64,000 nucleotides of DNA from contig OX485803.1 in the NCBI GenBank assembly GCA_950295325.1, positions 54,143,554 to 54,207,553 of the forward strand, in the 5' to 3' direction. This stretch comes from Polytrichum commune. Its lineage: Eukaryota > Streptophyta > Polytrichopsida > Polytrichales > Polytrichaceae. This document shows positions 1 through 64,000 of this stretch, piece after piece. A program made the translations under genes and the position numbers. The notes below the pieces were generated by a model, which worked only from the letters and a program-made list of their open reading frames with translations, did not search any database and had not been told where the DNA came from. Position 1 is the stretch's first letter; every line of letters begins with the position of its first letter.

Positions 1-629
1 AAGGCTTTAACTAGCCACTTAGTTAGAGAACTTTTGTGGCCGCTTTGGGGTCGACAAGGCTTAGAGAACCAGCTTTCATACTAAAGTATGGTAGAGGGTG
101 CTTAAACCAACACTTTAAGCTATTGCACATACATATGACCACGTGGTTGATATAAAAAGTGTATATTCATATTATCTCTTGGGCTAAACATAGGGCATAT
201 AGAAAAAATTATAGCCTCAATTGAATATCAAAACCACTAGCTTCCTTAAACCACTCCCTAGGCCCTATGTATGACGAACTTGCATATGATGAGGACTCCC
301 ACCTCTATTGCCTAGAACCAAATCAAGATAGTTGAGAATTAGACCCAAGCTAGATCAAAGTCCAACTGGTAACAACCACATGGCCACCTCCATGATTCCA
401 CGTGGTTCTCTTGCAAAACCGTCACCTTGTATCTCGCATACCAACCCCCTTGCATCCTGGGTACCGACCCCCTTTATGCCTAGGATTGACCCTCTTTGTG
501 CTTTGTGGGCATATTCCTTGGCTTTGTGGATAGACTGGTTAGAATTGTCCCCCCCCCCCTCCCGCCTCATCCTGAATAGAATAGGCACTTACAAGCTACC
601 CTAAACCCATCTTGAACCAACATGAGATA
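1..629. other. intergenic stretch, nothing recognised
   Basis: AT-rich DNA without a supported gene. A run of ten or more C bases lies near 549-558. The two overlapping open frames at 332-604 are short, antisense to each other and show no recognisable motif, so I treat them as chance. Confidence 0.5.
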
Positions 630-1050
630 GGGCCAAGTTCCATGTATCGGTCCCAGTCTGTTTTTTAAATGGGTGAGAAACGGGTGACATCATCCAAAAA
701 ATGGGTGATGTCACCAATTTTATGGAGGGTTACTTCTATGTGGGGTGCCGGTTTATTTCGATTTCCTACTTTCTAACTAAATTCGGTGAGTGATAAGACA
801 TGACACTTTATGAAGGTCACCGGCAATGGAGGTCATCATCATTTAACTTCTCATATTTGATTTGCACATTAATTTCCATACATTTATTGAATGAATTCCA
901 AATTTTATGTTGTTGACATGCATAGGTTGGTACTACTGTCATCTATGGAAATATGGAAATATTTATTTATATTATTATTTTAGTTGAAATTGTCATTTTA
1001 CATTGTTTATAAGTGAGTTTTGATATATATTTTTTCATAAAACCCGACAC

Positions 1051-1740
1051 GTAACATGGGCCATCATTAGTACATATTGACTAGAATTAAGATAACAGTA
1101 ATTTAGACTAAATTCAAAGCAAAAGCACATAGTTCAATATTTTTGCGTTAATAGATTTGCAAAAATAACATGCGTTTACATGGTTTAGGGTTTGTTACAT
1201 GGTTTAGGATTTGCCTAGTAGAAGAATTGAATTATTACATAGGAGAGATTCCTCATGTGATTGTTAATATGTGGTTTAGCTTATTGATGCAATTCATGAA
1301 TATTTTGATTACTTTGGCCAAGATTGGGTAAAAGGCTATAGCAGGACAACCTAATTTAGAATCATAATTAATCTAAGAATGTCGACAAGTTTGATTAATG
1401 TTGACTACATTGTAAATTTCAAGTTACACTAATTTAAAAAAATTAAATGCAAGAGTATGGACTATACCCAAGTGCCCCCGGTTTTGGTAAGTGAATGGCC
1501 TACTCACTGTTGGATTGTTGTTCAGGTAATTAGAGTGAGGCGAGTGACTGTCAACATTACATGTATTGATACATAGAGATTTTTTTAAGTTTATACCCCT
1601 AATTGATAATCTAATTGTCAATGTAACCACTACATAAAGTGAAATAATCATGTGTTTGTTTTAATAAAACTTAACTGTGACACCTAAATGATACCAAAAT
1701 AATCTTTTAAATATGTCATGAGTGTTTCCTTTAGTTTGTT
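1051..1740. other. extra segment inside Harbinger-type copy 1
   Basis: This block is absent from the two sister copies, which run directly from the GACACTTAC motif into the ATATATAT tract. A GACAC motif occurs on both sides (about 1046 and 1679), which could be a 5-bp target duplication, but I see no terminal repeats or coding capacity. Its nature is unresolved. Confidence 0.4.
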
Positions 1741-2006
1741 TGCCTTATAAATATATATAGATATATAGATATATATTATTGTTAAGATCTAGATTCTAAA
1801 AACATCATAAAATACATGTTCCCTAGGAGTACTCCTCAAAAGAAAGGACTTGAAGAACAAAGTGGCCTTTAGCACCCAAGGGTGTACCCTAGATGACCGG
1901 CCGATCCGGTCACCAGAGCTTTCTAACCGGCACATGTCCTTCTTGTGACCGTTAGGACTGCTGGTCCTTTGGCACCAATTCTTGCACAACTCAAAATGTG
2001 GGACAC

Positions 2007-2191
2007 TGGTCCGAGATGACCTTAAACTACCGGATGATGGTGGAGAGATACCCAAATCTCAAGGAAGAGGTTGGCAGTTCGAATCCCGGCTGTGAAATCT
2101 CCTCTCTACTTGACGGAAAACTTGCCAGGTGGTCAACCACCTCCTGCGCTTTGGTGTTGGCCTGTAGGTCTTCTGTCTCAAAATAAAAATA
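2007..2191 (+). mobile_element. SINE-like retroelement, 185 bp, with 14-bp target duplication
   Basis: The segment is bounded by an exact 14-bp direct repeat AAAATGTGGGACAC at 1993-2006 and 2192-2205. The sister element at about 13520-13540 has the uninterrupted site, so this is a proven insertion. It starts with a box-A-like TGGTCCGAGATGACC, carries a good tRNA-type box B (GTTCGAATCCCGG, about 2076) and ends in a short A-rich tail (AAAATAAAAAT). A Pol III promoter, A-rich 3' end and long target duplication are the defining traits of a tRNA-derived SINE. Box A is imperfect and I do not recognise the family. Confidence 0.85.
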
Positions 2192-2329
2192 AAAATGTGG
2201 GACACCCATCCATGGGGGGTACCGGTCCTTGGGTGTGAGGGATGGGCACATGGCACCACCCTCTTTTCACCGGCCCACGCATTTATTTAAAAAAAAACAA
2301 ACCGGGACCGGTACATGGAACCTTGCCTT

Positions 2330-3858
2330 GTTACCTACCCTACATGGAGGTAGTGAAGGCCGGTATGAGATTGCAACACTAATGACACCTAAAACCATCA
2401 CTTCATGGGCCCGGGCACTCCTACGCCATAGGAAATGGTTCAAGGTAGTAGAGTGTTGACGATTGAGTGGCGTTTATAGGTGTTGATTTTAGCACCCTCT
2501 ACCTTAGTGTATCATCAGCTGATGTTTGACACCTGCCCAGCTGGGTTATAATATAACAAGATTCCGGATGCAGTGATTAGAAGTAAAAATCATCAATTTG
2601 CAAGTAAACATCATCAGTTTGGCGCTGCTTTTGCGAGATCAAGTAACTTGAGGAAGGACACATGCTCCGGAAGGGAACACATTGGCACCTACTGTGCCAC
2701 AACAGGCTCAACAGCAACTTAAATTGGAAGGATGCTCACTGCAAACTTAATTAACTTTTCTCTGGGTCGTTACAGACAGCTTTCTTGGGTTACCTGGGCT
2801 AACTTGGGACTGAGGGAGGGCAGCAGCATAAAATTGGTACTTTGAAGTACACAGCTAGGACGGAGGTCATGTTACACACTCATTATTAGGACATGTTGTG
2901 GTATCGAGTTTTTTCAAGAAAATTGCTATTTCAATCTAAAATGTCATTTTGTAAACAAATAGTAAAAAAGAACATCTGCATTGAAGAAACATGCTCACAA
3001 TGCTCTGCAAGGTCCACCAATGCTCATAACGTTCCCTTTGAGGTTTTTTAAGGTTCTCCAATGCTTACAATGTTTTCAATGTTCCCCAATGTTTATAATA
3101 TTCTAAAGGTTCCCATGCACGTTTCAAAGTACTAATCACATATGAACCTTGAAATGTAAGTGGATCCCGCCACTGATGTACATCTGGCTGGGGCGAAACA
3201 ATTTGTACATTGGTTCCTTGGAGGCAAGGATTTAGGCATCCAACAAGGAACGAGTGTATGGGTTGGTTCGCTCAAATCTCAATTACCTCTACTATATGCC
3301 AAATTGAACCTAAAAAATGTTGTATTGCCAACATCATAATTGTAATATGAAAGTGAATCAACACTATAAAGTTTGATTGATGGGAAATGCATCGTATATT
3401 GAGCTGTCGTATAATCAAGAGTGTCGTAATATGGAATTTAAACTGTACTTGGTTTTTCAAGACTCTAGTGCAAGCAGGATTGGAGGAGTTGCAACCAGCA
3501 TCGCTGATCTCTATTGTGTATAGCTGCGGGTTAAAAATCAGACATCTACTTATAACATAACATAGGTTGGGGGACCGGCAGCAAGTGTGACGTTAACAGT
3601 TCGAGCATTTTGGAGAGCGAGCTATCTGACTGCAAACTGTCGGATCACATGGACATAGTCATAACTTAGTTGTGAAGGCCATAGTAGTTCTGCTCAGATT
3701 CCACATGCTGCAAAAAATGGATCATCATGGCTCCGGCTGAGGAATGGTCGTTTATGAGAAGAATCATCAATCATTTGTGCAGAGTTTTGAGGATGCGCTT
3801 ATAGGTTCAAATCCTAGGAAGATCTCACTTTCAAAAAACAACATCGTAGGTGGAATGA
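2330..3858. other. upstream flank of the AP2 gene, no gene seen
   Basis: No convincing coding region. A short region around 3000-3110 repeats AATGCTCACAATGTTC-like words irregularly. Near 3802 a GGTTCAAATCC word resembles a Pol III box B, with a loosely matching box A at about 3728, but no target duplication could be found. Confidence 0.45.
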
Positions 3859-4283
3859 ATGAGCAGGATGCCGGAACATGATTTCTCAGTTGCAGGCCAC
3901 CGGAGTGCGTTGTTGATGAAGTTCAGCGAGAGCGGGAGTACTGGCCCCGGGGGCTTGTGGACGCCATCGATGCACGGCAACTTGTGTGCAGGGGCTAGCA
4001 CTACATCTGGACTGTTGCAGTTGTCTTCTTGCAAAATTGACATCAACAACAAATCCTCGCAGCAGCAGGGTACTACTGCGGCTGGTCAGAGAAGTCAGGC
4101 TAGGGTTACGACCCTGTCACCGGTTCCTGCTAGAATGAGTAGTACTAGTGACCAAGGAGGAGCAGGAGGAGGTAGGGGTGGAGGAGAAGTTGTTGATGTT
4201 GGGCCCCCAACTCCAATTCGGCAGGTTGGGGGCCGATCACCGAAGATTTCCACCAAGAGGAACGGCCGGCGAAATCCTTCACT
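3859..4283 (+). CDS. candidate first coding exon of the AP2-domain gene
   Basis: An open frame begins with ATG at 3859 and reads Gly/Ser/Gln-rich, low-complexity protein (an AGGGRGGGE stretch near residue 98, basic KRNGRR near its end). At 4284 a GTGAGC donor follows CACT. Splicing to the TTGCAG acceptor at 5068-5069 would join CT to G (Leu), then TCG (Ser), and enter the AP2 frame at ATG 5074 without a frame change. The phase match supports a joined protein of roughly 530 residues. Without splicing the frame ends at TGA 4285. The alternative is that translation starts at 5074 and this is 5' UTR. The start codon choice is uncertain; an in-frame ATG at 4135 is also possible. Confidence 0.5.
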
Positions 4284-4315
4284 GTGAGCTCTCTCAGAGA
4301 AAGAACCGAAAAGAG

Positions 4316-4339
4316 AAAAAAAAAAAAAAAAAAAAAAAA
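4316..4339 (+). repeat. A24 homopolymer inside the first intron
   Basis: Twenty-four consecutive A residues lie about 30 bp after the inferred splice donor. This could be a decayed retroposon tail or simple slippage; no target duplication is evident. Confidence 0.9.
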
Positions 4340-4345
4340 CGCAAT

Positions 4346-5069
4346 CTTGGGTCAGTGCTTGTGTTCGGGTTTGCTCTTGGAGTGACCGTGTGTGTGTGTT
4401 TGTACTTGTTTGCAGACTGAATTGATTGATAGCTCTCCTCGGAGTTCTGATTTCATTGGTTGTGTATAGAAGCTAGCTCTCTTCGGCTATGCTGGTGGAA
4501 AATATAAACAAAATCTCTTGGATCAGTGGTTGTGGGGTTGCGTTGAAGTCATGATCATGCATATATGAACTTGTCGCAGAGTGAATTGATTGACAGATCT
4601 TCTAGTATATTTTGGGAATATCTTTTTCGATTTATGTTGAAACATTTAAGTTCTTGGGTCAGAGCTTGTCGGTATTCTTTGGAGTGATCGTCATGTGTGT
4701 TGTTGCAGGGTGAATTGGCTGGAAGCTCTCTGCGAGTCATGTGACTTCTGATTCCATTTGTTATTTGTGCAAGCTAAGCTCCCTTGAGTTGAAAAAAAAC
4801 AAAAACAAAAAAACAAACACTTGGGCCATCAGTGCCTTGTCGGTTTTCTCTGGAATGAGCATCATCTGTGTTGTTGCAGAGTCAATTGATGGAGAGCTGA
4901 TCTCTCTGATTTTAACTTCTGATTCCTTTGGTCATGTGCTGAAGCTCTCTCTCTCTCTCTCTCTCTCTCTCGTCATGTTGAAACACAAAAATATATGACA
5001 AAACTCTTGGGGGTCGGTCAGTGCCTGTTGGTTTGCACTTGACTGACAAAAAGTCGTCTGCTTTTGCAG
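4346..5069 (+). repeat. degenerate five-copy tandem repeat carrying duplicated 3' splice sites
   Basis: Five units begin with CTTGG(G/A)-(GG)TCAGTG-like words at 4346, 4517, 4653, 4820 and 5006, so the spacing is 136 to 186 bp. Each unit contains GTGATCGTCATGTGTGTTG-like sequence and ends in a splice-acceptor motif: TTTGCAG (AG at 4414), GTCGCAG (4578), GTTGCAG (4707), GTTGCAG (4878) and TTTGCAG (5068). The distance from CTTGG to the AG is 54-68 bp in every unit. The last AG is the one that serves the AP2 exon. A (CT)n tract at 4945-4971 lies in the fourth unit. Confidence 0.8.
4945..4971 (+). repeat. (CT)n microsatellite
   Basis: Uninterrupted CT dinucleotides inside the first intron of the AP2 gene, followed by CGTCATGTTG. 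Confidence 0.95.
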
Positions 5070-5073
5070 GTCG

Positions 5074-7423
5074 ATGGGGAAGGGAAGTGCGTCGTCGACA
5101 GAATTATCATCCGTGGAAGCTGTAAAACAGGGAGTCCGAGATGGCAGAAAGGAGGCGAAGAAATTAGCCGCGAGTAGTACTACTAGTGTGAAGACCGAAG
5201 GTGTGGGTTTGTCATTAACAGTGGAGGCGACATCGAAGCCTCCGGTGAACAGGCGAGGTGTTCGGAAGCGTCCCGGAGTGAAGGGGTATTTGGTGGAGAT
5301 TCGGCCGAAGCGATGGAAGAAGACAATCTGGCTGGGCACATACAACACTCTGTGTGAAGCTTGCAGGGCATATGATGCAGGGATCTTCTACACGAAGAAG
5401 GCATTGCCATTCAACCATCCGGACTCCCTGGGCTCCTTTCCAGACTTACCCTCACACTTGTCTCTCCGAATGGACGAAGACCCTACAAAGCTCGAAGAGG
5501 TCAAGCAATTCATCAAGGCACAGGCCTTGAAAGCGTCCAAGAGAGCTATAGATGCTGTAACTGTTGATTCATTAGAGTGCAGTCCAGACTCTTCTACCTA
5601 CTCTGATGCTGGATCAAATTCTTCTTCAAGATCGGAGAAGGTGGCTAAGACTACTCAGAGTTCCTGCTGCCCGGTGACAGCGAAGGAGGAGGAGCAGGAG
5701 CAGGAGGAGGAGGAGGATAAGGAAGACGAAGAAGAGGAGGAGGAGGAACAGGTGGACATTCAGATTCAGACTCCGAACACGGAGGAAGTCATCAAGCATT
5801 TGGATTCCTTAGTTCATTTGTGCACTGGAGAGGAGGGCGGTTTGAGTAGTTCCCAAGATGAGATGGGTGAAGGGTCGATCTCCACCGAGGAGAGAAACCT
5901 CGATACGATGACCAAGGACTCCGAATCATCACTCCACAAGCTCTGGGATGATGAGCAAATGCTTGTCTCCCCCGGCAGCCACGTTGAGGTCAGTTTGCCA
6001 TGCCTTTTAATAAGAAAAGGCAGTATTTAGTGTGTTTGGTGAGCTTGGTAGGTTTTCTTCCTCCCCTCTTTTTGCCTACTCTTGGAGATGGTGTCATGCG
6101 TGTGATGAACAGATAAGAGATTCTTCATAGCAATGGGAAGCTATGTGGGCGGTCTGCTCTTGGATTTGCTTATGGTGATTTCATGTGTGGATTGTTTGCG
6201 AATTGAGCGAGGATGTTCCAAACCCCACCACCTGATGAGATCAAAAGAGTTGGCCAAATGAGACCAATACATCTTTTGTAGATGGTGCCATGCGTGTCAG
6301 GAGAATATATGAGATTCTTCATAACTTCTTCTGTTTGCAGTTTCAAGGACTCGGTGGTGTTTGCTGCAAGAACTATGTGGCTTTGTTGTTGGTTTGCTTG
6401 AGGTGATTTCATTTGTAGATGTTTCGGATTGAGCAAGATTATTCCAATCCTCACCATCTGAAAATCAAAAGAGTTGGCCAAATGAGGACCGATACGTCTT
6501 CTGTAGATGATGTCATGCGTGTCAGCAGATAAGATGAGATTCTTAATAGCTTCTGCTTGCAGTTGCAAGAACTCAGTAGCTGGTGGGTTTGCTGTTGGAT
6601 TTGCTTGTGGTGGATTTTGTATGGGTTGTTTTGGATTGAGCAAGAGCGTTCCAATCCCTACCGTCTGAAATTTAAAAGAGTTGGTCAAATGAGGACCCAT
6701 ACATCTTTTGTAGATGGTGTCATGCTTGTCAGCAGGTAAGATGAGATTCTTCATAATTTCTTCTGCTTGCAGCTGCAAGAATTCGGTAGGTGGGTTCGCT
6801 GTTGGATTTGTTTGTGGTGAGGATCAATACAGCTTTTGTAGATGTTGGCATGTGTGTGAGCAGATACGATGAGTTCTTCATAGCTTCTTCTTGCAGTTGC
6901 AGGAATTCAATAGGTGGGTTCGCTGTTGGATTTGCTTGTGGTGATTTCGTGTGTGGGTTGTTTGCGAATTGAGCAAGGATGTTCAAACCCCACCACCTGG
7001 AAATCAAAAGAGTTGGCCAAATAAGGAGCAACACATCTTCTTCTGATGTGCGGCCATGGCGATTGCATAGCAGTTTTTGTATGGTATTTACGACACCTGT
7101 GGACAACTAGAGATGTGGCAGAGCGAACTTTCTAACCGCCTTGAATGTCTGTCTGTGTTTGGCAGGGTGCCATGCCAGTAGATGATCGCAGCACCTTTAA
7201 ATATTTTCCACCAGATCTCATACGGCACATTTACTACGATATCAAAGGGAAGTCAAATATCAAGTTTGGGATGCTATGCATTCCAAGTTTCAGCATGGAT
7301 CCACCCGAAATCATAACGGAAGACTGGTACATGAAATCAAATATCTCCGACAACTTGGACACGCAGATTTATCGCGAAGATTGTAATGAAGACATTGAGC
7401 TTTGGGACTTGGGGATGGGGTAA
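5074..7423 (+). CDS. AP2/ERF-like transcription factor (exons 5074-5988 and 7166-7423)
   Basis: The exon from ATG 5074 encodes one AP2 DNA-binding domain at about residues 60-117: RGVRKRP, then LVEIRPKRWKKTIWLGTY, then EACRAYDAGIFY. The family core R-G-V-R, E-I-R, W-L-G-T and A-Y-D is present, but the usual W-G pair after RxRP is replaced by G-V, and the helix A-A-x-A-Y-D reads A-C-R-A-Y-D. AP2 domains bind GC-box or DRE-type elements in the nucleus. Downstream are a Ser-rich stretch and a Glu/Asp run at about 205-229, possibly an activation region. A GAG|GTCAGT donor at 5989 and a TTTGGCAG acceptor at 7164-7165 define a phase-0 intron. The last exon adds 85 residues (GAMPVDDRSTFKYFPPDLIR...) and ends at TAA 7421. 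Total from this ATG is about 390 residues. I cannot assign a subfamily; the sequence is unlike typical angiosperm ERF or DREB domains. Confidence 0.9.
6161..7040 (+). repeat. tandem repeat array filling the second AP2 intron
   Basis: About five degenerate units start with TGGATTTGCTTGTGGTGATT-like sequence at 6161, 6390, 6596, 6803 and 6927 (spacing 229, 206, 207 and 124 bp). Each includes the AAAAGAGTTGGCCAAATGAG block, a TTTGTAGATG(G)TG block, a GAGATTCTTCATA block and then a CTTCTGCTTGCAG-like acceptor (AG at 6339, 6561, 6771 and 6895). The third unit also has a donor-like CAGGTAAG at 6734. The minus-strand open frames here are repeats of the same unit, not genes. Confidence 0.8.
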
Positions 7424-8819
7424 GACAAGCTGTCGTGTTCAGATATTACACCCATTTTCTCTCTCGCCATTCTTCTGTGCAGTTCCAGATGCCCAACCGA
7501 ACCTCAAACTAAACTCTTCCTATTAACTTGTGAGTACCTAGTACGACAACAATAGAACTTGAAGCAACAGTACTTGTTTCTGCTATATCGTGTAATTTAC
7601 TAAAGATTTACGGCGTCCGCACCTGTTTTTATGTGGAGTTTCTCAAGATTCCTATTCGAGGGATCTTGCTACATCCCTGTACAATTTTGATACTAGAGTG
7701 TCTATTGCGGCTTATGGCACTTGCACACTATGCTGGTCTACAGATGACTTTCGTTCTTCCTGCTGAAGGATGTCAAATCCCTCTATGGAGTGAAATATAA
7801 GAGCATATTTTCCTTGCTGTTCGTGCTAAATCCTTCCCTGTTTCTGAGCTTTGCAATGTATTCCATGATACCATCACCCTTTGCAATGTATTTGTTGAGT
7901 CCACTTATTGGAAGGAAAGATCGTCATGTGCAGTGGGTCCTCACTTCCAGATGACTGGAGATCAATTTAGGACATGGTTGTGCACTCTGAAATGGCTTGG
8001 GAGTCACTGTTGTGAGCAGTCTGGGAGGTAAGGTAGATGGGTCAATGGTTTCTTTTTCTAAGTAGCTCACTTCTCCTAGGATGCGAAACATGCAGTTAGT
8101 GCAAGATTTTTAGCATTTCCAAATCAAGGCTGTAGCTGCTTTCCTCATGATTTTTGAAGCTCATATGAATATCTTATTCATTATCAAACTGAAGATTCTC
8201 GTGCCCATGAAGTGGTCATATAGGTCCCTTCACTTATGTTGACTATTGAGCATAGAATGCTCAACATATTTTGAGTTTGTAGTCAAACCTCTTTTCAACA
8301 CATCTTTTTGGTATCTGTTCTTGGAGCCACACCTAACCATGTACCACTCAAACATAGGTGTCCAATTAAGACAAGGAGCCGAATTAGGTACGTCTTCCTT
8401 AGTGGTTACAGTATTTGTCTTCTCATCAACTATGTTCGTAGATGGTTTTTGGGCCTTGTACCTATATGGAGTTATATACTTTTCCTTTCTATTGTTGCTT
8501 CTACCGCTGTTTCTGTGGTCTTCAAAATATTCCTTGGATTACCATCACCCTTTGCAATGTCTTTCTTGTTTCTGCTTATTGGAAGGAACCATAGTGTGCG
8601 GTGAGTCATCTTTTCCACCTGACTGCAGAAATTAGTACAACGGTTGTTCATTCTGAATCACTATTGTAAGGAGTCCGGGAAGTAGTGATTATACATTTCT
8701 TACACAATGATATTTATGACCCCCTCTATCTCTATGGGTCTTCTTTGCAAACAACTTTCTGATCATGACTTCATGAGTTGAAATTTGCTGGTCAGCACTG
8801 TTTGTGTTTGTCTGTGAGT
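7424..8819 (+). other. 3' flank of the AP2 gene with a degenerate direct duplication
   Basis: No coding region is supported. About 100 bp around 7862-7960 (ACCATCACCCTTTGCAATGT, then CTTATTGGAAGGAA) recurs at 8533-8632, a spacing of about 671 bp. The duplicated piece ends near a GACTGCAGAA or GACTGGAG motif. The first part (7424-7700) presumably contains the AP2 3' UTR; I could not place a polyadenylation site. Confidence 0.5.
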
Positions 8820-9520
8820 GCAGAAAGTTGTTTTTATAATTTTAAGGTCTTTTTAAAATAGGGGTCTTTGCGAAGGGACTGATATTCCAAAGAGACTTTC
8901 TCTGGCATCTTGATCTCGACCTTGTATTCAAGAAAATTGGTCAATTTCGCAACTTGTCTGCTGTCTTGAATTTTGTTGTTGTTGGATGCATCACTCAACT
9001 CATATCTCCCTTTTGTTGACATTCAGGAAGATCATGTGGGAAGGCAGGGATCTGTTGAAAGCTTGGTTACGACCCTTTTCTCTTGATTGCATATGCTGTT
9101 TGCAAGTTAAGTGGTTCCCATGAAGGAGAATTTTCCATTTGGTTTCATTCTGAGATAATTTCATAGAAGGGCCTTTCTTTGGAAGATACATCAGATATGG
9201 CTGTTCAATCATCGACTGGTTCACACATTCTTTCATGGAATCCATCCAGTGTGATAATCATGTATTATAGCAGTAGTAGGTGCAACTTTTCATGTGATGG
9301 CAGTCTCGACTGCAATAAGGTCCACAATGCACATGAGGTATGTAGGCGACTGTTCTGAAATTGGTAGTTTGAGCATGAAGAAACTCACAGCCCTTTCAGG
9401 CTGAAGCAACCGATGACAGAAATTTTTGAGGTCTAGATATTTCAAGTTCACTCTCTGGCTTCTTTCATGCAGATTGTCGTGAATGGCCACCATTTTCGGC
9501 ATTGCTGCATGTTTCATATG
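8820..9520 (-). other. possible minus-strand coding remnant, unidentified
   Basis: Several minus-strand open segments read like ordinary protein, for example DLKNFCHRLLQPERAVSFF between 9517 and 9290 and KMPEKVSLEYQSLRKDPYF between 9022 and 8834. They are broken by stops and frame changes. No family is recognised and no splice sites are clear, so this may be decayed exons or chance. Confidence 0.25.
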
Positions 9521-10244
9521 TTTTCTATTTCATCAATTCTACCTGTTTATAGCTTGCTTTGGATTGACTTTCAATAATTTATTTCTTAACTATCTCGCCT
9601 GATTCGTATTTTGTGGTTTGTGGATTACCTTTAGCTGTGAGTGTTGTCTGAACCTCGATGCACACAAGGATATTCAATTTCTGTCTCCTCTTCTGTCCAC
9701 AATAGCAGAGGTCAATGCTCAAGTCAGCTAGGGAAGGTTGGATCAGAAGTTAGAATTTCTATAGGACATCGAATCCGTATGGCATTTTGTTGTGTATTTG
9801 GGAACAATATGTACAGTCTCTGATCTTCTAGAGACTTTGACGCCCAATGGAAGCATGCTGTATGGTTTTATGGACGTAAAGCGCGGTATGAGGTACATCT
9901 TACAGTTCTCTTCCTCTCAAGGTGGAAGTTGGATGTCAAGTTTGTGTAATGTAGAGGTGTCCAATTCCGAGAGTGACCTAATTCCAACACCTATTGTATT
10001 CCAATTCCATAAACGATTGACTATATATTTCAATGTGACCACTAATTGTATTATTTTTAGAACTAAATATGTAGCTCATTGGTTGAAGGAGAATATCTCA
10101 ATGACCAACCATATGCAACACATGAATGGTCACATGTGTTGCATATAAGTTTCTAAAAGTGCAGATTTTGACGAAATAACAATTACAAAATGGTTATGTA
10201 AGGAATTCTGATCAAATTACTTAAGAGGGAAATAATTAAGGATT
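9521..10244. other. no supported gene
   Basis: Intergenic DNA. The plus-strand open frames at 9641-9823 and 9792-10148 overlap in different frames and show no domain. Nothing else stands out. Confidence 0.4.
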
Positions 10245-10880
10245 GCATATATTTGTAAGAATTTTCAAAATTCACAAAGAAAAATACATGGGGCCATGAC
10301 TAGAAAGTAAATTTGGAGCTAATAGGGCCCTTCCTCAACAATAATAACAAGAAGGTTGCCTAAGAAATTTACGTTGGGTCTATACAAATATACGGTTGAA
10401 ATTACATTATAGATTCTATTAAAAAACATCTATGAAATTGAATTATATTCTAAAAGCAAAATTTTGAGAATTGTAAATTTGTCAAAGGATATTAAAAAAA
10501 TCACATAACAAAATACATAGTGTCATCACTACAAAAGAGCCAAGAAAAGCCCAACCTTTCACCTCTATTATTAAAACAAAGTTGCTTAGCATAATTGATA
10601 TTTGGGGAAATAATTTGCAAGACTTGATGAAAATATAGAGTATTGAATGCTTATCTAAGAGATGCAATCAAATTTTAGGAGAACTTTGATTATATTTATG
10701 GGTTTGATATTTCTCAAAGGATTTTAGGTATTTACATAGCAAAATACATGGTGACAATATTACAAACCAAGTTGAAGCCAAAATGAGCCCCTCACACCTC
10801 CTTTATTAGTAGCAAGTCTCCCTAAATATCTTAAAATTGGGTCCACAAAACTTCCTAAGTGATGGAAATAATAATTTTGT
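10245..10880. repeat. three-copy degenerate tandem repeat, unit about 230 bp
   Basis: The marker AAAATACAT(G/A)G recurs at 10281, 10510 and 10741 (spacing 229 and 231 bp). Each copy also shows a (G/C)ACTA-type word followed by a CCC(T/A)...CTC(C/T)T block, and a TTGCCTAA, TTGCTTAG or CTCCCTAA block. No coding potential. Confidence 0.7.
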
Positions 10881-12070
10881 TGGCATATATATACAAAATT
10901 CAAGACCACATACATATGTTGTTCTTCCCAATTAGGCATGTGAAAATTTTAGATAGCTAAGCAAGCATCAGCAAGGTTATTTGTAACTCAACTAGGAAAT
11001 GTGCATCCTTAATTTGGGTTGTAGATAGATAAATTGGTGTTGATAATGGTGATACTTTTTTCTCCCCAAAAGAACATAATTTGTGAGAATCCTTTGAAGA
11101 AAGTTAAAAGAAGCCATCAAAATTCTACTTTAGTGAGTACCTTACCCTTGAACTTCTTCAAGCTCTCCCCATAGTTTATTTAATCCCAAGGGGAACTCAC
11201 CTCAATGCCGCACCACCAATTGAATAGCAAGGTTGCCGCTTCACTCCCATGCCTAAACTAGTGCCCACAAGGTTGTGGAATTCAAAATAGAGTCCACCAT
11301 CAAAAGGTGGTAGTAGCTCTTGGGTGTATGGTTTGATGGACATAGCCAGGAAACCATGTAAACAAGTAGAATGACAAGAAAAGGGATAGTATGCAAATAC
11401 ATATATGGAATGATTTGCTTATGATATTCCACTTTATTTAAGTAGCTATTAGAACTACATAACTAGGTGGTCCTCGTCTTTGTTGATTTGATGACTCCCG
11501 AGCAAGTCACCTCATGAAACTTTTTTGATAACAATGTGATAAATAAGTTTGAGCGGAGTTAATCCATTGGACATAAGATTTACAAATGCTTGACTTTCAT
11601 ATATGTGTAGGGTATCATAACATTATTTAACTAAGTTTGTATGTGGGTTGGGACCAGGAATAAACCATATTCTATTCAAAATTACACTTTGTTTATCCTC
11701 ACAGTAGAACATTACATTGGCATATTCAAGTTGACAAACTTGGGTGAAGCAGTGTCTTGATATTATTAGAATGGAATGATTGATAGTAATTGAATAGTGT
11801 TATGTTGTTGAGTTTCTTCGGGTAGTATAATTCTAACAAGGGTTGTTATGAATAACAATGATGGGAGTAGGGAAAACCATTCTCTAAACTATCATGTACA
11901 TTAAATATTGTTGTGGTCCTTAAGGTTTGCAAACAATGCTTTCAAGTTCTGCATTGTCTTGTAAATACTGTATTGTTCGTCTACAAGTTCCTCTTGGTCC
12001 ACTTGTCTTTTGTATGTGACCTCAAGGGAGCATCAAAGAAGAGCTCCAAGATTGAGCTCCTTGTATGTGA
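10881..12070. other. AT-rich intergenic DNA, nothing recognised
   Basis: No supported gene, RNA or element boundary was seen in this stretch. Confidence 0.5.
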
Positions 12071-12072
12071 GG

Positions 12073-12275
12073 GGGAGATTTCTGGGCATAATTGGTCAAC
12101 ATCCTAGTGTTTCCAAGTCCAACCAGTTTCGTGTTGTGATCTTTCGGTTTGTCTTTATAAATTTAAAGCACATTCTATGGATTCCTCTAAAACGATGGGT
12201 AATTTTGATGGTGTTTTGAACTTCAAGCGGTTATTAGAGTTATCCTTTAACTCAACCGGAGTTTTAGTAGGGAGT
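12073..12275 (+). repeat. dispersed repeat R1, copy a
   Basis: Matches the R1 repeat best seen at 36862-37110 and 37688-37885: GGGAGATTTCTGGGCATAAT at the left, TCCTAGTGTTT, ATTCTATGGATTCCTCTAAAA and CTTCAAGCGGTTATTAGAG. This copy is more diverged and keeps fewer of the AACCGGTT words. Confidence 0.65.
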
Positions 12276-12712
12276 TGGTTGTTTCGCATGCATAACTTTC
12301 CATGTTCGGTAAGTTGTGGGTGCATGCTTGGAGCCAATATGAAGGTTTGAACGAAGAACCTTCCATATTAGTTCATTGGGTACCAAACTCATTTTGGCGT
12401 CTCTTGAAGAAGCACCGAGGAAAGGCACTTTCAACCAAGCCTGAAACGTAAGACTCTTTCTCCAACCATTTTGAGCTCAAGAGGGAGACATAGTCCCCTC
12501 TCCCAAAAAACATGGTGCCTTGCATGTGCCTCGGGTGGATAGTATGAATGCGACACAAGTTTCTATAAATTTTGAGTACAGCATTAAAATTATCCCTAAA
12601 GTTGCTGGCTCTCAAGGCCTGGCTTGGAGCTTGAGTCCCAAGTTTGTCTTGGTCATCGCAAAGTTCCGGGCACCTCGCTCCCCCATTCGGGGGACCCATT
12701 CTTAGCGTATTA
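12276..12712. other. no supported gene
   Basis: A 123-codon minus-strand frame (12744-12373) overlaps the Harbinger-type element to the right and shows no domain. I do not call it a gene. Confidence 0.4.
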
Positions 12713-13663
12713 GGGTCAAGTTCCATGTGTTGGTGGCGGTCCATTTTTTAAGTGGGTGAGAAACGGATGACATCATCCAAAAAATGGGTGATGTCACTCA
12801 TTTAATGAAGGGGTACTTCTATGTGGGGTGCCGGTTTAATCCGATTTCCTACTTTCTCACCAATTTTGGTGAGTAATAAGATGTCACATTTTATGAAGGT
12901 GACCGGTAATGAAGATCATCGTCATTTAACTTTTGATATTTGACTTGCACAATAATTTTTGTACATTTATTAAATGAATTCCAAATTATGTGTTCTTGGT
13001 GTCCATAGGTGGTACGGATGTCATTTATGGAAATATATAAATATTTATATACTTTACTTTCAGTTGAAATCGTGATTGTACGATGTTTATAAATGATTTT
13101 TTATACATTTGCGTAGACTTTGATTTTTCATATTAAACCTGACACTTACTATCATATTGCATTATATATATGTATTTTTTACTATTAAGATCCAAAATTT
13201 TGAAAACATCATAAAATACACGTTCCCATTAGTTCACTTTAGTTCACAATGAGAACTTCGACAATAGAACATACAATCATCTTCTATCTCTTATTTCCTT
13301 TGTGATTGATGTGTACCTTGTCCTTCTCAAAGGAATACCAGTGTACCGCAAGGAGCCCGCCCCTAAAAAGAAAGGACTTGAAGAACAAAGTGGCCTTTAG
13401 TACCCAAGGCCCAAGGGTATACCCAAAGTGACTGGCCGATCTAGTCACCGGAGCTCTCTAACTGGCATATGTCCTTCTTTTGACCGTTAGGGCCACTGGT
13501 TCTTTGGCACTGGTCCTTGCACAACGTACAATGTGGGACACCCATCCATGGGGGGTACTGGTCCTGGGTGAGGGGGGATGGGCACATGGATCCACCCTTT
13601 TCCCACCCGCCCACCCATTTATTTTTCAAAAAATGACCGGGACTGGTACATGAAACCTCGCCC
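12713..13663 (+). mobile_element. PIF/Harbinger-type non-autonomous element, copy 2 (951 bp)
   Basis: Bounded by TTA at 12710-12712 and TTA at 13664-13666, the 3-bp target duplication typical of PIF/Harbinger. Termini are GGGTCAAGTTCCATGT on the left and ACATGAAACCTCGCCC on the right, which are imperfect inverted repeats. It is collinear with copy 3 over its whole length and is the uninterrupted version of copy 1. It has no transposase coding capacity. Confidence 0.9.
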
Positions 13664-13714
13664 TTAGTCTTATCACATTGCCTTGATGTCACTTACGTTA
13701 ACCCTTGCTACATT

Positions 13715-14113
13715 TAGTGTTCAAGATTGAAGTCTTCAATGCCCTTCAATTTTTCAAACGTGATTTGGCCCTTCAAAATATACCTCTCTCAAAACAACCC
13801 TTCATAACGCAACCCCAAATTGAAAATGAAGACGTCACTTGAAGTCCTCAATATAATTAGCCCACCACAAGAACCAACAAGCATAGGGCATTGTCACTAC
13901 AAGAAATGGAGTTAGATGGTTGATTCTTAATTCTTCACATTATACCGGAAACATGTACCATATAATTCATGCACAAGTTTATTATGATTTTTGTATTTCA
14001 TTTCTATATTCTTGGATTGACGCCTTGGATTTGAACTAGCTCTTCAGTTGAAGGGTTGAAATTTGAAAGCCTTCAGAATGAAACTCATATGAAGGCTTCA
14101 ATCTTGAACACTG
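13715..14113. mobile_element. hAT-type MITE, 399 bp
   Basis: The terminal inverted repeats are about 24 bp with two mismatches, beginning TAGTGTTCAAGATTGAAG on the left and CAGTGTTCAAGATTGAAG (reverse complement of the right end). The flanks are GCTACATT (13707-13714) and GCTGCATT (14114-14121), an 8-bp target duplication with one mismatch. An 8-bp duplication with a T/CA-N-G terminus fits the hAT superfamily. The interior contains further CTTCAA and TTGAAG words and no coding region. Confidence 0.8.
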
Positions 14114-14348
14114 GCTGCATTCACACTTTGATGTCACTATCAAGTTTGTTCCCATTTGTATTCCCATGGCCGGGCTTGTTTTCATTCGCGTTCCCAAAGG
14201 ACTCAACGTTCCGCTACAGGATGGCCTTGGACCAATGCACTTTCTCCATTTTCGAAGCTCACAAGGTTGAGCTCTTCTCAAGATTTAGGGTTTTGCACTT
14301 AGTGGGGGTCCATCATCATTATTCATACACATTTATGCAACTTTCTAC

Positions 14349-16704
14349 ATGGATTGTGTACCATTTTTGGACTTTGACAAAAATTCTAGAACAAACGCAA
14401 ATGATGAAATCTTGCAAGAGTTAGAGGAGGACATTTTGATAATGTACATTGTGATGATAGCTGCTGCAACACTCAACATTTGTTCAATCCGAACGATTTA
14501 GAGGAAGGTGACCAATCAATTGTCAACCACAATGTGGGGGTTATGCATGTTCTCGGCCAGGTGCATGAGGTTCCAACATCATTTGAGGTTTTGACTGATT
14601 TTGAGGTTCGCAAACTTGATGAGCTTACTTCCTTTGTGTGTCCTACAATTCACGATAATGCACATAGCACATGTATTGAGAGAGTTATGAGTGGCGAGCC
14701 CATGAAGTCGACACCTGAGCGACGTTTTTTTCAACTTTATCATGTAGTTGACTTTTATAGGTGTTGGTGTGCACACTTTACTCATGGTGACAACTACTTT
14801 GAGTATTTGTTTAGAGATCATGGTGTGAGCCAGGATCACCCCCACCCTTGATTGCGTCGTGGTCCAGGTGAGGGATCCCCTGCCACTGGTTTATCAAATG
14901 CTTACAAGAACGTGCCACCTCTGTCCACTTAAATTATGAATTGGTGTACTTGACACCTCCCCTTTATTATGTTTTGAACCTCAAGCATTCATAAATACTT
15001 GGGTTTCATTCGCACACAAGTAAAATCAATTCCAATCCATGCCCTCACCTAACAATTCTTAATCCCAAGTGCACTAATAACAACATGCCTCTCTTTGAGG
15101 TTTCCTACTTAATTAAGTCAACTTAGGCGTGCTCACCACTGAGCCTTAATACCAGAGTCCATGTTATGTTGTGCCCACCGCTAATCCACCCTCGGGCCTT
15201 CAAGCCCTCGGTACCAGTAAGCAACCACCAACCTTTTAAGCGATGGTCCAGCCCTCATTCTTTCGGCAAGGCCCCTTGGACCCCTTCGTTTCCAGCTGCA
15301 GCCTTGCTTCCCCCAGTCTAGGTCCCTCTCTAGTCGTTGGCGTAGCGATCTCTGCTCACTCCTCTTGCCCCCGCCTCCCAGTTGCGCACCTTTGAGTAGT
15401 CAGTGAAGGACTGAGCTCAGCAATTGATCTCGGTGACCACAAACACCGAGATTCACCAAACCCACCGCCTCTAGCGGCATTAATCTTCCCCCACCCTCGT
15501 CTCCGAAGCCCACACACCTTCGGCAGCTGGGTTGCCCTCTTTCCAGCTGTTGTGGCACAGCTAGAATTGCGGCAACAGATAATGTTCATTCGGAGCCGCG
15601 AATGAGAGGGGGAGAGGTGTGTCCTCCCGGTCGCAAGAGAAAATTGCTACTGTCCACTGCTCCCCCGGCACAGCTCACAAGCTGCTGGGTTCACTCACTG
15701 GCCGAAGTCGATGAGCAAAATCTACGTGCGAAGATTCCAGCTTCCTTGCTCTCCTACCATCTAAGCAATGCGCCCTCCTCTACTTCGAGCCTCTCGGCTG
15801 CCGCATCCCAAGGCAACCACAGCCTTCCTCCACACTATTCAACTCCTTTCCCCGGAGTCCTGTCAACGTATTTCCTTCCCCTTTGATCCCCTGTTGCAGA
15901 ACACTCTTGCATAGCTCCCCATCCGGTCTTCTCCTTCCCCCTTACTTGCGGCAGTGTCATCCGAGACGAACTGATACGCCGCTTGAGATCAGACTCAAAA
16001 ACCCAGCCTCCAGCAGGGTTACCCTCCGAGGTCGTCTCCACACAATTCTATTTTTTATTGAATGAGGAATCCCCCTCGAGGTTGCCAGAGACCCCTCCCG
16101 TCTCAGAAATTCCAGCATCTTGCCTTATCGCCGCCGATGCCCCTTTCCCCAAAGAGACCCCTAAGTTGTGGCTTGGCCCTAGATTAATTCCCTTTATTCT
16201 TTTTTAGCCTTGTCAATTACTACTTCCTAGTCTTTTGCAACCTTAACTCTACCCTATCTAAACATTAGGATTTTAATCCTTTTTGGCTCTTCCACTAACT
16301 CAAAACAAATGCAAAAACTAAGACTTTGACATTCCTAAGGTTAAATCCAAATGTGGGCACCTAATTGGGCTCACACTTGGCTACAATGGCGAAAACACAT
16401 TCATATTACGGAGACTTGGCAATGTGGAGGGGCCTCCGGATATGGACGAGGGTGCACTAACCGCATACAACAAGATGCATGCCTACTACTGTGTGAAAGT
16501 GGAATGGGACATTGGTGGATTGAAGTGCAAATTTTGACGACTCATGAAGCGGTTTAATGCCACCAAACCCAAGAACAATCGTTTGTTTTGGCCGCGGCCA
16601 TCTTGACGAACTTCATCCACCGGCGTAGAATGGACTTTGCCCATACTGTTGTGGGTGAACAACCAAAGCCCACACAAGATTATGGTTGGGAGGGAGACTA
16701 TTGA
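14349..16704 (+). pseudogene. PIF/Harbinger-type transposase pseudogene, split and frameshifted
   Basis: The N-terminal part starts at ATG 14349 (MDCVPFLDFDKN... then EILQELEEDI) and stops at TAG about 14499. It continues in another frame at 14480-14851 with RKLDELTSFVCPTIHDNA and RVMSGEPMKSTPE. After about 1.5 kb of unrelated GC-rich DNA the C-terminal part resumes at 16442 (DEGALTAYNKMHAYY, then VEWDIGGLKCKF), crosses an in-frame TGA at about 16536, has a one-base deletion near 16587, and ends with AAILTNFIHRRRMDF and GWEGDY before TGA 16702. The V-E-x-x-I-G-x-L-K and I-L-x-N-F-I-H-R-R-R patterns match the end of Harbinger-type DDE transposases as I know them; the middle, with the first two catalytic Asp residues, is missing. 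It may be related to the source that moved the TTA-flanked elements nearby, but its own termini were not found. Confidence 0.7.
14870..16340. other. GC-rich DNA interrupting the Harbinger transposase remnant
   Basis: Base composition changes sharply between about 15150 and 16180 (many CCC, GCC and CCT words) relative to the AT-rich surroundings. The open frames on both strands (15356-15589 minus, 15602-15886 plus, 15983-16207 plus) carry no recognisable domain. It could be an inserted retroelement LTR or untranslated region, but no matching second copy or target duplication was found. Confidence 0.4.
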
Positions 16705-16741
16705 TCAAGGTATTAGGCATACCAACTAATATCCCTAGGGG

Positions 16742-17440
16742 TGGACTATTTATACCACGTATGAACTAACATGAGTGTAGGAAGGGGTAATATTTGAGGC
16801 ATTAGCGTACATAATATACATAATGGAGAGGTACTATTTTTCGCTAGTGTGTACTTTCAAAAAGACTATTTAGAATGTTGAAGTAAAGGGTGATGTACAA
16901 GAGGGGGCCCTTAGGATTTAGAATTTTTTTTGACAAGAATTGTGCTAGTTCTATCCAATTCACCTTTTCATCCATTGTTGTCATATGGTAATAGTCCTCA
17001 ATAACTACCTTGTCTGTTCTTGTTGGGGTTTTCTTTTGGGTTCTAGGTTTTATAAACTAAAAGCTCATGGGCTCCCTTGAGTTTTTCTCTTTGGATTGCA
17101 ACTAAGTTATTCTGCTCTTTGTATTTGTTGTTTGATGCGATTGTTGATTTACATGCTATGGATGATAAAATGCTCAAGGACTTTCTTATCGGAAAGTGAA
17201 AATGGATTTTTTATGTAATAAATTCTTATCTAATTTGAGATATATATTTTGTATATGGAGACAATTATCACATTACAATAAAAAGCTTAATATAAATACA
17301 TGAATCCATTTTCTAGCCTGATGTTAGTATGCATACATTTGTTTTTCTCTAGAAACTTCTCGTGTATAAAGGATTTATTTTCACAGCAACCCATGCACGT
17401 CATTTAAATTTGTAATGGAGAGTCCACCCCCCATGCTATT
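16742..17440 (+). repeat. dispersed repeat R2, copy a
   Basis: About 650 bp match 34510-35165 in the same orientation: GAGGCATTAGCGTACAT, TCTAGTGTGTACT-like, GGGGCCCTTAGG, GGGTTCTAGGTTTT, CTCATGGGCTCCCTTGAG, then ACATGCTATGGATGATAAAA. Identity is moderate with many small indels. No terminal repeats or open frames define its class. Confidence 0.75.
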
Positions 17441-19380
17441 ATCCGTGTAGCCCCTTTTGTGTGTGAATTCAGTTCTAATTACAAAATGTGTAATGCCATT
17501 AGCTGTTAAATTCCACTAAGTTGCATTTATTCTGCAATGTTGATTCCATTGAATGCATGTAAAATAATTGCACAGGGAAGAGACACTCAACATTAGTCAC
17601 AAGAATGCATATTTCTTGAAGTTTTTTTGGGTTTTAATTTTTACTTTTAAATTTAAATTTTATATTGAAACCAAAACTTTGAACCATACAAAATATAGCT
17701 ACACTAAGACCTCTCTTCTCATCCCCCAACAATTCTGCAACCTTGTTCTTTATTTTTTGTGATATCACTCCCATCTCCTCCACTTGCTTGATGTTCAACA
17801 TTTCAACATTTATGTCTAGCCACTAATTGTTTCTTGCCTCACTAGAACCTCTCAAGATCCCAATCATAGCCACCATGCTCTTTGCTTGAGCTGTAAATTA
17901 CTCACCTCTAGTCAAAGTTTGGACCTACAACCCGAATTTGCACTAGGAATCTTTTATTTAGTTTGATGTGGCCATCACCAAAGCGGATGTTGTTGTGTCA
18001 GTTGAAATTGGAGATTGTACATCACCGTTTCACTGCGCCAACGGCCTACTCAGTCCTTCCTCAAGAATATCTTGCTTCCTCTTTAAAACATTTTTGATTC
18101 CATGCCTGCTGGTTTGCTTGAACTGCTCCAGAACTTCGTTGCTTTGCAAGCATACACTCAACCCACCATTTGGGTTAGACTCTCCAGTCTTCCCTTCCTT
18201 CAAGGAATCACGAAGGAGTTCACTTTATTAGTGTCTCCTCCTGCAAGGTGTTATTGGGACATGCCAAGATATAGATGGCGTACACTTTCTTCCACATTGC
18301 ATATGGAATGATTTGAGTGCCCTTTTCCTTTTTTTCATTTCAATATTGTTCAAAGTGTATGTTGTAAGTGTTTACTAACACTACAAGTTGTTGTAATTCC
18401 ATGATTGCCCTCAAATTTTTAGCTACATATGCAGAAGTGGGTGGTGTACATAGTACCAACATGGTGTGGCGTTGATTCGGATGTTGTCATTGTCCCTGTT
18501 GTTGATGGTGCTCTACTGGACTCCAGAGTTGCGATCGGTGGTGATGGCATGATGACATAATTATGCTCAACCATTTCAATTTTAGGACATCCCAAACCCT
18601 TAAGCAATGTGTGCATCCTCTTGCTTGAACATCAAGTTGCCCAAGATAGCCTTGTCCTCTTGAGTGAACTCTACGTCAAAGCATAGAGTTGGACCATGCA
18701 TCAAGTTCTCAAACATATTGTTCTCATAAAATAGTTGTGAAAGTCCCTTCCATTCCATTTGCGGCATGCAAAGTCACAATATTACACCATCACATGGTAC
18801 ACCACAACATTACATATTCACACAATTCCATCTACTAAACAACCAAATGCTTTCCATTATAATTTTTGTAGTTCCTATTAGACCTTGCCTGCTCATCACA
18901 ATCCTTATTGGCATTGAGCTCATATGCAAGCTTGTCCTCTAGTGTTATGTAGATATCATACAAGTCCTCATAGTTTCTCATGAAGTAGTATCTTTTGTCC
19001 TTGTATTTAATTACCAAGTGGAGGGATCTAAAGCGCCTCCCCTCCCCCCCGCCCCCTTCCATATATCATGCTCTTTGCAAGCCAACCCTCTCCCATCTAG
19101 TTTGCAACAACTGTGAGCCCAAAAGCATGTGCACACATGTGTTTTAGGTTTGGGAAACATCAAGGTTTGAGTTTGGAATTATTATTATTTTATGAAAACA
19201 TAAAAAGAGTGAACTTTGAGCGTAGTTTGATGATCAGACTTTAGGCTAGGTAGTTAGAGTGTGGTGGTTGCATTACCAAGGATTAGGCTAAGTGTTAAGT
19301 AATATTTAGATTTGAAGTGTGAGTGTATGTTAACCCAAAGATGGGTTCAACCTCCGAGTTAGGTAGAGTTGTTGTTCGAA
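17441..19380. other. no supported gene
   Basis: AT-rich intergenic DNA. Open frames of 60-87 codons on both strands lack motifs. A CCCCTCCCCCCCGCCCCC tract lies near 19039. Confidence 0.4.
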
Positions 19381-20200
19381 TTAGGGTGTGTAACTATTTG
19401 TAAGGGGGGAGCCGGGACTGTACCCTAGTCTTTTTCGGCTGGTAACGGTTGAGAGCGGGGAGCCAGACTTCGGGAGCTCTCTCTTGGGTTGTGTGTGTGT
19501 GAGAGAGCAGTTGTGCCGCCAGGGGAGCCCAGGCAGGGCCACGGAAATCTGTGTTGAGGGCATTGGGCGAGAATTCACGTTGAAGTTGCATACCAGCATC
19601 ATTCCAGACCAAGGCGAGGTTGGATGTGGGATTTCAGTTGCACCATTAGCTGGAAGTAGGGATCAAGCAGCCTGGAAGAAGGCCACTTCCAGAAGCCAAA
19701 AAGGTTGTGAGTGCTGCTGGTTGGGAATGTGAGAGGAGACGAATAGCTGAGGATGGAAGACACGGGATGAGATCAAGCAATTCAGAATGCGGTGGCGGAT
19801 CGCATTTCACTGTGGGATTCGAAATGAGGATTTCGATCCAGAAGTGCAGTTACGGGGAAACATGGAGGTCGAAGGTGAGTGCAGATCGCTATTAAGGGGA
19901 ATTGCCGAAGTGGAGGTCCCACTGCTCCTCTCAAGGGAAGAGTGCAGCTGGAATCAGATCCATCAAGCTACTGGACCAGATATTAGTGGCCAAGGAAGGT
20001 GAAGTCGAGGACTGATGCACTCGGGGTCGGGACCCATACAAGGCTGAGCCTTGAGCCTTGGTTTGGGGAGCCAGCCCACTGCTGTAACAACCAGCTGGTG
20101 CTCAACCGTTGTTGTTGACGGGCTAAGACGTCATCTGACGGGCGATGACGGGCGAGACACTCCTCTAAACAGCGTAGAATTACGCCCGACCGGTCATGAC
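19381..20200. other. GC-richer block, possible retroelement LTR-like sequence
   Basis: This block is richer in G than its neighbours and includes GGGTCGGGACCC (20025) and several GACGGGC words (20119-20150). Overlapping short frames do not form a protein. No partner copy, TG...CA boundaries or target duplication could be shown, so its identity is open. Confidence 0.3.
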
Positions 20201-20809
20201 TGAGATTTTGGTGATTAGCTTATGAGTAAGTAATTAGCATTTAGGAGGTAGGGGTGGTAGTTTAGGGGCAGATTAGTGGGAGAAGCAAAGCATGGCCACC
20301 AATTAGGTGGTAATGGTTCATTGTGAGGGGCTTAAGGGCTAAGTAGGGGGTAGAGCTTAGATTTCATAGAAGCATAGAACATTAGAGAGTGGAGTTTGTT
20401 TGAGTGACCACGGTTACAACTGACAATCAAAGGTTGAGTGTTTTTAAAACACTTAGCACTTGGGTGGTTTGAATAAAATTATGAATTGATGAAGTTGTTT
20501 CATTGGTAAGGGGGAACTCAATTCTAAAGGGGTAAAGTTTACACTGAACCACATGTTGGCCTTAGATCTTCACCCGGACCACAGATGCATAAGGGTGGGG
20601 GTTTTGGACTGACAACAAGGAAGTCAAAATAATGATTTCTAAGTTCTATTGAATGCCCATAATTCAACTCTTCACTCCCACTCTTTCTTCCCACATTCTT
20701 GTTGTTTCTATCTGAATGTTTCCCCTTACCCTTGGCCTCTCCAATCCACTATAGCCCTACTCACGATCTCCTCTTACCCTTAGCCTTATTGATGATCCTT
20801 AGCTTTACT

Positions 20810-21110
20810 AATGGGAGTGGAATTCAACAATTGGGCAGCCCTTCGGGACTTAGTGCCTTGAACCAGTTTGTAGTGGGAGTGGAATTAAAAATTTGGGTAC
20901 CCTTTCGAGGCTTAGTTCCATGAATACATATTGCAATGGGAGTGGAATTCAAAAATTGAGCAGCCTTTTCTGGGCTTATTGCCATGAACTAAATTGCAAT
21001 GGGAATGGAATTCAAAAATTGGGCAGCCCTTCAAGGCTTAGTGCCATGAACTAGATTGCAATGTGAGATTAATGAGAACATTGGGCAGCCCTTTGGGGTC
21101 GAGAGTATTG
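20810..21110 (+). repeat. minisatellite, unit about 62 bp, nearly five copies
   Basis: AATGGGAGTGGAATTCAA recurs at 20810, 20872, 20935, 20999 and, degraded, 21060. Each unit continues with TTGGGCAGCCCTTC and CTTAGTGCCATGAAC. Spacing is 61-64 bp. Non-coding. Confidence 0.85.
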
Positions 21111-21244
21111 TTAGAAGAAAATCCCTTTAGGGTCTATTCTAGAACATCAGAGCAAGGGTTTGAGAAAAATGTCCCACCTTTGATTGCCTTGCTATGCAAA
21201 TCGTCCACTCCTCACTTTGCACTGTGTGAATCTTTTGTTTTCAA

Positions 21245-21420
21245 CCTCGTTCCTTAGCCTTGTTGACTAATGGCCTTGTTGATTGCCTCACTCCTCGCTC
21301 CTTAGCCTTGCTAATTGATGGCCTTGTTGATCGCCTTATTCCGTGCTCCTTAGCCTAACTGATGGCCTTCCTAATCGATCACTTGATCGCCTTTAGCGTG
21401 ATTGATGGCCTTGCTTATCG
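21245..21420 (+). repeat. short irregular tandem repeat (CCTTAGCC...TGATGGCCTTG)
   Basis: The phrase TTAGCCTTG(C/T)T followed by (A/C)TGATGGCCTTG(T/C)T and GAT(T/C)GCCT repeats three to four times with a spacing of about 50-60 bp. Confidence 0.7.
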
Positions 21421-24400
21421 GGAACACTCAATAATGAAGCAAAACCATGAGGAGGTACGTGGCCATGGAAACCAAGGAGCAAGGGCGGAAGGTCCCCAAG
21501 GCTCCCAACTTGGGGTTCCAAAAATTCCACCCTCAGATTAAAATTAACCCTACAAATATAGAATACGGTCAACAAATATAGAATATGGGCGTCAACTCAG
21601 GTTTGCACCCTGGGTTTGTCCCGGCATCCCGTGTTTTTAAAGATAGCTTTATTGTCTTTGAGTTGATGTTGTAGCACAAAGGTGTGGCTTCCCTGTTTGT
21701 TTTCATTTTTAATCAAATGCATCTAGCTATATTCTAGAGTTGAGTCATTCATGTTGTGTGTCCCAACGTACGATCGTAATCTTCTAAAAAAAATTGAGTG
21801 GTTCTGAACTTCATACTTTTACAATAAAGCTAAGTACAAAAATTTAGGTTGTGTCTTTTGTAAGTACTTATGAATTCCATCAATTCATAAATGTAGAATA
21901 CTAGGTAGATATGGGGTGCACAAAAAAGGAAAAAAAAAATGAGAAACTCTCATAAAAATACTTGTGCTTACATATGGAACTGACAAACTTATATATACAA
22001 GGTGACCTCCCCGGAACGACTTTTCATTTTGTCGAATGGCAGACAAAGAATCAATGTAGCCCAAAGATTACCTTACAATTTTTCTCCAACATATTTATGT
22101 TATACAACCCAAAAATGGAGAAATTATTCAACTGATTTTGACCACTGTAGGTTGCGAGGTTTGTGGGCCAATGTGTTTGGGATGAGATTCGTGTTGGTTT
22201 GGAGGTTCTAGAAGCAGTTGCCATTATGATAAATATTGGATGATGTGAAAGTGGTACTTAGAACGTGAATTCATGATGTGAGGGCCCACTTTAGAATGCA
22301 CATTAGAGAACTCATAGGAACAAGCTCCAAGTTGTTGTAATATGTAATTGAATTGTTTTGCTTAGTTACTGAGACTTGTTTTTAACTGTGTTCAAACTCA
22401 TGTACTGCTGTCTTTGGTGCGACAAGATGAGAAATTCGAGATGGTCAAGGGAATGATTTTATTTTTTTATTTTTTTATTTTTTTTGGTGAGGGAGTATGC
22501 TTACAACTTGTATGCATTTTGTGAGGATTTGGAGTTTGTTGCCATGAATTATAGTTGAGGAATTCATGATTCATAGTGGGCAGCCATATAGTACACAATA
22601 GTAAATAGAATGTGATTGGTGTATTAATTCTTGCTAGTATTGTGCACCAGAACTAGAATCGAATGGGTTATTTGCTCCTCACAAAATATAAGGATATTAT
22701 GTACTTTAACAAACGTCCGATGGGCCCCCTATGTTTTCCCATTGGCAGGTAGAGGAATTCTTACATTTGCACTTAGAAAAATTGTCATCCAAAAATTTTA
22801 ATGTCCAAAAATGAGAGATAACAATCTTTTGTTGAATAAAAATCGAATAATGACTATTCATGTTGCATGTTGACTTTGTGTGTTCACAATTTGTTGTTTG
22901 CCACTTGTGTAATATTGGATGGTACAAGTGCTACAAGTATATTTTTATAAGGACAACGCAAATAGATAGTATGGAATTTATGGTGGATAACAAAACTTTG
23001 ATGGTAAGAGGTTACAATCATAACATTATTCAGCCATGTGGGTCGGTTCCATGACCCTAGAATATGCCAATTATATTTTGAGGGCCTCCTAAACAAAGTA
23101 AGAATATTCATTTATTATTCAAACATTCACACTGACACTTGGAAATTTGAGTGGAATTAAACCGCTCGCACTATTCGCAAAAAAAATTGTTCATCCCAAT
23201 ATTATTCATTAAGAACACTACTTATAGCTACATTATCGCGAAAAATATTGACACTATTCATAATATTTTAGTATTCATACTGACACTATTCATTACTTGT
23301 ACCAACATCAATTTCTTGCCATGAAGGTAAGATAGTGGAGGCCCATGTCAAGTGCTAAATATAGAATGGAACACAACCATATAGCTAAATAATGTTATGA
23401 TCTTTGTAAGTAATCCCAAACGTGTTCTAACACACCAATTGAAATAAAAGGTCTTGTTCCAATATCTTGAAGTATGCAATCTAATTGGCTTTGTGCTCCA
23501 ATACACTCTATCCTCCTTAATATCATGCATGTGGCAACCAAAGTGCACGTGATATTAAGGAGGTCTACAATATTAACATGGATGTGTGATAATAGAGAAT
23601 TAGTGTAGCATGTGACATTATGAAATAACACAAAGTCAACATTGCAATAATAATATTATTGACAATGATGACAACGTGATGCATGCAAGCGTGTGGTTTG
23701 AATTCTGTAATGGATTATTTTAATGTCAAAACCCATGATATATGAGAGGGAAATGTAATAACAAGGAAGGAGATTTAGGCGGAGCAAATCCGTTCCCTAG
23801 GATTTTGGGGTATAAGCGAGGGAGTGGCATTATGGAGGTTAGGGTGTTAGCCCCATCAAAAAACTTGGTTCTTAATCTCGGCCTCGATAGTGGGTTCACT
23901 GGGTTGGAAAGAAATCTTATGTTTCCAAAGACATTGCATGTATGAGACTGCAAGATAAGGTAATCTACACTATAGAGTGTTCTATAATAGATTTCAAAAG
24001 GTCTCATTTAAGAGTTAAATAGCTCCTATCATAGAATCAAATCTTGTCTATCTATGACCTTTAAGCTTATCTTTACACATTCATCATGTGTCTTGGATCC
24101 CACACCTAATGAGCTTACACACCAACTTGGCTCTAATAGCCCTCATCAAGTGTTTTATATCTGACACCCTAGCCAACCAATCATAGCAAAGGAACAAGAA
24201 GGATTTCTCTTGTCTTTGAAACCATGCTTACCTTGTCATAAGGTAGAAAAACCAAAAACATAGAATAACCACTATTGGTGCACTAGATTAGAGGTAGAAT
24301 GATTCTTTTGTGGACCCAAAATGGCTAACTGTAAAGGTGGTGGCCCGAAAAGGATGCAGTGATAGGCCGGGATAGGTGTTGTTTCACCCCACTTGCAATC

Positions 24401-27400
24401 ACTTTTGGGTGCCATTGAGTTAATCGTTATGTGTGCATTCATATGTAGAGTAGGATATTTTGTTTGATGCTAAAACTAGGGAAACTAGTGTGCAAATAAT
24501 GGGTTTGACTTACACGCCTCTTTGGGAAAATATAACTAATAATTTAGAGGGAATAGTATCACAAAACAACTTGCATACCTCATCTTATCCTCTACTCCAT
24601 CTCCTGAAAACATTGCACAAACTTCAAGCCACTCCTTCTTCCCGAAATGACTTATTTTCATCATTTTCCGTACATCTACCTTAATTAGACAGACCGTGTT
24701 CCTTAATTTCCGTATTTGATGGACTCCACCTATCTCCGACACTAATTATCCTCCCTCATGAGTTCACTCCATTGGGAACTTTGGAAACCCTAGGACCCAC
24801 TTTCCCTAGAGCTCAATGACGTACAAGTTTACGTTCATTTGTATTGGATCAATGAGCACGTGTAACTTAAATCTAATCTTTTGTTAGAAATGTTCCATTT
24901 GTATTAAGAGCAGCAACAATGGAGACTTTGTCCACATTGAGCCAAATGGGGATTCTTTTTGCCGGGATATTTGGGGCAGGTTGTGTGCAAGTTTTAGGGT
25001 TGTGTGCAAGTTTTAGATCCCTAGAACGATCCATGGACATACGTGTGACGCGTCCATGGAGGTTACTGGGAGAGGGTTTTGAGAATCTTGAATTCATTGA
25101 ATGACCCCAGATTCTTGTCAAAAGATCTCATGCGATCATATGAGACAACATCACTCAGTAGTAGTAAGGGTGCTACATTGTGGGGCCAGAAATTTTGTGA
25201 GCATAATGTCTCTTTTATGTTGGACCACCTTTACAAAAGAACATTACACAACCCAAGTATTGTTCACTATACACGCGTGAACCGACAATCGGGTTGGACT
25301 GCTCTTTTAATGACTGATCATGAGTTATACAACTTTAAAAATAAAAAACTTATAGTTGTGCCTGGTAATCAACATGTCTACTTGCTAGGGTCGACGTGGA
25401 GCTCAAAACTTGCTAGCCAGGTTAGTGCTAGCAATAGAGCAACGTGGGGCCGGGAACTTGGACTTTCTTCATACATGTACTAAGCCTACCCCTCCCCTTT
25501 TAGAAAGGATGCAAAGATAGTAAGTTTAGTAATGTTATGATTTTACTTGGTGGTTCTTTATTTGAAAAATTATGACATGAGATGAGTACAACTATTATGT
25601 ATAGTGACCTATAATCTCTAACATAATTTTAGTTGACTAGCACCAACCAATTTAACTACATACCAAGTATGAAATGCAAATATTTGAAATAATTTTCATA
25701 TTAACCTTCAAAAGTAGCCCTAGTCCTCTAGGTGAGTCTCACTTCAACAATTCAAATAAATCATACCAATTTCACTTCAATCTCCACTCTCATGTCCTTC
25801 TTTTGGATTTTCTAATCTAGGTACATGCATGTGTGTTTTTTTTTGTTTTGTTTTTCATAACCTCTAAATAAAGTGAGATATTCAAAGTGCTAACTATAAA
25901 TGCACCCATCATGCACTCACCTTTGAGGATTTTGCATGATATGGAATCCATGGGTGTCCAAAATTTTCAAAATTGAGGTTGCACAAATGAGAGAATTTCT
26001 AGAAACTTGGTTAGATTTTTTTTTAATGGAGTTCGGCAAGGCATTGTCATCACCAAAATTTGTCCAATTTATATAAGGTTTTGTATGTGTGTTCTTGAAC
26101 CACTGTTCTTGTTCAATTTACCATGCCTTGACCCCTATGTATTTAGATAAGCGTTGTTATGTTGAATTCTAGGGGTATTGAGACCCTTCATTATTCAAAG
26201 AATTGCACTTTGACTTGGATTTTTAATACCCTTTCATTATTTTAATAGTCTAGAGTTCTTGGATTTCCATCATACTACACTACTAGGGCGTCTCCACTTA
26301 TGGAGCCACAACTAGACCTCTATTATTGTCAAAATATGGCCTTTTATGGAAAATTACCAGCATGGTAGGCCCACCCATAAGCCTCTATAAAGTGTTATTG
26401 CCATGTGTTGGTCTTCACTATAAAGGCCTTCTCTTGGCTTGCCAAGTATGGGGCATTGAAGGGCCCTTGAGGGAGGCATGGGCAATGAGTATTTTGGATA
26501 TCTATGGACTTTAAAGGTAGGATGTAGCATGCAATTTTGCTTTAAATGAGGAAATTTTTGATGATAGTGGCCCTTTTGCAGCTTCATGAGCGGAGATGCT
26601 CTTATAATTACTAAGAAATCATGTGTGAACCCCAACTAACACATCATTGCAAACAATTCAAATTATCAACACTCAATGGCAAAGTAGCAAGCATATGTAT
26701 TGACCATTAAGTCAAAGTGAACAAGGACAATGGTTTGCCCTTCCATTGTGATACAAATTTCATATACAGTGAGGGAAGTAGGCTCAATTCTATACAATGT
26801 GTCATTTCGAGACCATGGAGCCCTCCAATGGGTTTGAACCAAACATAGTACAAAATATGTGCCTCATTGGTACTATGGAGATACATATGAAGTATATCCT
26901 AAACTGGGTGGTGGATTTGAGTGAAAACCTACTTCACTTCAAAATTGTATGATTTGTGTGTATAGTTTAAGTATTTGGCAAGATCATGTTGTACGTTAGT
27001 GTGCCACAAAATTTGAAGCAAAATACATTTTCTTAAGGTCTACTTCACCCTCACTTTCCGAAAACCGACAATTACGGAGGTAGATTCTACAAACTTTAGA
27101 ATCTATCTCTATGGATGTAAATCATGTAGTTTGCAAATATATTTATGAAAACATCGTGATCCAACTTATTAGTAACTTTATGATGAATCATTATTATTGT
27201 TTTGATTGATATAACTAATGTGGCCACTTGCACCTTTGAAGTACTAGGGTACAACTTTTGTTCACTTCAACTATGCTAGGATGTGAGCATGCGAGCGTGA
27301 GCCTAAGAGCGGTGAGCAAGGATTGTGTGAGCCCACAATCTCAAAATTTTCAAAATGATGTAATTTCTAAATTCTTTTGGTTAACAAATAAAATATTGAA

Positions 27401-27790
27401 ATTTTATTTATTTAAAATACTATATTTATTTAAAATACCTATTACCACATGACCCATGACCGTGAATTTTAGATTAAATAGACCTCGCAAGGTGATGCTA
27501 TTGCATGTTTTAAAATTCATATCATGTTCAGGGAGGCCATCCTTAAGTGGGTTGACCAAGTCAGAGTACAAATAATTTAAAGGCAATTTTGAGGATGAGA
27601 GGGAACAAACATTGTGAAAACACCATAAGATGTGGAACATCGTATACATAATAAAATATTATTATATTATAGCACGGGATACATATTGGACTATAAATAT
27701 AATATTTGGCTATTGGAATTTAGGTATTTGAATATAATATATTGCTATGATATATTTACTTGATAGCAATCTAATATCTATCAACTAACT
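21421..27790. other. long AT-rich stretch, no supported gene
   Basis: No domain, RNA gene or element boundary recognised. The longest open frame (25079-25483 plus, 134 codons) has no motif, no neighbours that look like exons and no close copy, so it is not called as a gene. Poly-T and TTTTTTATTT tracts occur near 22460, and AT-rich inverted words near 27400-27440. Confidence 0.4.
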
Positions 27791-27793
27791 TGC

Positions 27794-28105
27794 TCACTCA
27801 CACGTCTTGATGATTTCGGCAATAACATGCACTTGCTTAACTTCATCCCAATTGAGGGTAGGAGCGTGGATGAATGTGTCTTTCTTGTAATCCAATTTGC
27901 ATAAGTAACAAAAAATGTAATAGAAGTGTTTGCAGTTTATGTACATGCCACACTTTCCAATGGATGTGCCGTTCATGCTTCCATAATGGGGACAAGTATA
28001 AGATGGAAATTTACAAAGTGTGATGTTATAAACTTTCTCATTAGAAGCAATCTTGGACGAAAACGTGATAATAGCACCAAGTTCAGGGTAAGAAAGGAGG
28101 TTCAC
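27794..28105 (-). pseudogene. SWIM-type zinc-finger protein remnant
   Basis: The minus strand reads ASNEKVYNITLCKFPSYTCP, followed by GKCGMYINCKHFYYIFCYL and KKDTFIHAPTLNWDEVKQ. A C-P-x...C-x-H core followed by a hydrophobic Y-I-F-x-L helix and K-x-D is the SWIM zinc-finger layout found in Mutator/FAR1-type transposases and in stand-alone plant SWIM proteins. The first Cys of the usual C-x-C appears as Tyr (SYTC). Upstream minus-strand frames (28436-28173) may be further pieces but do not join cleanly. Probably a fragment of a transposase-derived gene. Confidence 0.55.
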
Positions 28106-29580
28106 CCTGGTAATAATTCCAGTTACATTTCTTGCAGTCTCCCACTGATTGTGGTGATTTTTGGTGGGTGCCTTACAACTTCACAAACTTGTTTGTCATT
28201 CCAAAGAGATGGGATTCTTTCGGCATGTGTTGGTCGATTATGAGTCCACAAAACATGCTGAAATACCCTAGAGGAGGGGAGAAGTCGTCAAGGGGAAATG
28301 GACACACTGGATTGTAGGCAGAACCAACTTCTTTAAGCTCAATGACTTCAGTACGGGTAAGGTTGGTACTAGTAAGAACAAGGCAAACTTCAAGGATTTC
28401 GGGTCGTGTAAGAACATGGGAACACTTAGGTTCCATGACGCAATGTGCAATTTGGTCTAGAAAAAATTAAAACTCCTCAATTTCAATTGTTGTGCCCTTA
28501 TACTCACGCTTCTGCCCTTTGTAAGTAGGGGCAACAGTGGGTTCCCCATGCCTAACAACCAACAACTTGCATTTGGCTTGTGTGTGTTTTTGAATGACGT
28601 GACATCATTTCTTTGATTTGTGTAAGATTCTTGCTATGTGCCATTCCGATGTATCACTATATGTTTCCACCACAGTTTGGATACCTTCATAAACACTGGA
28701 TGATAACTCTATCAGAAGTTCTAGGGACTCATGTTGGAGAACACTATCATATGAGCGGTGAGCAGTGAGCAGTAACTAATGAGCGGATTAGGGTGAGAAG
28801 AAATCAAGAAACATACCCATTACCGTGGGTTTGGTGTCCTATTACCACATACTTGTAGCTCAAACATCAACACATGTTACATGCTGAAAACTAACTTGGG
28901 AATTGATTGCTCCAATTCATATGAACATTTGAAACAATGATGGAAGCTATAAAACAATGATGTTGTGGAAATCATTAGGGTTTAGGGATTTTAGACAATG
29001 GTCATACAAATCAATGTCCACTCTTAGTGATTATTTTATAAAAACTAGATAATTGCCACAAAAAAAAACATGTGCACATATATGCCAAGTCATGTGCAAG
29101 ACCTCTTCATGCACCTATATTCTATTCTATTATTTATTATTCTCCTTATTATTACAAACACGAACATTACATTTCTTTGCCTCTATATTCATGAATGTCA
29201 AGATACGAAGATCATAATGTTTAGATCTACTTTGCCTTGGAGGTGTAATGACGGTTGCTAACCGTATCGCCTCAGATTCGGCATACACAAGGAGAATCAA
29301 TTGATGAGGGGGGGACATCGCTTCCTTCATTTTTCTACACACAATATCCAAAAATGTTAGTATCAGTTGGTGGAAGACTAAGTAGTCCACAAGAAAAACG
29401 AGAATTTTAAAATCATTCAAACCAACAAACTTATGTATTCTAAATTCAATTTTTGGGTTATCGCCTAGCTTTCGAGCTAAAACCCCTAAGTTAGTGAAGT
29501 TTAGCGGCGATAGTCACTTCGGAGTTCATTGACAATGTGAAAAGAAGGCTATAGCCGTTCCAAGACAGTTGCAACCACCT
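28106..29580. other. no supported gene
   Basis: Intergenic DNA after the SWIM remnant. GAGCGGTGAGCAGTGAGCAG near 28754 is a short local repeat. Nothing else is recognised. Confidence 0.4.
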
Positions 29581-29582
29581 TT

Positions 29583-30180
29583 GCAACGAAACTTTGAGGA
29601 AGTGTAGTACTTATTGTTAGCTTTCTGTAAAGATCTCATTTGCTCAATTTGGCGTTCATATGAAGATTTGAAGACTTGAAGACTTCTCAAGATTCAAGTG
29701 TGTTGTGGCTTGTGGTTCATTGTCATTTCTGTGAATCCCAGCCGGATTTGGAGGCTAGTCGCATTTGATTTTTTTGCATCGTAAATTTGTTGCGGGTTTT
29801 GTGGGAATCCATAAAACCCCGTTTTGTGTTTGTGACAACGAAGTGGGATTGATGATCCACAAGGTTGTATTTTGTTGTTCCCATTGGTGAGGCACGATTG
29901 CTGGTCATTGTGGGTTTGAAAGTTTATGAGCCAATCTTTCGGACGTCAGCTCGTGTTTTGACGTCCCGTTTTACCCGTCCGAGGCATGTGGTTTCTTATC
30001 ATCCTACCCTCACCCTTAACCCATATAGAGCCGCAACAGGATAAGCCGACGGGAAAAAGTTTGAAGATTTGAAGAAACTGAAGATCGAGACTCTTGAAGA
30101 CCAGAGGATACGACGGTCCGATAAACAAATCTAGTTGCAGCCAAAAGCCCAGTGCTTTCCCAAGGCGGAACCCTCTCTAC
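29583..30180 (+). repeat. dispersed repeat R3, copy a
   Basis: Matches 47070-47650 in the same orientation at high identity: TTTGAGGAAGTGTA, TATGAAGATTTGAAGACTTG, CAAGTGTGTTGTGGCTTGTG, GTGACAACGAAGTGGGATTG, GAGCCGCAACAGGATA and AGCCCAGTGCTTTCCCAA. Both copies stop matching just after CGACAACGG. Could be a solo LTR or a fragment of a larger element; TG...CA ends and a target duplication were not found. Confidence 0.8.
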
Positions 30181-30181
30181 C

Positions 30182-31690
30182 CGACAACGGCCACCTATTT
30201 TATATATATATATTTTTTTGTATATGTGTTTTTTTCTACATATAAACACTCACTCTCATAAAAAGAATTTCCTTTCATATAGGTGGCCATTAACAACCAC
30301 CAATTTTTCATTTCACTTTATTTTGTATATGTGGTTTCTTCCACATGTATACACTCACTTATTTAATTTTCTTCTTCTTAAAGGTGGCTATTAACAGCTA
30401 TCATTTTTTCATTTCACTTTGTTTTGCATATGCGGTTTCTTCCACATGTACACACTCACTTTCATAAAAAAAATTCCTTCGATAAAAGTGGCCGTTGACA
30501 ATTAGTTTTTTTCCCATTTTTGTTTCTTTCGTATATATAGTTTCTGGGGGCATTCACGGTTGGGGTACTACTTTTGGGTGTCTAATGGAAAAAAATACTT
30601 TTTTAGATAACTTCACATGCTTGGTATGCTTAGATTTGTATTGTGAAGCATATTTTGGATCATACCTACAATTCATACTCCATATTGAGTACACCAACAA
30701 AGTTAATTTAGAAGGAATAAGGTCATCTAAGATATCATTTTGATTCCTTAAAGGACATTTAGGAGTGTTGTCTTAATTGTTCACCTTAGGATCAAGGAAT
30801 GAAAAGGACAACAAGAATTAATCGAAACGATCCCAATTTTTTTCCTCACAATCATCGTTCAAGTGTGTACCAACATAACCAAAAATGTATTGAATACCAA
30901 TTGCCCAACTTTACATGTGGCACCAAACATGGCCAAAAATACATATAATCACGGCCACACCTAAAAGGAACGTCTAGTATTAGAATTGGACAAAAAAATT
31001 ATATGAATGGACACATGACACTTATACCAAGGTACCAAGATGCAAAACAGGAAATAATTGGCCACCAATGCACACCTAAATAGCAAAAAATGCCATTGAT
31101 GTGGCCCAAACAAGTCATTTGACCCCTTTTCAAGTTTTATGACTTATCTACTTATTTCTTAGGGAATTTCTCTATTGTTGGTGATTATTTAATAAGAAAT
31201 AATATCTTTCTTGATATAGCCTATGAACTATCTACTTATTTATTTAAAATTTATTGATCAAATAATAGTAAATCATGATAAACACCGAAATCCACTAGTC
31301 CTTAAGTCCTTAAGTTCTTTGTTCCAAAAGTAGTACCTCAACCGTGAATGCCCCCTTCTTTTACATTTAAACATTGACATTCAACTCTTTTTTTGTCCTT
31401 ATTTTCATTTGAACTTGTTTTGGATATGTACTATCTTTCACATTTGTACACTCACATTCATCATTTTTTTCCTCCTTCTATAAGAGTGGCCGTTAACGGC
31501 GATTGGTTTTAGATTTCATTTTGCTTTATATATGTGATTTCTTACACATATATACACTTAATTTTATTTTTATTTTTTTCCCATAAGGGTGGCTCTTAAC
31601 GGCCACCTTATTTTGCATTTCATTTTACTTTACATATGTGATTTTTTTTACATGTAAAAAATCTTATTAATTATTTTTTCTCTTTTCATA
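30182..31690 (+). repeat. tandem array, unit about 104 bp, interrupted by a TIR element
   Basis: Units contain GTGGCC(A/G)TTAACAACCACC-like words, TTTCATTTCACTTT, TATGTGGTTTCTTCCACATG and CACTCACTT. The CACTCAC marker lies at 30248, 30352, 30453, 31449 and about 31555 (as CACTTA), a spacing of 101-106 bp on each side of the insertion. Each unit holds a small inverted repeat GTGG..TTCTTCCAC. No coding capacity. Confidence 0.85.
30546..31355. mobile_element. 810-bp terminal-inverted-repeat element with TTCT target duplication
   Basis: The ends are 32-bp inverted repeats differing at one position: GGGGGCATTCACGGTTG at 30546 and the complement ending TGAATGCCCCC at 31355. TTCT flanks both sides (30542-30545 and 31356-31359). 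Removing the element and one TTCT restores GTTTCTTTTACAT, which matches the array unit GTTTCTTCCACAT, so the insertion point is proven. No transposase is encoded. The 4-bp duplication does not fit hAT (8), Mutator (9) or Harbinger (3), and the superfamily is unassigned. Confidence 0.85.
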
Positions 31691-31813
31691 TGGGTAGCAC
31701 TTTTTGTGTTTCAGATATGAAAATTCTATCTCTTTTTTAAGATCAATAAAAGTTGTAATTGTTTATATTTTTTAGGAAAAAAATTTGTCAACACCTCTTT
31801 CCTTCTTGAACAG

Positions 31814-33180
31814 TTGAGGTATCAACCAAGGGTTAAATCAAAATTCAATACTCCACTATGTCGAATGGTTCCATTACTAGTTGTTAGGCATTTATTGAAA
31901 AATGATGTTATGAACTTGGCTGCATATTTTGTTGCTTGTGGTTATATGGAAAGCAATAGGATTTTTTCCGTGGCCTTGGAGAACAATGAGGGCATTACAG
32001 TAAATGTTACTGATATTATAATTGAATCATGAACTGACAACTGGGTATAGGCAAATGTTGCCTTAGAGAAAATATTACAAAATAATAAGGTCCTCAAAGT
32101 TTTATTTGGCAAAATGTTCATGATCTGGGACGGCAACCATCGTTTGTGAGCATGGTTGCCCATTATTAATTGAGACCACATTCACGATTCTACTTGACAT
32201 AATGTTGTTGAAAGTATTATTTTGGACGTCGAAGGATATATTGCAACTATGTTGGCAGCCTTGCATAAAGTCAATTGGTAATTGTTTTATTTTATTTTTT
32301 ATTTTTTATTTTATTTTCATTTGGCTTCTTATTTGTTAAGTTTATTTTTCTGTTGGATGTTCATTTTCCGTATCCTATCATTTTTTGTCTTATTTTGTGA
32401 TGAAGAACCAAAAATTTCATACTTTTACAAATCTTGTTCATAAGTTTTTCCGCATTTAAAGCATTGCTAGGCAACCACTTTCATATTTTGAAAAAATTGT
32501 CTTCAAAAAGACCTTTCTGTTGTTGATGACAAACAAATTTCCAAAAATAGAATTTGGTTCACTTTTATTGTTGAGGCTTTTAATGGATTTCTATACCAAG
32601 TTGTTTTTTTTCCAAAATATCAATTTTCCTTGCATATTTTTTCTACTTCTTGCAGTTTTCCTTCGTTCTTATTGTTCATTTGGATTTCTACTATCATTTT
32701 TTTATTGCATTTTTTTTATGTACGATTTTTTATATTCTTATATGTGTTTTTTTTTGTGTAGTTAAAGTTGAAAGATGTTGTTCCTGCTGCTCAAAGGAAA
32801 TTTTATGAACAATACCTAGATCATGTGCATTGGACTTTAAGTGCAGTTGATGAATCAGTTTTCAAAGTTGTTAATAAGGTGAAATTAACTTCTCATTTAA
32901 AACTTAAGAAACAACTTCCCATTGCAGTGCTTAAACATACTTCTTTGTTCTTAGAGCATGTGAAGTCTCATTAAAAAACTCACAATGACAGTCAAAAGAT
33001 GACTGAAAGAAAACTTTGGATGTTGGCAACTTCAGTTATTGACACTTCTATGAAGATTAAGTGGCTTGAGAGGTAGAAAGGCTCACATGCTCTTCGTGAG
33101 GCTCTCAAATTTCAAAAACCAAAATTCAATGATATAGAGTTTCTTAAGTGGTTTCATAAAGCTATTTGGTGAGCTCTGGT
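31814..33180 (+). pseudogene. multi-exon pseudogene with a DGNHRL (ParB/sulfiredoxin-like) motif
   Basis: A continuous plus-strand frame from about 31814 to 32280 reads CRMVPLLVVRHLLKNDVMNL, then NVALEKILQNNKVLKVLF, then MIWDGNHRL and LDVEGYIATMLAALHKVNW. It is interrupted by TGA at 32030, 32149, 32173 and 32191 and by TAG at about 32048. After a T-rich intron-like stretch ending TTTGTGTAG (32760) the text resumes with KDVVPAAQRKFYEQYLDHVHW, then MTERKLWMLATSVIDTSMKI, with further stops at 32972 and 33076. Several stops could be CGA to TGA or CAG to TAG changes. D-G-N-H-R-L followed by an A-W helix resembles the ParB/sulfiredoxin-fold signature; that link is inference. Later exon-like scraps near 33290 and 33630 may belong. 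Confidence 0.45.
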
Positions 33181-33199
33181 GATTTTTTTTCTTTTATCT

Positions 33200-34505
33200 T
33201 TTTTTGCTCATTCATTTTTTCCCTTGCTTCTTAGTTTTTTAAATTTTTTCAATCATTGAAAATTTTTTATCTTTATTTTGTATATGGCAGTTGGCTGTTG
33301 AGATCGATTTTTTTTTTTGATGTTACTGTGACTGATTTGGATGTGTCCATCAACTATCTTCCTGATGGTATGGACTGTTTTTCCATTATTTTTTTATTAT
33401 GTGGAGACAATATGCATATCATTATAGAATATTATATATTATCATGAATTTGGTGTAGATAAGGGACTTCACAAAAATCATAATATTGACAAGTAAATCA
33501 ATTTCAAACCAGCCATGTGAAAGATGTTTTATATGTATTTCAAATATGTCATATTCCGTGCTAAAGTCATTTTCAAATTTCTCATTTTTTTAGCTTATTA
33601 TTTTGACATAGAAAGTGAAGAGTGCATGTTCACAGAAGGGATCATGAAATTTTGGGATTCTATGCATTTTGAAAAATGTGGGTGGTATTTGGAATGGTTT
33701 TCTTAAAACACCTCCCACTTTTGATATCGCCCTTCGAAATTCCATTTAACCTATCCTCAAGAGTGCAAAGGTATTTCAAAGGCATTCAAATTCGTCGCTT
33801 AATCATTCTAAGGTATTATTCATATTTTAGTGTTTGCAATGCTTGCAGACCTTGCCTCTAACCCAATTTATATCCAACCTTTATGTTTACAATCTAATTT
33901 ATGTCTACAACCATGCTACACCTATTTTCAACATGAGTTTGCTTATACATTATATTCAATTACATTATTATTATCTCAACTTTTGAACGTATATTAGTTC
34001 ATTTTCTGGTACAAAATTGACATAGCAACATTTTCTTTTGTTGTTCATTTGGACTATAGACCCTTACATGTAATTCCATGGTCATAGGCCCCCAATGGAT
34101 TTACAAACCATAACTGGGAAAAATTTGAAGGCCCACAAGCTCATGCTTGCAGGCTCACATACTAGCATCCCCCTTGTTCACTTTACCGAGCTTTGGCTCA
34201 TTTTGCATTGTTATGCGTAGGTCATATGTAATTTTGGACATAATGTGGATTTTTTTCCAAGTCTATGTAGCCCATATCATGTACCTAGCTTATCCCGGAA
34301 AAAAATTAGGACAGTTATTGATCTTATACTACACAGAGAGAAAAAAAATTTGAAATACTTTATTACATATAGCTGGAAATTATGCAATTACTTGAGGCTT
34401 TGTTAGTTTGACCTCAAGTGTAATAGTTACCTTTCAAGAATAAATAAGTTTATTTATTTATTATATTATCTTATTAAGTATCCTATTTAACATTACGAGA
34501 ATGGA
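33200..34505. other. T-rich stretch, possible intron and exon scraps of the preceding pseudogene
   Basis: Poly-T tracts and acceptor-like TGGCAG (about 33290) and TTCACAG (about 33638) occur, but no exon could be confirmed. Confidence 0.3.
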
Positions 34506-34509
34506 CTCG

Positions 34510-35165
34510 TCATTTCACTTACGAATTAACGTGAGACTTATAAGGAGATGTATTATCTGAGGCATTGGTGTACATTTTATACATAAGGGAGAGGTATTAT
34601 ATTTCTCTAGTGTGTACTCTAAAAAAGGTTTATAAAGAAATTTGGAGTAAATGTAGATGTACGAAAAGGGGCCCTAAGGTTTAGGGAAACAAATGACAAT
34701 AGATGTTTGCATATTCATCCATTGTCGCATATGGTAATAGCCCTCCATGACTACCCTTGCCCATTCTTGTTAGGGTTTGCATTTGGGTTCTAGCTTTTTA
34801 CAAACTCGAGGTTCTTGGAGCGCTCATGGGCTCCCTCGAGTTTTGTGCTCCATATTGTGATTAAGTTATTATGCTCTTTGTCTTTGTTTATTTGATTCAA
34901 TCGTTGAGTTACATGCTATGGATGATAAAATGTTCACTAGAAAGTGAAATTGGGGATTAAATATAATAAAGATTATTGACTTCACTGCATATACAAAATA
35001 TATATGCAGTGGAGGCATTAATCACATTAAGTTAAACAACTTTTAGTATAGCGGCATGATTTCGTTGTCTAGCAAGCCATTCATATGTACACACTTGTTA
35101 AATTTCTCTAAATGACATGCATGGTTCCCAATGAAGAGTCCACCTCCTTGGAGATTGGAAGCTCA
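34510..35165 (+). repeat. dispersed repeat R2, copy b
   Basis: Second copy of the repeat at 16742-17440, with the same order of blocks (GAGGCATTGGTGTACAT, CTAGTGTGTACTCT, GGGGCCCTAAGG, CATGGGCTCCCTCGAG, TACATGCTATGGATGATAAA). Confidence 0.75.
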
Positions 35166-35461
35166 TTATTCGCAATGCAAGGTAGTTTGAAAGCACACTT
35201 AGTAATTGCAATTGCTGGAAATCAAAAAATTATTATTTTTGAAATCATAAACCTATGTGTGTGGACTCTAACATGAGCATGCTCATGTCAATAGGCTTAT
35301 GAAAAAGCACCTCCCCTACAAAAATCATATTCCACGCCATTGTCTCATAGTTGTTTAACCCCTAAAGAATTGTTTGACACTTGTTTGCTAAAGAGATGTG
35401 CAAAATACAAGGACCAACTTAGGGAGGTTTTCTAGCATTCGAATTTCGAAGTTCATTTGAG

Positions 35462-36615
35462 GGGCAATGTACACTATGGACCATGAAGTCGGACCATGGA
35501 AGATGGCCTTTGTCAATGGTCCAAGTTCATGGTTCAACTTCCATGGTCCAACTTCTTAAAAAATTAGTTTTGAAAGCCTCGGGCCCCTCACTAGGTGTAA
35601 ACCGAATGTGGACCAAGAGCTCAACACTAATTTTCAATTCTTTGATAATTAGTGTTAGAAGATTTGCCAGAAGACTTGTTGGAATTCTCCTTTTATCATT
35701 GTTATTTTTTTTTCATATCCTTACTAACATTAAATATAAACATGTAACCTCCACATATTACCATAGTTGATAATTAGTGTTTGAGTTTACGTTTAATGTT
35801 ACTTACTCTCATAGGGTTATTAATATTTAGTGTAGGCGTTCATATTTAATGTATCAAACACTAAACATCCTCTTTAGTGTAGTAGAAAACTATGCAAAAA
35901 AGAATCACAATCGTTTTCCCATTGTGGTTCTTTTGACCACCCTGATCTACAGTCGCTAGACGACTATGGATTTGTTTTTTTGGTCTACCAATTGAAATGT
36001 TTGGAATTTGGGGGCGTGTAATATACCGTTGGAAAGGAATTTTCAAGATCTTTCCAACGGTATTTCACAAGCCCCAACATTCCAAACATTTCAGTTGGTA
36101 GACCAAAAAAACAAATTTGCACTCAAATTCTTCTAGATGTCCCACATTGTTTAATGAAACATGTGGGAGCAAGTTTAAGGGGTAGGGCATGGAGGAAATG
36201 GTATGTCTCATGGGCTATGATATGATCTAGGCTCATAGAGGGCAAACTTGCTTCGCAACATTCATTACGTCATATAGATGTTGAAAAAGTGTTGTTAGCC
36301 TTGTCTAATGAGAAGAGTTGTATATAAAGCCCCAAAATTCATTTAAAGAGTATTATATTGGCACTTCTTTGCCATGGGCTCCTACCTTTTCCTACCAAAC
36401 CACCTCTCTTGCCTCTCTCACGGAAAAACATGTTGGATCATGTCAATACATTTGTTAGGCCTTGAAAATTGTATTTTAGAGACCTCGACCTCCATGGTCC
36501 CTCTAACATTTTTTCCCTAGTGTAAACCGAAGTGGTCCCGGGACGAGTTCAACAACCAATCAGCGCTCTTACATCAACCTGGGACAACTTCTCGGTTCAT
36601 AGTGTAAACTGGCCC
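35462..36615. mobile_element. TIR element family T, long copy (1154 bp)
   Basis: The left end GGGC..TGTACACTATGGACCATGAAG-type sequence (35462) is mirrored at the right end by GGGC..TTTACACTATGAACC on the other strand (ending 36615), an imperfect inverted repeat of about 28 bp. The outer segments match 48053-48612: CTTCCATGGTCCAA, GCCCCTCACTAGGTGTAAAC, GGACCAAGAG on the left and CACCG..-like, GAGTTCAACAACCAATCA on the right. The middle (about 35620-36370) is unrelated to the short copy and holds a 147-bp hairpin. No coding region. The target duplication is unclear. Confidence 0.65.
35970..36116. repeat. 147-bp near-perfect hairpin (arms about 65 bp)
   Basis: ATTTGTTTTTTTGGTCTACC at 35970 is mirrored by GGTAGACCAAAAAAACAAAT ending at 36116. 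Pairing continues inward through GAAATGTTTGGAAT / ATTCCAAACATTTC and ATACCGTTGGAAAG / CTTTCCAACGGTAT, leaving a loop of about 13 nt around 36037-36050. Only a handful of mismatches interrupt the arms. Such a foldback could be transcribed into double-stranded RNA and processed to small RNAs, or it could be a foldback transposon. Confidence 0.9.
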
Positions 36616-36861
36616 TACGATTCAGAATGTACAAATTGAATTTTTCCTGTGGGCGACTTCCTAATTGAAAAGAGTCATATGTCACGGTATCGCCATTTGG
36701 GAGGTGTGATGATATTGTGGGACTTGGTCACAACACTCCATTTGGGCAGCTTGGGAAAAACCATTTGCCTGCACTTTTGGCTCCAGAATAAATGGCCTCA
36801 TGACGGCCCAATGGAAAGAGGCTTCGATTCCCGACAATTGACTAAATTGTGATGTCTAAAG

Positions 36862-37110
36862 CAGCGATCGCGGAGATTTTAGGGCATAATCGGTTGAGAA
36901 CCTAGTGTTTGCAAGAACCGGTTACATGTTGAGATCCTACGTTTTTCCTTTATTAAATTGGATTATATTCTATAAATTCCTTTAAAATGTTTGGTAATTT
37001 TCCTGCGGTCTTGAACTTCAACCAGTTATTTTTTAAACTCAATTGGTTCATTTGCAACTAACTGCCAGCTCTTCCCGATCATTGGTCTGGAGGGGGCTTG
37101 CAATGGAACT
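36862..37110 (+). repeat. dispersed repeat R1, copy b
   Basis: CAGCGATCGCGGAGATTTTA opens the copy. It then reads GGGCATAATCGGTTGAGA, CCTAGTGTTTGCAAG, AACCGGTTACATGTTGAGA, ATTCCTTTAAAATG, CTTGAACTTCAACCAGTTA and AACTGCCAGCTCTTCCC. The next copy begins only about 17 bp further on, giving a tandem spacing of about 258-265 bp. Confidence 0.8.
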
Positions 37111-37126
37111 TCCCCCATTGGTGCCT

Positions 37127-37148
37127 GGGAAGTTTTTGGGCATAGTTA
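37127..37148 (+). repeat. dispersed repeat R1, copy c, left fragment
   Basis: GGAAGTTTTTGGGCATAGTTA is the start of an R1 copy cut by the MITE at 37149-37687. The rest resumes at 37688. Confidence 0.8.
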
Positions 37149-37687
37149 GGGCCGCTTTACACCTAGAGGCGGGGCCAATTCGTTGTGTAAGAGGCTTGAA
37201 ATTCTCACTTGTGATTGGCCAGAAGGTTGAAATTGGCCCCAACCCCTTTGCACCTAGAGGGCAGGCCGATTTGGTGGTATGATTTTTTTAATAAAAAAAA
37301 TGCATGGTCTGACACGGCCCAAGCTCGTTGAATTGGGTGCACCCAAAATGGACGGCAAATATTTGGCCTCGAGGCCAATGTCACATTTCAATAAAAATTA
37401 TATAAATACAATATAAATACAATATGATTTTTTCAACGAACTATATCCATTGCATTATGTGGAAATATGAACGTCTCTATGCTATATTATACTAGATCCA
37501 TTGGATTATGCTAGATTTATGGAATTGGCCTAGCTTCTTTTCCCATGTTACATATGGGAAAATTGACCCCCATTATAATATTATTATAATTTGTAGTTGA
37601 GGCCGACCTCCAACCCAAAAGCGGCTAAAAATTTCATGCAATCAGCCTCAAGGGGAATTGGCCCAACCTCTAGGTGTAAAGCGGCCC
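37149..37687. mobile_element. PIF/Harbinger-type MITE, 539 bp, inserted in R1
   Basis: The TIRs are 33 bp with two mismatches, beginning GGGCCGCTTTACACCTAGAG at 37149 and ending CTCTAGGTGTAAAGCGGCCC at 37687. TTA flanks both sides (37146-37148 and 37688-37690). Joining the flanks restores GGGCATAGTTAGTTGGTTGAGATCC-like R1 sequence, as in copies b and d, so the insertion is proven. Its TIRs share the GGGCC start with the 950-bp TTA elements but otherwise differ, so it is a separate family. Confidence 0.93.
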
Positions 37688-37885
37688 TTAGTTGGTTGAG
37701 ATCCTAGTGATTCTAAATCCAGCCGGTTACATGTTGACATCTTCCGGTTTTGCTTTCATTCATTTGAGGCATATTCTTCTATAGATTCCTCTAAAATGAT
37801 CGGTAACTCTCCTGAAGCCTCCAACTTCAACCGGTTATTTCCCAAACTCAACCGGTTCATCTGCAACTAACCGCCGGTTCTTCCT
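37688..37885 (+). repeat. dispersed repeat R1, copy c, right part
   Basis: Continues R1 after the MITE: GTTGAGATCCTAGTG, AGCCGGTTACATGTTGA, ATAGATTCCTCTAAAATGAT, CTTCAACCGGTTATTTCCC, CTCAACCGGTTCATCTGCAA, CGCCGGTTCTTCC. The ACCGGTT word occurs about five times in 190 bp. Confidence 0.85.
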
Positions 37886-38681
37886 GGACATACACCCCCA
37901 TGGTGCCCACATGAACCCATGTATTGATTGCCGAGAAATTCATTCATTTATTTCCTGGATGAATGAATGCGATCTGATGTTCAGACGGTGGAAGTATGGA
38001 ACAGTATTTTATATACGAAAATATAAACCCGAAATTGTGGCCCATTTGGAGTGGGTCGCATGCCAAATTGCTTATAGTACAAAGGATACAAATTGAACTA
38101 CAAAATGAAGCCCTCATACAAAGGATATTACTCTGATACACAAAGTCTGACAATTATTCTGTTGGGTGAAAAAAACATTTCCATCAATCAACAGAAACCA
38201 AAGTGCAATGTAGTTTTACCACAAATGCCTTCCCAAATTTGATGTGCTTTCAATATAGGGAACATACGCTTTTCACTGTCAAGTGTCCGAATTTGAGGTC
38301 ACTTTTGGTATGTTCAGCATTACGAGGATCAGAGACTTAGACTCTGTGCTCAAATTTATTTGTTAAGTGTCACAAGTTCAAATAGTCAACACAATCTGGG
38401 GTCCCTAATACATGATCATTTCAAACGAAAAATATCTTCACTTTGATTATAATTAAGATATCTAGTGACCAGGATAAATGGGTACATAGTACAGCCTCAA
38501 CTTGCGCTTGCCAATTATGTTGTCCTTATCACGGGCTTGTTATCCGAGGAGAAGTAGGATAATCGACAAAGAGTCTGTTTGATATCCACTAAACTCAAGG
38601 AATGTTGCTTCTACCGACATGAACCTTATCCATAATTTATGGATTACATCATTACACCATAAGCAAACTACATCAATCAGT
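37886..38681. other. no supported gene
   Basis: Intergenic DNA between R1 copies c and d. No motif or boundary was seen. Confidence 0.4.
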
Positions 38682-38731
38682 GATCGGGGAGATTTTTGGG
38701 TGCAGTCGGTTGAGATCCTAGTGTTTGCAAG
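38682..38731 (+). repeat. dispersed repeat R1, copy d, truncated by a LINE
   Basis: GATCGGGGAGATTTTTGGG, CAGTCGGTTGAGATCCTAG and TGTTTGCAAG match R1. The match then stops abruptly at the A-rich (T-rich on this strand) tail of the LINE remnant. Confidence 0.8.
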
Positions 38732-39091
38732 TCTCTTTTTTTTCTTTTTCTTTTTATAATTTTTTTAGACACAAGGCCAACTTAGCCAATGCCAAAGTGA
38801 ATTGAAACCAAAGAAGGAAAACGAGCCCACACCAAGGGGAGGCGGGGCCCCTCGGGTGCGAAACACCGTCACGTAAAGAGTAACAAGACTAAGACTACCA
38901 CCAAGGACAACTCCCACGATCCACCAAGCCAAGGATCACCCCCACCCACTGGCCAAGGACAACCCCCAAACCACCGACCTCACCCACATCGCACCACCAA
39001 CCTCACAACAATCAAACCCCTTACACTGCTACCTACGTTGCTTTTTCCAGTTCCATTCAATGTTCAAGTTGTGTTTCCTACAGAGAACGTT
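38732..39091 (-). mobile_element. LINE remnant, 3' end
   Basis: Read on the minus strand, the segment runs into GGCATTGGCTAAGTTGGCC, TTGTGTCTAAAAAAATT and an A-rich tail (about 38774 down to 38732), as expected at the 3' end of a non-LTR retrotransposon. The copia element between this piece and 45429 splits the LINE; the 5-bp CCTAG duplication marks the join. No target duplication for the LINE itself was identified. Confidence 0.6.
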
Positions 39092-39096
39092 CCTAG

Positions 39097-39483
39097 TGTT
39101 ATAGAAGTGGGATCAGAGTGCAAATGGACAGCATATCAGTGTGTGAGAAAAAGCTTAGTTAGAGAGGCCAAAGCTCGGCTTATATACACTTCTGGGACAC
39201 TAGGTCCAGGGTCCAGCTGTCTGATCCCAGTTGGTCCATTGACTAGCATCTCGGGGTCTGGGCTCGATACCCAGACCGAAGCCCGGGCTGCTGGACTCGC
39301 AGCCCGAGGTATTAACTACCTTGTCAGGTATGAGACTAACTAAGATACCCTGGACCCGCACGGTGGTGGCTGTCTACTAAATATGGGGTTAGCTCCCATA
39401 TGGGCTTAATCAATACGGATTAGATCCTAATCCGAATGACGGTTAACCTAGGTTGTCCTAGGTGATTATTTATTACCTTAACA
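39097..39483 (-). repeat. copia 3' LTR
   Basis: Runs from TGTTATAGAAGTGGG to TTATTACCTTAACA as written on the plus strand, giving TG...CA ends. It is the downstream LTR because the element reads on the minus strand. A TATA-like CTTATATACAC (minus strand GTGTATATAAG) lies near 39178. Confidence 0.96.
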
Positions 39484-39497
39484 CTCCTCCTCAACCT
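39484..39497 (-). promoter_or_regulatory. copia polypurine tract
   Basis: The minus strand reads GTTGAGGAGGAG directly before the TG of the 3' LTR, the expected primer for plus-strand DNA synthesis. Confidence 0.85.
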
Positions 39498-39663
39498 AAG
39501 GTTAACCTCATTAAAAACTTTCTCAAATAAAACCCGGTTCGGGACAAAACCTTGAGTAAGAAAAGAGGGCGGCATGTAACAATTTCTTATAATTATATGT
39601 CGGGAGAGTTTTGGTAAGCATATCGGCTATGTTATGTTCCGATTCTACCTTTTGAATCTCTAA

Positions 39664-39921
39664 TTAACCTTTATCTATCAAGTCTTGAAAGAAACTAAAA
39701 ATATGAGGACTTATGTGTTTAGTCGGGTCGGCTTTGACGAAGCCCGAAAACATTTGTCGTATGCAAGCGGCATTGTCTTCGAATATGATCATCGGTTTCT
39801 CTTCCTCCTGGATTTTGTATTGTTGTCTTATGATCCTTTCGATGGTGCGCAACCAAACGCACTCGCGGGCGGCTTCGTGGAAGGCTAGCAACTTGGCGTG
39901 ATTCGTTGAGGTTGCGGTCAC
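39664..39921 (-). pseudogene. copia RNase H segment
   Basis: Reads STNHAKLLAFHEAARECVWL, then FEDNAACIRQM, then KADPTKHISPHIF. These are the characteristic E-D-N-x-A-C-I and D-x-T-K-H-I motifs of copia RNase H; the usual Glu after H-A is Lys here. It is separated from the reverse transcriptase piece by stops in about 220 bp. Confidence 0.9.
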
Positions 39922-40140
39922 GGTCTGCTTTGTGGATTTCCACGAGATAGGAGCTCCGCATTTTAGGAAAATGTATCCAGTTTGCGGTTTTCCCGCATTC
40001 GGGTCAGTCCTAAATCATGAATCTGCAAAATCTGTCATTTCATGTTTGTTAGTCCTTTGGTAGTATAATCCGAGGTCGGATGTACCTCGTAAATACTTTA
40101 GGAGGTGTTTGACTTCATTCCAGTGCCGCATCGTGGGATT

Positions 40141-40890
40141 TTAGCTTAACCTTGCCAAAATGCTCGTGGCGAATGCAATATCGGGCCTGGTATGAGTCGT
40201 TAAGTAGGTGAACGAACCAACCGCGGTGAGGTATTTTTGTTTATCTATCACCTCCTCCTCCTCCTCACGAGGTTGGTACGGGTCTTCGTTCGTTTTGCTC
40301 CTCCCAATCATTGACGCAGCTAATGGATTGGCGTCTTCCATCTGAAACATTTTTAGTATTTTCTGCACATATGCCTGTTGGTGTAAGAATATGCCATCCG
40401 GCATATGGTGGACTTGGAGTCCCAAGCAGAATGTAGTGGGGCCAAGACATTTCATGTCAAACTTGCGGGTTAGAATGTCTTGGGCGAATTTGCACATCTC
40501 AGGTATTCCGATGATTTTCAAATCATCTACATATGCGGCTATGATCACAAAACCATCATTGGTGCAATAAATAAAAATGCAAGGTAAGGTGGGGTTGTGG
40601 ATAAAACCTTGTGATATGAGAAAGTGGTATCAGGCTCAGCCTAACTGTTTGAGGTCATACAAGGCCTTACATATCCTCAAGCCTACAAACCGTCCCGGTT
40701 TGGGTTTAGGCACGGATTCTAGGAATCCGGATGGATGATTGATATGTAGGATTGAATCCAAAGTACTATAAAAGTACGCAGTTACCACATCTAGTAGGTA
40801 GATCTTTAGAGCAAGATAGACTGTCAAGGCAAGCAGGTACCTGAATGAAACATAATCCATCATTGGTGAGTAAATTTGATCAAAGTCCAC
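40141..40890 (-). pseudogene. copia reverse transcriptase segment (broken)
   Basis: The upstream piece (40890-40636) covers the first RT motifs: RYLLALTVYLALKIYLLDVV with AYFYSTLDS, where copia normally has Q-M-D-V-K-T-A-F-L-N-G. The downstream piece (40548-40141) has the catalytic YVDD box intact (AAYVDDLKIIG) and then KFDMKCLGPTTFCLGLQV and RPDIAFATSILAR. The two pieces are separated by stops and a frame change near 40550-40636. It cannot give a functional enzyme. Confidence 0.93.
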
Positions 40891-41076
40891 TCCGGGTCTT
40901 TGAATAAAGCTTTAGGCTACTAATCTTACTTTGTACCTTAGTACTCGACCTTGCAAGTCTAACTTACGGGTTAAAATAAATTTGTGTCCAATGGGAGGTT
41001 TTTCAAGGTCATCCGCAATGTCCGAGAACACATTGTATTTTCGGAGGGAGGCATATTTGGCTTCTAAGGCCGTATT

Positions 41077-41445
41077 TCATTGTGGCCAATCTTTCTTCTT
41101 CTTGGTTTGTTCCAATGTGGTCGGGTCGGCCTCGGGACTCGGTAGTAAAGTGAACTTTGGGTTGTTTAGATATCCGTTTTGCGGGTGTAGAGTCTCCGGT
41201 GCACCGAAGTTTAAAGGTGGGGTAGGCTTGATTGAAGGTAGGGATGAGAATATATGCTCTAGGAACTTGCAATTAACAAATCTAGCCTTAAGTAAATTCC
41301 CGGTTGCGGGTTCGAGGTAAAGGATGATAGAGGGTGAATCATAACCAACGTAGATGCCCTCTTGTCTTTTGGGTCCTATCTTGTGCCGTTTTAGGTCGGG
41401 AAGAGGGACCCAAACTTGGCACCTAAAGGTTCGGATATGAGCCAT
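41077..41445 (-). pseudogene. copia integrase C-terminal / linker segment
   Basis: Reads RTFRCQVWVPLPDLKRHKIG, then EGIYVGYDSPSIILYLEPAT. This G-x-Y-V-G-Y-x-S-x-S-x-x-Y motif lies between the integrase core and the reverse transcriptase in copia polyproteins. It is separated from the core by a stop at 41545 and about 100 bp in another frame. Confidence 0.85.
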
Positions 41446-41544
41446 ATTCGGTGGTTTCCCGAATAGAAGTTCGTAAGGTGTTTGGGTATTGAGGAGGGTA
41501 GGTCTAAATTTGAGGAGTGCCGCGGTGTGTAAGACCGCGTGGCC

Positions 41545-42744
41545 CTACATATTGGATGGGAGGCAGGAATAAAGCAACAAATGCCTCGCTACTAGTTGTA
41601 TATTTTTTATAAATGCCTCTGCGAGGCCATTTTGTGAGTGTTCGTAGGGTACTGAATACGTAAGGTTAATCCCGGATGCGGTGCTGTAATCTTCAAACCC
41701 ATGAGATTGGAATTCTTGAGCGTTGCTCATCCTTAGGTGCTTGATTGGGTTATCGGGAAAGTGGTTTTTATATCTAAGGAGGATGGATAGTAGTTTTGGA
41801 AAGGCTAAGTTCGGGGTTGGGAGTAGTGCGACCTCAAGGTGGCTTCCCGATGCGTCAACCAGTACGGAATAGTAGCGAAAGGTTCCCAAGGGTGGGCTTA
41901 TCGGGCCACAGATATCCCCATATATCCTGAAAAGTGGCGGTGGTAATTCTATGGGTAGGATCCAATGTGACAGTCTCCGGATTAGTTTTCCCTGGATGCA
42001 GGCCACACATTCATGCATTTTCCCGGCGTCAGCCGTTGTAGGGGTGTGACCTTGGGTCAAGGGGATCATCTTTCGGAACACCGTTGTTCCTGGATGCCCC
42101 AGTCTAGAATGCCAAATTTCTGGCTTGGTGGCTTTAGTGTCTACAGATACCCCCTGCGCCAGGTTGCGCTCCGACGTGGGACCTCTCTCCCACGCGGCCA
42201 TGCATACCTCTTCCTCACCTAGGGTGGGGCTAGATGCCGAGGGCTTTATGGCAACCTTATAAAGTCCATCGAGGTCCGCGTTAGCGGTGGCAATTACCTG
42301 GGGTCCTTGCCTAAGCTCGATTACTTCTTCATCGCCCTGCATCGCTGTGCAGAGGTGGATATTCTTCGCCCTCAGATCCCGATAGCTGATCAGGCTCCTT
42401 GGGGCGTCTGGGGCGTACATTGCCTTCGGGCAATCGAGGGGGAATTCCCCGGGCAATATGATTGTTGCCCGGCCCTCCCGGAACCTTAAGGTTCGGCTTC
42501 CGGCCATTGTAAGCATCTTACAATTGGACCAGGACTTCTCACTTTGGAAGTGGAAGAATTGTGCCTTAGTAAGGATTGTGTGGGTTGAGGCGCTATCTAG
42601 GAGGGCAACGTCCTGGGTTGACGTAGGCCCTTCCCGGATAGCCATGAAGTTTTCCACATCATAATCAAGTTTAGGCATGTCTGAAGGCTCAAAGTTGTAG
42701 TTTTGTCTAGGTTTATTACAAAGCTCTTGCAATTCCCTGAACAT
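41545..42744 (-). pseudogene. copia protease, GAG-pre-integrase and integrase core
   Basis: This 399-codon open piece holds the aspartic protease motif LLDSAST (residues 49-55), the GAG-pre-integrase zinc motif WHSRLGHPG...CVACIQGK (211-252) and the integrase core. The first catalytic Asp is in GDICGP (residue 277) and the Glu is in NGLAEAFIKN (376). The middle catalytic Asp, normally in R-S-D-N-x-x-E-F, is replaced in RMSNAQEF (338-345), so the core lacks its D-D-E triad. The frame stops at 41545 before the linker. Confidence 0.93.
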
Positions 42745-43800
42745 GTCTACAATGTATTGTGATGCCCTGCAATCCTTTGCAAAATGTCCTTTCCTCCCAC
42801 ATTTGTAACAATTTCCCGAGGTTGGTCTAACTTGTTCATGCTTAGGTGGGAAGTGTCTAGGTCTATGTGGGTTCCCTGTTGCAGGTTTATTATGCTATTT
42901 GGGTGGGGTTTTTTGGATAGAACCTCTTGGTGGCCTACGTGAGGCCTCTGTAACGTGGACTTCCGCATGGTGGTGTACTGGTGAGCCGTCCCGCCGCGGT
43001 CCCGCTCCCACTCCCGTCATTGGTGGTAGTGCTCCCGTGGCTCCGTTTAGCTCCTCCGGCTCCTCCGGCTCCTCCTCTTCTATCTTGGCAATCGTTGTGT
43101 ATACCTCTCTTGTTGGTCGGGATTCCGCGTTGTGAAGGAGTAGTTGGTGGTGCTTTTCGGCGAATAAGAGGTGAACCATGAGCTTGGAGTGCTTCTTGAA
43201 TTCCATGTTGTGGTACTGCTGCGAGAGTATGGCTGTTGTGGGTGGGAACGTGGACAATGTCTTCTCGATTTGCTCCGCCTCCGATATGTCGATGCCACAA
43301 AGTCGGAGTTGGGCGATGATCCGGTGGAGTTCGGAATTGAATGCCGAGAAATTTGGGAAATCGAGTACGCGTATGTTCGTCCAATCCGTGTGGGCTTGAG
43401 GTAGAAATAGCGTTTGCTGATGGTCGAACCGAGCGTCTAACTCTGACCAAAGCTCCGCCGGGTCCTCAACTTGTAGGTATTGGAGTCTCAACGTTGGTTC
43501 GAGGTGACGCCTCAATATCATGAGGGCGTGCCATCTGTCTGCCTCTGGTATCTTTGGTGCAGCCGGGGTCCTTGTTCTTGTTGTGGTCTCATCGTCGTCA
43601 TCGTTGGTTGTAGTTGGTGTTTGAGGTGAGTAGGTGAGGGTCTTTGCAAGATCCTCCGCACTCAAAAGCACTTTAGAGTCATTTACCCATTCTAGGAAGT
43701 TGGAACCATCCGCACTTAAGGGTGCGAATAGTAATGCATGCATCTTAGTTTCAGTGAAGGATGCTTTTGTGGACATGACCTCAATCCTAGTATTAGCCAT
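42745..43800 (-). pseudogene. copia gag with zinc knuckle
   Basis: The frame from ATG 43800 to 42895 gives a UBN2-type gag: LSADGSNFLEWVNDSKVLL, RWHALMILRRHLEPTLRLQY, LWSELDARFDHQQTL and a low-complexity EEEEPEEPEEL stretch. A zinc knuckle CYKCGRKGHFAKDC (about 42768-42812) follows in a shifted frame after a stop at 42895. The gag N-terminus is the best-preserved part of the element. Confidence 0.93.
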
Positions 43801-45023
43801 CTGTTTGGTGAAATGTAACTGAAATGACGGTAAATGTATATAAAGTCTACATTTGGTTATTAGCCTAGCAATCAGGTGCGTGTATAATGTTGACCAAAAA
43901 CTATATTGAAAGTTATCTTAAGTCTGAACTTAAGCTAACTTTGTATCTGTACTGGCAGTCTGTGTACAAGAAGTATAGACAGATATACGTGGGCAGCGTA
44001 TATACTGTCTATAGTTTAAGCATAATTCAGTTATCTCAGCAAAGTCTGGTTACAGTCTATCAATGTGTGAACTGATTCAAAGAGAAATAAATTTTCAGGG
44101 TAACAGGGGTAAAGGCAGACTTACCTGAGGTAGGTGGCAACTTTAAAAGAGAGAGATAATGTAGGGCTGGTTTTAACTAACCAGTAAGCATTTGTTCAAG
44201 GGAAAGTCCTATATGGCTAAAACAAACTAAGGTAGTATTAACTTGCCTTAGTTTAGCAAGACAAAATAAACTCAAATCAGGTAAGTTAGGATCTTTTCTA
44301 AGTAAAACTTAGATAAACATGGCTACAAATCTATATATATATATATAATATATATATAAGAAAAGGTATATTTCATAGATAAAGACAATTAGAGTAATAT
44401 GTATATCTCTGGTTTCTTTTGGTAAAACATAAAATAGATAGCAAAATAGCATAAATTGGAAATTAAAATCATATAGATGAGGGGGAAAGAACCTTAGAGT
44501 AGAATTTTATGGTGAAAATTCGGCAGCATAGTGTTTATGAATATGGAGTTTTCAGGAAGTAATTTCTGCAGCGTAATTCTCCCGAAAAATGAGGAAAAGA
44601 TCAGAAAGTGTAAGGTGAAAAAAATCGGGCAATACTTCGGTATTGTAAATATGACTTTATGACCTTTCTACTAGTCTAATTTTGGGTAAATTTCGGTAGC
44701 ATAACTGTACTATTGGATGATCCAGAATATAGAGAGGTAGAGCTCAGGTAGGAAATGAGAGTCAGATATAGTAACTAGTGGCAAAATAACAAAGTATATA
44801 TCTGGTTCGGAGTAAAGTCTGCTCTCTAACGGTAAATGCTATCTGCCTTGTAGCAATGTGATCTTTTGATGCTGCAACTAGCTGAGAATGTTGAGCTAAT
44901 TTTGTATCTCAATCTGATCACTCAAAAATGCTATTTGATCTGGTGGTTTAGCATTCTGAAGTAACAATACTTCGAGTAATAAGTACTCTTGCTAATGAGA
45001 AAAGAGAAAAATCCAAGACACTA

Positions 45024-45041
45024 GGAGTGGTGCTGATAACG
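45024..45041 (-). promoter_or_regulatory. copia primer-binding site
   Basis: The minus strand immediately after the 5' LTR reads CGTTATCAGCACCACTCC. The TTATCAG core resembles the initiator-Met tRNA-type primer site (TGGTATCAGAGC) common in plant copia elements, with differences. Confidence 0.65.
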
Positions 45042-45428
45042 TGTTATAGAAGTGGGATCAGAGTGCAAATGGACAGCATATCAGTGTGTGAGAAAAAACT
45101 TAGTTAGAGAGGCCGAAGCTCGGCTTATATACACTTCTGGGACACTAGGTCAAGGGTCTAGCTGTTTGATCCCAGTTGGTCCATTGACTAGCATCTTGGG
45201 GTCTGGGCTCAATACCCAGACCGAAGCCCGGGCTGCTGGACTCGCAGCCCGAGGCATTAATTACCTTGTCAGGCATGAGACTAACTAAGATACCTTGGAC
45301 CCGCACAGTGGCGGTTGTCTACTAAATATGGGGTGAGCTCCCATGTGGGCTTAATCAATACGGATTAGATCCTAATCCGAATGACGGTTAACCTAGGTTG
45401 TCCTAGGTGATTATTTATTACCTTAACT
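45042..45428 (-). repeat. copia 5' LTR
   Basis: Same 387-bp length as the 3' LTR, with the final A of CTTAACA changed to T, so the plus-strand end reads CTTAACT before CCTAG. TATA-like CTTATATACAC near 45124 on the plus strand gives a minus-strand TATATAAG promoter. Confidence 0.96.
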
Positions 45429-45900
45429 CCTAGCTCCCCAAGTTTTGTCAAAATCCTTGATGAGAGCTTCCGCCAAAAACTTATTGATTTTAATCAGTTC
45501 CATTCCCCAGTTCTAAGCCGTTTTGGCGTAGATAATGATCTCGTCCCAAATACGGTGCTTAACCTTGGACTCATGCCATTGTTCGTGGTTAAACACGTTA
45601 TCATTGCGTTCAATCCAGATAGTCCAAAGGGTAATGCCCCTAAGGAGATGCCAAACTTTAATCAACTTGCTGTATTTTTTTGGGATCCTTTCTGCAAACA
45701 AAGCTTGCTTCCAGTTGAACCTTTCGTAATTGCTCGTCCTAACCCCACAAAGTTCATGCATAATGTACGTGGCCCATCTACAAGCTATCCTAGCTTGAAT
45801 ACAATCCCAAATTTTATGTTTAACCGATTTGCTCGTATTAGGCATGCAAAACACACTTTGTTTGGAGATTGAGGCCAGCGCAATGCGGGACCTTCATCCG
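45429..45900 (-). pseudogene. LINE remnant, reverse transcriptase C-terminal (zf-RVT) region
   Basis: The minus strand reads SPNKVCFACLIRANRLNIK (45880-45800 in one frame) and then HKIWDCIQARIACRWATYIM, KLIKVWHLLRGITLWTIWIE and RNDNVFNHEQW in the next. The W-x-x-x-x-E-R-N-x-x-x-F ending is typical of the zinc-binding region at the end of plant LINE reverse transcriptases. The copia element is inserted just downstream. The LINE 5' boundary was not found; its frame has at least one shift near 45800-45850. Confidence 0.75.
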
Positions 45901-47069
45901 TTGACCGCAACCACTGTCGCGCACCTCTCCATGAGGAGTGCCCAAAACACCATGGGCACAAGGGGGACCCCGGAGTGACACCCGGGACTTGTGGCGCCGT
46001 TGGTGAGAGGACGCAAGTGATCTTAGTGTGGGTGAGGGCCCCGGGCGTTGGGAACTCCTCCCACCCACGGAGACTAGGAGGCACGAGGGTTAGGCCATTA
46101 GCTATGCGTAGCTTATGCCGTGGTGATTCCATAAAGCTCAAGAACACCTCAATCGGAGGTGTGAGCTAAGAATTATGGCAATTTGAGTGGGGCGCTGTCC
46201 CGGGACAGCGCCCTGGTACAGCAGTGCCTGGGAGTGATTCCTGGGACTGCCAAGGTTCAAGCAGGCACAACTTCGTCATTACTTGCCTAAATGGGGCAAG
46301 TGAGGAGTCCATCGGCATCTACGTAAAGCATAGATGAAGATGGAGTGGTTACTTGTTAGCATCAGACATCATACAAGGAAGTTATGATGGTCTGAAGCTG
46401 CTAGGGGCTTCTAGGCCCAGCAGCTAAGGGAAAATGTCTACTTGGCCCCAACTCTTGGTAGAGAGACAAGAGGTTTCTTGACGGTGTCGTAGTGTAAATG
46501 CGTACATTATTTACATGTGAACTTATTTTGTGTTGCATTACGATTCTTTGATTTGGAGGAAAGTAAAAGGGAGTAGAAATAGATTACCTTTTTGTTTATT
46601 CTTAGTGACTTTTAGTCTACCTTTTTTTATCTTATCTTTTTTTTTTACTCTTAGTTTACTCTTATTAACCTTTTAGCCTTACTTCTAGTTTTATCCTTAG
46701 TTTATTTTTAGACCATTGGATTATTAGAAGCCATGTGATGAGGATAAGAGGAGGATTTTTGGCCTTATCTCACATGTGTGGTTGGAGAGAAGACTCAGAG
46801 GGAGAGAAGAGGTTGGAGAGAAGAGGGATTTTTTTTTTGGGTTGTTGTTGGAAGCTCATGATGTGTGAGTGGATTTTACGAGAATCTGGAAATAAATAAA
46901 AAAATGCAGGTGTTGTGTTTCATGATGTTGTTTTCTCGAGAGTGATGACTTGCTTGAAGGAAAGTTAGCAAAAACAAAAGTTGTGCTAGTTTGAGTGGAG
47001 GGAGGTCTGTTGGCTCTTGCAAAGAAGGGGTGAGACTTCGACCAACCATAGAAGACGGACAAGCCTTTT
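45901..47069. other. GC-rich then T-rich DNA, no supported gene
   Basis: About 45900-46250 is unusually GC-rich and includes a perfect 22-bp palindrome at 46191-46212. Further right, 46600-46730 is rich in CTTAGTTTACTC-like words. No gene is recognised. Confidence 0.4.
46191..46212. repeat. perfect 22-bp palindrome, SmaI-type CCCGGG centre
   Basis: Reads GGCGCTGTCCC followed by its exact reverse complement GGGACAGCGCC with no spacer. Confidence 0.97.
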
Positions 47070-47650
47070 GTTTGCAACAAACCTTTGAGGAAGTGTATGA
47101 TTAAATCAATTTGGTGTACATATGAAGATTTGAAGACTTGAACAATTTCTAAGATTCAAGTGTGTTGTGGCTTGTGGTTCGTTGTCATTTTTCTTTGTGA
47201 TTCCCAGCCAGATTTGGAGGCTAGTTGTACTTGTGTTTTTTTTGCATCGTAAAATTGTTGCGGATTTTTGTGGAAAACCATAAAAGCCTCATTTCGTGTT
47301 TGTGACAACGAAGTGGGATTGATGACCCACAAGGTTGTATTCTGTTGTTCCCATTGGTGAGGCGCGATTGCTGGTCACCGTGGGTTTGAAAGTTTAGGAG
47401 CCAATCTGTCGGACGTTAGCTCGTGTTCAGACATCCCGTTTTACCCGTCTGAGGCCTATGTTTTCTTATTACCCTACCCTTACCCTTAACCCGTTTAGAG
47501 CCGCAACAGGATAGGCCAACGGGAAAGAGTTTGAAGTTTTGAAGAAACTGAAGACCGAGACTTTTGAAGACAAGAAGATCTGACGGTTTGGCTAGCAAAT
47601 CTAGTTGCAGCCAAAAGCCCAGTGCTTTCCCAAAGCGGACCCCTCTCTAC
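47070..47650 (+). repeat. dispersed repeat R3, copy b
   Basis: Second copy of the 29583-30180 repeat. Differences are mostly transitions and short indels. Past CGACAACGG this copy runs into TGGGGTAGGGGCCCCGCG, while copy a runs into the tandem array. Confidence 0.8.
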
Positions 47651-48052
47651 ACGACAACGGTGGGGTAGGGGCCCCGCGTAGAGTCCTAGAGGCTTATATG
47701 GGTGAGGTGGTGTGGCCTCACCCACCCGAGGCCGAACGGCACGGCCTCCGTGGGCTTTGGCCCAATGTGAGGCCATAGTTGCCTAGTATGCTTCGGGTTG
47801 TTGTAGTGTTGCTCCGGCAATGCGATGATCAACATAAGATTGGATTTTCATGGATAGAAGTCCACATCTAAAGATTGGTTGCCAATTAAGGGGTGAGTCC
47901 CAAAAGCAAAATAAGAGGGTCGGTTCCCCTCTTATGAACTATAAGGTCCGGGGTAGGAGGAGCTAACCATTAGCATGGCGGAATGCGAAGGGTTAGCGCT
48001 CGTAACCTTTGTTAGAAATGGAAATTGGCAAGATTGTTAAGGGGGCTAGCAA
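47651..48052. other. no supported gene
   Basis: A short GC-rich block (47660-47770) is followed by unremarkable DNA. Confidence 0.4.
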
Positions 48053-48612
48053 GGGTTGTGACACACCATGCACCATGAAGCCGAACCATGAAAGATGAAC
48101 TTTTTCATGGTTCAACTTTAACTTCCATGGTCCAATTTCTTCAAAATCGATTCACAAAGCCTTTGTGCCCCTCACTAGGTGTAAACTAAATGCGGACCAA
48201 GAGAAATGACTATGCACCACAAAAAGAATGTGTTGATTTTCTTTTTAATATATGTCCAAAAATGATAGTTTTGAAAGAAAAAATTCAAGTTTGATCATTA
48301 TTTTTTCTTCTCTTGTCTTCTTCTTTTTTTCCCCAAAAAAATTCATTAAAATTTTATTATAACATTATTTCTTGCCATGGCCCTTACTTTTTTCTACCAG
48401 AGCATTTGTTTTTACCTCTCCCACCGCAAAACCTATTGGACCATGTCAGTGGATAATGTAGACCTTAAAATATGTCTTTTGCAAACCTTGAATTCCATGG
48501 TCACTCTGACATTTTTCCTTTGTGTAAAAGGAGGTGGTCCTAGAACGAGTTCAACAACCAATCACAAATTTTACAAGGCTTTGGAACAACTTCATGGTCC
48601 ATTGAACAACCC
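48053..48612. mobile_element. TIR element family T, short copy (560 bp)
   Basis: The ends are inverted: GGGTTGTG...ACCATGAAG at 48053 and the complement CTTCATGGTCCATTGAACAACCC ending at 48612. Outer segments match the long copy at 35462-36615. The interior (about 48190-48374) differs and lacks the 147-bp hairpin. Confidence 0.6.
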
Positions 48613-48865
48613 TTAGTTCCCCCCTTACCCATCTGCACTTTCATTTATGGAATTATCTTGTTCGTTCCATGTCGAAACGTGTAAAATAACTGGACACTGA
48701 TTCCAAAACGTAGTAAACACAATATTCATTAAAAGGAGAGTTTTCTAGTGAATTGAGAGTACATAAAGCAAACTATTAATCCAAGAATGAAATGAAAACC
48801 ACTAGAAAGTTGTAGAGTACAAGTAAAAAAATAACATTTGATTTTCCACCGTAAATTCCGCCGTA

Positions 48866-49147
48866 GTTTCTATTAAAATGAGAGTATGTTAAGTTGGGAA
48901 ATCGACTCATTTAGGTTGACTCAACCTAAATTGACAACATATTGTCCTCATTTAGGTCAACTCAACCTAAATTGACTAACATATTGTCCTCATTTAGGTC
49001 GACTCAACCTAAATTGACAAAATATTGTCCTCATTTAGGTCGACTCAACTTAAATTAACAAAATATTGTCCTCATTTAGGTCGACTCAACCTAAATGAGT
49101 CGATGACTCGATTTCCTAGCTTAACATATTCTCATTTTAATGGAAAC
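48866..49147. mobile_element. 282-bp TA-flanked MITE with an internal 41-bp tandem array
   Basis: The TIRs are about 42 bp with a few mismatches: GTTTCTATTAAAATGAGAGT at 48866 and the complement ATTCTCATTTTAATGGAAAC ending at 49147. TA flanks both ends (48864-48865, 49148-49149), as for Tc1/mariner-type (Stowaway-like) elements, although the terminal sequence is not the usual CTCCCTCC. The interior is a 41-bp tandem array. Confidence 0.7.
48906..49095. repeat. five-copy 41-bp array of self-complementary units
   Basis: CTCATTTAGG starts units at 48906, 48947, 48989, 49030 and 49071 (spacing 41, 42, 41, 41). Each unit contains ATTTAGGT(T/C)GACTCAACCTAAAT, which folds on itself, followed by TGACAAAATATTGTC. 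Confidence 0.92.
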
Positions 49148-49149
49148 TA

Positions 49150-50397
49150 CACGTCTGAAGTATAATCTAGTATTCATCAACCTAACATGACTTTTAGGTG
49201 TCCAAATGGACAATATTATTTTGAGAGGATCCCACTCTCTCAAGATATTGAAATTCGTGTTAGTACATGTCTTGAATACGGGATGCAAATCTAGGAGGGA
49301 TGTCTGTTGGTTTAGGGTTCGGGAGATTTTTGAGCTCAACCAGCTAAAATCTACCCCTTCACAAATTCTACCGGTTTTTTCAGGCTTTGACCGGTTGCAA
49401 ACTTATTGCCATTAATTTGAACCGGCCAATATCCTCTCTTTTTTTTAAGTGCCGGCTCATTTCCTCTTCATTGTAATGACAACTGGCCCAAAACTTAGGC
49501 ATTGATAAGTAAGTTGGTTTTTCAATGTAGCAAAATTATATCTACACCAACATACACCATTCAACAACAATGTCCAAAGAACATATCAACATACAACAAT
49601 AATATGTAATGATATCAACATCCAACAACAATGGTCAATAATTACATACAAGAAAGAACAACAATGATCAACACTTTATCCATAGCAAGAATTAAACCTA
49701 AAATAACTCATCAACCGGTTGATGGCCATGGATTTACTCTTCTATCACACCTAGGTCTTAAAACCTCATATTAGATTTGAGGCCACAACATGATAAAAGA
49801 GTAACCTAACATACCATTATACTATATACAAAAATGAAATTCATCAATTGTTAGAGTCAAAATCAACAGTATCATCTTCACCTTCAAGAGGAAAATGCCC
49901 TGAAAGGTATCTCTTTGGATGTGAAAACAACCATCTAAACTTTGTAGAGTTCCTCCATAAAGCTATGGCTTTCCATCAAGATCACCACGAAGATCTTCCA
50001 TAGACACACTCATAATACATTCTAAACACTAGCTGTCAACAATGAAATGCAATAATGAAGCAAAAGCTTCTCATGTCCGCCATTCATCAAATCACTACAA
50101 ACCTATAACGAACACATAACCTAAACCCTAGAACCAGATGATATCCAGCCCTAGATGACTCAAACTGGATGAAATCCTCCTATTTCACAATTCATCTATG
50201 TAAAAATCCTCCTCCTCAAAATGGTTGCCGATTGAAATCCATTTTATTTTTAAAAGCACCGGTTTCACATCCTCCACTTTCCCAATTCAACCCAATTCAA
50301 CCGGACTTTTCACAAAACCAACCAGCCGCCATTACACTAAATACGGGTTCTCCCCGGACATTGCGTTGCGTTGGTTACGCACTTTTGAAAAGTGTCA
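49150..50397. other. no supported gene; ACAACAATG-rich stretch
   Basis: Around 49320-49410 a weak R1-like phrase (GGGAGATTTTTGAGC, then CTACCGGTTTTTTC) occurs. Between 49550 and 49680 CAACA/ACAATG words recur irregularly. Confidence 0.4.
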
Positions 50398-50408
50398 CTT
50401 ATATAAAG
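50398..50408 (+). promoter_or_regulatory. TATA box
   Basis: TTATATAAAGG, about 100 bp upstream of the ATG at 50506 and followed by a CT-rich leader (CTCATTTCTCTTCCTGCGAG). The spacing is right for a plant Pol II core promoter. Confidence 0.55.
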
Positions 50409-50505
50409 GACGCAGACAGGCTCCTCATCTGCACTCATTTCTCTTCCTGCGAGCCTGAGTTGCGGACTCCGGCATTGGTCCCAGCTTCGTCCGCATTGTG
50501 CTTCA

Positions 50506-52683
50506 ATGGCTGCAGCTGTATCGTTGGGCGAGAGATGGGCCAGTCTTGAGGGATGGAAGTCTTCACTGTAATGCTAGATTAATATTCTTAGGTAACTTGC
50601 AGCTTTTCAACAGGTGATCGGAGTGGTCACGAAGTTGTCAGAATATTGCAGGGCTGTGGGGTGGGGAATTCCTTCTTAGATTTTGGTGAACATCTGGACA
50701 AGCTCTCCAATGCTAGGTTAATACTAGACTTGTGAGGCTGTAGTTCTTCGAATTTGGTGAGCAATGTGAGAGTGAAGAGATTCTAAGCAAGCTACGAGTG
50801 CTGGCATCTCTCTCAGCCAACCATATGACTGGGGGCATTGGAAATTAGAACCAGTACCGAGGCGTGGAGGGAATTCTGAAACTTATGTGGAGGACTAACA
50901 TCTGGTGAGTTATATGTGAATGTGTTGATCAGCTGCTGTGTGTGATTGTTGTTGACAGCCATGCTTCTTTTTGTAAGCTTGCAGTGGTCAATACATGCGT
51001 ACCCGACAAGGGTGAAGTTGGTTCCGTGAATGCCTGCAGGTTTGTAATCATCAGCACAGGAGTAGAAAATTCTCACTTGCTGCAATCCTGTTCTGTGTAT
51101 ATAGTTTAGGCTGGATTTCTACGAACAGATGGTAACTGAACTTTGCAGGATAGCAGATGATCTGTACAACTGTTTCAAGCTGACATTGAATGCCAGGGCT
51201 GGAATTGAGCTGGATTCCATATATTTCCCAGTGTACTTATGTGCTGTATGCAGCCCAAGATGGAATCACCATGGAAGGAAAGTTCCGACGGACTAGAAGT
51301 GGCCCAATTTGAATGGGACCACGAAATTTGCTAATTTGAAATAGAATTTAGAGGGATAGGGGTAGAATGATGAGAGGGGAGGAGGGAAAGGAGTCTCTCT
51401 CTCAACGTCAGTGTTTCTCTCTATATATCTCTCCGTGTGCTCATGCTCATGCCCATTGTCCACTAGGATTGTCAGTAATTTATAGGTTGCGTCTAATTTT
51501 TAGAAAGAGGAAACAGATGCTAGTTTCAGTGAGATAGTCTTAGCATACTATAGAGATTAAACAAGAGGCAGTTCCAGGCAAGTAGTTTGAGCTAGCCACC
51601 CAACTTTGGGCATCCGCAACTGGTCAGATTTATGAGCCAGTATATGAGACAATCAGAATCCTGGATAGAATTGATGCCATCGAAACTTTCATGTATATAT
51701 CTTTGAGTTACAATACTTGCAACCACACACTGGTTGTTTGAAGTCTCATCCATTTACATAGGATTCTGAGGATGTTATAGAGTACCGTGGTTGTGCTTTC
51801 CCTGAGATGTTGTTAATGCAGCTCCTGGTGGTCAGATCAAGTTCTTGAAATGGATGCTATAGATTTTTCGCAATTAAACTTTGTAATTCATAGGTGATCT
51901 ATCAAATCAAATCTTAAGCATTCACATGATCAAAATCTGGAACACTGGAGCTTCACCACATGCAGACGCCTGATCACCATATTATATCAACAATCATTCA
52001 TTTCTAAACCCAGAATGGACCAGAGACTGATCATTCATATGTTTTCAGAGCCCAATTCTGGACGCGAACCCACGAATCATGTAGACACTCATTATTGATA
52101 AAGAGGACCGCGGCAGGTTACTAGTCATTGTTGAAATGTGCTGCTGAATGACTCTTGCAAATGGTCGCAGCCGTACTTGAGAAACACTGGCTATTCAATC
52201 CTTATGGAAAGGGGACCATGTGGCACAGAAAATATCTAGACCTCTAAAGCAAGGCTATAGCTTCTGGATAACCCAGGCCAGATGAAGTGGAAGGTTGTGA
52301 ACTGATCAAGTTTAGACCTCACAATGATAGAAAATTATGTTGTTAAGGTTTATAGAGATGATCACCTGCCTGAGAAGTGTAGTAATGAGAATTTAAAGTG
52401 GTGTCACATTTATTATCGACAGATTTGTCTGTCTCACACAGGCTGTAACCTTAAATGCAATTCAGATCATTAATTTTTTGTGCATTATTTTTATTTTTAT
52501 AAAAATTTGGTTTTTTGGTGTATTTGAACAGAAATTTGTAGACTAGGCTGCAAATCATATGCAAGTCGGAGACTGCATTATCCCTGTGATGCAACATTCT
52601 AAATGGACATTCTGTTGTGCTGCAGGTAGTGGATCCAGGAAATATGTCAAAGAATATCCAGGAGTGTCGCCCCGGTTTTGAAC
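50506..52683 (+). other. gene-like segment, unresolved exons
   Basis: After the TATA box, ATG 50506 opens MAAAVSLGERWASLEGWKSS and ends at TAA 50569, with a CACT|GTAATG donor at 50568. Text from 50603 reads GDRSGHEVVRILQGCGVGNS and DKLSNARLILDL. Further exon-like pieces follow TTGCAG acceptors: RIADDLYNCFKLTLNARAGI from 51149 (open to TAG 51294) and SRKYVKEYPGVSPRF after CTGCAG 52625. AATGCTAG(A/G)TTAATA is duplicated at 50570 and 50709, so part may be a tandem duplication. The first GT...AG gap would be only 35 nt, too short for a usual plant intron. The layout faintly recalls PEX11-type peroxisomal proteins; I do not rely on it. It may be a decayed gene. Confidence 0.25.
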
Positions 52684-53515
52684 CGTCATGCAATGAAACC
52701 TGTGGGTAACCAGGGAGTCAGATTCTTTGTAATAAGTCCTTTTTCCAAAGGAATCCGCATTAACAGGTTTGAAAGTTTCTGAGCTTTGCAATTGTGAGTA
52801 AAGTTCAGATTCATGTCCCAAATATCACACATGTTTCCTGCTACCTACTATTGTACTAGAATCTATGAGTGAATTCTCCCATGTTTTATTTCCACCACAC
52901 ATCTGTCTTACAGAAATATCTCATCAAGTATGTGCAGCTTGAAATCATTTCAAATTATCATTACTGGGATCTCGTATTATATCAATCTTCAAGGTTTAAT
53001 TTGTATTTGCAAGATATATTCTGATCAGTGATACCAAACATGTACTGTAATTTAATATCTGTTATTTGGCATGCACCTACAAATGCTTAGCCCAATTGAA
53101 CAGATTTCTAAAGGTGTAGGTAACTGAAGAGACCATGGATTGTTTTTTATGACACTTAGTTTCATCAGACGGGGATGACCTGCAGCCACTGCCATACATC
53201 CTTATTATTGACAGCTAACCCAAATCAAAAGTGTTGATTCATAATCATGTTGTCATGAGATTTAAGCTTCAAATCTATAAATTGAGAACCTACCGGACAC
53301 TGGTCTGCCTGTATAAAGACACTGGTCCTGAAGCCCTACATGTGTGTAAACATGTTTCAGAAATTCAGATACATGACAAAGTCAAGATGAGGATAATGCT
53401 GGGTCAGTAGCTAAGCGGATGCCAATTCACGCCATGCCTCAAGTGGGGCCAACTTATCCGCAAACACTATTAAAATGTGTGCATGACAGTACTATCATGT
53501 TCTGTGTATGACTAG
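52684..53515. other. no supported gene
   Basis: Intergenic DNA up to the Mutator-type element. Nothing recognised. Confidence 0.4.
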
Positions 53516-53524
53516 TTTGGCATG
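53516..53524. repeat. 9-bp target duplication of the Mutator-type element
   Basis: TTTGGCATG, repeated exactly at 54951-54959. Confidence 0.95.
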
Positions 53525-54950
53525 GGCCGGGGATTCGTGGCACTCAAGTCATCCGGTAACGAAAATCGGATGAGTCCATCAAGAAGCTCGGATGGAGCTT
53601 ACTTTAGTGAAACACCTCCGAGTTGGCATGTAAGACCTATTTTCTCCCTCAAAGTTATTTTATAAATATTAATTAGTTGGAAAGGGGCAATGATCTGGCC
53701 TTGGATGCTCTAAGCCTATTTTCTAACCTCCCATGAGTTGTTTCTAAGGCCATGATGTGGCTTTGAATTCCACATGGTTATTTTGATAAATATCGCAAGA
53801 TATCAACGTGTGCAATATATAATTATGACGTGTTGTCATAGACTCTCTTTTTTGTTCATAATTCATTTATTTTGCACGGGTGTGATTGCTCAAACATTTG
53901 TAATATGTCAAAATAATATATATCACCTTATGATAAATTGGTGAACTAAAAAAATCAATTCAATATTATTATTATTATTCTAAAATAAATAATATACACC
54001 GTGTGATTTTAAAGATAATAAAATATGTGATGAGGATAAATTATTACAATAATTCAGATAGGCTATAGTCAGAAACTCATGATTTTCTGAGTATACCCCA
54101 TCCATAACGTTGTCCCACAAGTCTAATTCCAAATTACATATCATTTATTTATACCTTATATTATATTACCTAAAAAAATAAAATTCATATTTATAAAAAA
54201 AATTGTTATATGCTTTATGTTCTATCTTCATTGTTTCATTTTGGTCATCTTATGAACACTTGCACTAATCTATCATTAGAATGACAAAGATAATTTTAAA
54301 TGGTAAGTCACAACATTATAACCTCAATGTTAATGAGGAGTTTGTAATGTTTTTGACCTCCAAGTTAATTACATGCTTCATTGATGGTTTCACTTTTGGA
54401 ATGAAATCCCAATCAATTGCTTATTTACTAATTAGAAGTGCACATATATATTGGACTTTAGACCTTGAAGGTGAAGTGCACTCAATATGGGATTTGTAGT
54501 CAAGCGGCCTTCAAGAATGCAAGGGCAATGTTTTTTTTCGAAGTTGGGCAAGGCGGACAACAATTTTTGGTTGGGTTTAGAAAATTTCTCTAAAAGGTTG
54601 CCCCGACCCGGATTTGATACCTCCGAAAGTTCGTGAGGGGTGTTTAACGTCCGCCCATGTTAATTTTTCTTTAAAATAACCGGATTAGTAGTGATAGGTT
54701 GGCAACACAAGATGCTCCCACTTGCTTCTATATGAGGCATTATTTATTTTTTATGTCTATACCCCTTTATATTGGTGCCTTAAGTATTAGATTAGACTAG
54801 GATTTTTAAAACTACTAAAACTTGGTATTTTTGAAACCCTTGAGACAAGGAGCCGACGACGTATGGAAGTATCTAAAGTGGTTCATCTCATCCACAAAGA
54901 TGAATGAAGTCTCACTAATGAGAATACATGAGTGCCACGAATCCCCGGCC
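53525..54950. mobile_element. Mutator-type (MULE) element, 1426 bp
   Basis: Perfect 22-bp TIRs begin GGCCGGGGATTCGTGGCACT at 53525 and end with its complement at 54950. An exact 9-bp target duplication TTTGGCATG flanks it. A 9-bp duplication is the hallmark of Mutator-like elements; the TIRs are shorter than in classical Mutator. The only open frame of note (54281-54499 plus, 72 codons) has no transposase signature, so it is non-autonomous. Perfect TIRs and duplication suggest fairly recent movement. On the minus strand near 54615 the phrase GTATCAAATCCGGG resembles a Pol III box B, possibly from an embedded SINE. Confidence 0.88.
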
Positions 54951-54959
54951 TTTGGCATG

Positions 54960-56639
54960 CATGTCCATACTAGCACTGGCATTCATACGTATGAATTATG
55001 AATTGAGAAGATTTAGGGCTCCTTCACACTATAGCCGTCGAAGTCGAGAGGCTGTGGGATTGAGTGGCCAAACTTTGTTGAGAGTCCAAAGAAATGGGTT
55101 GAAAATAGCCAATAAAATATAGTAAGTGGAGCCTTCACATTTTTCACGTTCTTCAATTGAGTGCCCGTGGTTGGTTGGCCTTTGACACATGTAGCAAGTT
55201 ATTCCCTAATATGTAGAGAGATATGCCTAACACAATAAAAAAATTCATTTTAAAATTGAATACTTCACAACAGAGGTGGGACCAATGAACAATTCTACAC
55301 CAACCGGGGGTCTTGGGTCCTGTATATTTCATCTATAGTGGAGGTACTAGGTGGTACTTAGGAATGGCAAAGTGAAAGATATTTCTAGTGTTGTAGAATG
55401 TTATGTAGAGTGGAGGTGTTCATAATTGATCACCTAAGGTGGTGCAAACTTTTCCCATGTAGGAAGATAAAAATCAAGAGGACTATAAATTTTTTGGTAA
55501 TTTTATTCCTTACATTGAAATTACTTGTGAATTTTTGAAGCCAAAAGTTGGTTTGAAGATATTACCAATGTCTAGAGTATGCCATACCCGTTCATTTAAA
55601 CCAGTCATTCCTCCTCACTTTAGCACTAAAACATACGGACATGTGTCATGGCACTATTGGTTCCGGCTTGATCGAAATCTAGTCCTAGTCAAATTGAAAT
55701 TTAGTCCCAACCTACTCGAATTATGCCACCCTATAGATTCCCGATGGGATCCTAATCAGGAATAGGTAGTTCAACTATAATATGTAGTTGGTTTAAGCAA
55801 GTTTGTGGTGTGACACCATGTGCCTTGTGTCTTGTCTCATAGAGACATGAGGGGCACTTGAACTTAATAATCTTTTAGTTTGGCATGTACACATGACACC
55901 CATGCACATGTGGTAGACAAACGGGTAGGTATGTAAGCGGGTGGGTGGGTGGGGCATTAATAGGTCCATAGGTAGGTTACCATTGATGCCATGTGCTCCG
56001 CCAAACCTTATGCTTCTTGCTTTGGTAAGCCTTATCCTCAATGTATAAGAGATATTGATTTCAAAAATAGAACATTTCAGCCGAAGTTATGTGTATATTA
56101 GAATCTAAATCTTTTGATCATGAGATTCGTAAATTTATTACTCTCACTTATAAGTTTTAGATTTCCATGTACAACAACCAATAGTTGTTCAACATGCCAA
56201 GGATTCGTAACACCCATATAAGTTGAGGTGAAAACATTGGGAACCTTGTATTGTTCAAAAGGAAATTTTGAAACTGACCTGGCCTAATATTATCACTTGA
56301 GATCACTCCGAGATCCTGAATTGGTCTAGTGAGACTAGTTGGGGATGAATTTAGCCACGAGCATACATGGGCGAGGTTTTTACCGGACGTCCTAACATGG
56401 ATGATGGGTGGCATAAATTCTAAGCCATAACATAAATTTCACACTATGGACTACGGTCTAGAGCCTAGGATTGCGTTTCAGATAATGGTATTGCAGAAGC
56501 AGTAAAGTTTCAAACAGAGGCGAATCCGACAGACTACAGTTGAGCCATGCAAGGGAGAAGGAAATACTAGTACGGAATTAGAAAGCAAAAGAAGATAACC
56601 ACCACTGAGCAATGTCAGATTTTTTTCCAAACGACAAGT
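54960..56639. other. no supported gene
   Basis: Intergenic DNA. GGTGGGTGGGTGG near 55940 is a small G-rich tract. Open frames are short and without motifs. Confidence 0.4.
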
Positions 56640-57119
56640 TCACCCGCAACCGCAACCACATGTGAGATCAAACCTAGACCCTAGTAATATCTCTTTCCAG
56701 CATTGGGCAGTTACCAAGTATCTTCTCGTAGCCATGCTTTCACAGAAAAATGTTGATTCTATCCAAGCCTTGTGAAACTCATAATGACTTTCAGCTTCAA
56801 TCTCCAGCCTCTTTTGAGCTTTGGCTGTCATTCAGTGGAGAGTACAAAGGAACTCATCAAAAGATAAGGCAAGCAGTTTTCGGCTCGAGGGAGGAAATGT
56901 TCCACCACTACTAAGGTATGGAAGCATTAGAGAGAGATTTCCCCCCAATCACCCTAATTCTCCTAAGATATTCTTATGAGCTCTGGCAACTACCGTATGA
57001 GAAAAATAGTTACAGACTCGATTTGGGTTTGCTAACCATCTGGTCATCATCATGGATTTAATATCATAGGCAAAGTGGCTGCAGAACTCCAGAGCTAAAT
57101 GTTTCCGTTTTAGGGCCTG
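56640..57119 (-). pseudogene. minus-strand coding remnant, about 160 codons in one frame with two TGA stops
   Basis: On the minus strand a TTTGCAG acceptor (ending 57119) is followed by ALKRKHLALEFCSHFAYDIK, then SMMMTRWLANPNRVCNYFSH and VVARAHKNILGELG. A TGA follows (about 56952), then MLPYLSSGGTFPPSSRKLLA, another TGA (about 56832) and AQKRLEIEAESHYEFHKAWI, then ATRRYLVTAQCWKEILL. All lie in the same frame, so this is one decayed exon or gene. The H-F-x-x-D-I-K-x-M-x-x-x-R-W-L-A-x-P-N segment recurs, diverged, on the minus strand at 61572-61510 inside the intron of the DDE transposase gene. I do not recognise the family. Confidence 0.6.
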
Positions 57120-57380
57120 CAAATTAACACATTACCATGAGCACTTGATCCCTGTGCCTTTGAACAAGTCTCCGTGCAGCTGGATCCCCTGAAAAGTCAC
57201 CAACTTGTGTGCGAGAGAACCAAGATCCAAGTTATTTAAGGAAAATATTGTATATACACGTGTTGTGATGATTTTAAGGGAATTTTCAATTGTCAATACA
57301 CGTGATCTGATGACTTTGTCTTTCTGCACAAAATTAGGGAGCAAAGCTAGGACATGAGCATGAGCATGAGCAGGGGTTTA
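57120..57380. other. flank with short GAGCAT repeats
   Basis: CATGAGCATGAGCATGAGCA lies at about 57353-57372, immediately left of the Harbinger-type element. No gene. Confidence 0.5.
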
Positions 57381-58329
57381 GGGCGAGGTTCCATGTACTT
57401 GTTCCGGTTCATTGTTTGAAAAATAAATGGGTGGGCAGGTGGGAAAAGGGTGGTGCCATGTGCCCATCCCCTCTCACCCAAGGACCGGTACCCCTCATGG
57501 ATGGGTGTCCTGCATTGTACGCTGTGTAAAGATGGGCACCAAAGGACGGGCGGTCCTAACGGTCAAGAGAAGGACATGTGCCAGTTAGAGAGCTCCGGTG
57601 ACCAGATCGGCCGGTCACCTTGGGTACTAAAGGCCACTTTGTTCTTCAAGTCCTTTCAGGGGTACTCCTAGAGCTCCTTGCTCTTGCATCATGCACTCTT
57701 TGTACACTCAAAGCCTAATTGTGAGAAGGCATGAAAAGAAAAGTAGAGATAGAAAATGATTGTATGTTATATCATCGGAGTTCTCATCGCTGAACTAAAG
57801 TGAACTCATGGGAACGTGTATCTCATGATGTTTTCAAGAATTTGGATCTTAATAACAAAAAATATATATGGAAAATGCAATGTGACAGTAAGTGTCGGGT
57901 TTAATAGATTAAAAAAATCCAAAGACTACGCAAATGTATCAAAAATCACTTATAAACAACGTATAATCGTGATTTCAACTGAAAGTAAAATATATAAATA
58001 TTTATAGATTTGCATAGATGACATTTGTACCACCTATGGACACCAAGAACACATAATTTGAAATTCATTCAATAAATGTACAGAACTTCTTGTGCAAGTC
58101 AAATATCAAAAGTTAAATCACAATGACCTTCATTACCGGTCACCTTCATAAAATGTGGCATCTTATTATTCACCAAATTTGGTGAGAAAGTAGGAAATTG
58201 GAATAAACCAGCACCCCACATAGAAATACCCCTCCATTAAATGGGTGACATCACCCATTTTTTGAATGATGTCATCCGTTTCTCACCCACTTAAAAAATG
58301 GACCGGCACCGGCACATGGAACTTGGCCC
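57381..58329 (-). mobile_element. PIF/Harbinger-type non-autonomous element, copy 3 (949 bp)
   Basis: In reverse orientation relative to copies 1 and 2. Termini are GGGCGAGGTTCCATGT on the left and ACATGGAACTTGGCCC on the right; TTA flanks both ends (57378-57380, 58330-58332). Collinear with copy 2 throughout, including the CCGGTCACC and TGTCGGG blocks. No transposase. Confidence 0.92.
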
Positions 58330-58332
58330 TTA

Positions 58333-59503
58333 TATCCGTGGATTTGAAGGGCTTTATTTAGATTTTAAAAGTATTTTTATGGGTTGTTAAAAAAATCTAA
58401 ATTTTCAGGTTGTTCAAGAACTTTTTTGGGGGGAACATGCTACCCAAAATCCAAACCAAACATTGATATGGATTGGAATATTTATGTAGAGTGAGGTACA
58501 TATGATTTTTTGCATGATTAGAGATACTAATGAAATAAATATCAAATATATATCAAAGTTGTACCCACAAAATTTCTTGTTATATTATACATTTAATATA
58601 TTTTTATAATATAATTATACATCTTGTTTATTGTAGAGGTAAAATTCACGTATCATGTGCCAACAAGTTTCATATGGCAAGTATGCACACTCTCTGGTTG
58701 CCACGATTTGATTGTTACATTCTTATTGTTGGACAAAATAGAATATTATGAGCCCCAACAAAACAAATGTTAGGCACACTCCTTATTTCACCATGTGACA
58801 TGCCATTAACTATACACTTCATTATCTCAATGATGCGGGCATTCATATTCTAAGGGCTTAATTTTATGTGCATATATTCTTAATCGCCTTAAGCTAAATT
58901 ACCTAATATTGTGGCATACAATTATAAATTCAATATTCATCAATCATCATAAAATTCCAAATCAATAGGCTTACTCATCTATTTCTAGGAGCCCACTGCT
59001 TAAGAAGTAAATTTGTCCACTCTACCACCGATTGATGAAATTGGAGAAGTGGATGTGAAAGTTGTCTTAGAATAGGTGGCTTTGGTTTATTATCAATGAT
59101 CAAATGATCAATACATTAGTACATCGTAGGCCTACTCTACCACATGGCGACTGTTAGAGCCTGACATGGTTGGCTGCACACATAGACACAACCATGTATA
59201 GGTGTCATGATTATAAGGGTGGATGCATGGTTGAGTGGACCAGTTTTCTGGTCACAGCTCAGTTTTCAGCATACCACCGTGTCTTGCAAGCTAAGTTCCG
59301 TGCAATCCAAATAAGCTATGGTTCTGAAAATTTGGGCTCACAATCCTAACTTCAATACTTAGTTAACCCCTTTATTTTTTGGTTGGAATCATTTTTTAAG
59401 TTAGTGTCATGGAGTTTTAAAATTAGGGTATGGATTGTCACAAGCAGAACCTCATTTGGGATTTAGGTGTTCAGCGTAAAAACAACTATTATTTCTTGTA
59501 AGA
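58333..59503. other. AT-rich DNA, no supported gene
   Basis: No recognisable feature. It may include the left end of the transposon carrying the DDE gene, but no terminal repeat was identified. Confidence 0.4.
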
Positions 59504-59951
59504 GTGACTTTGTATGTGATGCGCTGCATTGTAAGGTCCATTGTGCTTTTTTTAATTTTCTCATTCTCCATATTAGTATACTACTTATGGACTTCTAAGT
59601 ACATTGAAACCAGTCAAATTTTTGGAAGTCCATACCATGTGGATAACTATTCATTTTTGGCTTTTTTTGGGTGGGAACCTACTAATGTACCAATTGTACA
59701 TGTGGGCTTGCCTTCAGATTTTGATCCACGGTTGTTTCACAACGTCCTTTACTTTAGGGTTCCCTCTCCCTTAGACTGTAGCACATCAAAAGTAGATGAT
59801 ATTAGTTTGGTCGAAATGGATGAATGTCTCAACATGGACGAGGTTCGCATGCAACAATGGGGTTCCTCGGCAATCCAGCAAACGTCTCTTTTCTTCCGCC
59901 ACTCACCTGTTTGCCGACCCCCGCCTCTGGTGTGAACAACTCTAGCTGCAG
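59504..59951 (+). other. open frame upstream of the transposase, possible 5' exon
   Basis: A 143-codon plus-strand frame (59504-59935) has a hydrophobic N-terminal stretch (IVLFLIFSFSILVYYLW) and then FDPRLFHNVLYFRVPSPLD, with an alternative start around ATG 59817. An acceptor-like CTAGCTGCAG ends at 59951 just before the transposase ATG. I do not recognise the protein; it may be a first exon, 5' leader or chance. Confidence 0.25.
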
Positions 59952-62900
59952 ATGGGGAGAGTTAGGGCACGCGAAAGGAGGGCCGGCATTCGTCGCGATG
60001 GTCCTGCAGGAAGAGCTGAGCGTGGAGAACACAATGCGGGGGATGTAGACGATGTTGCGAGGGAGCGACATCGTGAGCGCGCAAGAGATCGGCAACGTGA
60101 ATCACGGCGTAGAAGAAGAGAGGCTGCGAATCCAAGAGCGCGCATCGCCAATGGCTCCCTGCCTGCCGCCGACCTAGCAGGCGATGACGGTGTGAATCGA
60201 AGATTGGTGCGGCGCGATGTTGGGGAGATTTTGGCTTGCGTGGAGAGAAGTTTGGGAAGACAAAGGCGATCACATCTGCACAAGCGAGCTGTCATGCGAA
60301 CAATTTGGGAGAGCCCCCTGATAAGGGACCTTTTGCCACCGGAGGCCCAACCGGTTCCTGCCGAAGTCCACGCACGCGAGGGGATTGTTTCCAGCTTGTG
60401 TCAATAATTGTCGGAGGTCAAGACTTCACGAACGAGGGCACAACTTGTTACCAAGCACGCAATCCTAACAGCCGCCATCACAAATGGTAGCCAGGGCTCT
60501 GCTCATCGAACAGCTCGCTTATTGGGCGTTCACCATCGGAATGTAACAATGGTTGCCAGCAGGAGAGCCACCATGCTTAGTAATGCGCAGATCCAGTGGA
60601 CTCTATCTATCAGGAAAACAAGGAGCGATGCCACAAGTGATTTTGTGAAAGACATTGTCGGCAATTGGTGGGCTTCACAGACACGGCCTTCACCTAACCG
60701 TAAAGAAGTGGTGAGAAAGTGGGTAGCTCCCAAAACCTACGTTCAACACCATGCTCAATACCTGTTGGAGTCACTAGTGAGTACTCTTCTTCCGTTGATT
60801 TTATGGTATTTGTTGTATGTAGTCGTTGCGATCGATTATAACATTGAAATGCGCTTTGATGAAAATCTCCTCTTTTTTCATCTCTCCAACCAGCTGCAAC
60901 AACTGCGACTTCGTGTTTGTCGAGCCCTCTGCTTGTTCAGGGGTATGCGCCCAATCCGTTCCACAGTAATCAAAGTTATCAACCGGGCTTATCTAAAACT
61001 CAGCGGTAGTTAAGGGGATGAATTCAAGAAAATGAAGTCGTTATCGAAACCATCGTGACCTGACGGCAGATACTACTTCTACTCGTTAATCACCAAGAGC
61101 TCAAAACTTAACCTAGAATTGGAAGAGAAAGTGATCGAATTGAGGTTGGCAGATAGAAGCTTACATAATTGTAGCCAGTTCGACCTCGTATATGGCAGCC
61201 GCAGCTGAGGCATAATTCAAGCCTTGCAGGATGACCGGCCCTCGCGATTTTGGATTCAGGTATGAAGGGGGATAGGGCATCCCCCTTTTTTGAATTGCGT
61301 GCACATAACCATGAACAATTGTCCGATTGATTGAACTAAGATTAATTGAAGTGTCTAATTCGGTTGCTAATCTTAATTGCACACCTCTATTTCAAGTGGT
61401 GTGTGGGCCGGTTTGGCTCCAAGAACAGATGAGCACAAGAATCTTCACTTTGACCCAGACTAAGATACTCATATGAGCTCCAAAGATTATGAGGGTTGTG
61501 GCTATGACCTTCATTTGGAATCGCTAACCATCGCATCCTAGTCATTTTTTTAATATCCTAGGAGAAGTGTGCTACTCGGAAAAAGTGAGTAGTTAAGACC
61601 CATCAACCTTCAGCAGGTTTTTCCAGTAGAGGAGAGTTTTTTTCTGTAAAGATTTAATTAATGAGTATGTCTGCGACCGTGCGGCCGTTGCAGAACCTTC
61701 TGGTTGGGTTTAGGCATGGTATGAAATGATGTGTATTCTTTCTCCAACGTTTTAGTGGTGTGTGATAACGTCATATATTTAAATTGCATTTAATTGATAG
61801 ATCCACAAGCAAATGCTTTTTTGGAGATTAAAACCTTCACAAACACTTACTTTTCTATTTGCCGAGTGAGGGGATTCTTATCCCATAAAACTTAGTCTTA
61901 TTCTCGGGAGGTCTGAGGCATCGGCCTGTTACTGATTTTGTTTAGTGTTTGCAGATGGCATTCTACATGCGGTTTAGGGAGGCTCATCCACATGTTGTTG
62001 TTGGTAAGCGGATCTTTGATTCACTGCAACCATATTGGGTGAAAAAACTAGAGGACAGAAATGTTTGTTGCTGTATCTACCATGTTGAAATGGAAGAGTT
62101 ACTTTCTGCATTTAATCAGCTGCGATCTAAATCTGGGATACATAGCAAAGGCGAATGCGCATGCCACTGTGAGGTTTGTTTAAGTGAATCAAATGTGGAC
62201 CACTGTGTTGCTGGAGTGTTCATTTATCCAGGACTGACAACCATATCAGAGGCAGTGTTGTGCCCTAAGCTTCCTAACGCAGTGTGGCATTCAAAGGATT
62301 GTCTGTTTGGTGATTGTTTGAGCTGCGGCATTGACATTCTCCCATTATGTCCTACTGAAGAGGACGGTCTCTCTCCAAGTACTGTGCAATGGAAACATTA
62401 CGAGATGCAGTCAATACTCACAAAGAAGGGTCAAGAGAGGAAGAAATTGCAGCTTCTTTACAAAGAGACAACATCACGTGAGCTAATTGACTACCTCAAA
62501 CCAAAGCTGCAATTCTTTGTGCGCCATACTTTTGTGGCCAGGTGGGAAGACGACCAATTCAGGACATGCTTAAGGACAGCCCCTTCAGACACAATGGTGT
62601 CTGTGATTGACTATGCTGAGAACTACTCCTTTGAGGTACAGAATGAAGTCCAATCTGTGCATTGGCATAGCTACCAGATTACCATTCTTGTGCATATCAC
62701 ATATGTAAGAAATCCTAACCCAGATGTAGACGATGAGAGCACTAGGAATATCACAACCTACCACTTCTACATTTCTGATGATATGAAACATGATAGCTAT
62801 TTCGTGCAACACTGCCTTTTGATGCATTGGGAGAGTGTTGTTCAAGGAGGTTTTAGGCCCAAGCATCATTGGAGTTGGTCTGATGGTTGTGCAAGTCAAT

Positions 62901-63850
62901 TCAAAAGCCGTGTGCCGTGGTACTTTGTATCTCGGTATCCGGAGATTACGGGTGGTTGTTCGTGCACTTGGTCTTTTTTTGGAACAGGTCATGAGAAAGG
63001 TCCACATGATGGAGCCGGTGCTGTCCTCAAGCGCTACATCAGAACAGCCCAGTTGGACATCAACGGACCGAAGCTATAATGTGCTGAGCATGTTGTGGGG
63101 TTCTTGCGGAAAGAGCTCAGTGACCGCCCCAACACGGTTTACGGCGATAGGAGGCCCGTAAACAGAAATTTTTGGCACGTCTTGCAAGGTGATGTGGATA
63201 GGGAACATGAATATGACTGTGAGCCAATACCTGGATGCAGGGATTTTCATTATGTCCGTTCTGTTGGCAGCATGGAGGTCGGCAAGTTGCTAAAGCGTGG
63301 TTTGGCATGTTTTTGTTTCTCTTGTATTCAAGGGAACTGGGAGGGCTGTGAAAACCGGGCTTGGGCCGGTGATTGGATGCTGGAGGTGCTAGTTCCCTTT
63401 AATTCTGCGTATGTCCGAAATGTCCAGCTGCAGGAGTTCAATGCCGATGATTGGCATGATGTCGGGGTTAATGGAAATTACTTTGCGTCCATATTGGAAT
63501 TGGGAGACAATTTTGCGGTTGCTGCCTCTCCTGATAACGAAGAGAATGTTGACTTCTATGTTCTGGTATGCACTAGAAAAGCTTATACTTGCAAGACTGC
63601 TTTCGTTTGCAAGTGGGGTGAGGAATTCATACCAGGGGACTCATTGATTGAGGGGTTGTACTACCAGAAATATGGTTTGGGGGTTGATACATACGTCCTT
63701 TTGAGGAAGTCTCAGAAAGCCCACATACTAGCGGAGCATGTTTGTGCTGTGAAATTTCCTATGTTGCTCGGCGATCATCGGGTCTCTGGGAATGACCCGG
63801 TCTACAAGCTGCAGAGAAAAGTAGAGGAGGCCATCCTAGAGCAGGCTTAG
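59952..63850 (+). pseudogene. DDE-type transposase gene, two exons, with two in-frame TAA stops
   Basis: Exon 1 runs from ATG 59952 to 60776: an Arg/Glu-rich N-terminus (ERHRERARDRQRESRRRRRE), a TAA at 60405, then in the same frame a helix-turn-helix-like TARLLGVHHRNV and KEVVRKWVAPKTYVQHHAQ. A CTA|GTGAGT donor at 60777 and a GTTTGCAG acceptor at 61953-61954 give a phase-0 intron of 1178 bp. Exon 2 (61955-63850) has a Cys-rich zone (CACHCEVC, CLFGDCLSCG) and a DDE-like core: SVIDYAENYSFEVQNEVQ, WSDGCASQFKSR and FFGTGHEKGPHDGAGAVLKR. TAA 63077 follows NGPKL, but the frame stays open to TAG 63848. The last 250 codons end in a BAH-like stretch (YVLLRKSQKAHILAEHV). I know similar D-x-A-E-N-Y...S-D-G-x-x-x-Q-F-K...H-x-K-G-x-x-D-G cores from invertebrate transposon proteins but cannot name the superfamily. 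Confidence 0.8.
60777..61954 (+). other. phase-0 intron of the DDE transposase gene
   Basis: Starts GTGAGT and ends TTTGCAG. It contains a diverged minus-strand copy (61572-61510) of the coding remnant at 56640-57119, and a plus-strand open tail to 61013 that is simply read-through of exon 1. Length 1178 bp. Confidence 0.75.
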
Positions 63851-64000
63851 AATCATAAGTGTACCATTCCATTCTTAGCTCAAAATTTCATAAATTTTGC
63901 CAAGTTTCAGATGTCCCCGCTTGCATTCTCTGCTTTCAACTGCACTCTAACCTGGTTTTGATGAGCCTCTCTGATGGTATGATTTTGATGATGAGTAGCT
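63851..64000 (+). other. 3' flank of the transposase gene to the window edge
   Basis: No terminal inverted repeat or polyadenylation signal could be identified before the end of the window, so the right end of the presumed transposon lies outside. Confidence 0.4.

Follow-up and report, generated by a model that had tools for sequence, protein, structure and literature searches.

In the accessible part of one published account, Sola transposons are characterized by a DDD transposase, 4-bp target-site duplications (TSDs), terminal inverted repeats (TIRs) of 11-1124 bp and a length of mostly 2-9 kb, with some elements exceeding 15 kb; the same account places them in Physcomitrella and calls them uncommon in flowering plants (PMC10741241). 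Further records, likewise as excerpted, list a Physcomitrella Sola1 and a Capsicum Sola (PMC9033089) and report Sola from Azolla (PMC6786969) and Ceratopteris (PMC6890710), giant Sola-1 elements from the brown alga Ectocarpus (PMC12477816) and bivalve Sola1 elements of 5.4 kb on average (PMC10294476). Amoebal Sola2 elements encode an 888-aa transposase and have TIRs of 12-21 bp and 4-bp TSDs, and their copies have the 5' part in common, differ in the 3' part and include Fanzor1 as cargo, according to the available text of their description (PMC3627910).

We analysed a 64,000-nucleotide stretch of DNA from Polytrichum commune (the window), in which an earlier note had pointed to an unusual transposase gene. 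Our data make it highly probable that this gene encodes the transposase of a large DNA transposon of the cut-and-paste type, with Sola, to which we assign it by published traits, as the most likely superfamily. The element itself is most likely a broken copy of a transposon of the Sola kind, which is already known in mosses and ferns; its uncommon feature is a second gene, which stands beside the transposase gene in relatives within the same plant. Exact ends, duplications and gene structure are hereby given for a Sola-like lineage in a land plant.

The element, its ends and its copies

The features of the locus, in window numbering, are:

59213..59216, no strand: left target-site duplication ATAA; right partner at 70764-70767, outside the window
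59217..64000, plus strand: portion of the DNA transposon inside the window; the whole is 11,547 bp long and runs on to 70763
59217-70763: whole element, equal to G000:C1:54202770-54214316; right end beyond the window
59217..59242, plus strand: left terminal inverted repeat, 26 bp, perfect; right copy at 70738-70763, outside the window
59952..60776, plus strand: transposase exon 1, 275 codons, 825 bp; ATG at 59952, in-frame stop at 60405-60407
60777..61954, plus strand: putative intron (GT...AG), placed by a frame break common to other subfamilies
61955..63850, plus strand: transposase exon 2, 631 codons and stop, 1,896 bp; in-frame stop at 63077-63079

The leftmost 4.8 kb of this element fall inside the window. 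The inverted ends of the element, GGGTGGATGCATGGTTGAGTGGACCA, match perfectly over their 26 bp, and ATAA flanks it on both sides. Absence of a right-hand TIR was considered and rejected, as the partner ends were located. Over its first 6,038 bp the window element is 99.4% identical (36 differences) to a 32.4-kb copy on C6; the end of that copy also matches the last 594 bp of the window element, at 99.3% identity, and the flanks of the two are unlike. Beyond the shared 6,038 bp, the C6 copy contains 3.2 kb that do not match the window element. Replacement of its middle by repair filler was considered and rejected, as its second gene is present (C6:32758263-32759528 and 32778064-32778264) but split by about 18.5 kb, and nested insertion is the simpler explanation for most of its length.

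The earlier note had proposed looking for TIRs common to other genomic copies, and these are plentiful: a search for the 22-bp end motif gave 44 places (23 forward and 21 reverse, with at most two mismatches), and one for the end motif of a subfamily at about 45% transposase identity (the 45% subfamily) at 19, while the reversed pattern of either gave none. From 30 of the 44 and 4 of the 19 places we paired 17 elements by eye; the 14 places left over from the 44 comprise eight inner copies and six that are partnerless. An exact 4-bp duplication flanks 14 of the 17 outer terminus pairs, compared with 0.19 expected from mispaired flanks, and duplications of 3 bp or of 5 to 8 bp were found in none of the 17. 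The target sites are mixed and include CACA, GTGG, TCCT, CTCT and AAGT, next to the ATAA of the window copy. In the subfamily of L011, L013 and L016 an inner TIR was also tried as the true end and rejected, since the outer end has a TSD and none was found at the three inner sites tried (of eight), whose pairings also served as a control.

The three pairs that have no exact duplication are those at C1:24132894, C1:57999748 (TTCT versus TCCT) and C3:27962597. The first of these has an outer flank that equals the outer flank of the copy at C1:24062755 in reverse complement. The two copies (C1:24062755-24078455 and C1:24132894-24148594) lie in opposite orientation, 54 kb apart, and have the flank of one end in common and that of the other not, which looks like an inversion or exchange.

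Between their paired ends the elements measure 9.7-50.8 kb. The long ones probably owe much of their size to later insertions, because in the 32.4-kb copy the halves of the second gene have come to lie some 18.5 kb apart. The longest unit, G000:C1:10939948-10990729, extends over 50.8 kb between two element ends and has an exact AAGT duplication.

The transposase would bind the short TIRs, and a DDD-type active site, if its chemistry is as presumed, would excise the element and insert it into target DNA whose strands are cut 4 bp apart; repair of this stagger would leave direct repeats of 4 bp. The window copy inserted at an ATAA site, and with stops in both of its exons any further movement would need transposase supplied by other copies.

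The transposase gene

The predicted transposase measures about 906 aa over two exons (275 and 631 codons), both made of whole codons, with the splice signals GT at 60777 and AG at 61953-61954. A frame break between exon 1 and exon 2 lies at the matching protein position in six members (L010, L011, L017, L023, L025 and L026), which are 39-85% identical to L010 in exon 2; an AG precedes exon 2 in all six, and the donor GT was read in the window copy and in L010 only. In L021 and L022 the frame of exon 2 is broken further. From these frames we infer that the gene is spliced, and the split gene structure proposed earlier agrees with the two exons and the common position of the break, although the frame of the window copy is not open.

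Of the stops at 60405 and 63077 in the window copy, its C6 partner has neither. Exon 2 begins with a Cys/His-rich part, the Cys-rich zone of the earlier description, followed by the core with D219, D310 and D352 (numbered within exon 2), which are the aspartates of the motifs DYAENY, SDGCASQFK and FFGTGHEKGPHDG; all three motifs are present in exon 2 as had been described. These three residues are invariant in all six aligned members, as are D275, D276 and D280, and are likely to form the DDD triad, an assignment made by eye among several invariant aspartates. The GHEKG within the motifs noted earlier is indeed present in the window copy, but six of six relatives in the exon 2 alignment read GHGKG, and relative to the 99.4% identical C6 copy GHEKG results from a G-to-A change at 62994. 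With stops in both exons and GHEKG in place of the GHGKG of its six aligned relatives, the window copy is dead.

A Pfam scan of the transposase (window exon 1 pieces, L011 exon 1, exon 2) gave nothing above cut-off, so that the helix-turn-helix-like part proposed for the N-terminus found no counterpart among the Pfam models, either in the window exon 1 pieces or in L011 exon 1, and a PDB sequence search gave no convincing match. AlphaFold2 run on the single sequence reached a pLDDT of 31 for the start of exon 2 and 34 for the core alone. As no Pfam model finds this transposase, Pfam-based annotation would miss it.

Affiliation with Sola

The element was compared with described superfamilies by its traits. 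The 4-bp duplications of the 14 pairs and the TIRs, 26 bp and perfect in the window element, correspond to those published for Sola. With Sola1, as represented by Physcomitrella and the giant Sola-1 elements of Ectocarpus, the elements have in common 4-bp TSDs, TIRs, a length of about 10 kb and more, a plant or algal host and a probable DDD transposase; this likeness is one of traits, and the convergent second gene kept here is unmentioned in the accessible portions of the Sola descriptions. The Sola2 elements of Dictyostelium and Polysphondylium resemble them, as far as the available text goes, in a similar transposase length, short TIRs, 4-bp TSDs and copies that are common in the 5' part and diverge further on. 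The Sola2 duplications described there are AT-rich (AWWT and alike; PMC3627910), whereas the sites here are mixed. A Pfam scan of the cargo frames gave no Fanzor-type domain. A placement near Sola1 is perhaps appropriate, solely in view of the moss and giant examples classified under that name and of the misfit with Sola2 sites.

Harbinger, CACTA and MuDR elements encode a second, often DNA-binding protein beside the transposase, and their TSDs measure 3, 2-3 and about 9 bp, respectively. The elements described here resemble them in the second protein and differ in the length of the duplications, and the frames scanned with Pfam gave no match to any of the three; for Mutator, the accessible part of the literature gives a TSD of 7-12 bp (PMC10741241). 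Kolobok and piggyBac, for which the sources as excerpted name TTAA target sites, were rejected, as TTAA is found in none of the 14 duplications. KDZ (Zisupton-like) elements have TSDs of about 8 bp and KDZ/CxC Pfam domains; they were set aside in view of the 4-bp duplications and of Pfam results without a KDZ/CxC match. Ginger, whose trait in the available text is a Gypsy-like integrase (PMC10741241), was dismissed because the Pfam matches include no integrase domain.

The transposase could instead belong to a separate, unnamed superfamily with 4-bp duplications and a DDD-like core that is distantly or not related to Sola. Such a lineage would suit the Pfam scan without a hit above cut-off, the PDB sequence search without a convincing match and the conserved second gene, which is absent from the accessible Sola descriptions, but TSD, TIR and size match the published Sola traits, and the literature, as far as it was available, already knows Sola from a moss, so that we regard a separate superfamily as unlikely. 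The suggestion of a poorly described lineage is borne out in that the protein falls outside the families described by Pfam, and weakened in that the element fits published Sola traits. Sola membership remains the preferred reading.

Copy number, divergence and residence in the genome

The genome searched comprises 408 Mb, 406 Mb of it in seven large contigs of 42-78 Mb. With the 374-aa start of exon 2 as query it contains 111 matching stretches, which excludes a chance resemblance; some genes yield at least two stretches, and the stretch counts are lower bounds. At least 300 residues are spanned by 56 of the 111, of which 38 have no internal stop, and identity to the query ranges from 41 to 100% across these longer matches. 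Along about 6.8 kb, the copies L018, L019 and L020 match L017 at 99.6-99.8% identity, and their left flanks are unlike, which speaks for recent movement. The lineage offers many uninterrupted transposase frames, and near-identical copies occur as well. Ends, TIRs, 4-bp duplications and the many copies together uphold the earlier view that the protein belongs to a DNA transposon and is very probably its transposase.

For two subfamilies with 85% protein identity in exon 2, dN amounts to 0.088 and dS to 1.93, which is near saturation, and the resulting dN/dS of about 0.045 shows that the protein has been under purifying selection between them. In the other five comparisons (two of exon 2, three of the second gene) dS was saturated and gave no ratio. 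Purifying selection would also be expected if the transposase had been domesticated as a host gene; since both exons of the window copy are interrupted by stops, the copy has TIRs and a TSD, and a near-identical one exists elsewhere, we consider domestication exceedingly improbable.

The earlier note knew this type of protein mainly from invertebrates and took its presence in a land plant as a possible sign of horizontal transfer. That the host is a plant was confirmed by its 34 WRKY matches, counted exon by exon, against zero across 14 control genomes; the small size of this WRKY set and the seven chromosomes may point to a moss-like lineage. A plant host is not in itself an oddity, as Sola is reported from Physcomitrella, Capsicum, ferns and a brown alga in the accessible literature, and transfer need not be invoked to explain it. 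The motifs SDG...Q.K and GHGKG..DG occur in cnidarian and aphid proteins, and the occurrence of the protein type in invertebrates, including these two groups, is what would favour a recent entry into the moss genome from an invertebrate. Such an entry is very unlikely: many divergent lineages (41-100% over the longer matches) occur in this one genome, synonymous divergence is near saturation in the one measurable pair, and other land plants are already reported to have Sola, as far as the available sources go. The many lineages and the near-saturated synonymous divergence speak instead for long residence and make a single recent transfer event unlikely. Prokaryote genomes and viral contigs, each scanned with two short peptide patterns, gave no relative, and among 16 stretches of viral contigs that matched a DNA pattern and were read in frame, none resembles the transposase by eye.

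A second, convergent gene

In several subfamilies of this moss, the Sola-like elements carry a second, conserved gene, which is encoded on the other strand and runs toward the transposase gene from the far element end. In the 15.7-kb element of L013 it consists of a 517-aa frame (L071:2338-3888, minus strand) and a further 302-aa frame. The second gene of the window element lies outside the window at C1:54212459-54213901, is 60% identical and has one stop, and its further frame is 40% identical; in the L024 element, whose subfamily has 64-65% transposase identity, the second gene stands at about 40%. A profile built from these three sequences, two of which bridge a stop or a break in the frame, was run on a few frames taken from four loci and also matches the 45% subfamily, at L088 (E 7e-12 and 4e-11) and L017 (E 7e-9); the genome-wide search with a single sequence gave weak values there, its weakest rows lying at about 1e-5 to 6e-4. 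Each element of the 45% subfamily appears to have two genes of the second type.

Genome-wide, the second gene yields 83 matching stretches (83 of 106 candidates scored; one gene can give several stretches). Of these 83, 61 have a transposase match no more than 20 kb away, compared with 0.79 expected from random placing and a maximum of 5 in 1,000 draws, and 59 of the 61 are oriented convergently. For 17 of the 83 there is no transposase match within 50 kb. When the second of the two genes of the 45% subfamily served as query, its N-terminal block alone, at about 35% identity, was also seen at places such as C4:55506127, C7:458739, C2:65551840 and C6:129910, by eye without a transposase match. 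These solitary blocks speak against a purely element-borne second gene, and the block may derive from, or have entered, a host family.

The second protein has a coiled coil by look and, at its C-terminus, a weak RING-like match (zf-RING_2, E 0.0067, below cut-off), and it belongs to no firm family. By analogy with other two-gene transposons, we would guess that it likeliest serves as an accessory of transposition, in end binding or nuclear transport, or in escape from silencing. The Sola descriptions, in their accessible parts, hold no second gene of this kind, and we make no claim of priority.

These observations could be explained by a plant Sola-like branch with two genes, a transposase and a convergent partner composed of N-terminal block, coiled coil and RING-like C-terminus, which was kept down to about 45% transposase identity, was doubled in one subfamily, is required either to transpose or to evade silencing, and arose independently of Harbinger-like two-gene systems. 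We advance this model tentatively, as a possibility to which we give less than even weight. If true, its two-gene division of labour would parallel that of Harbinger, yet be independent in origin. The second gene offers a testable case for two-protein transposition in a superfamily that the available literature describes by its transposase alone.

Other cargo and neighbouring sequences

Two copies of one subfamily, L011 and L013, were read through their middle. Both have, between the transposase gene and the inner TIR, a frame (L011:5729-6241, plus strand) that corresponds to part of the host ribosomal protein eL21, namely residues 79-161. Its best PDB match by phmmer has an E-value of 1e-33 (L011), to chains that we take to be of plants, and its Pfam match (0.0026) is below cut-off. 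The presence of this host fragment in two copies indicates that such elements can come to carry host DNA. The element of L011 also contains a 407-aa frame (L029:2891-4111, plus strand), broken in L013, with weak BED-like zinc finger matches and an H-D-rich stretch; a TET/JBP-like oxygenase was considered for this frame and dropped, as neither Pfam nor PDB supports it.

Elsewhere in the window, the frame at 5047-6027 on the plus strand has a weak AP2-domain match (E 0.00024, below the Pfam cut-off) and is possibly a plant transcription-factor gene. Positions 41548-43917 on the minus strand hold frames of a Copia-type retrotransposon, with Retrotran_gag_2 (below cut-off), a zinc knuckle and gag_pre-integrase.
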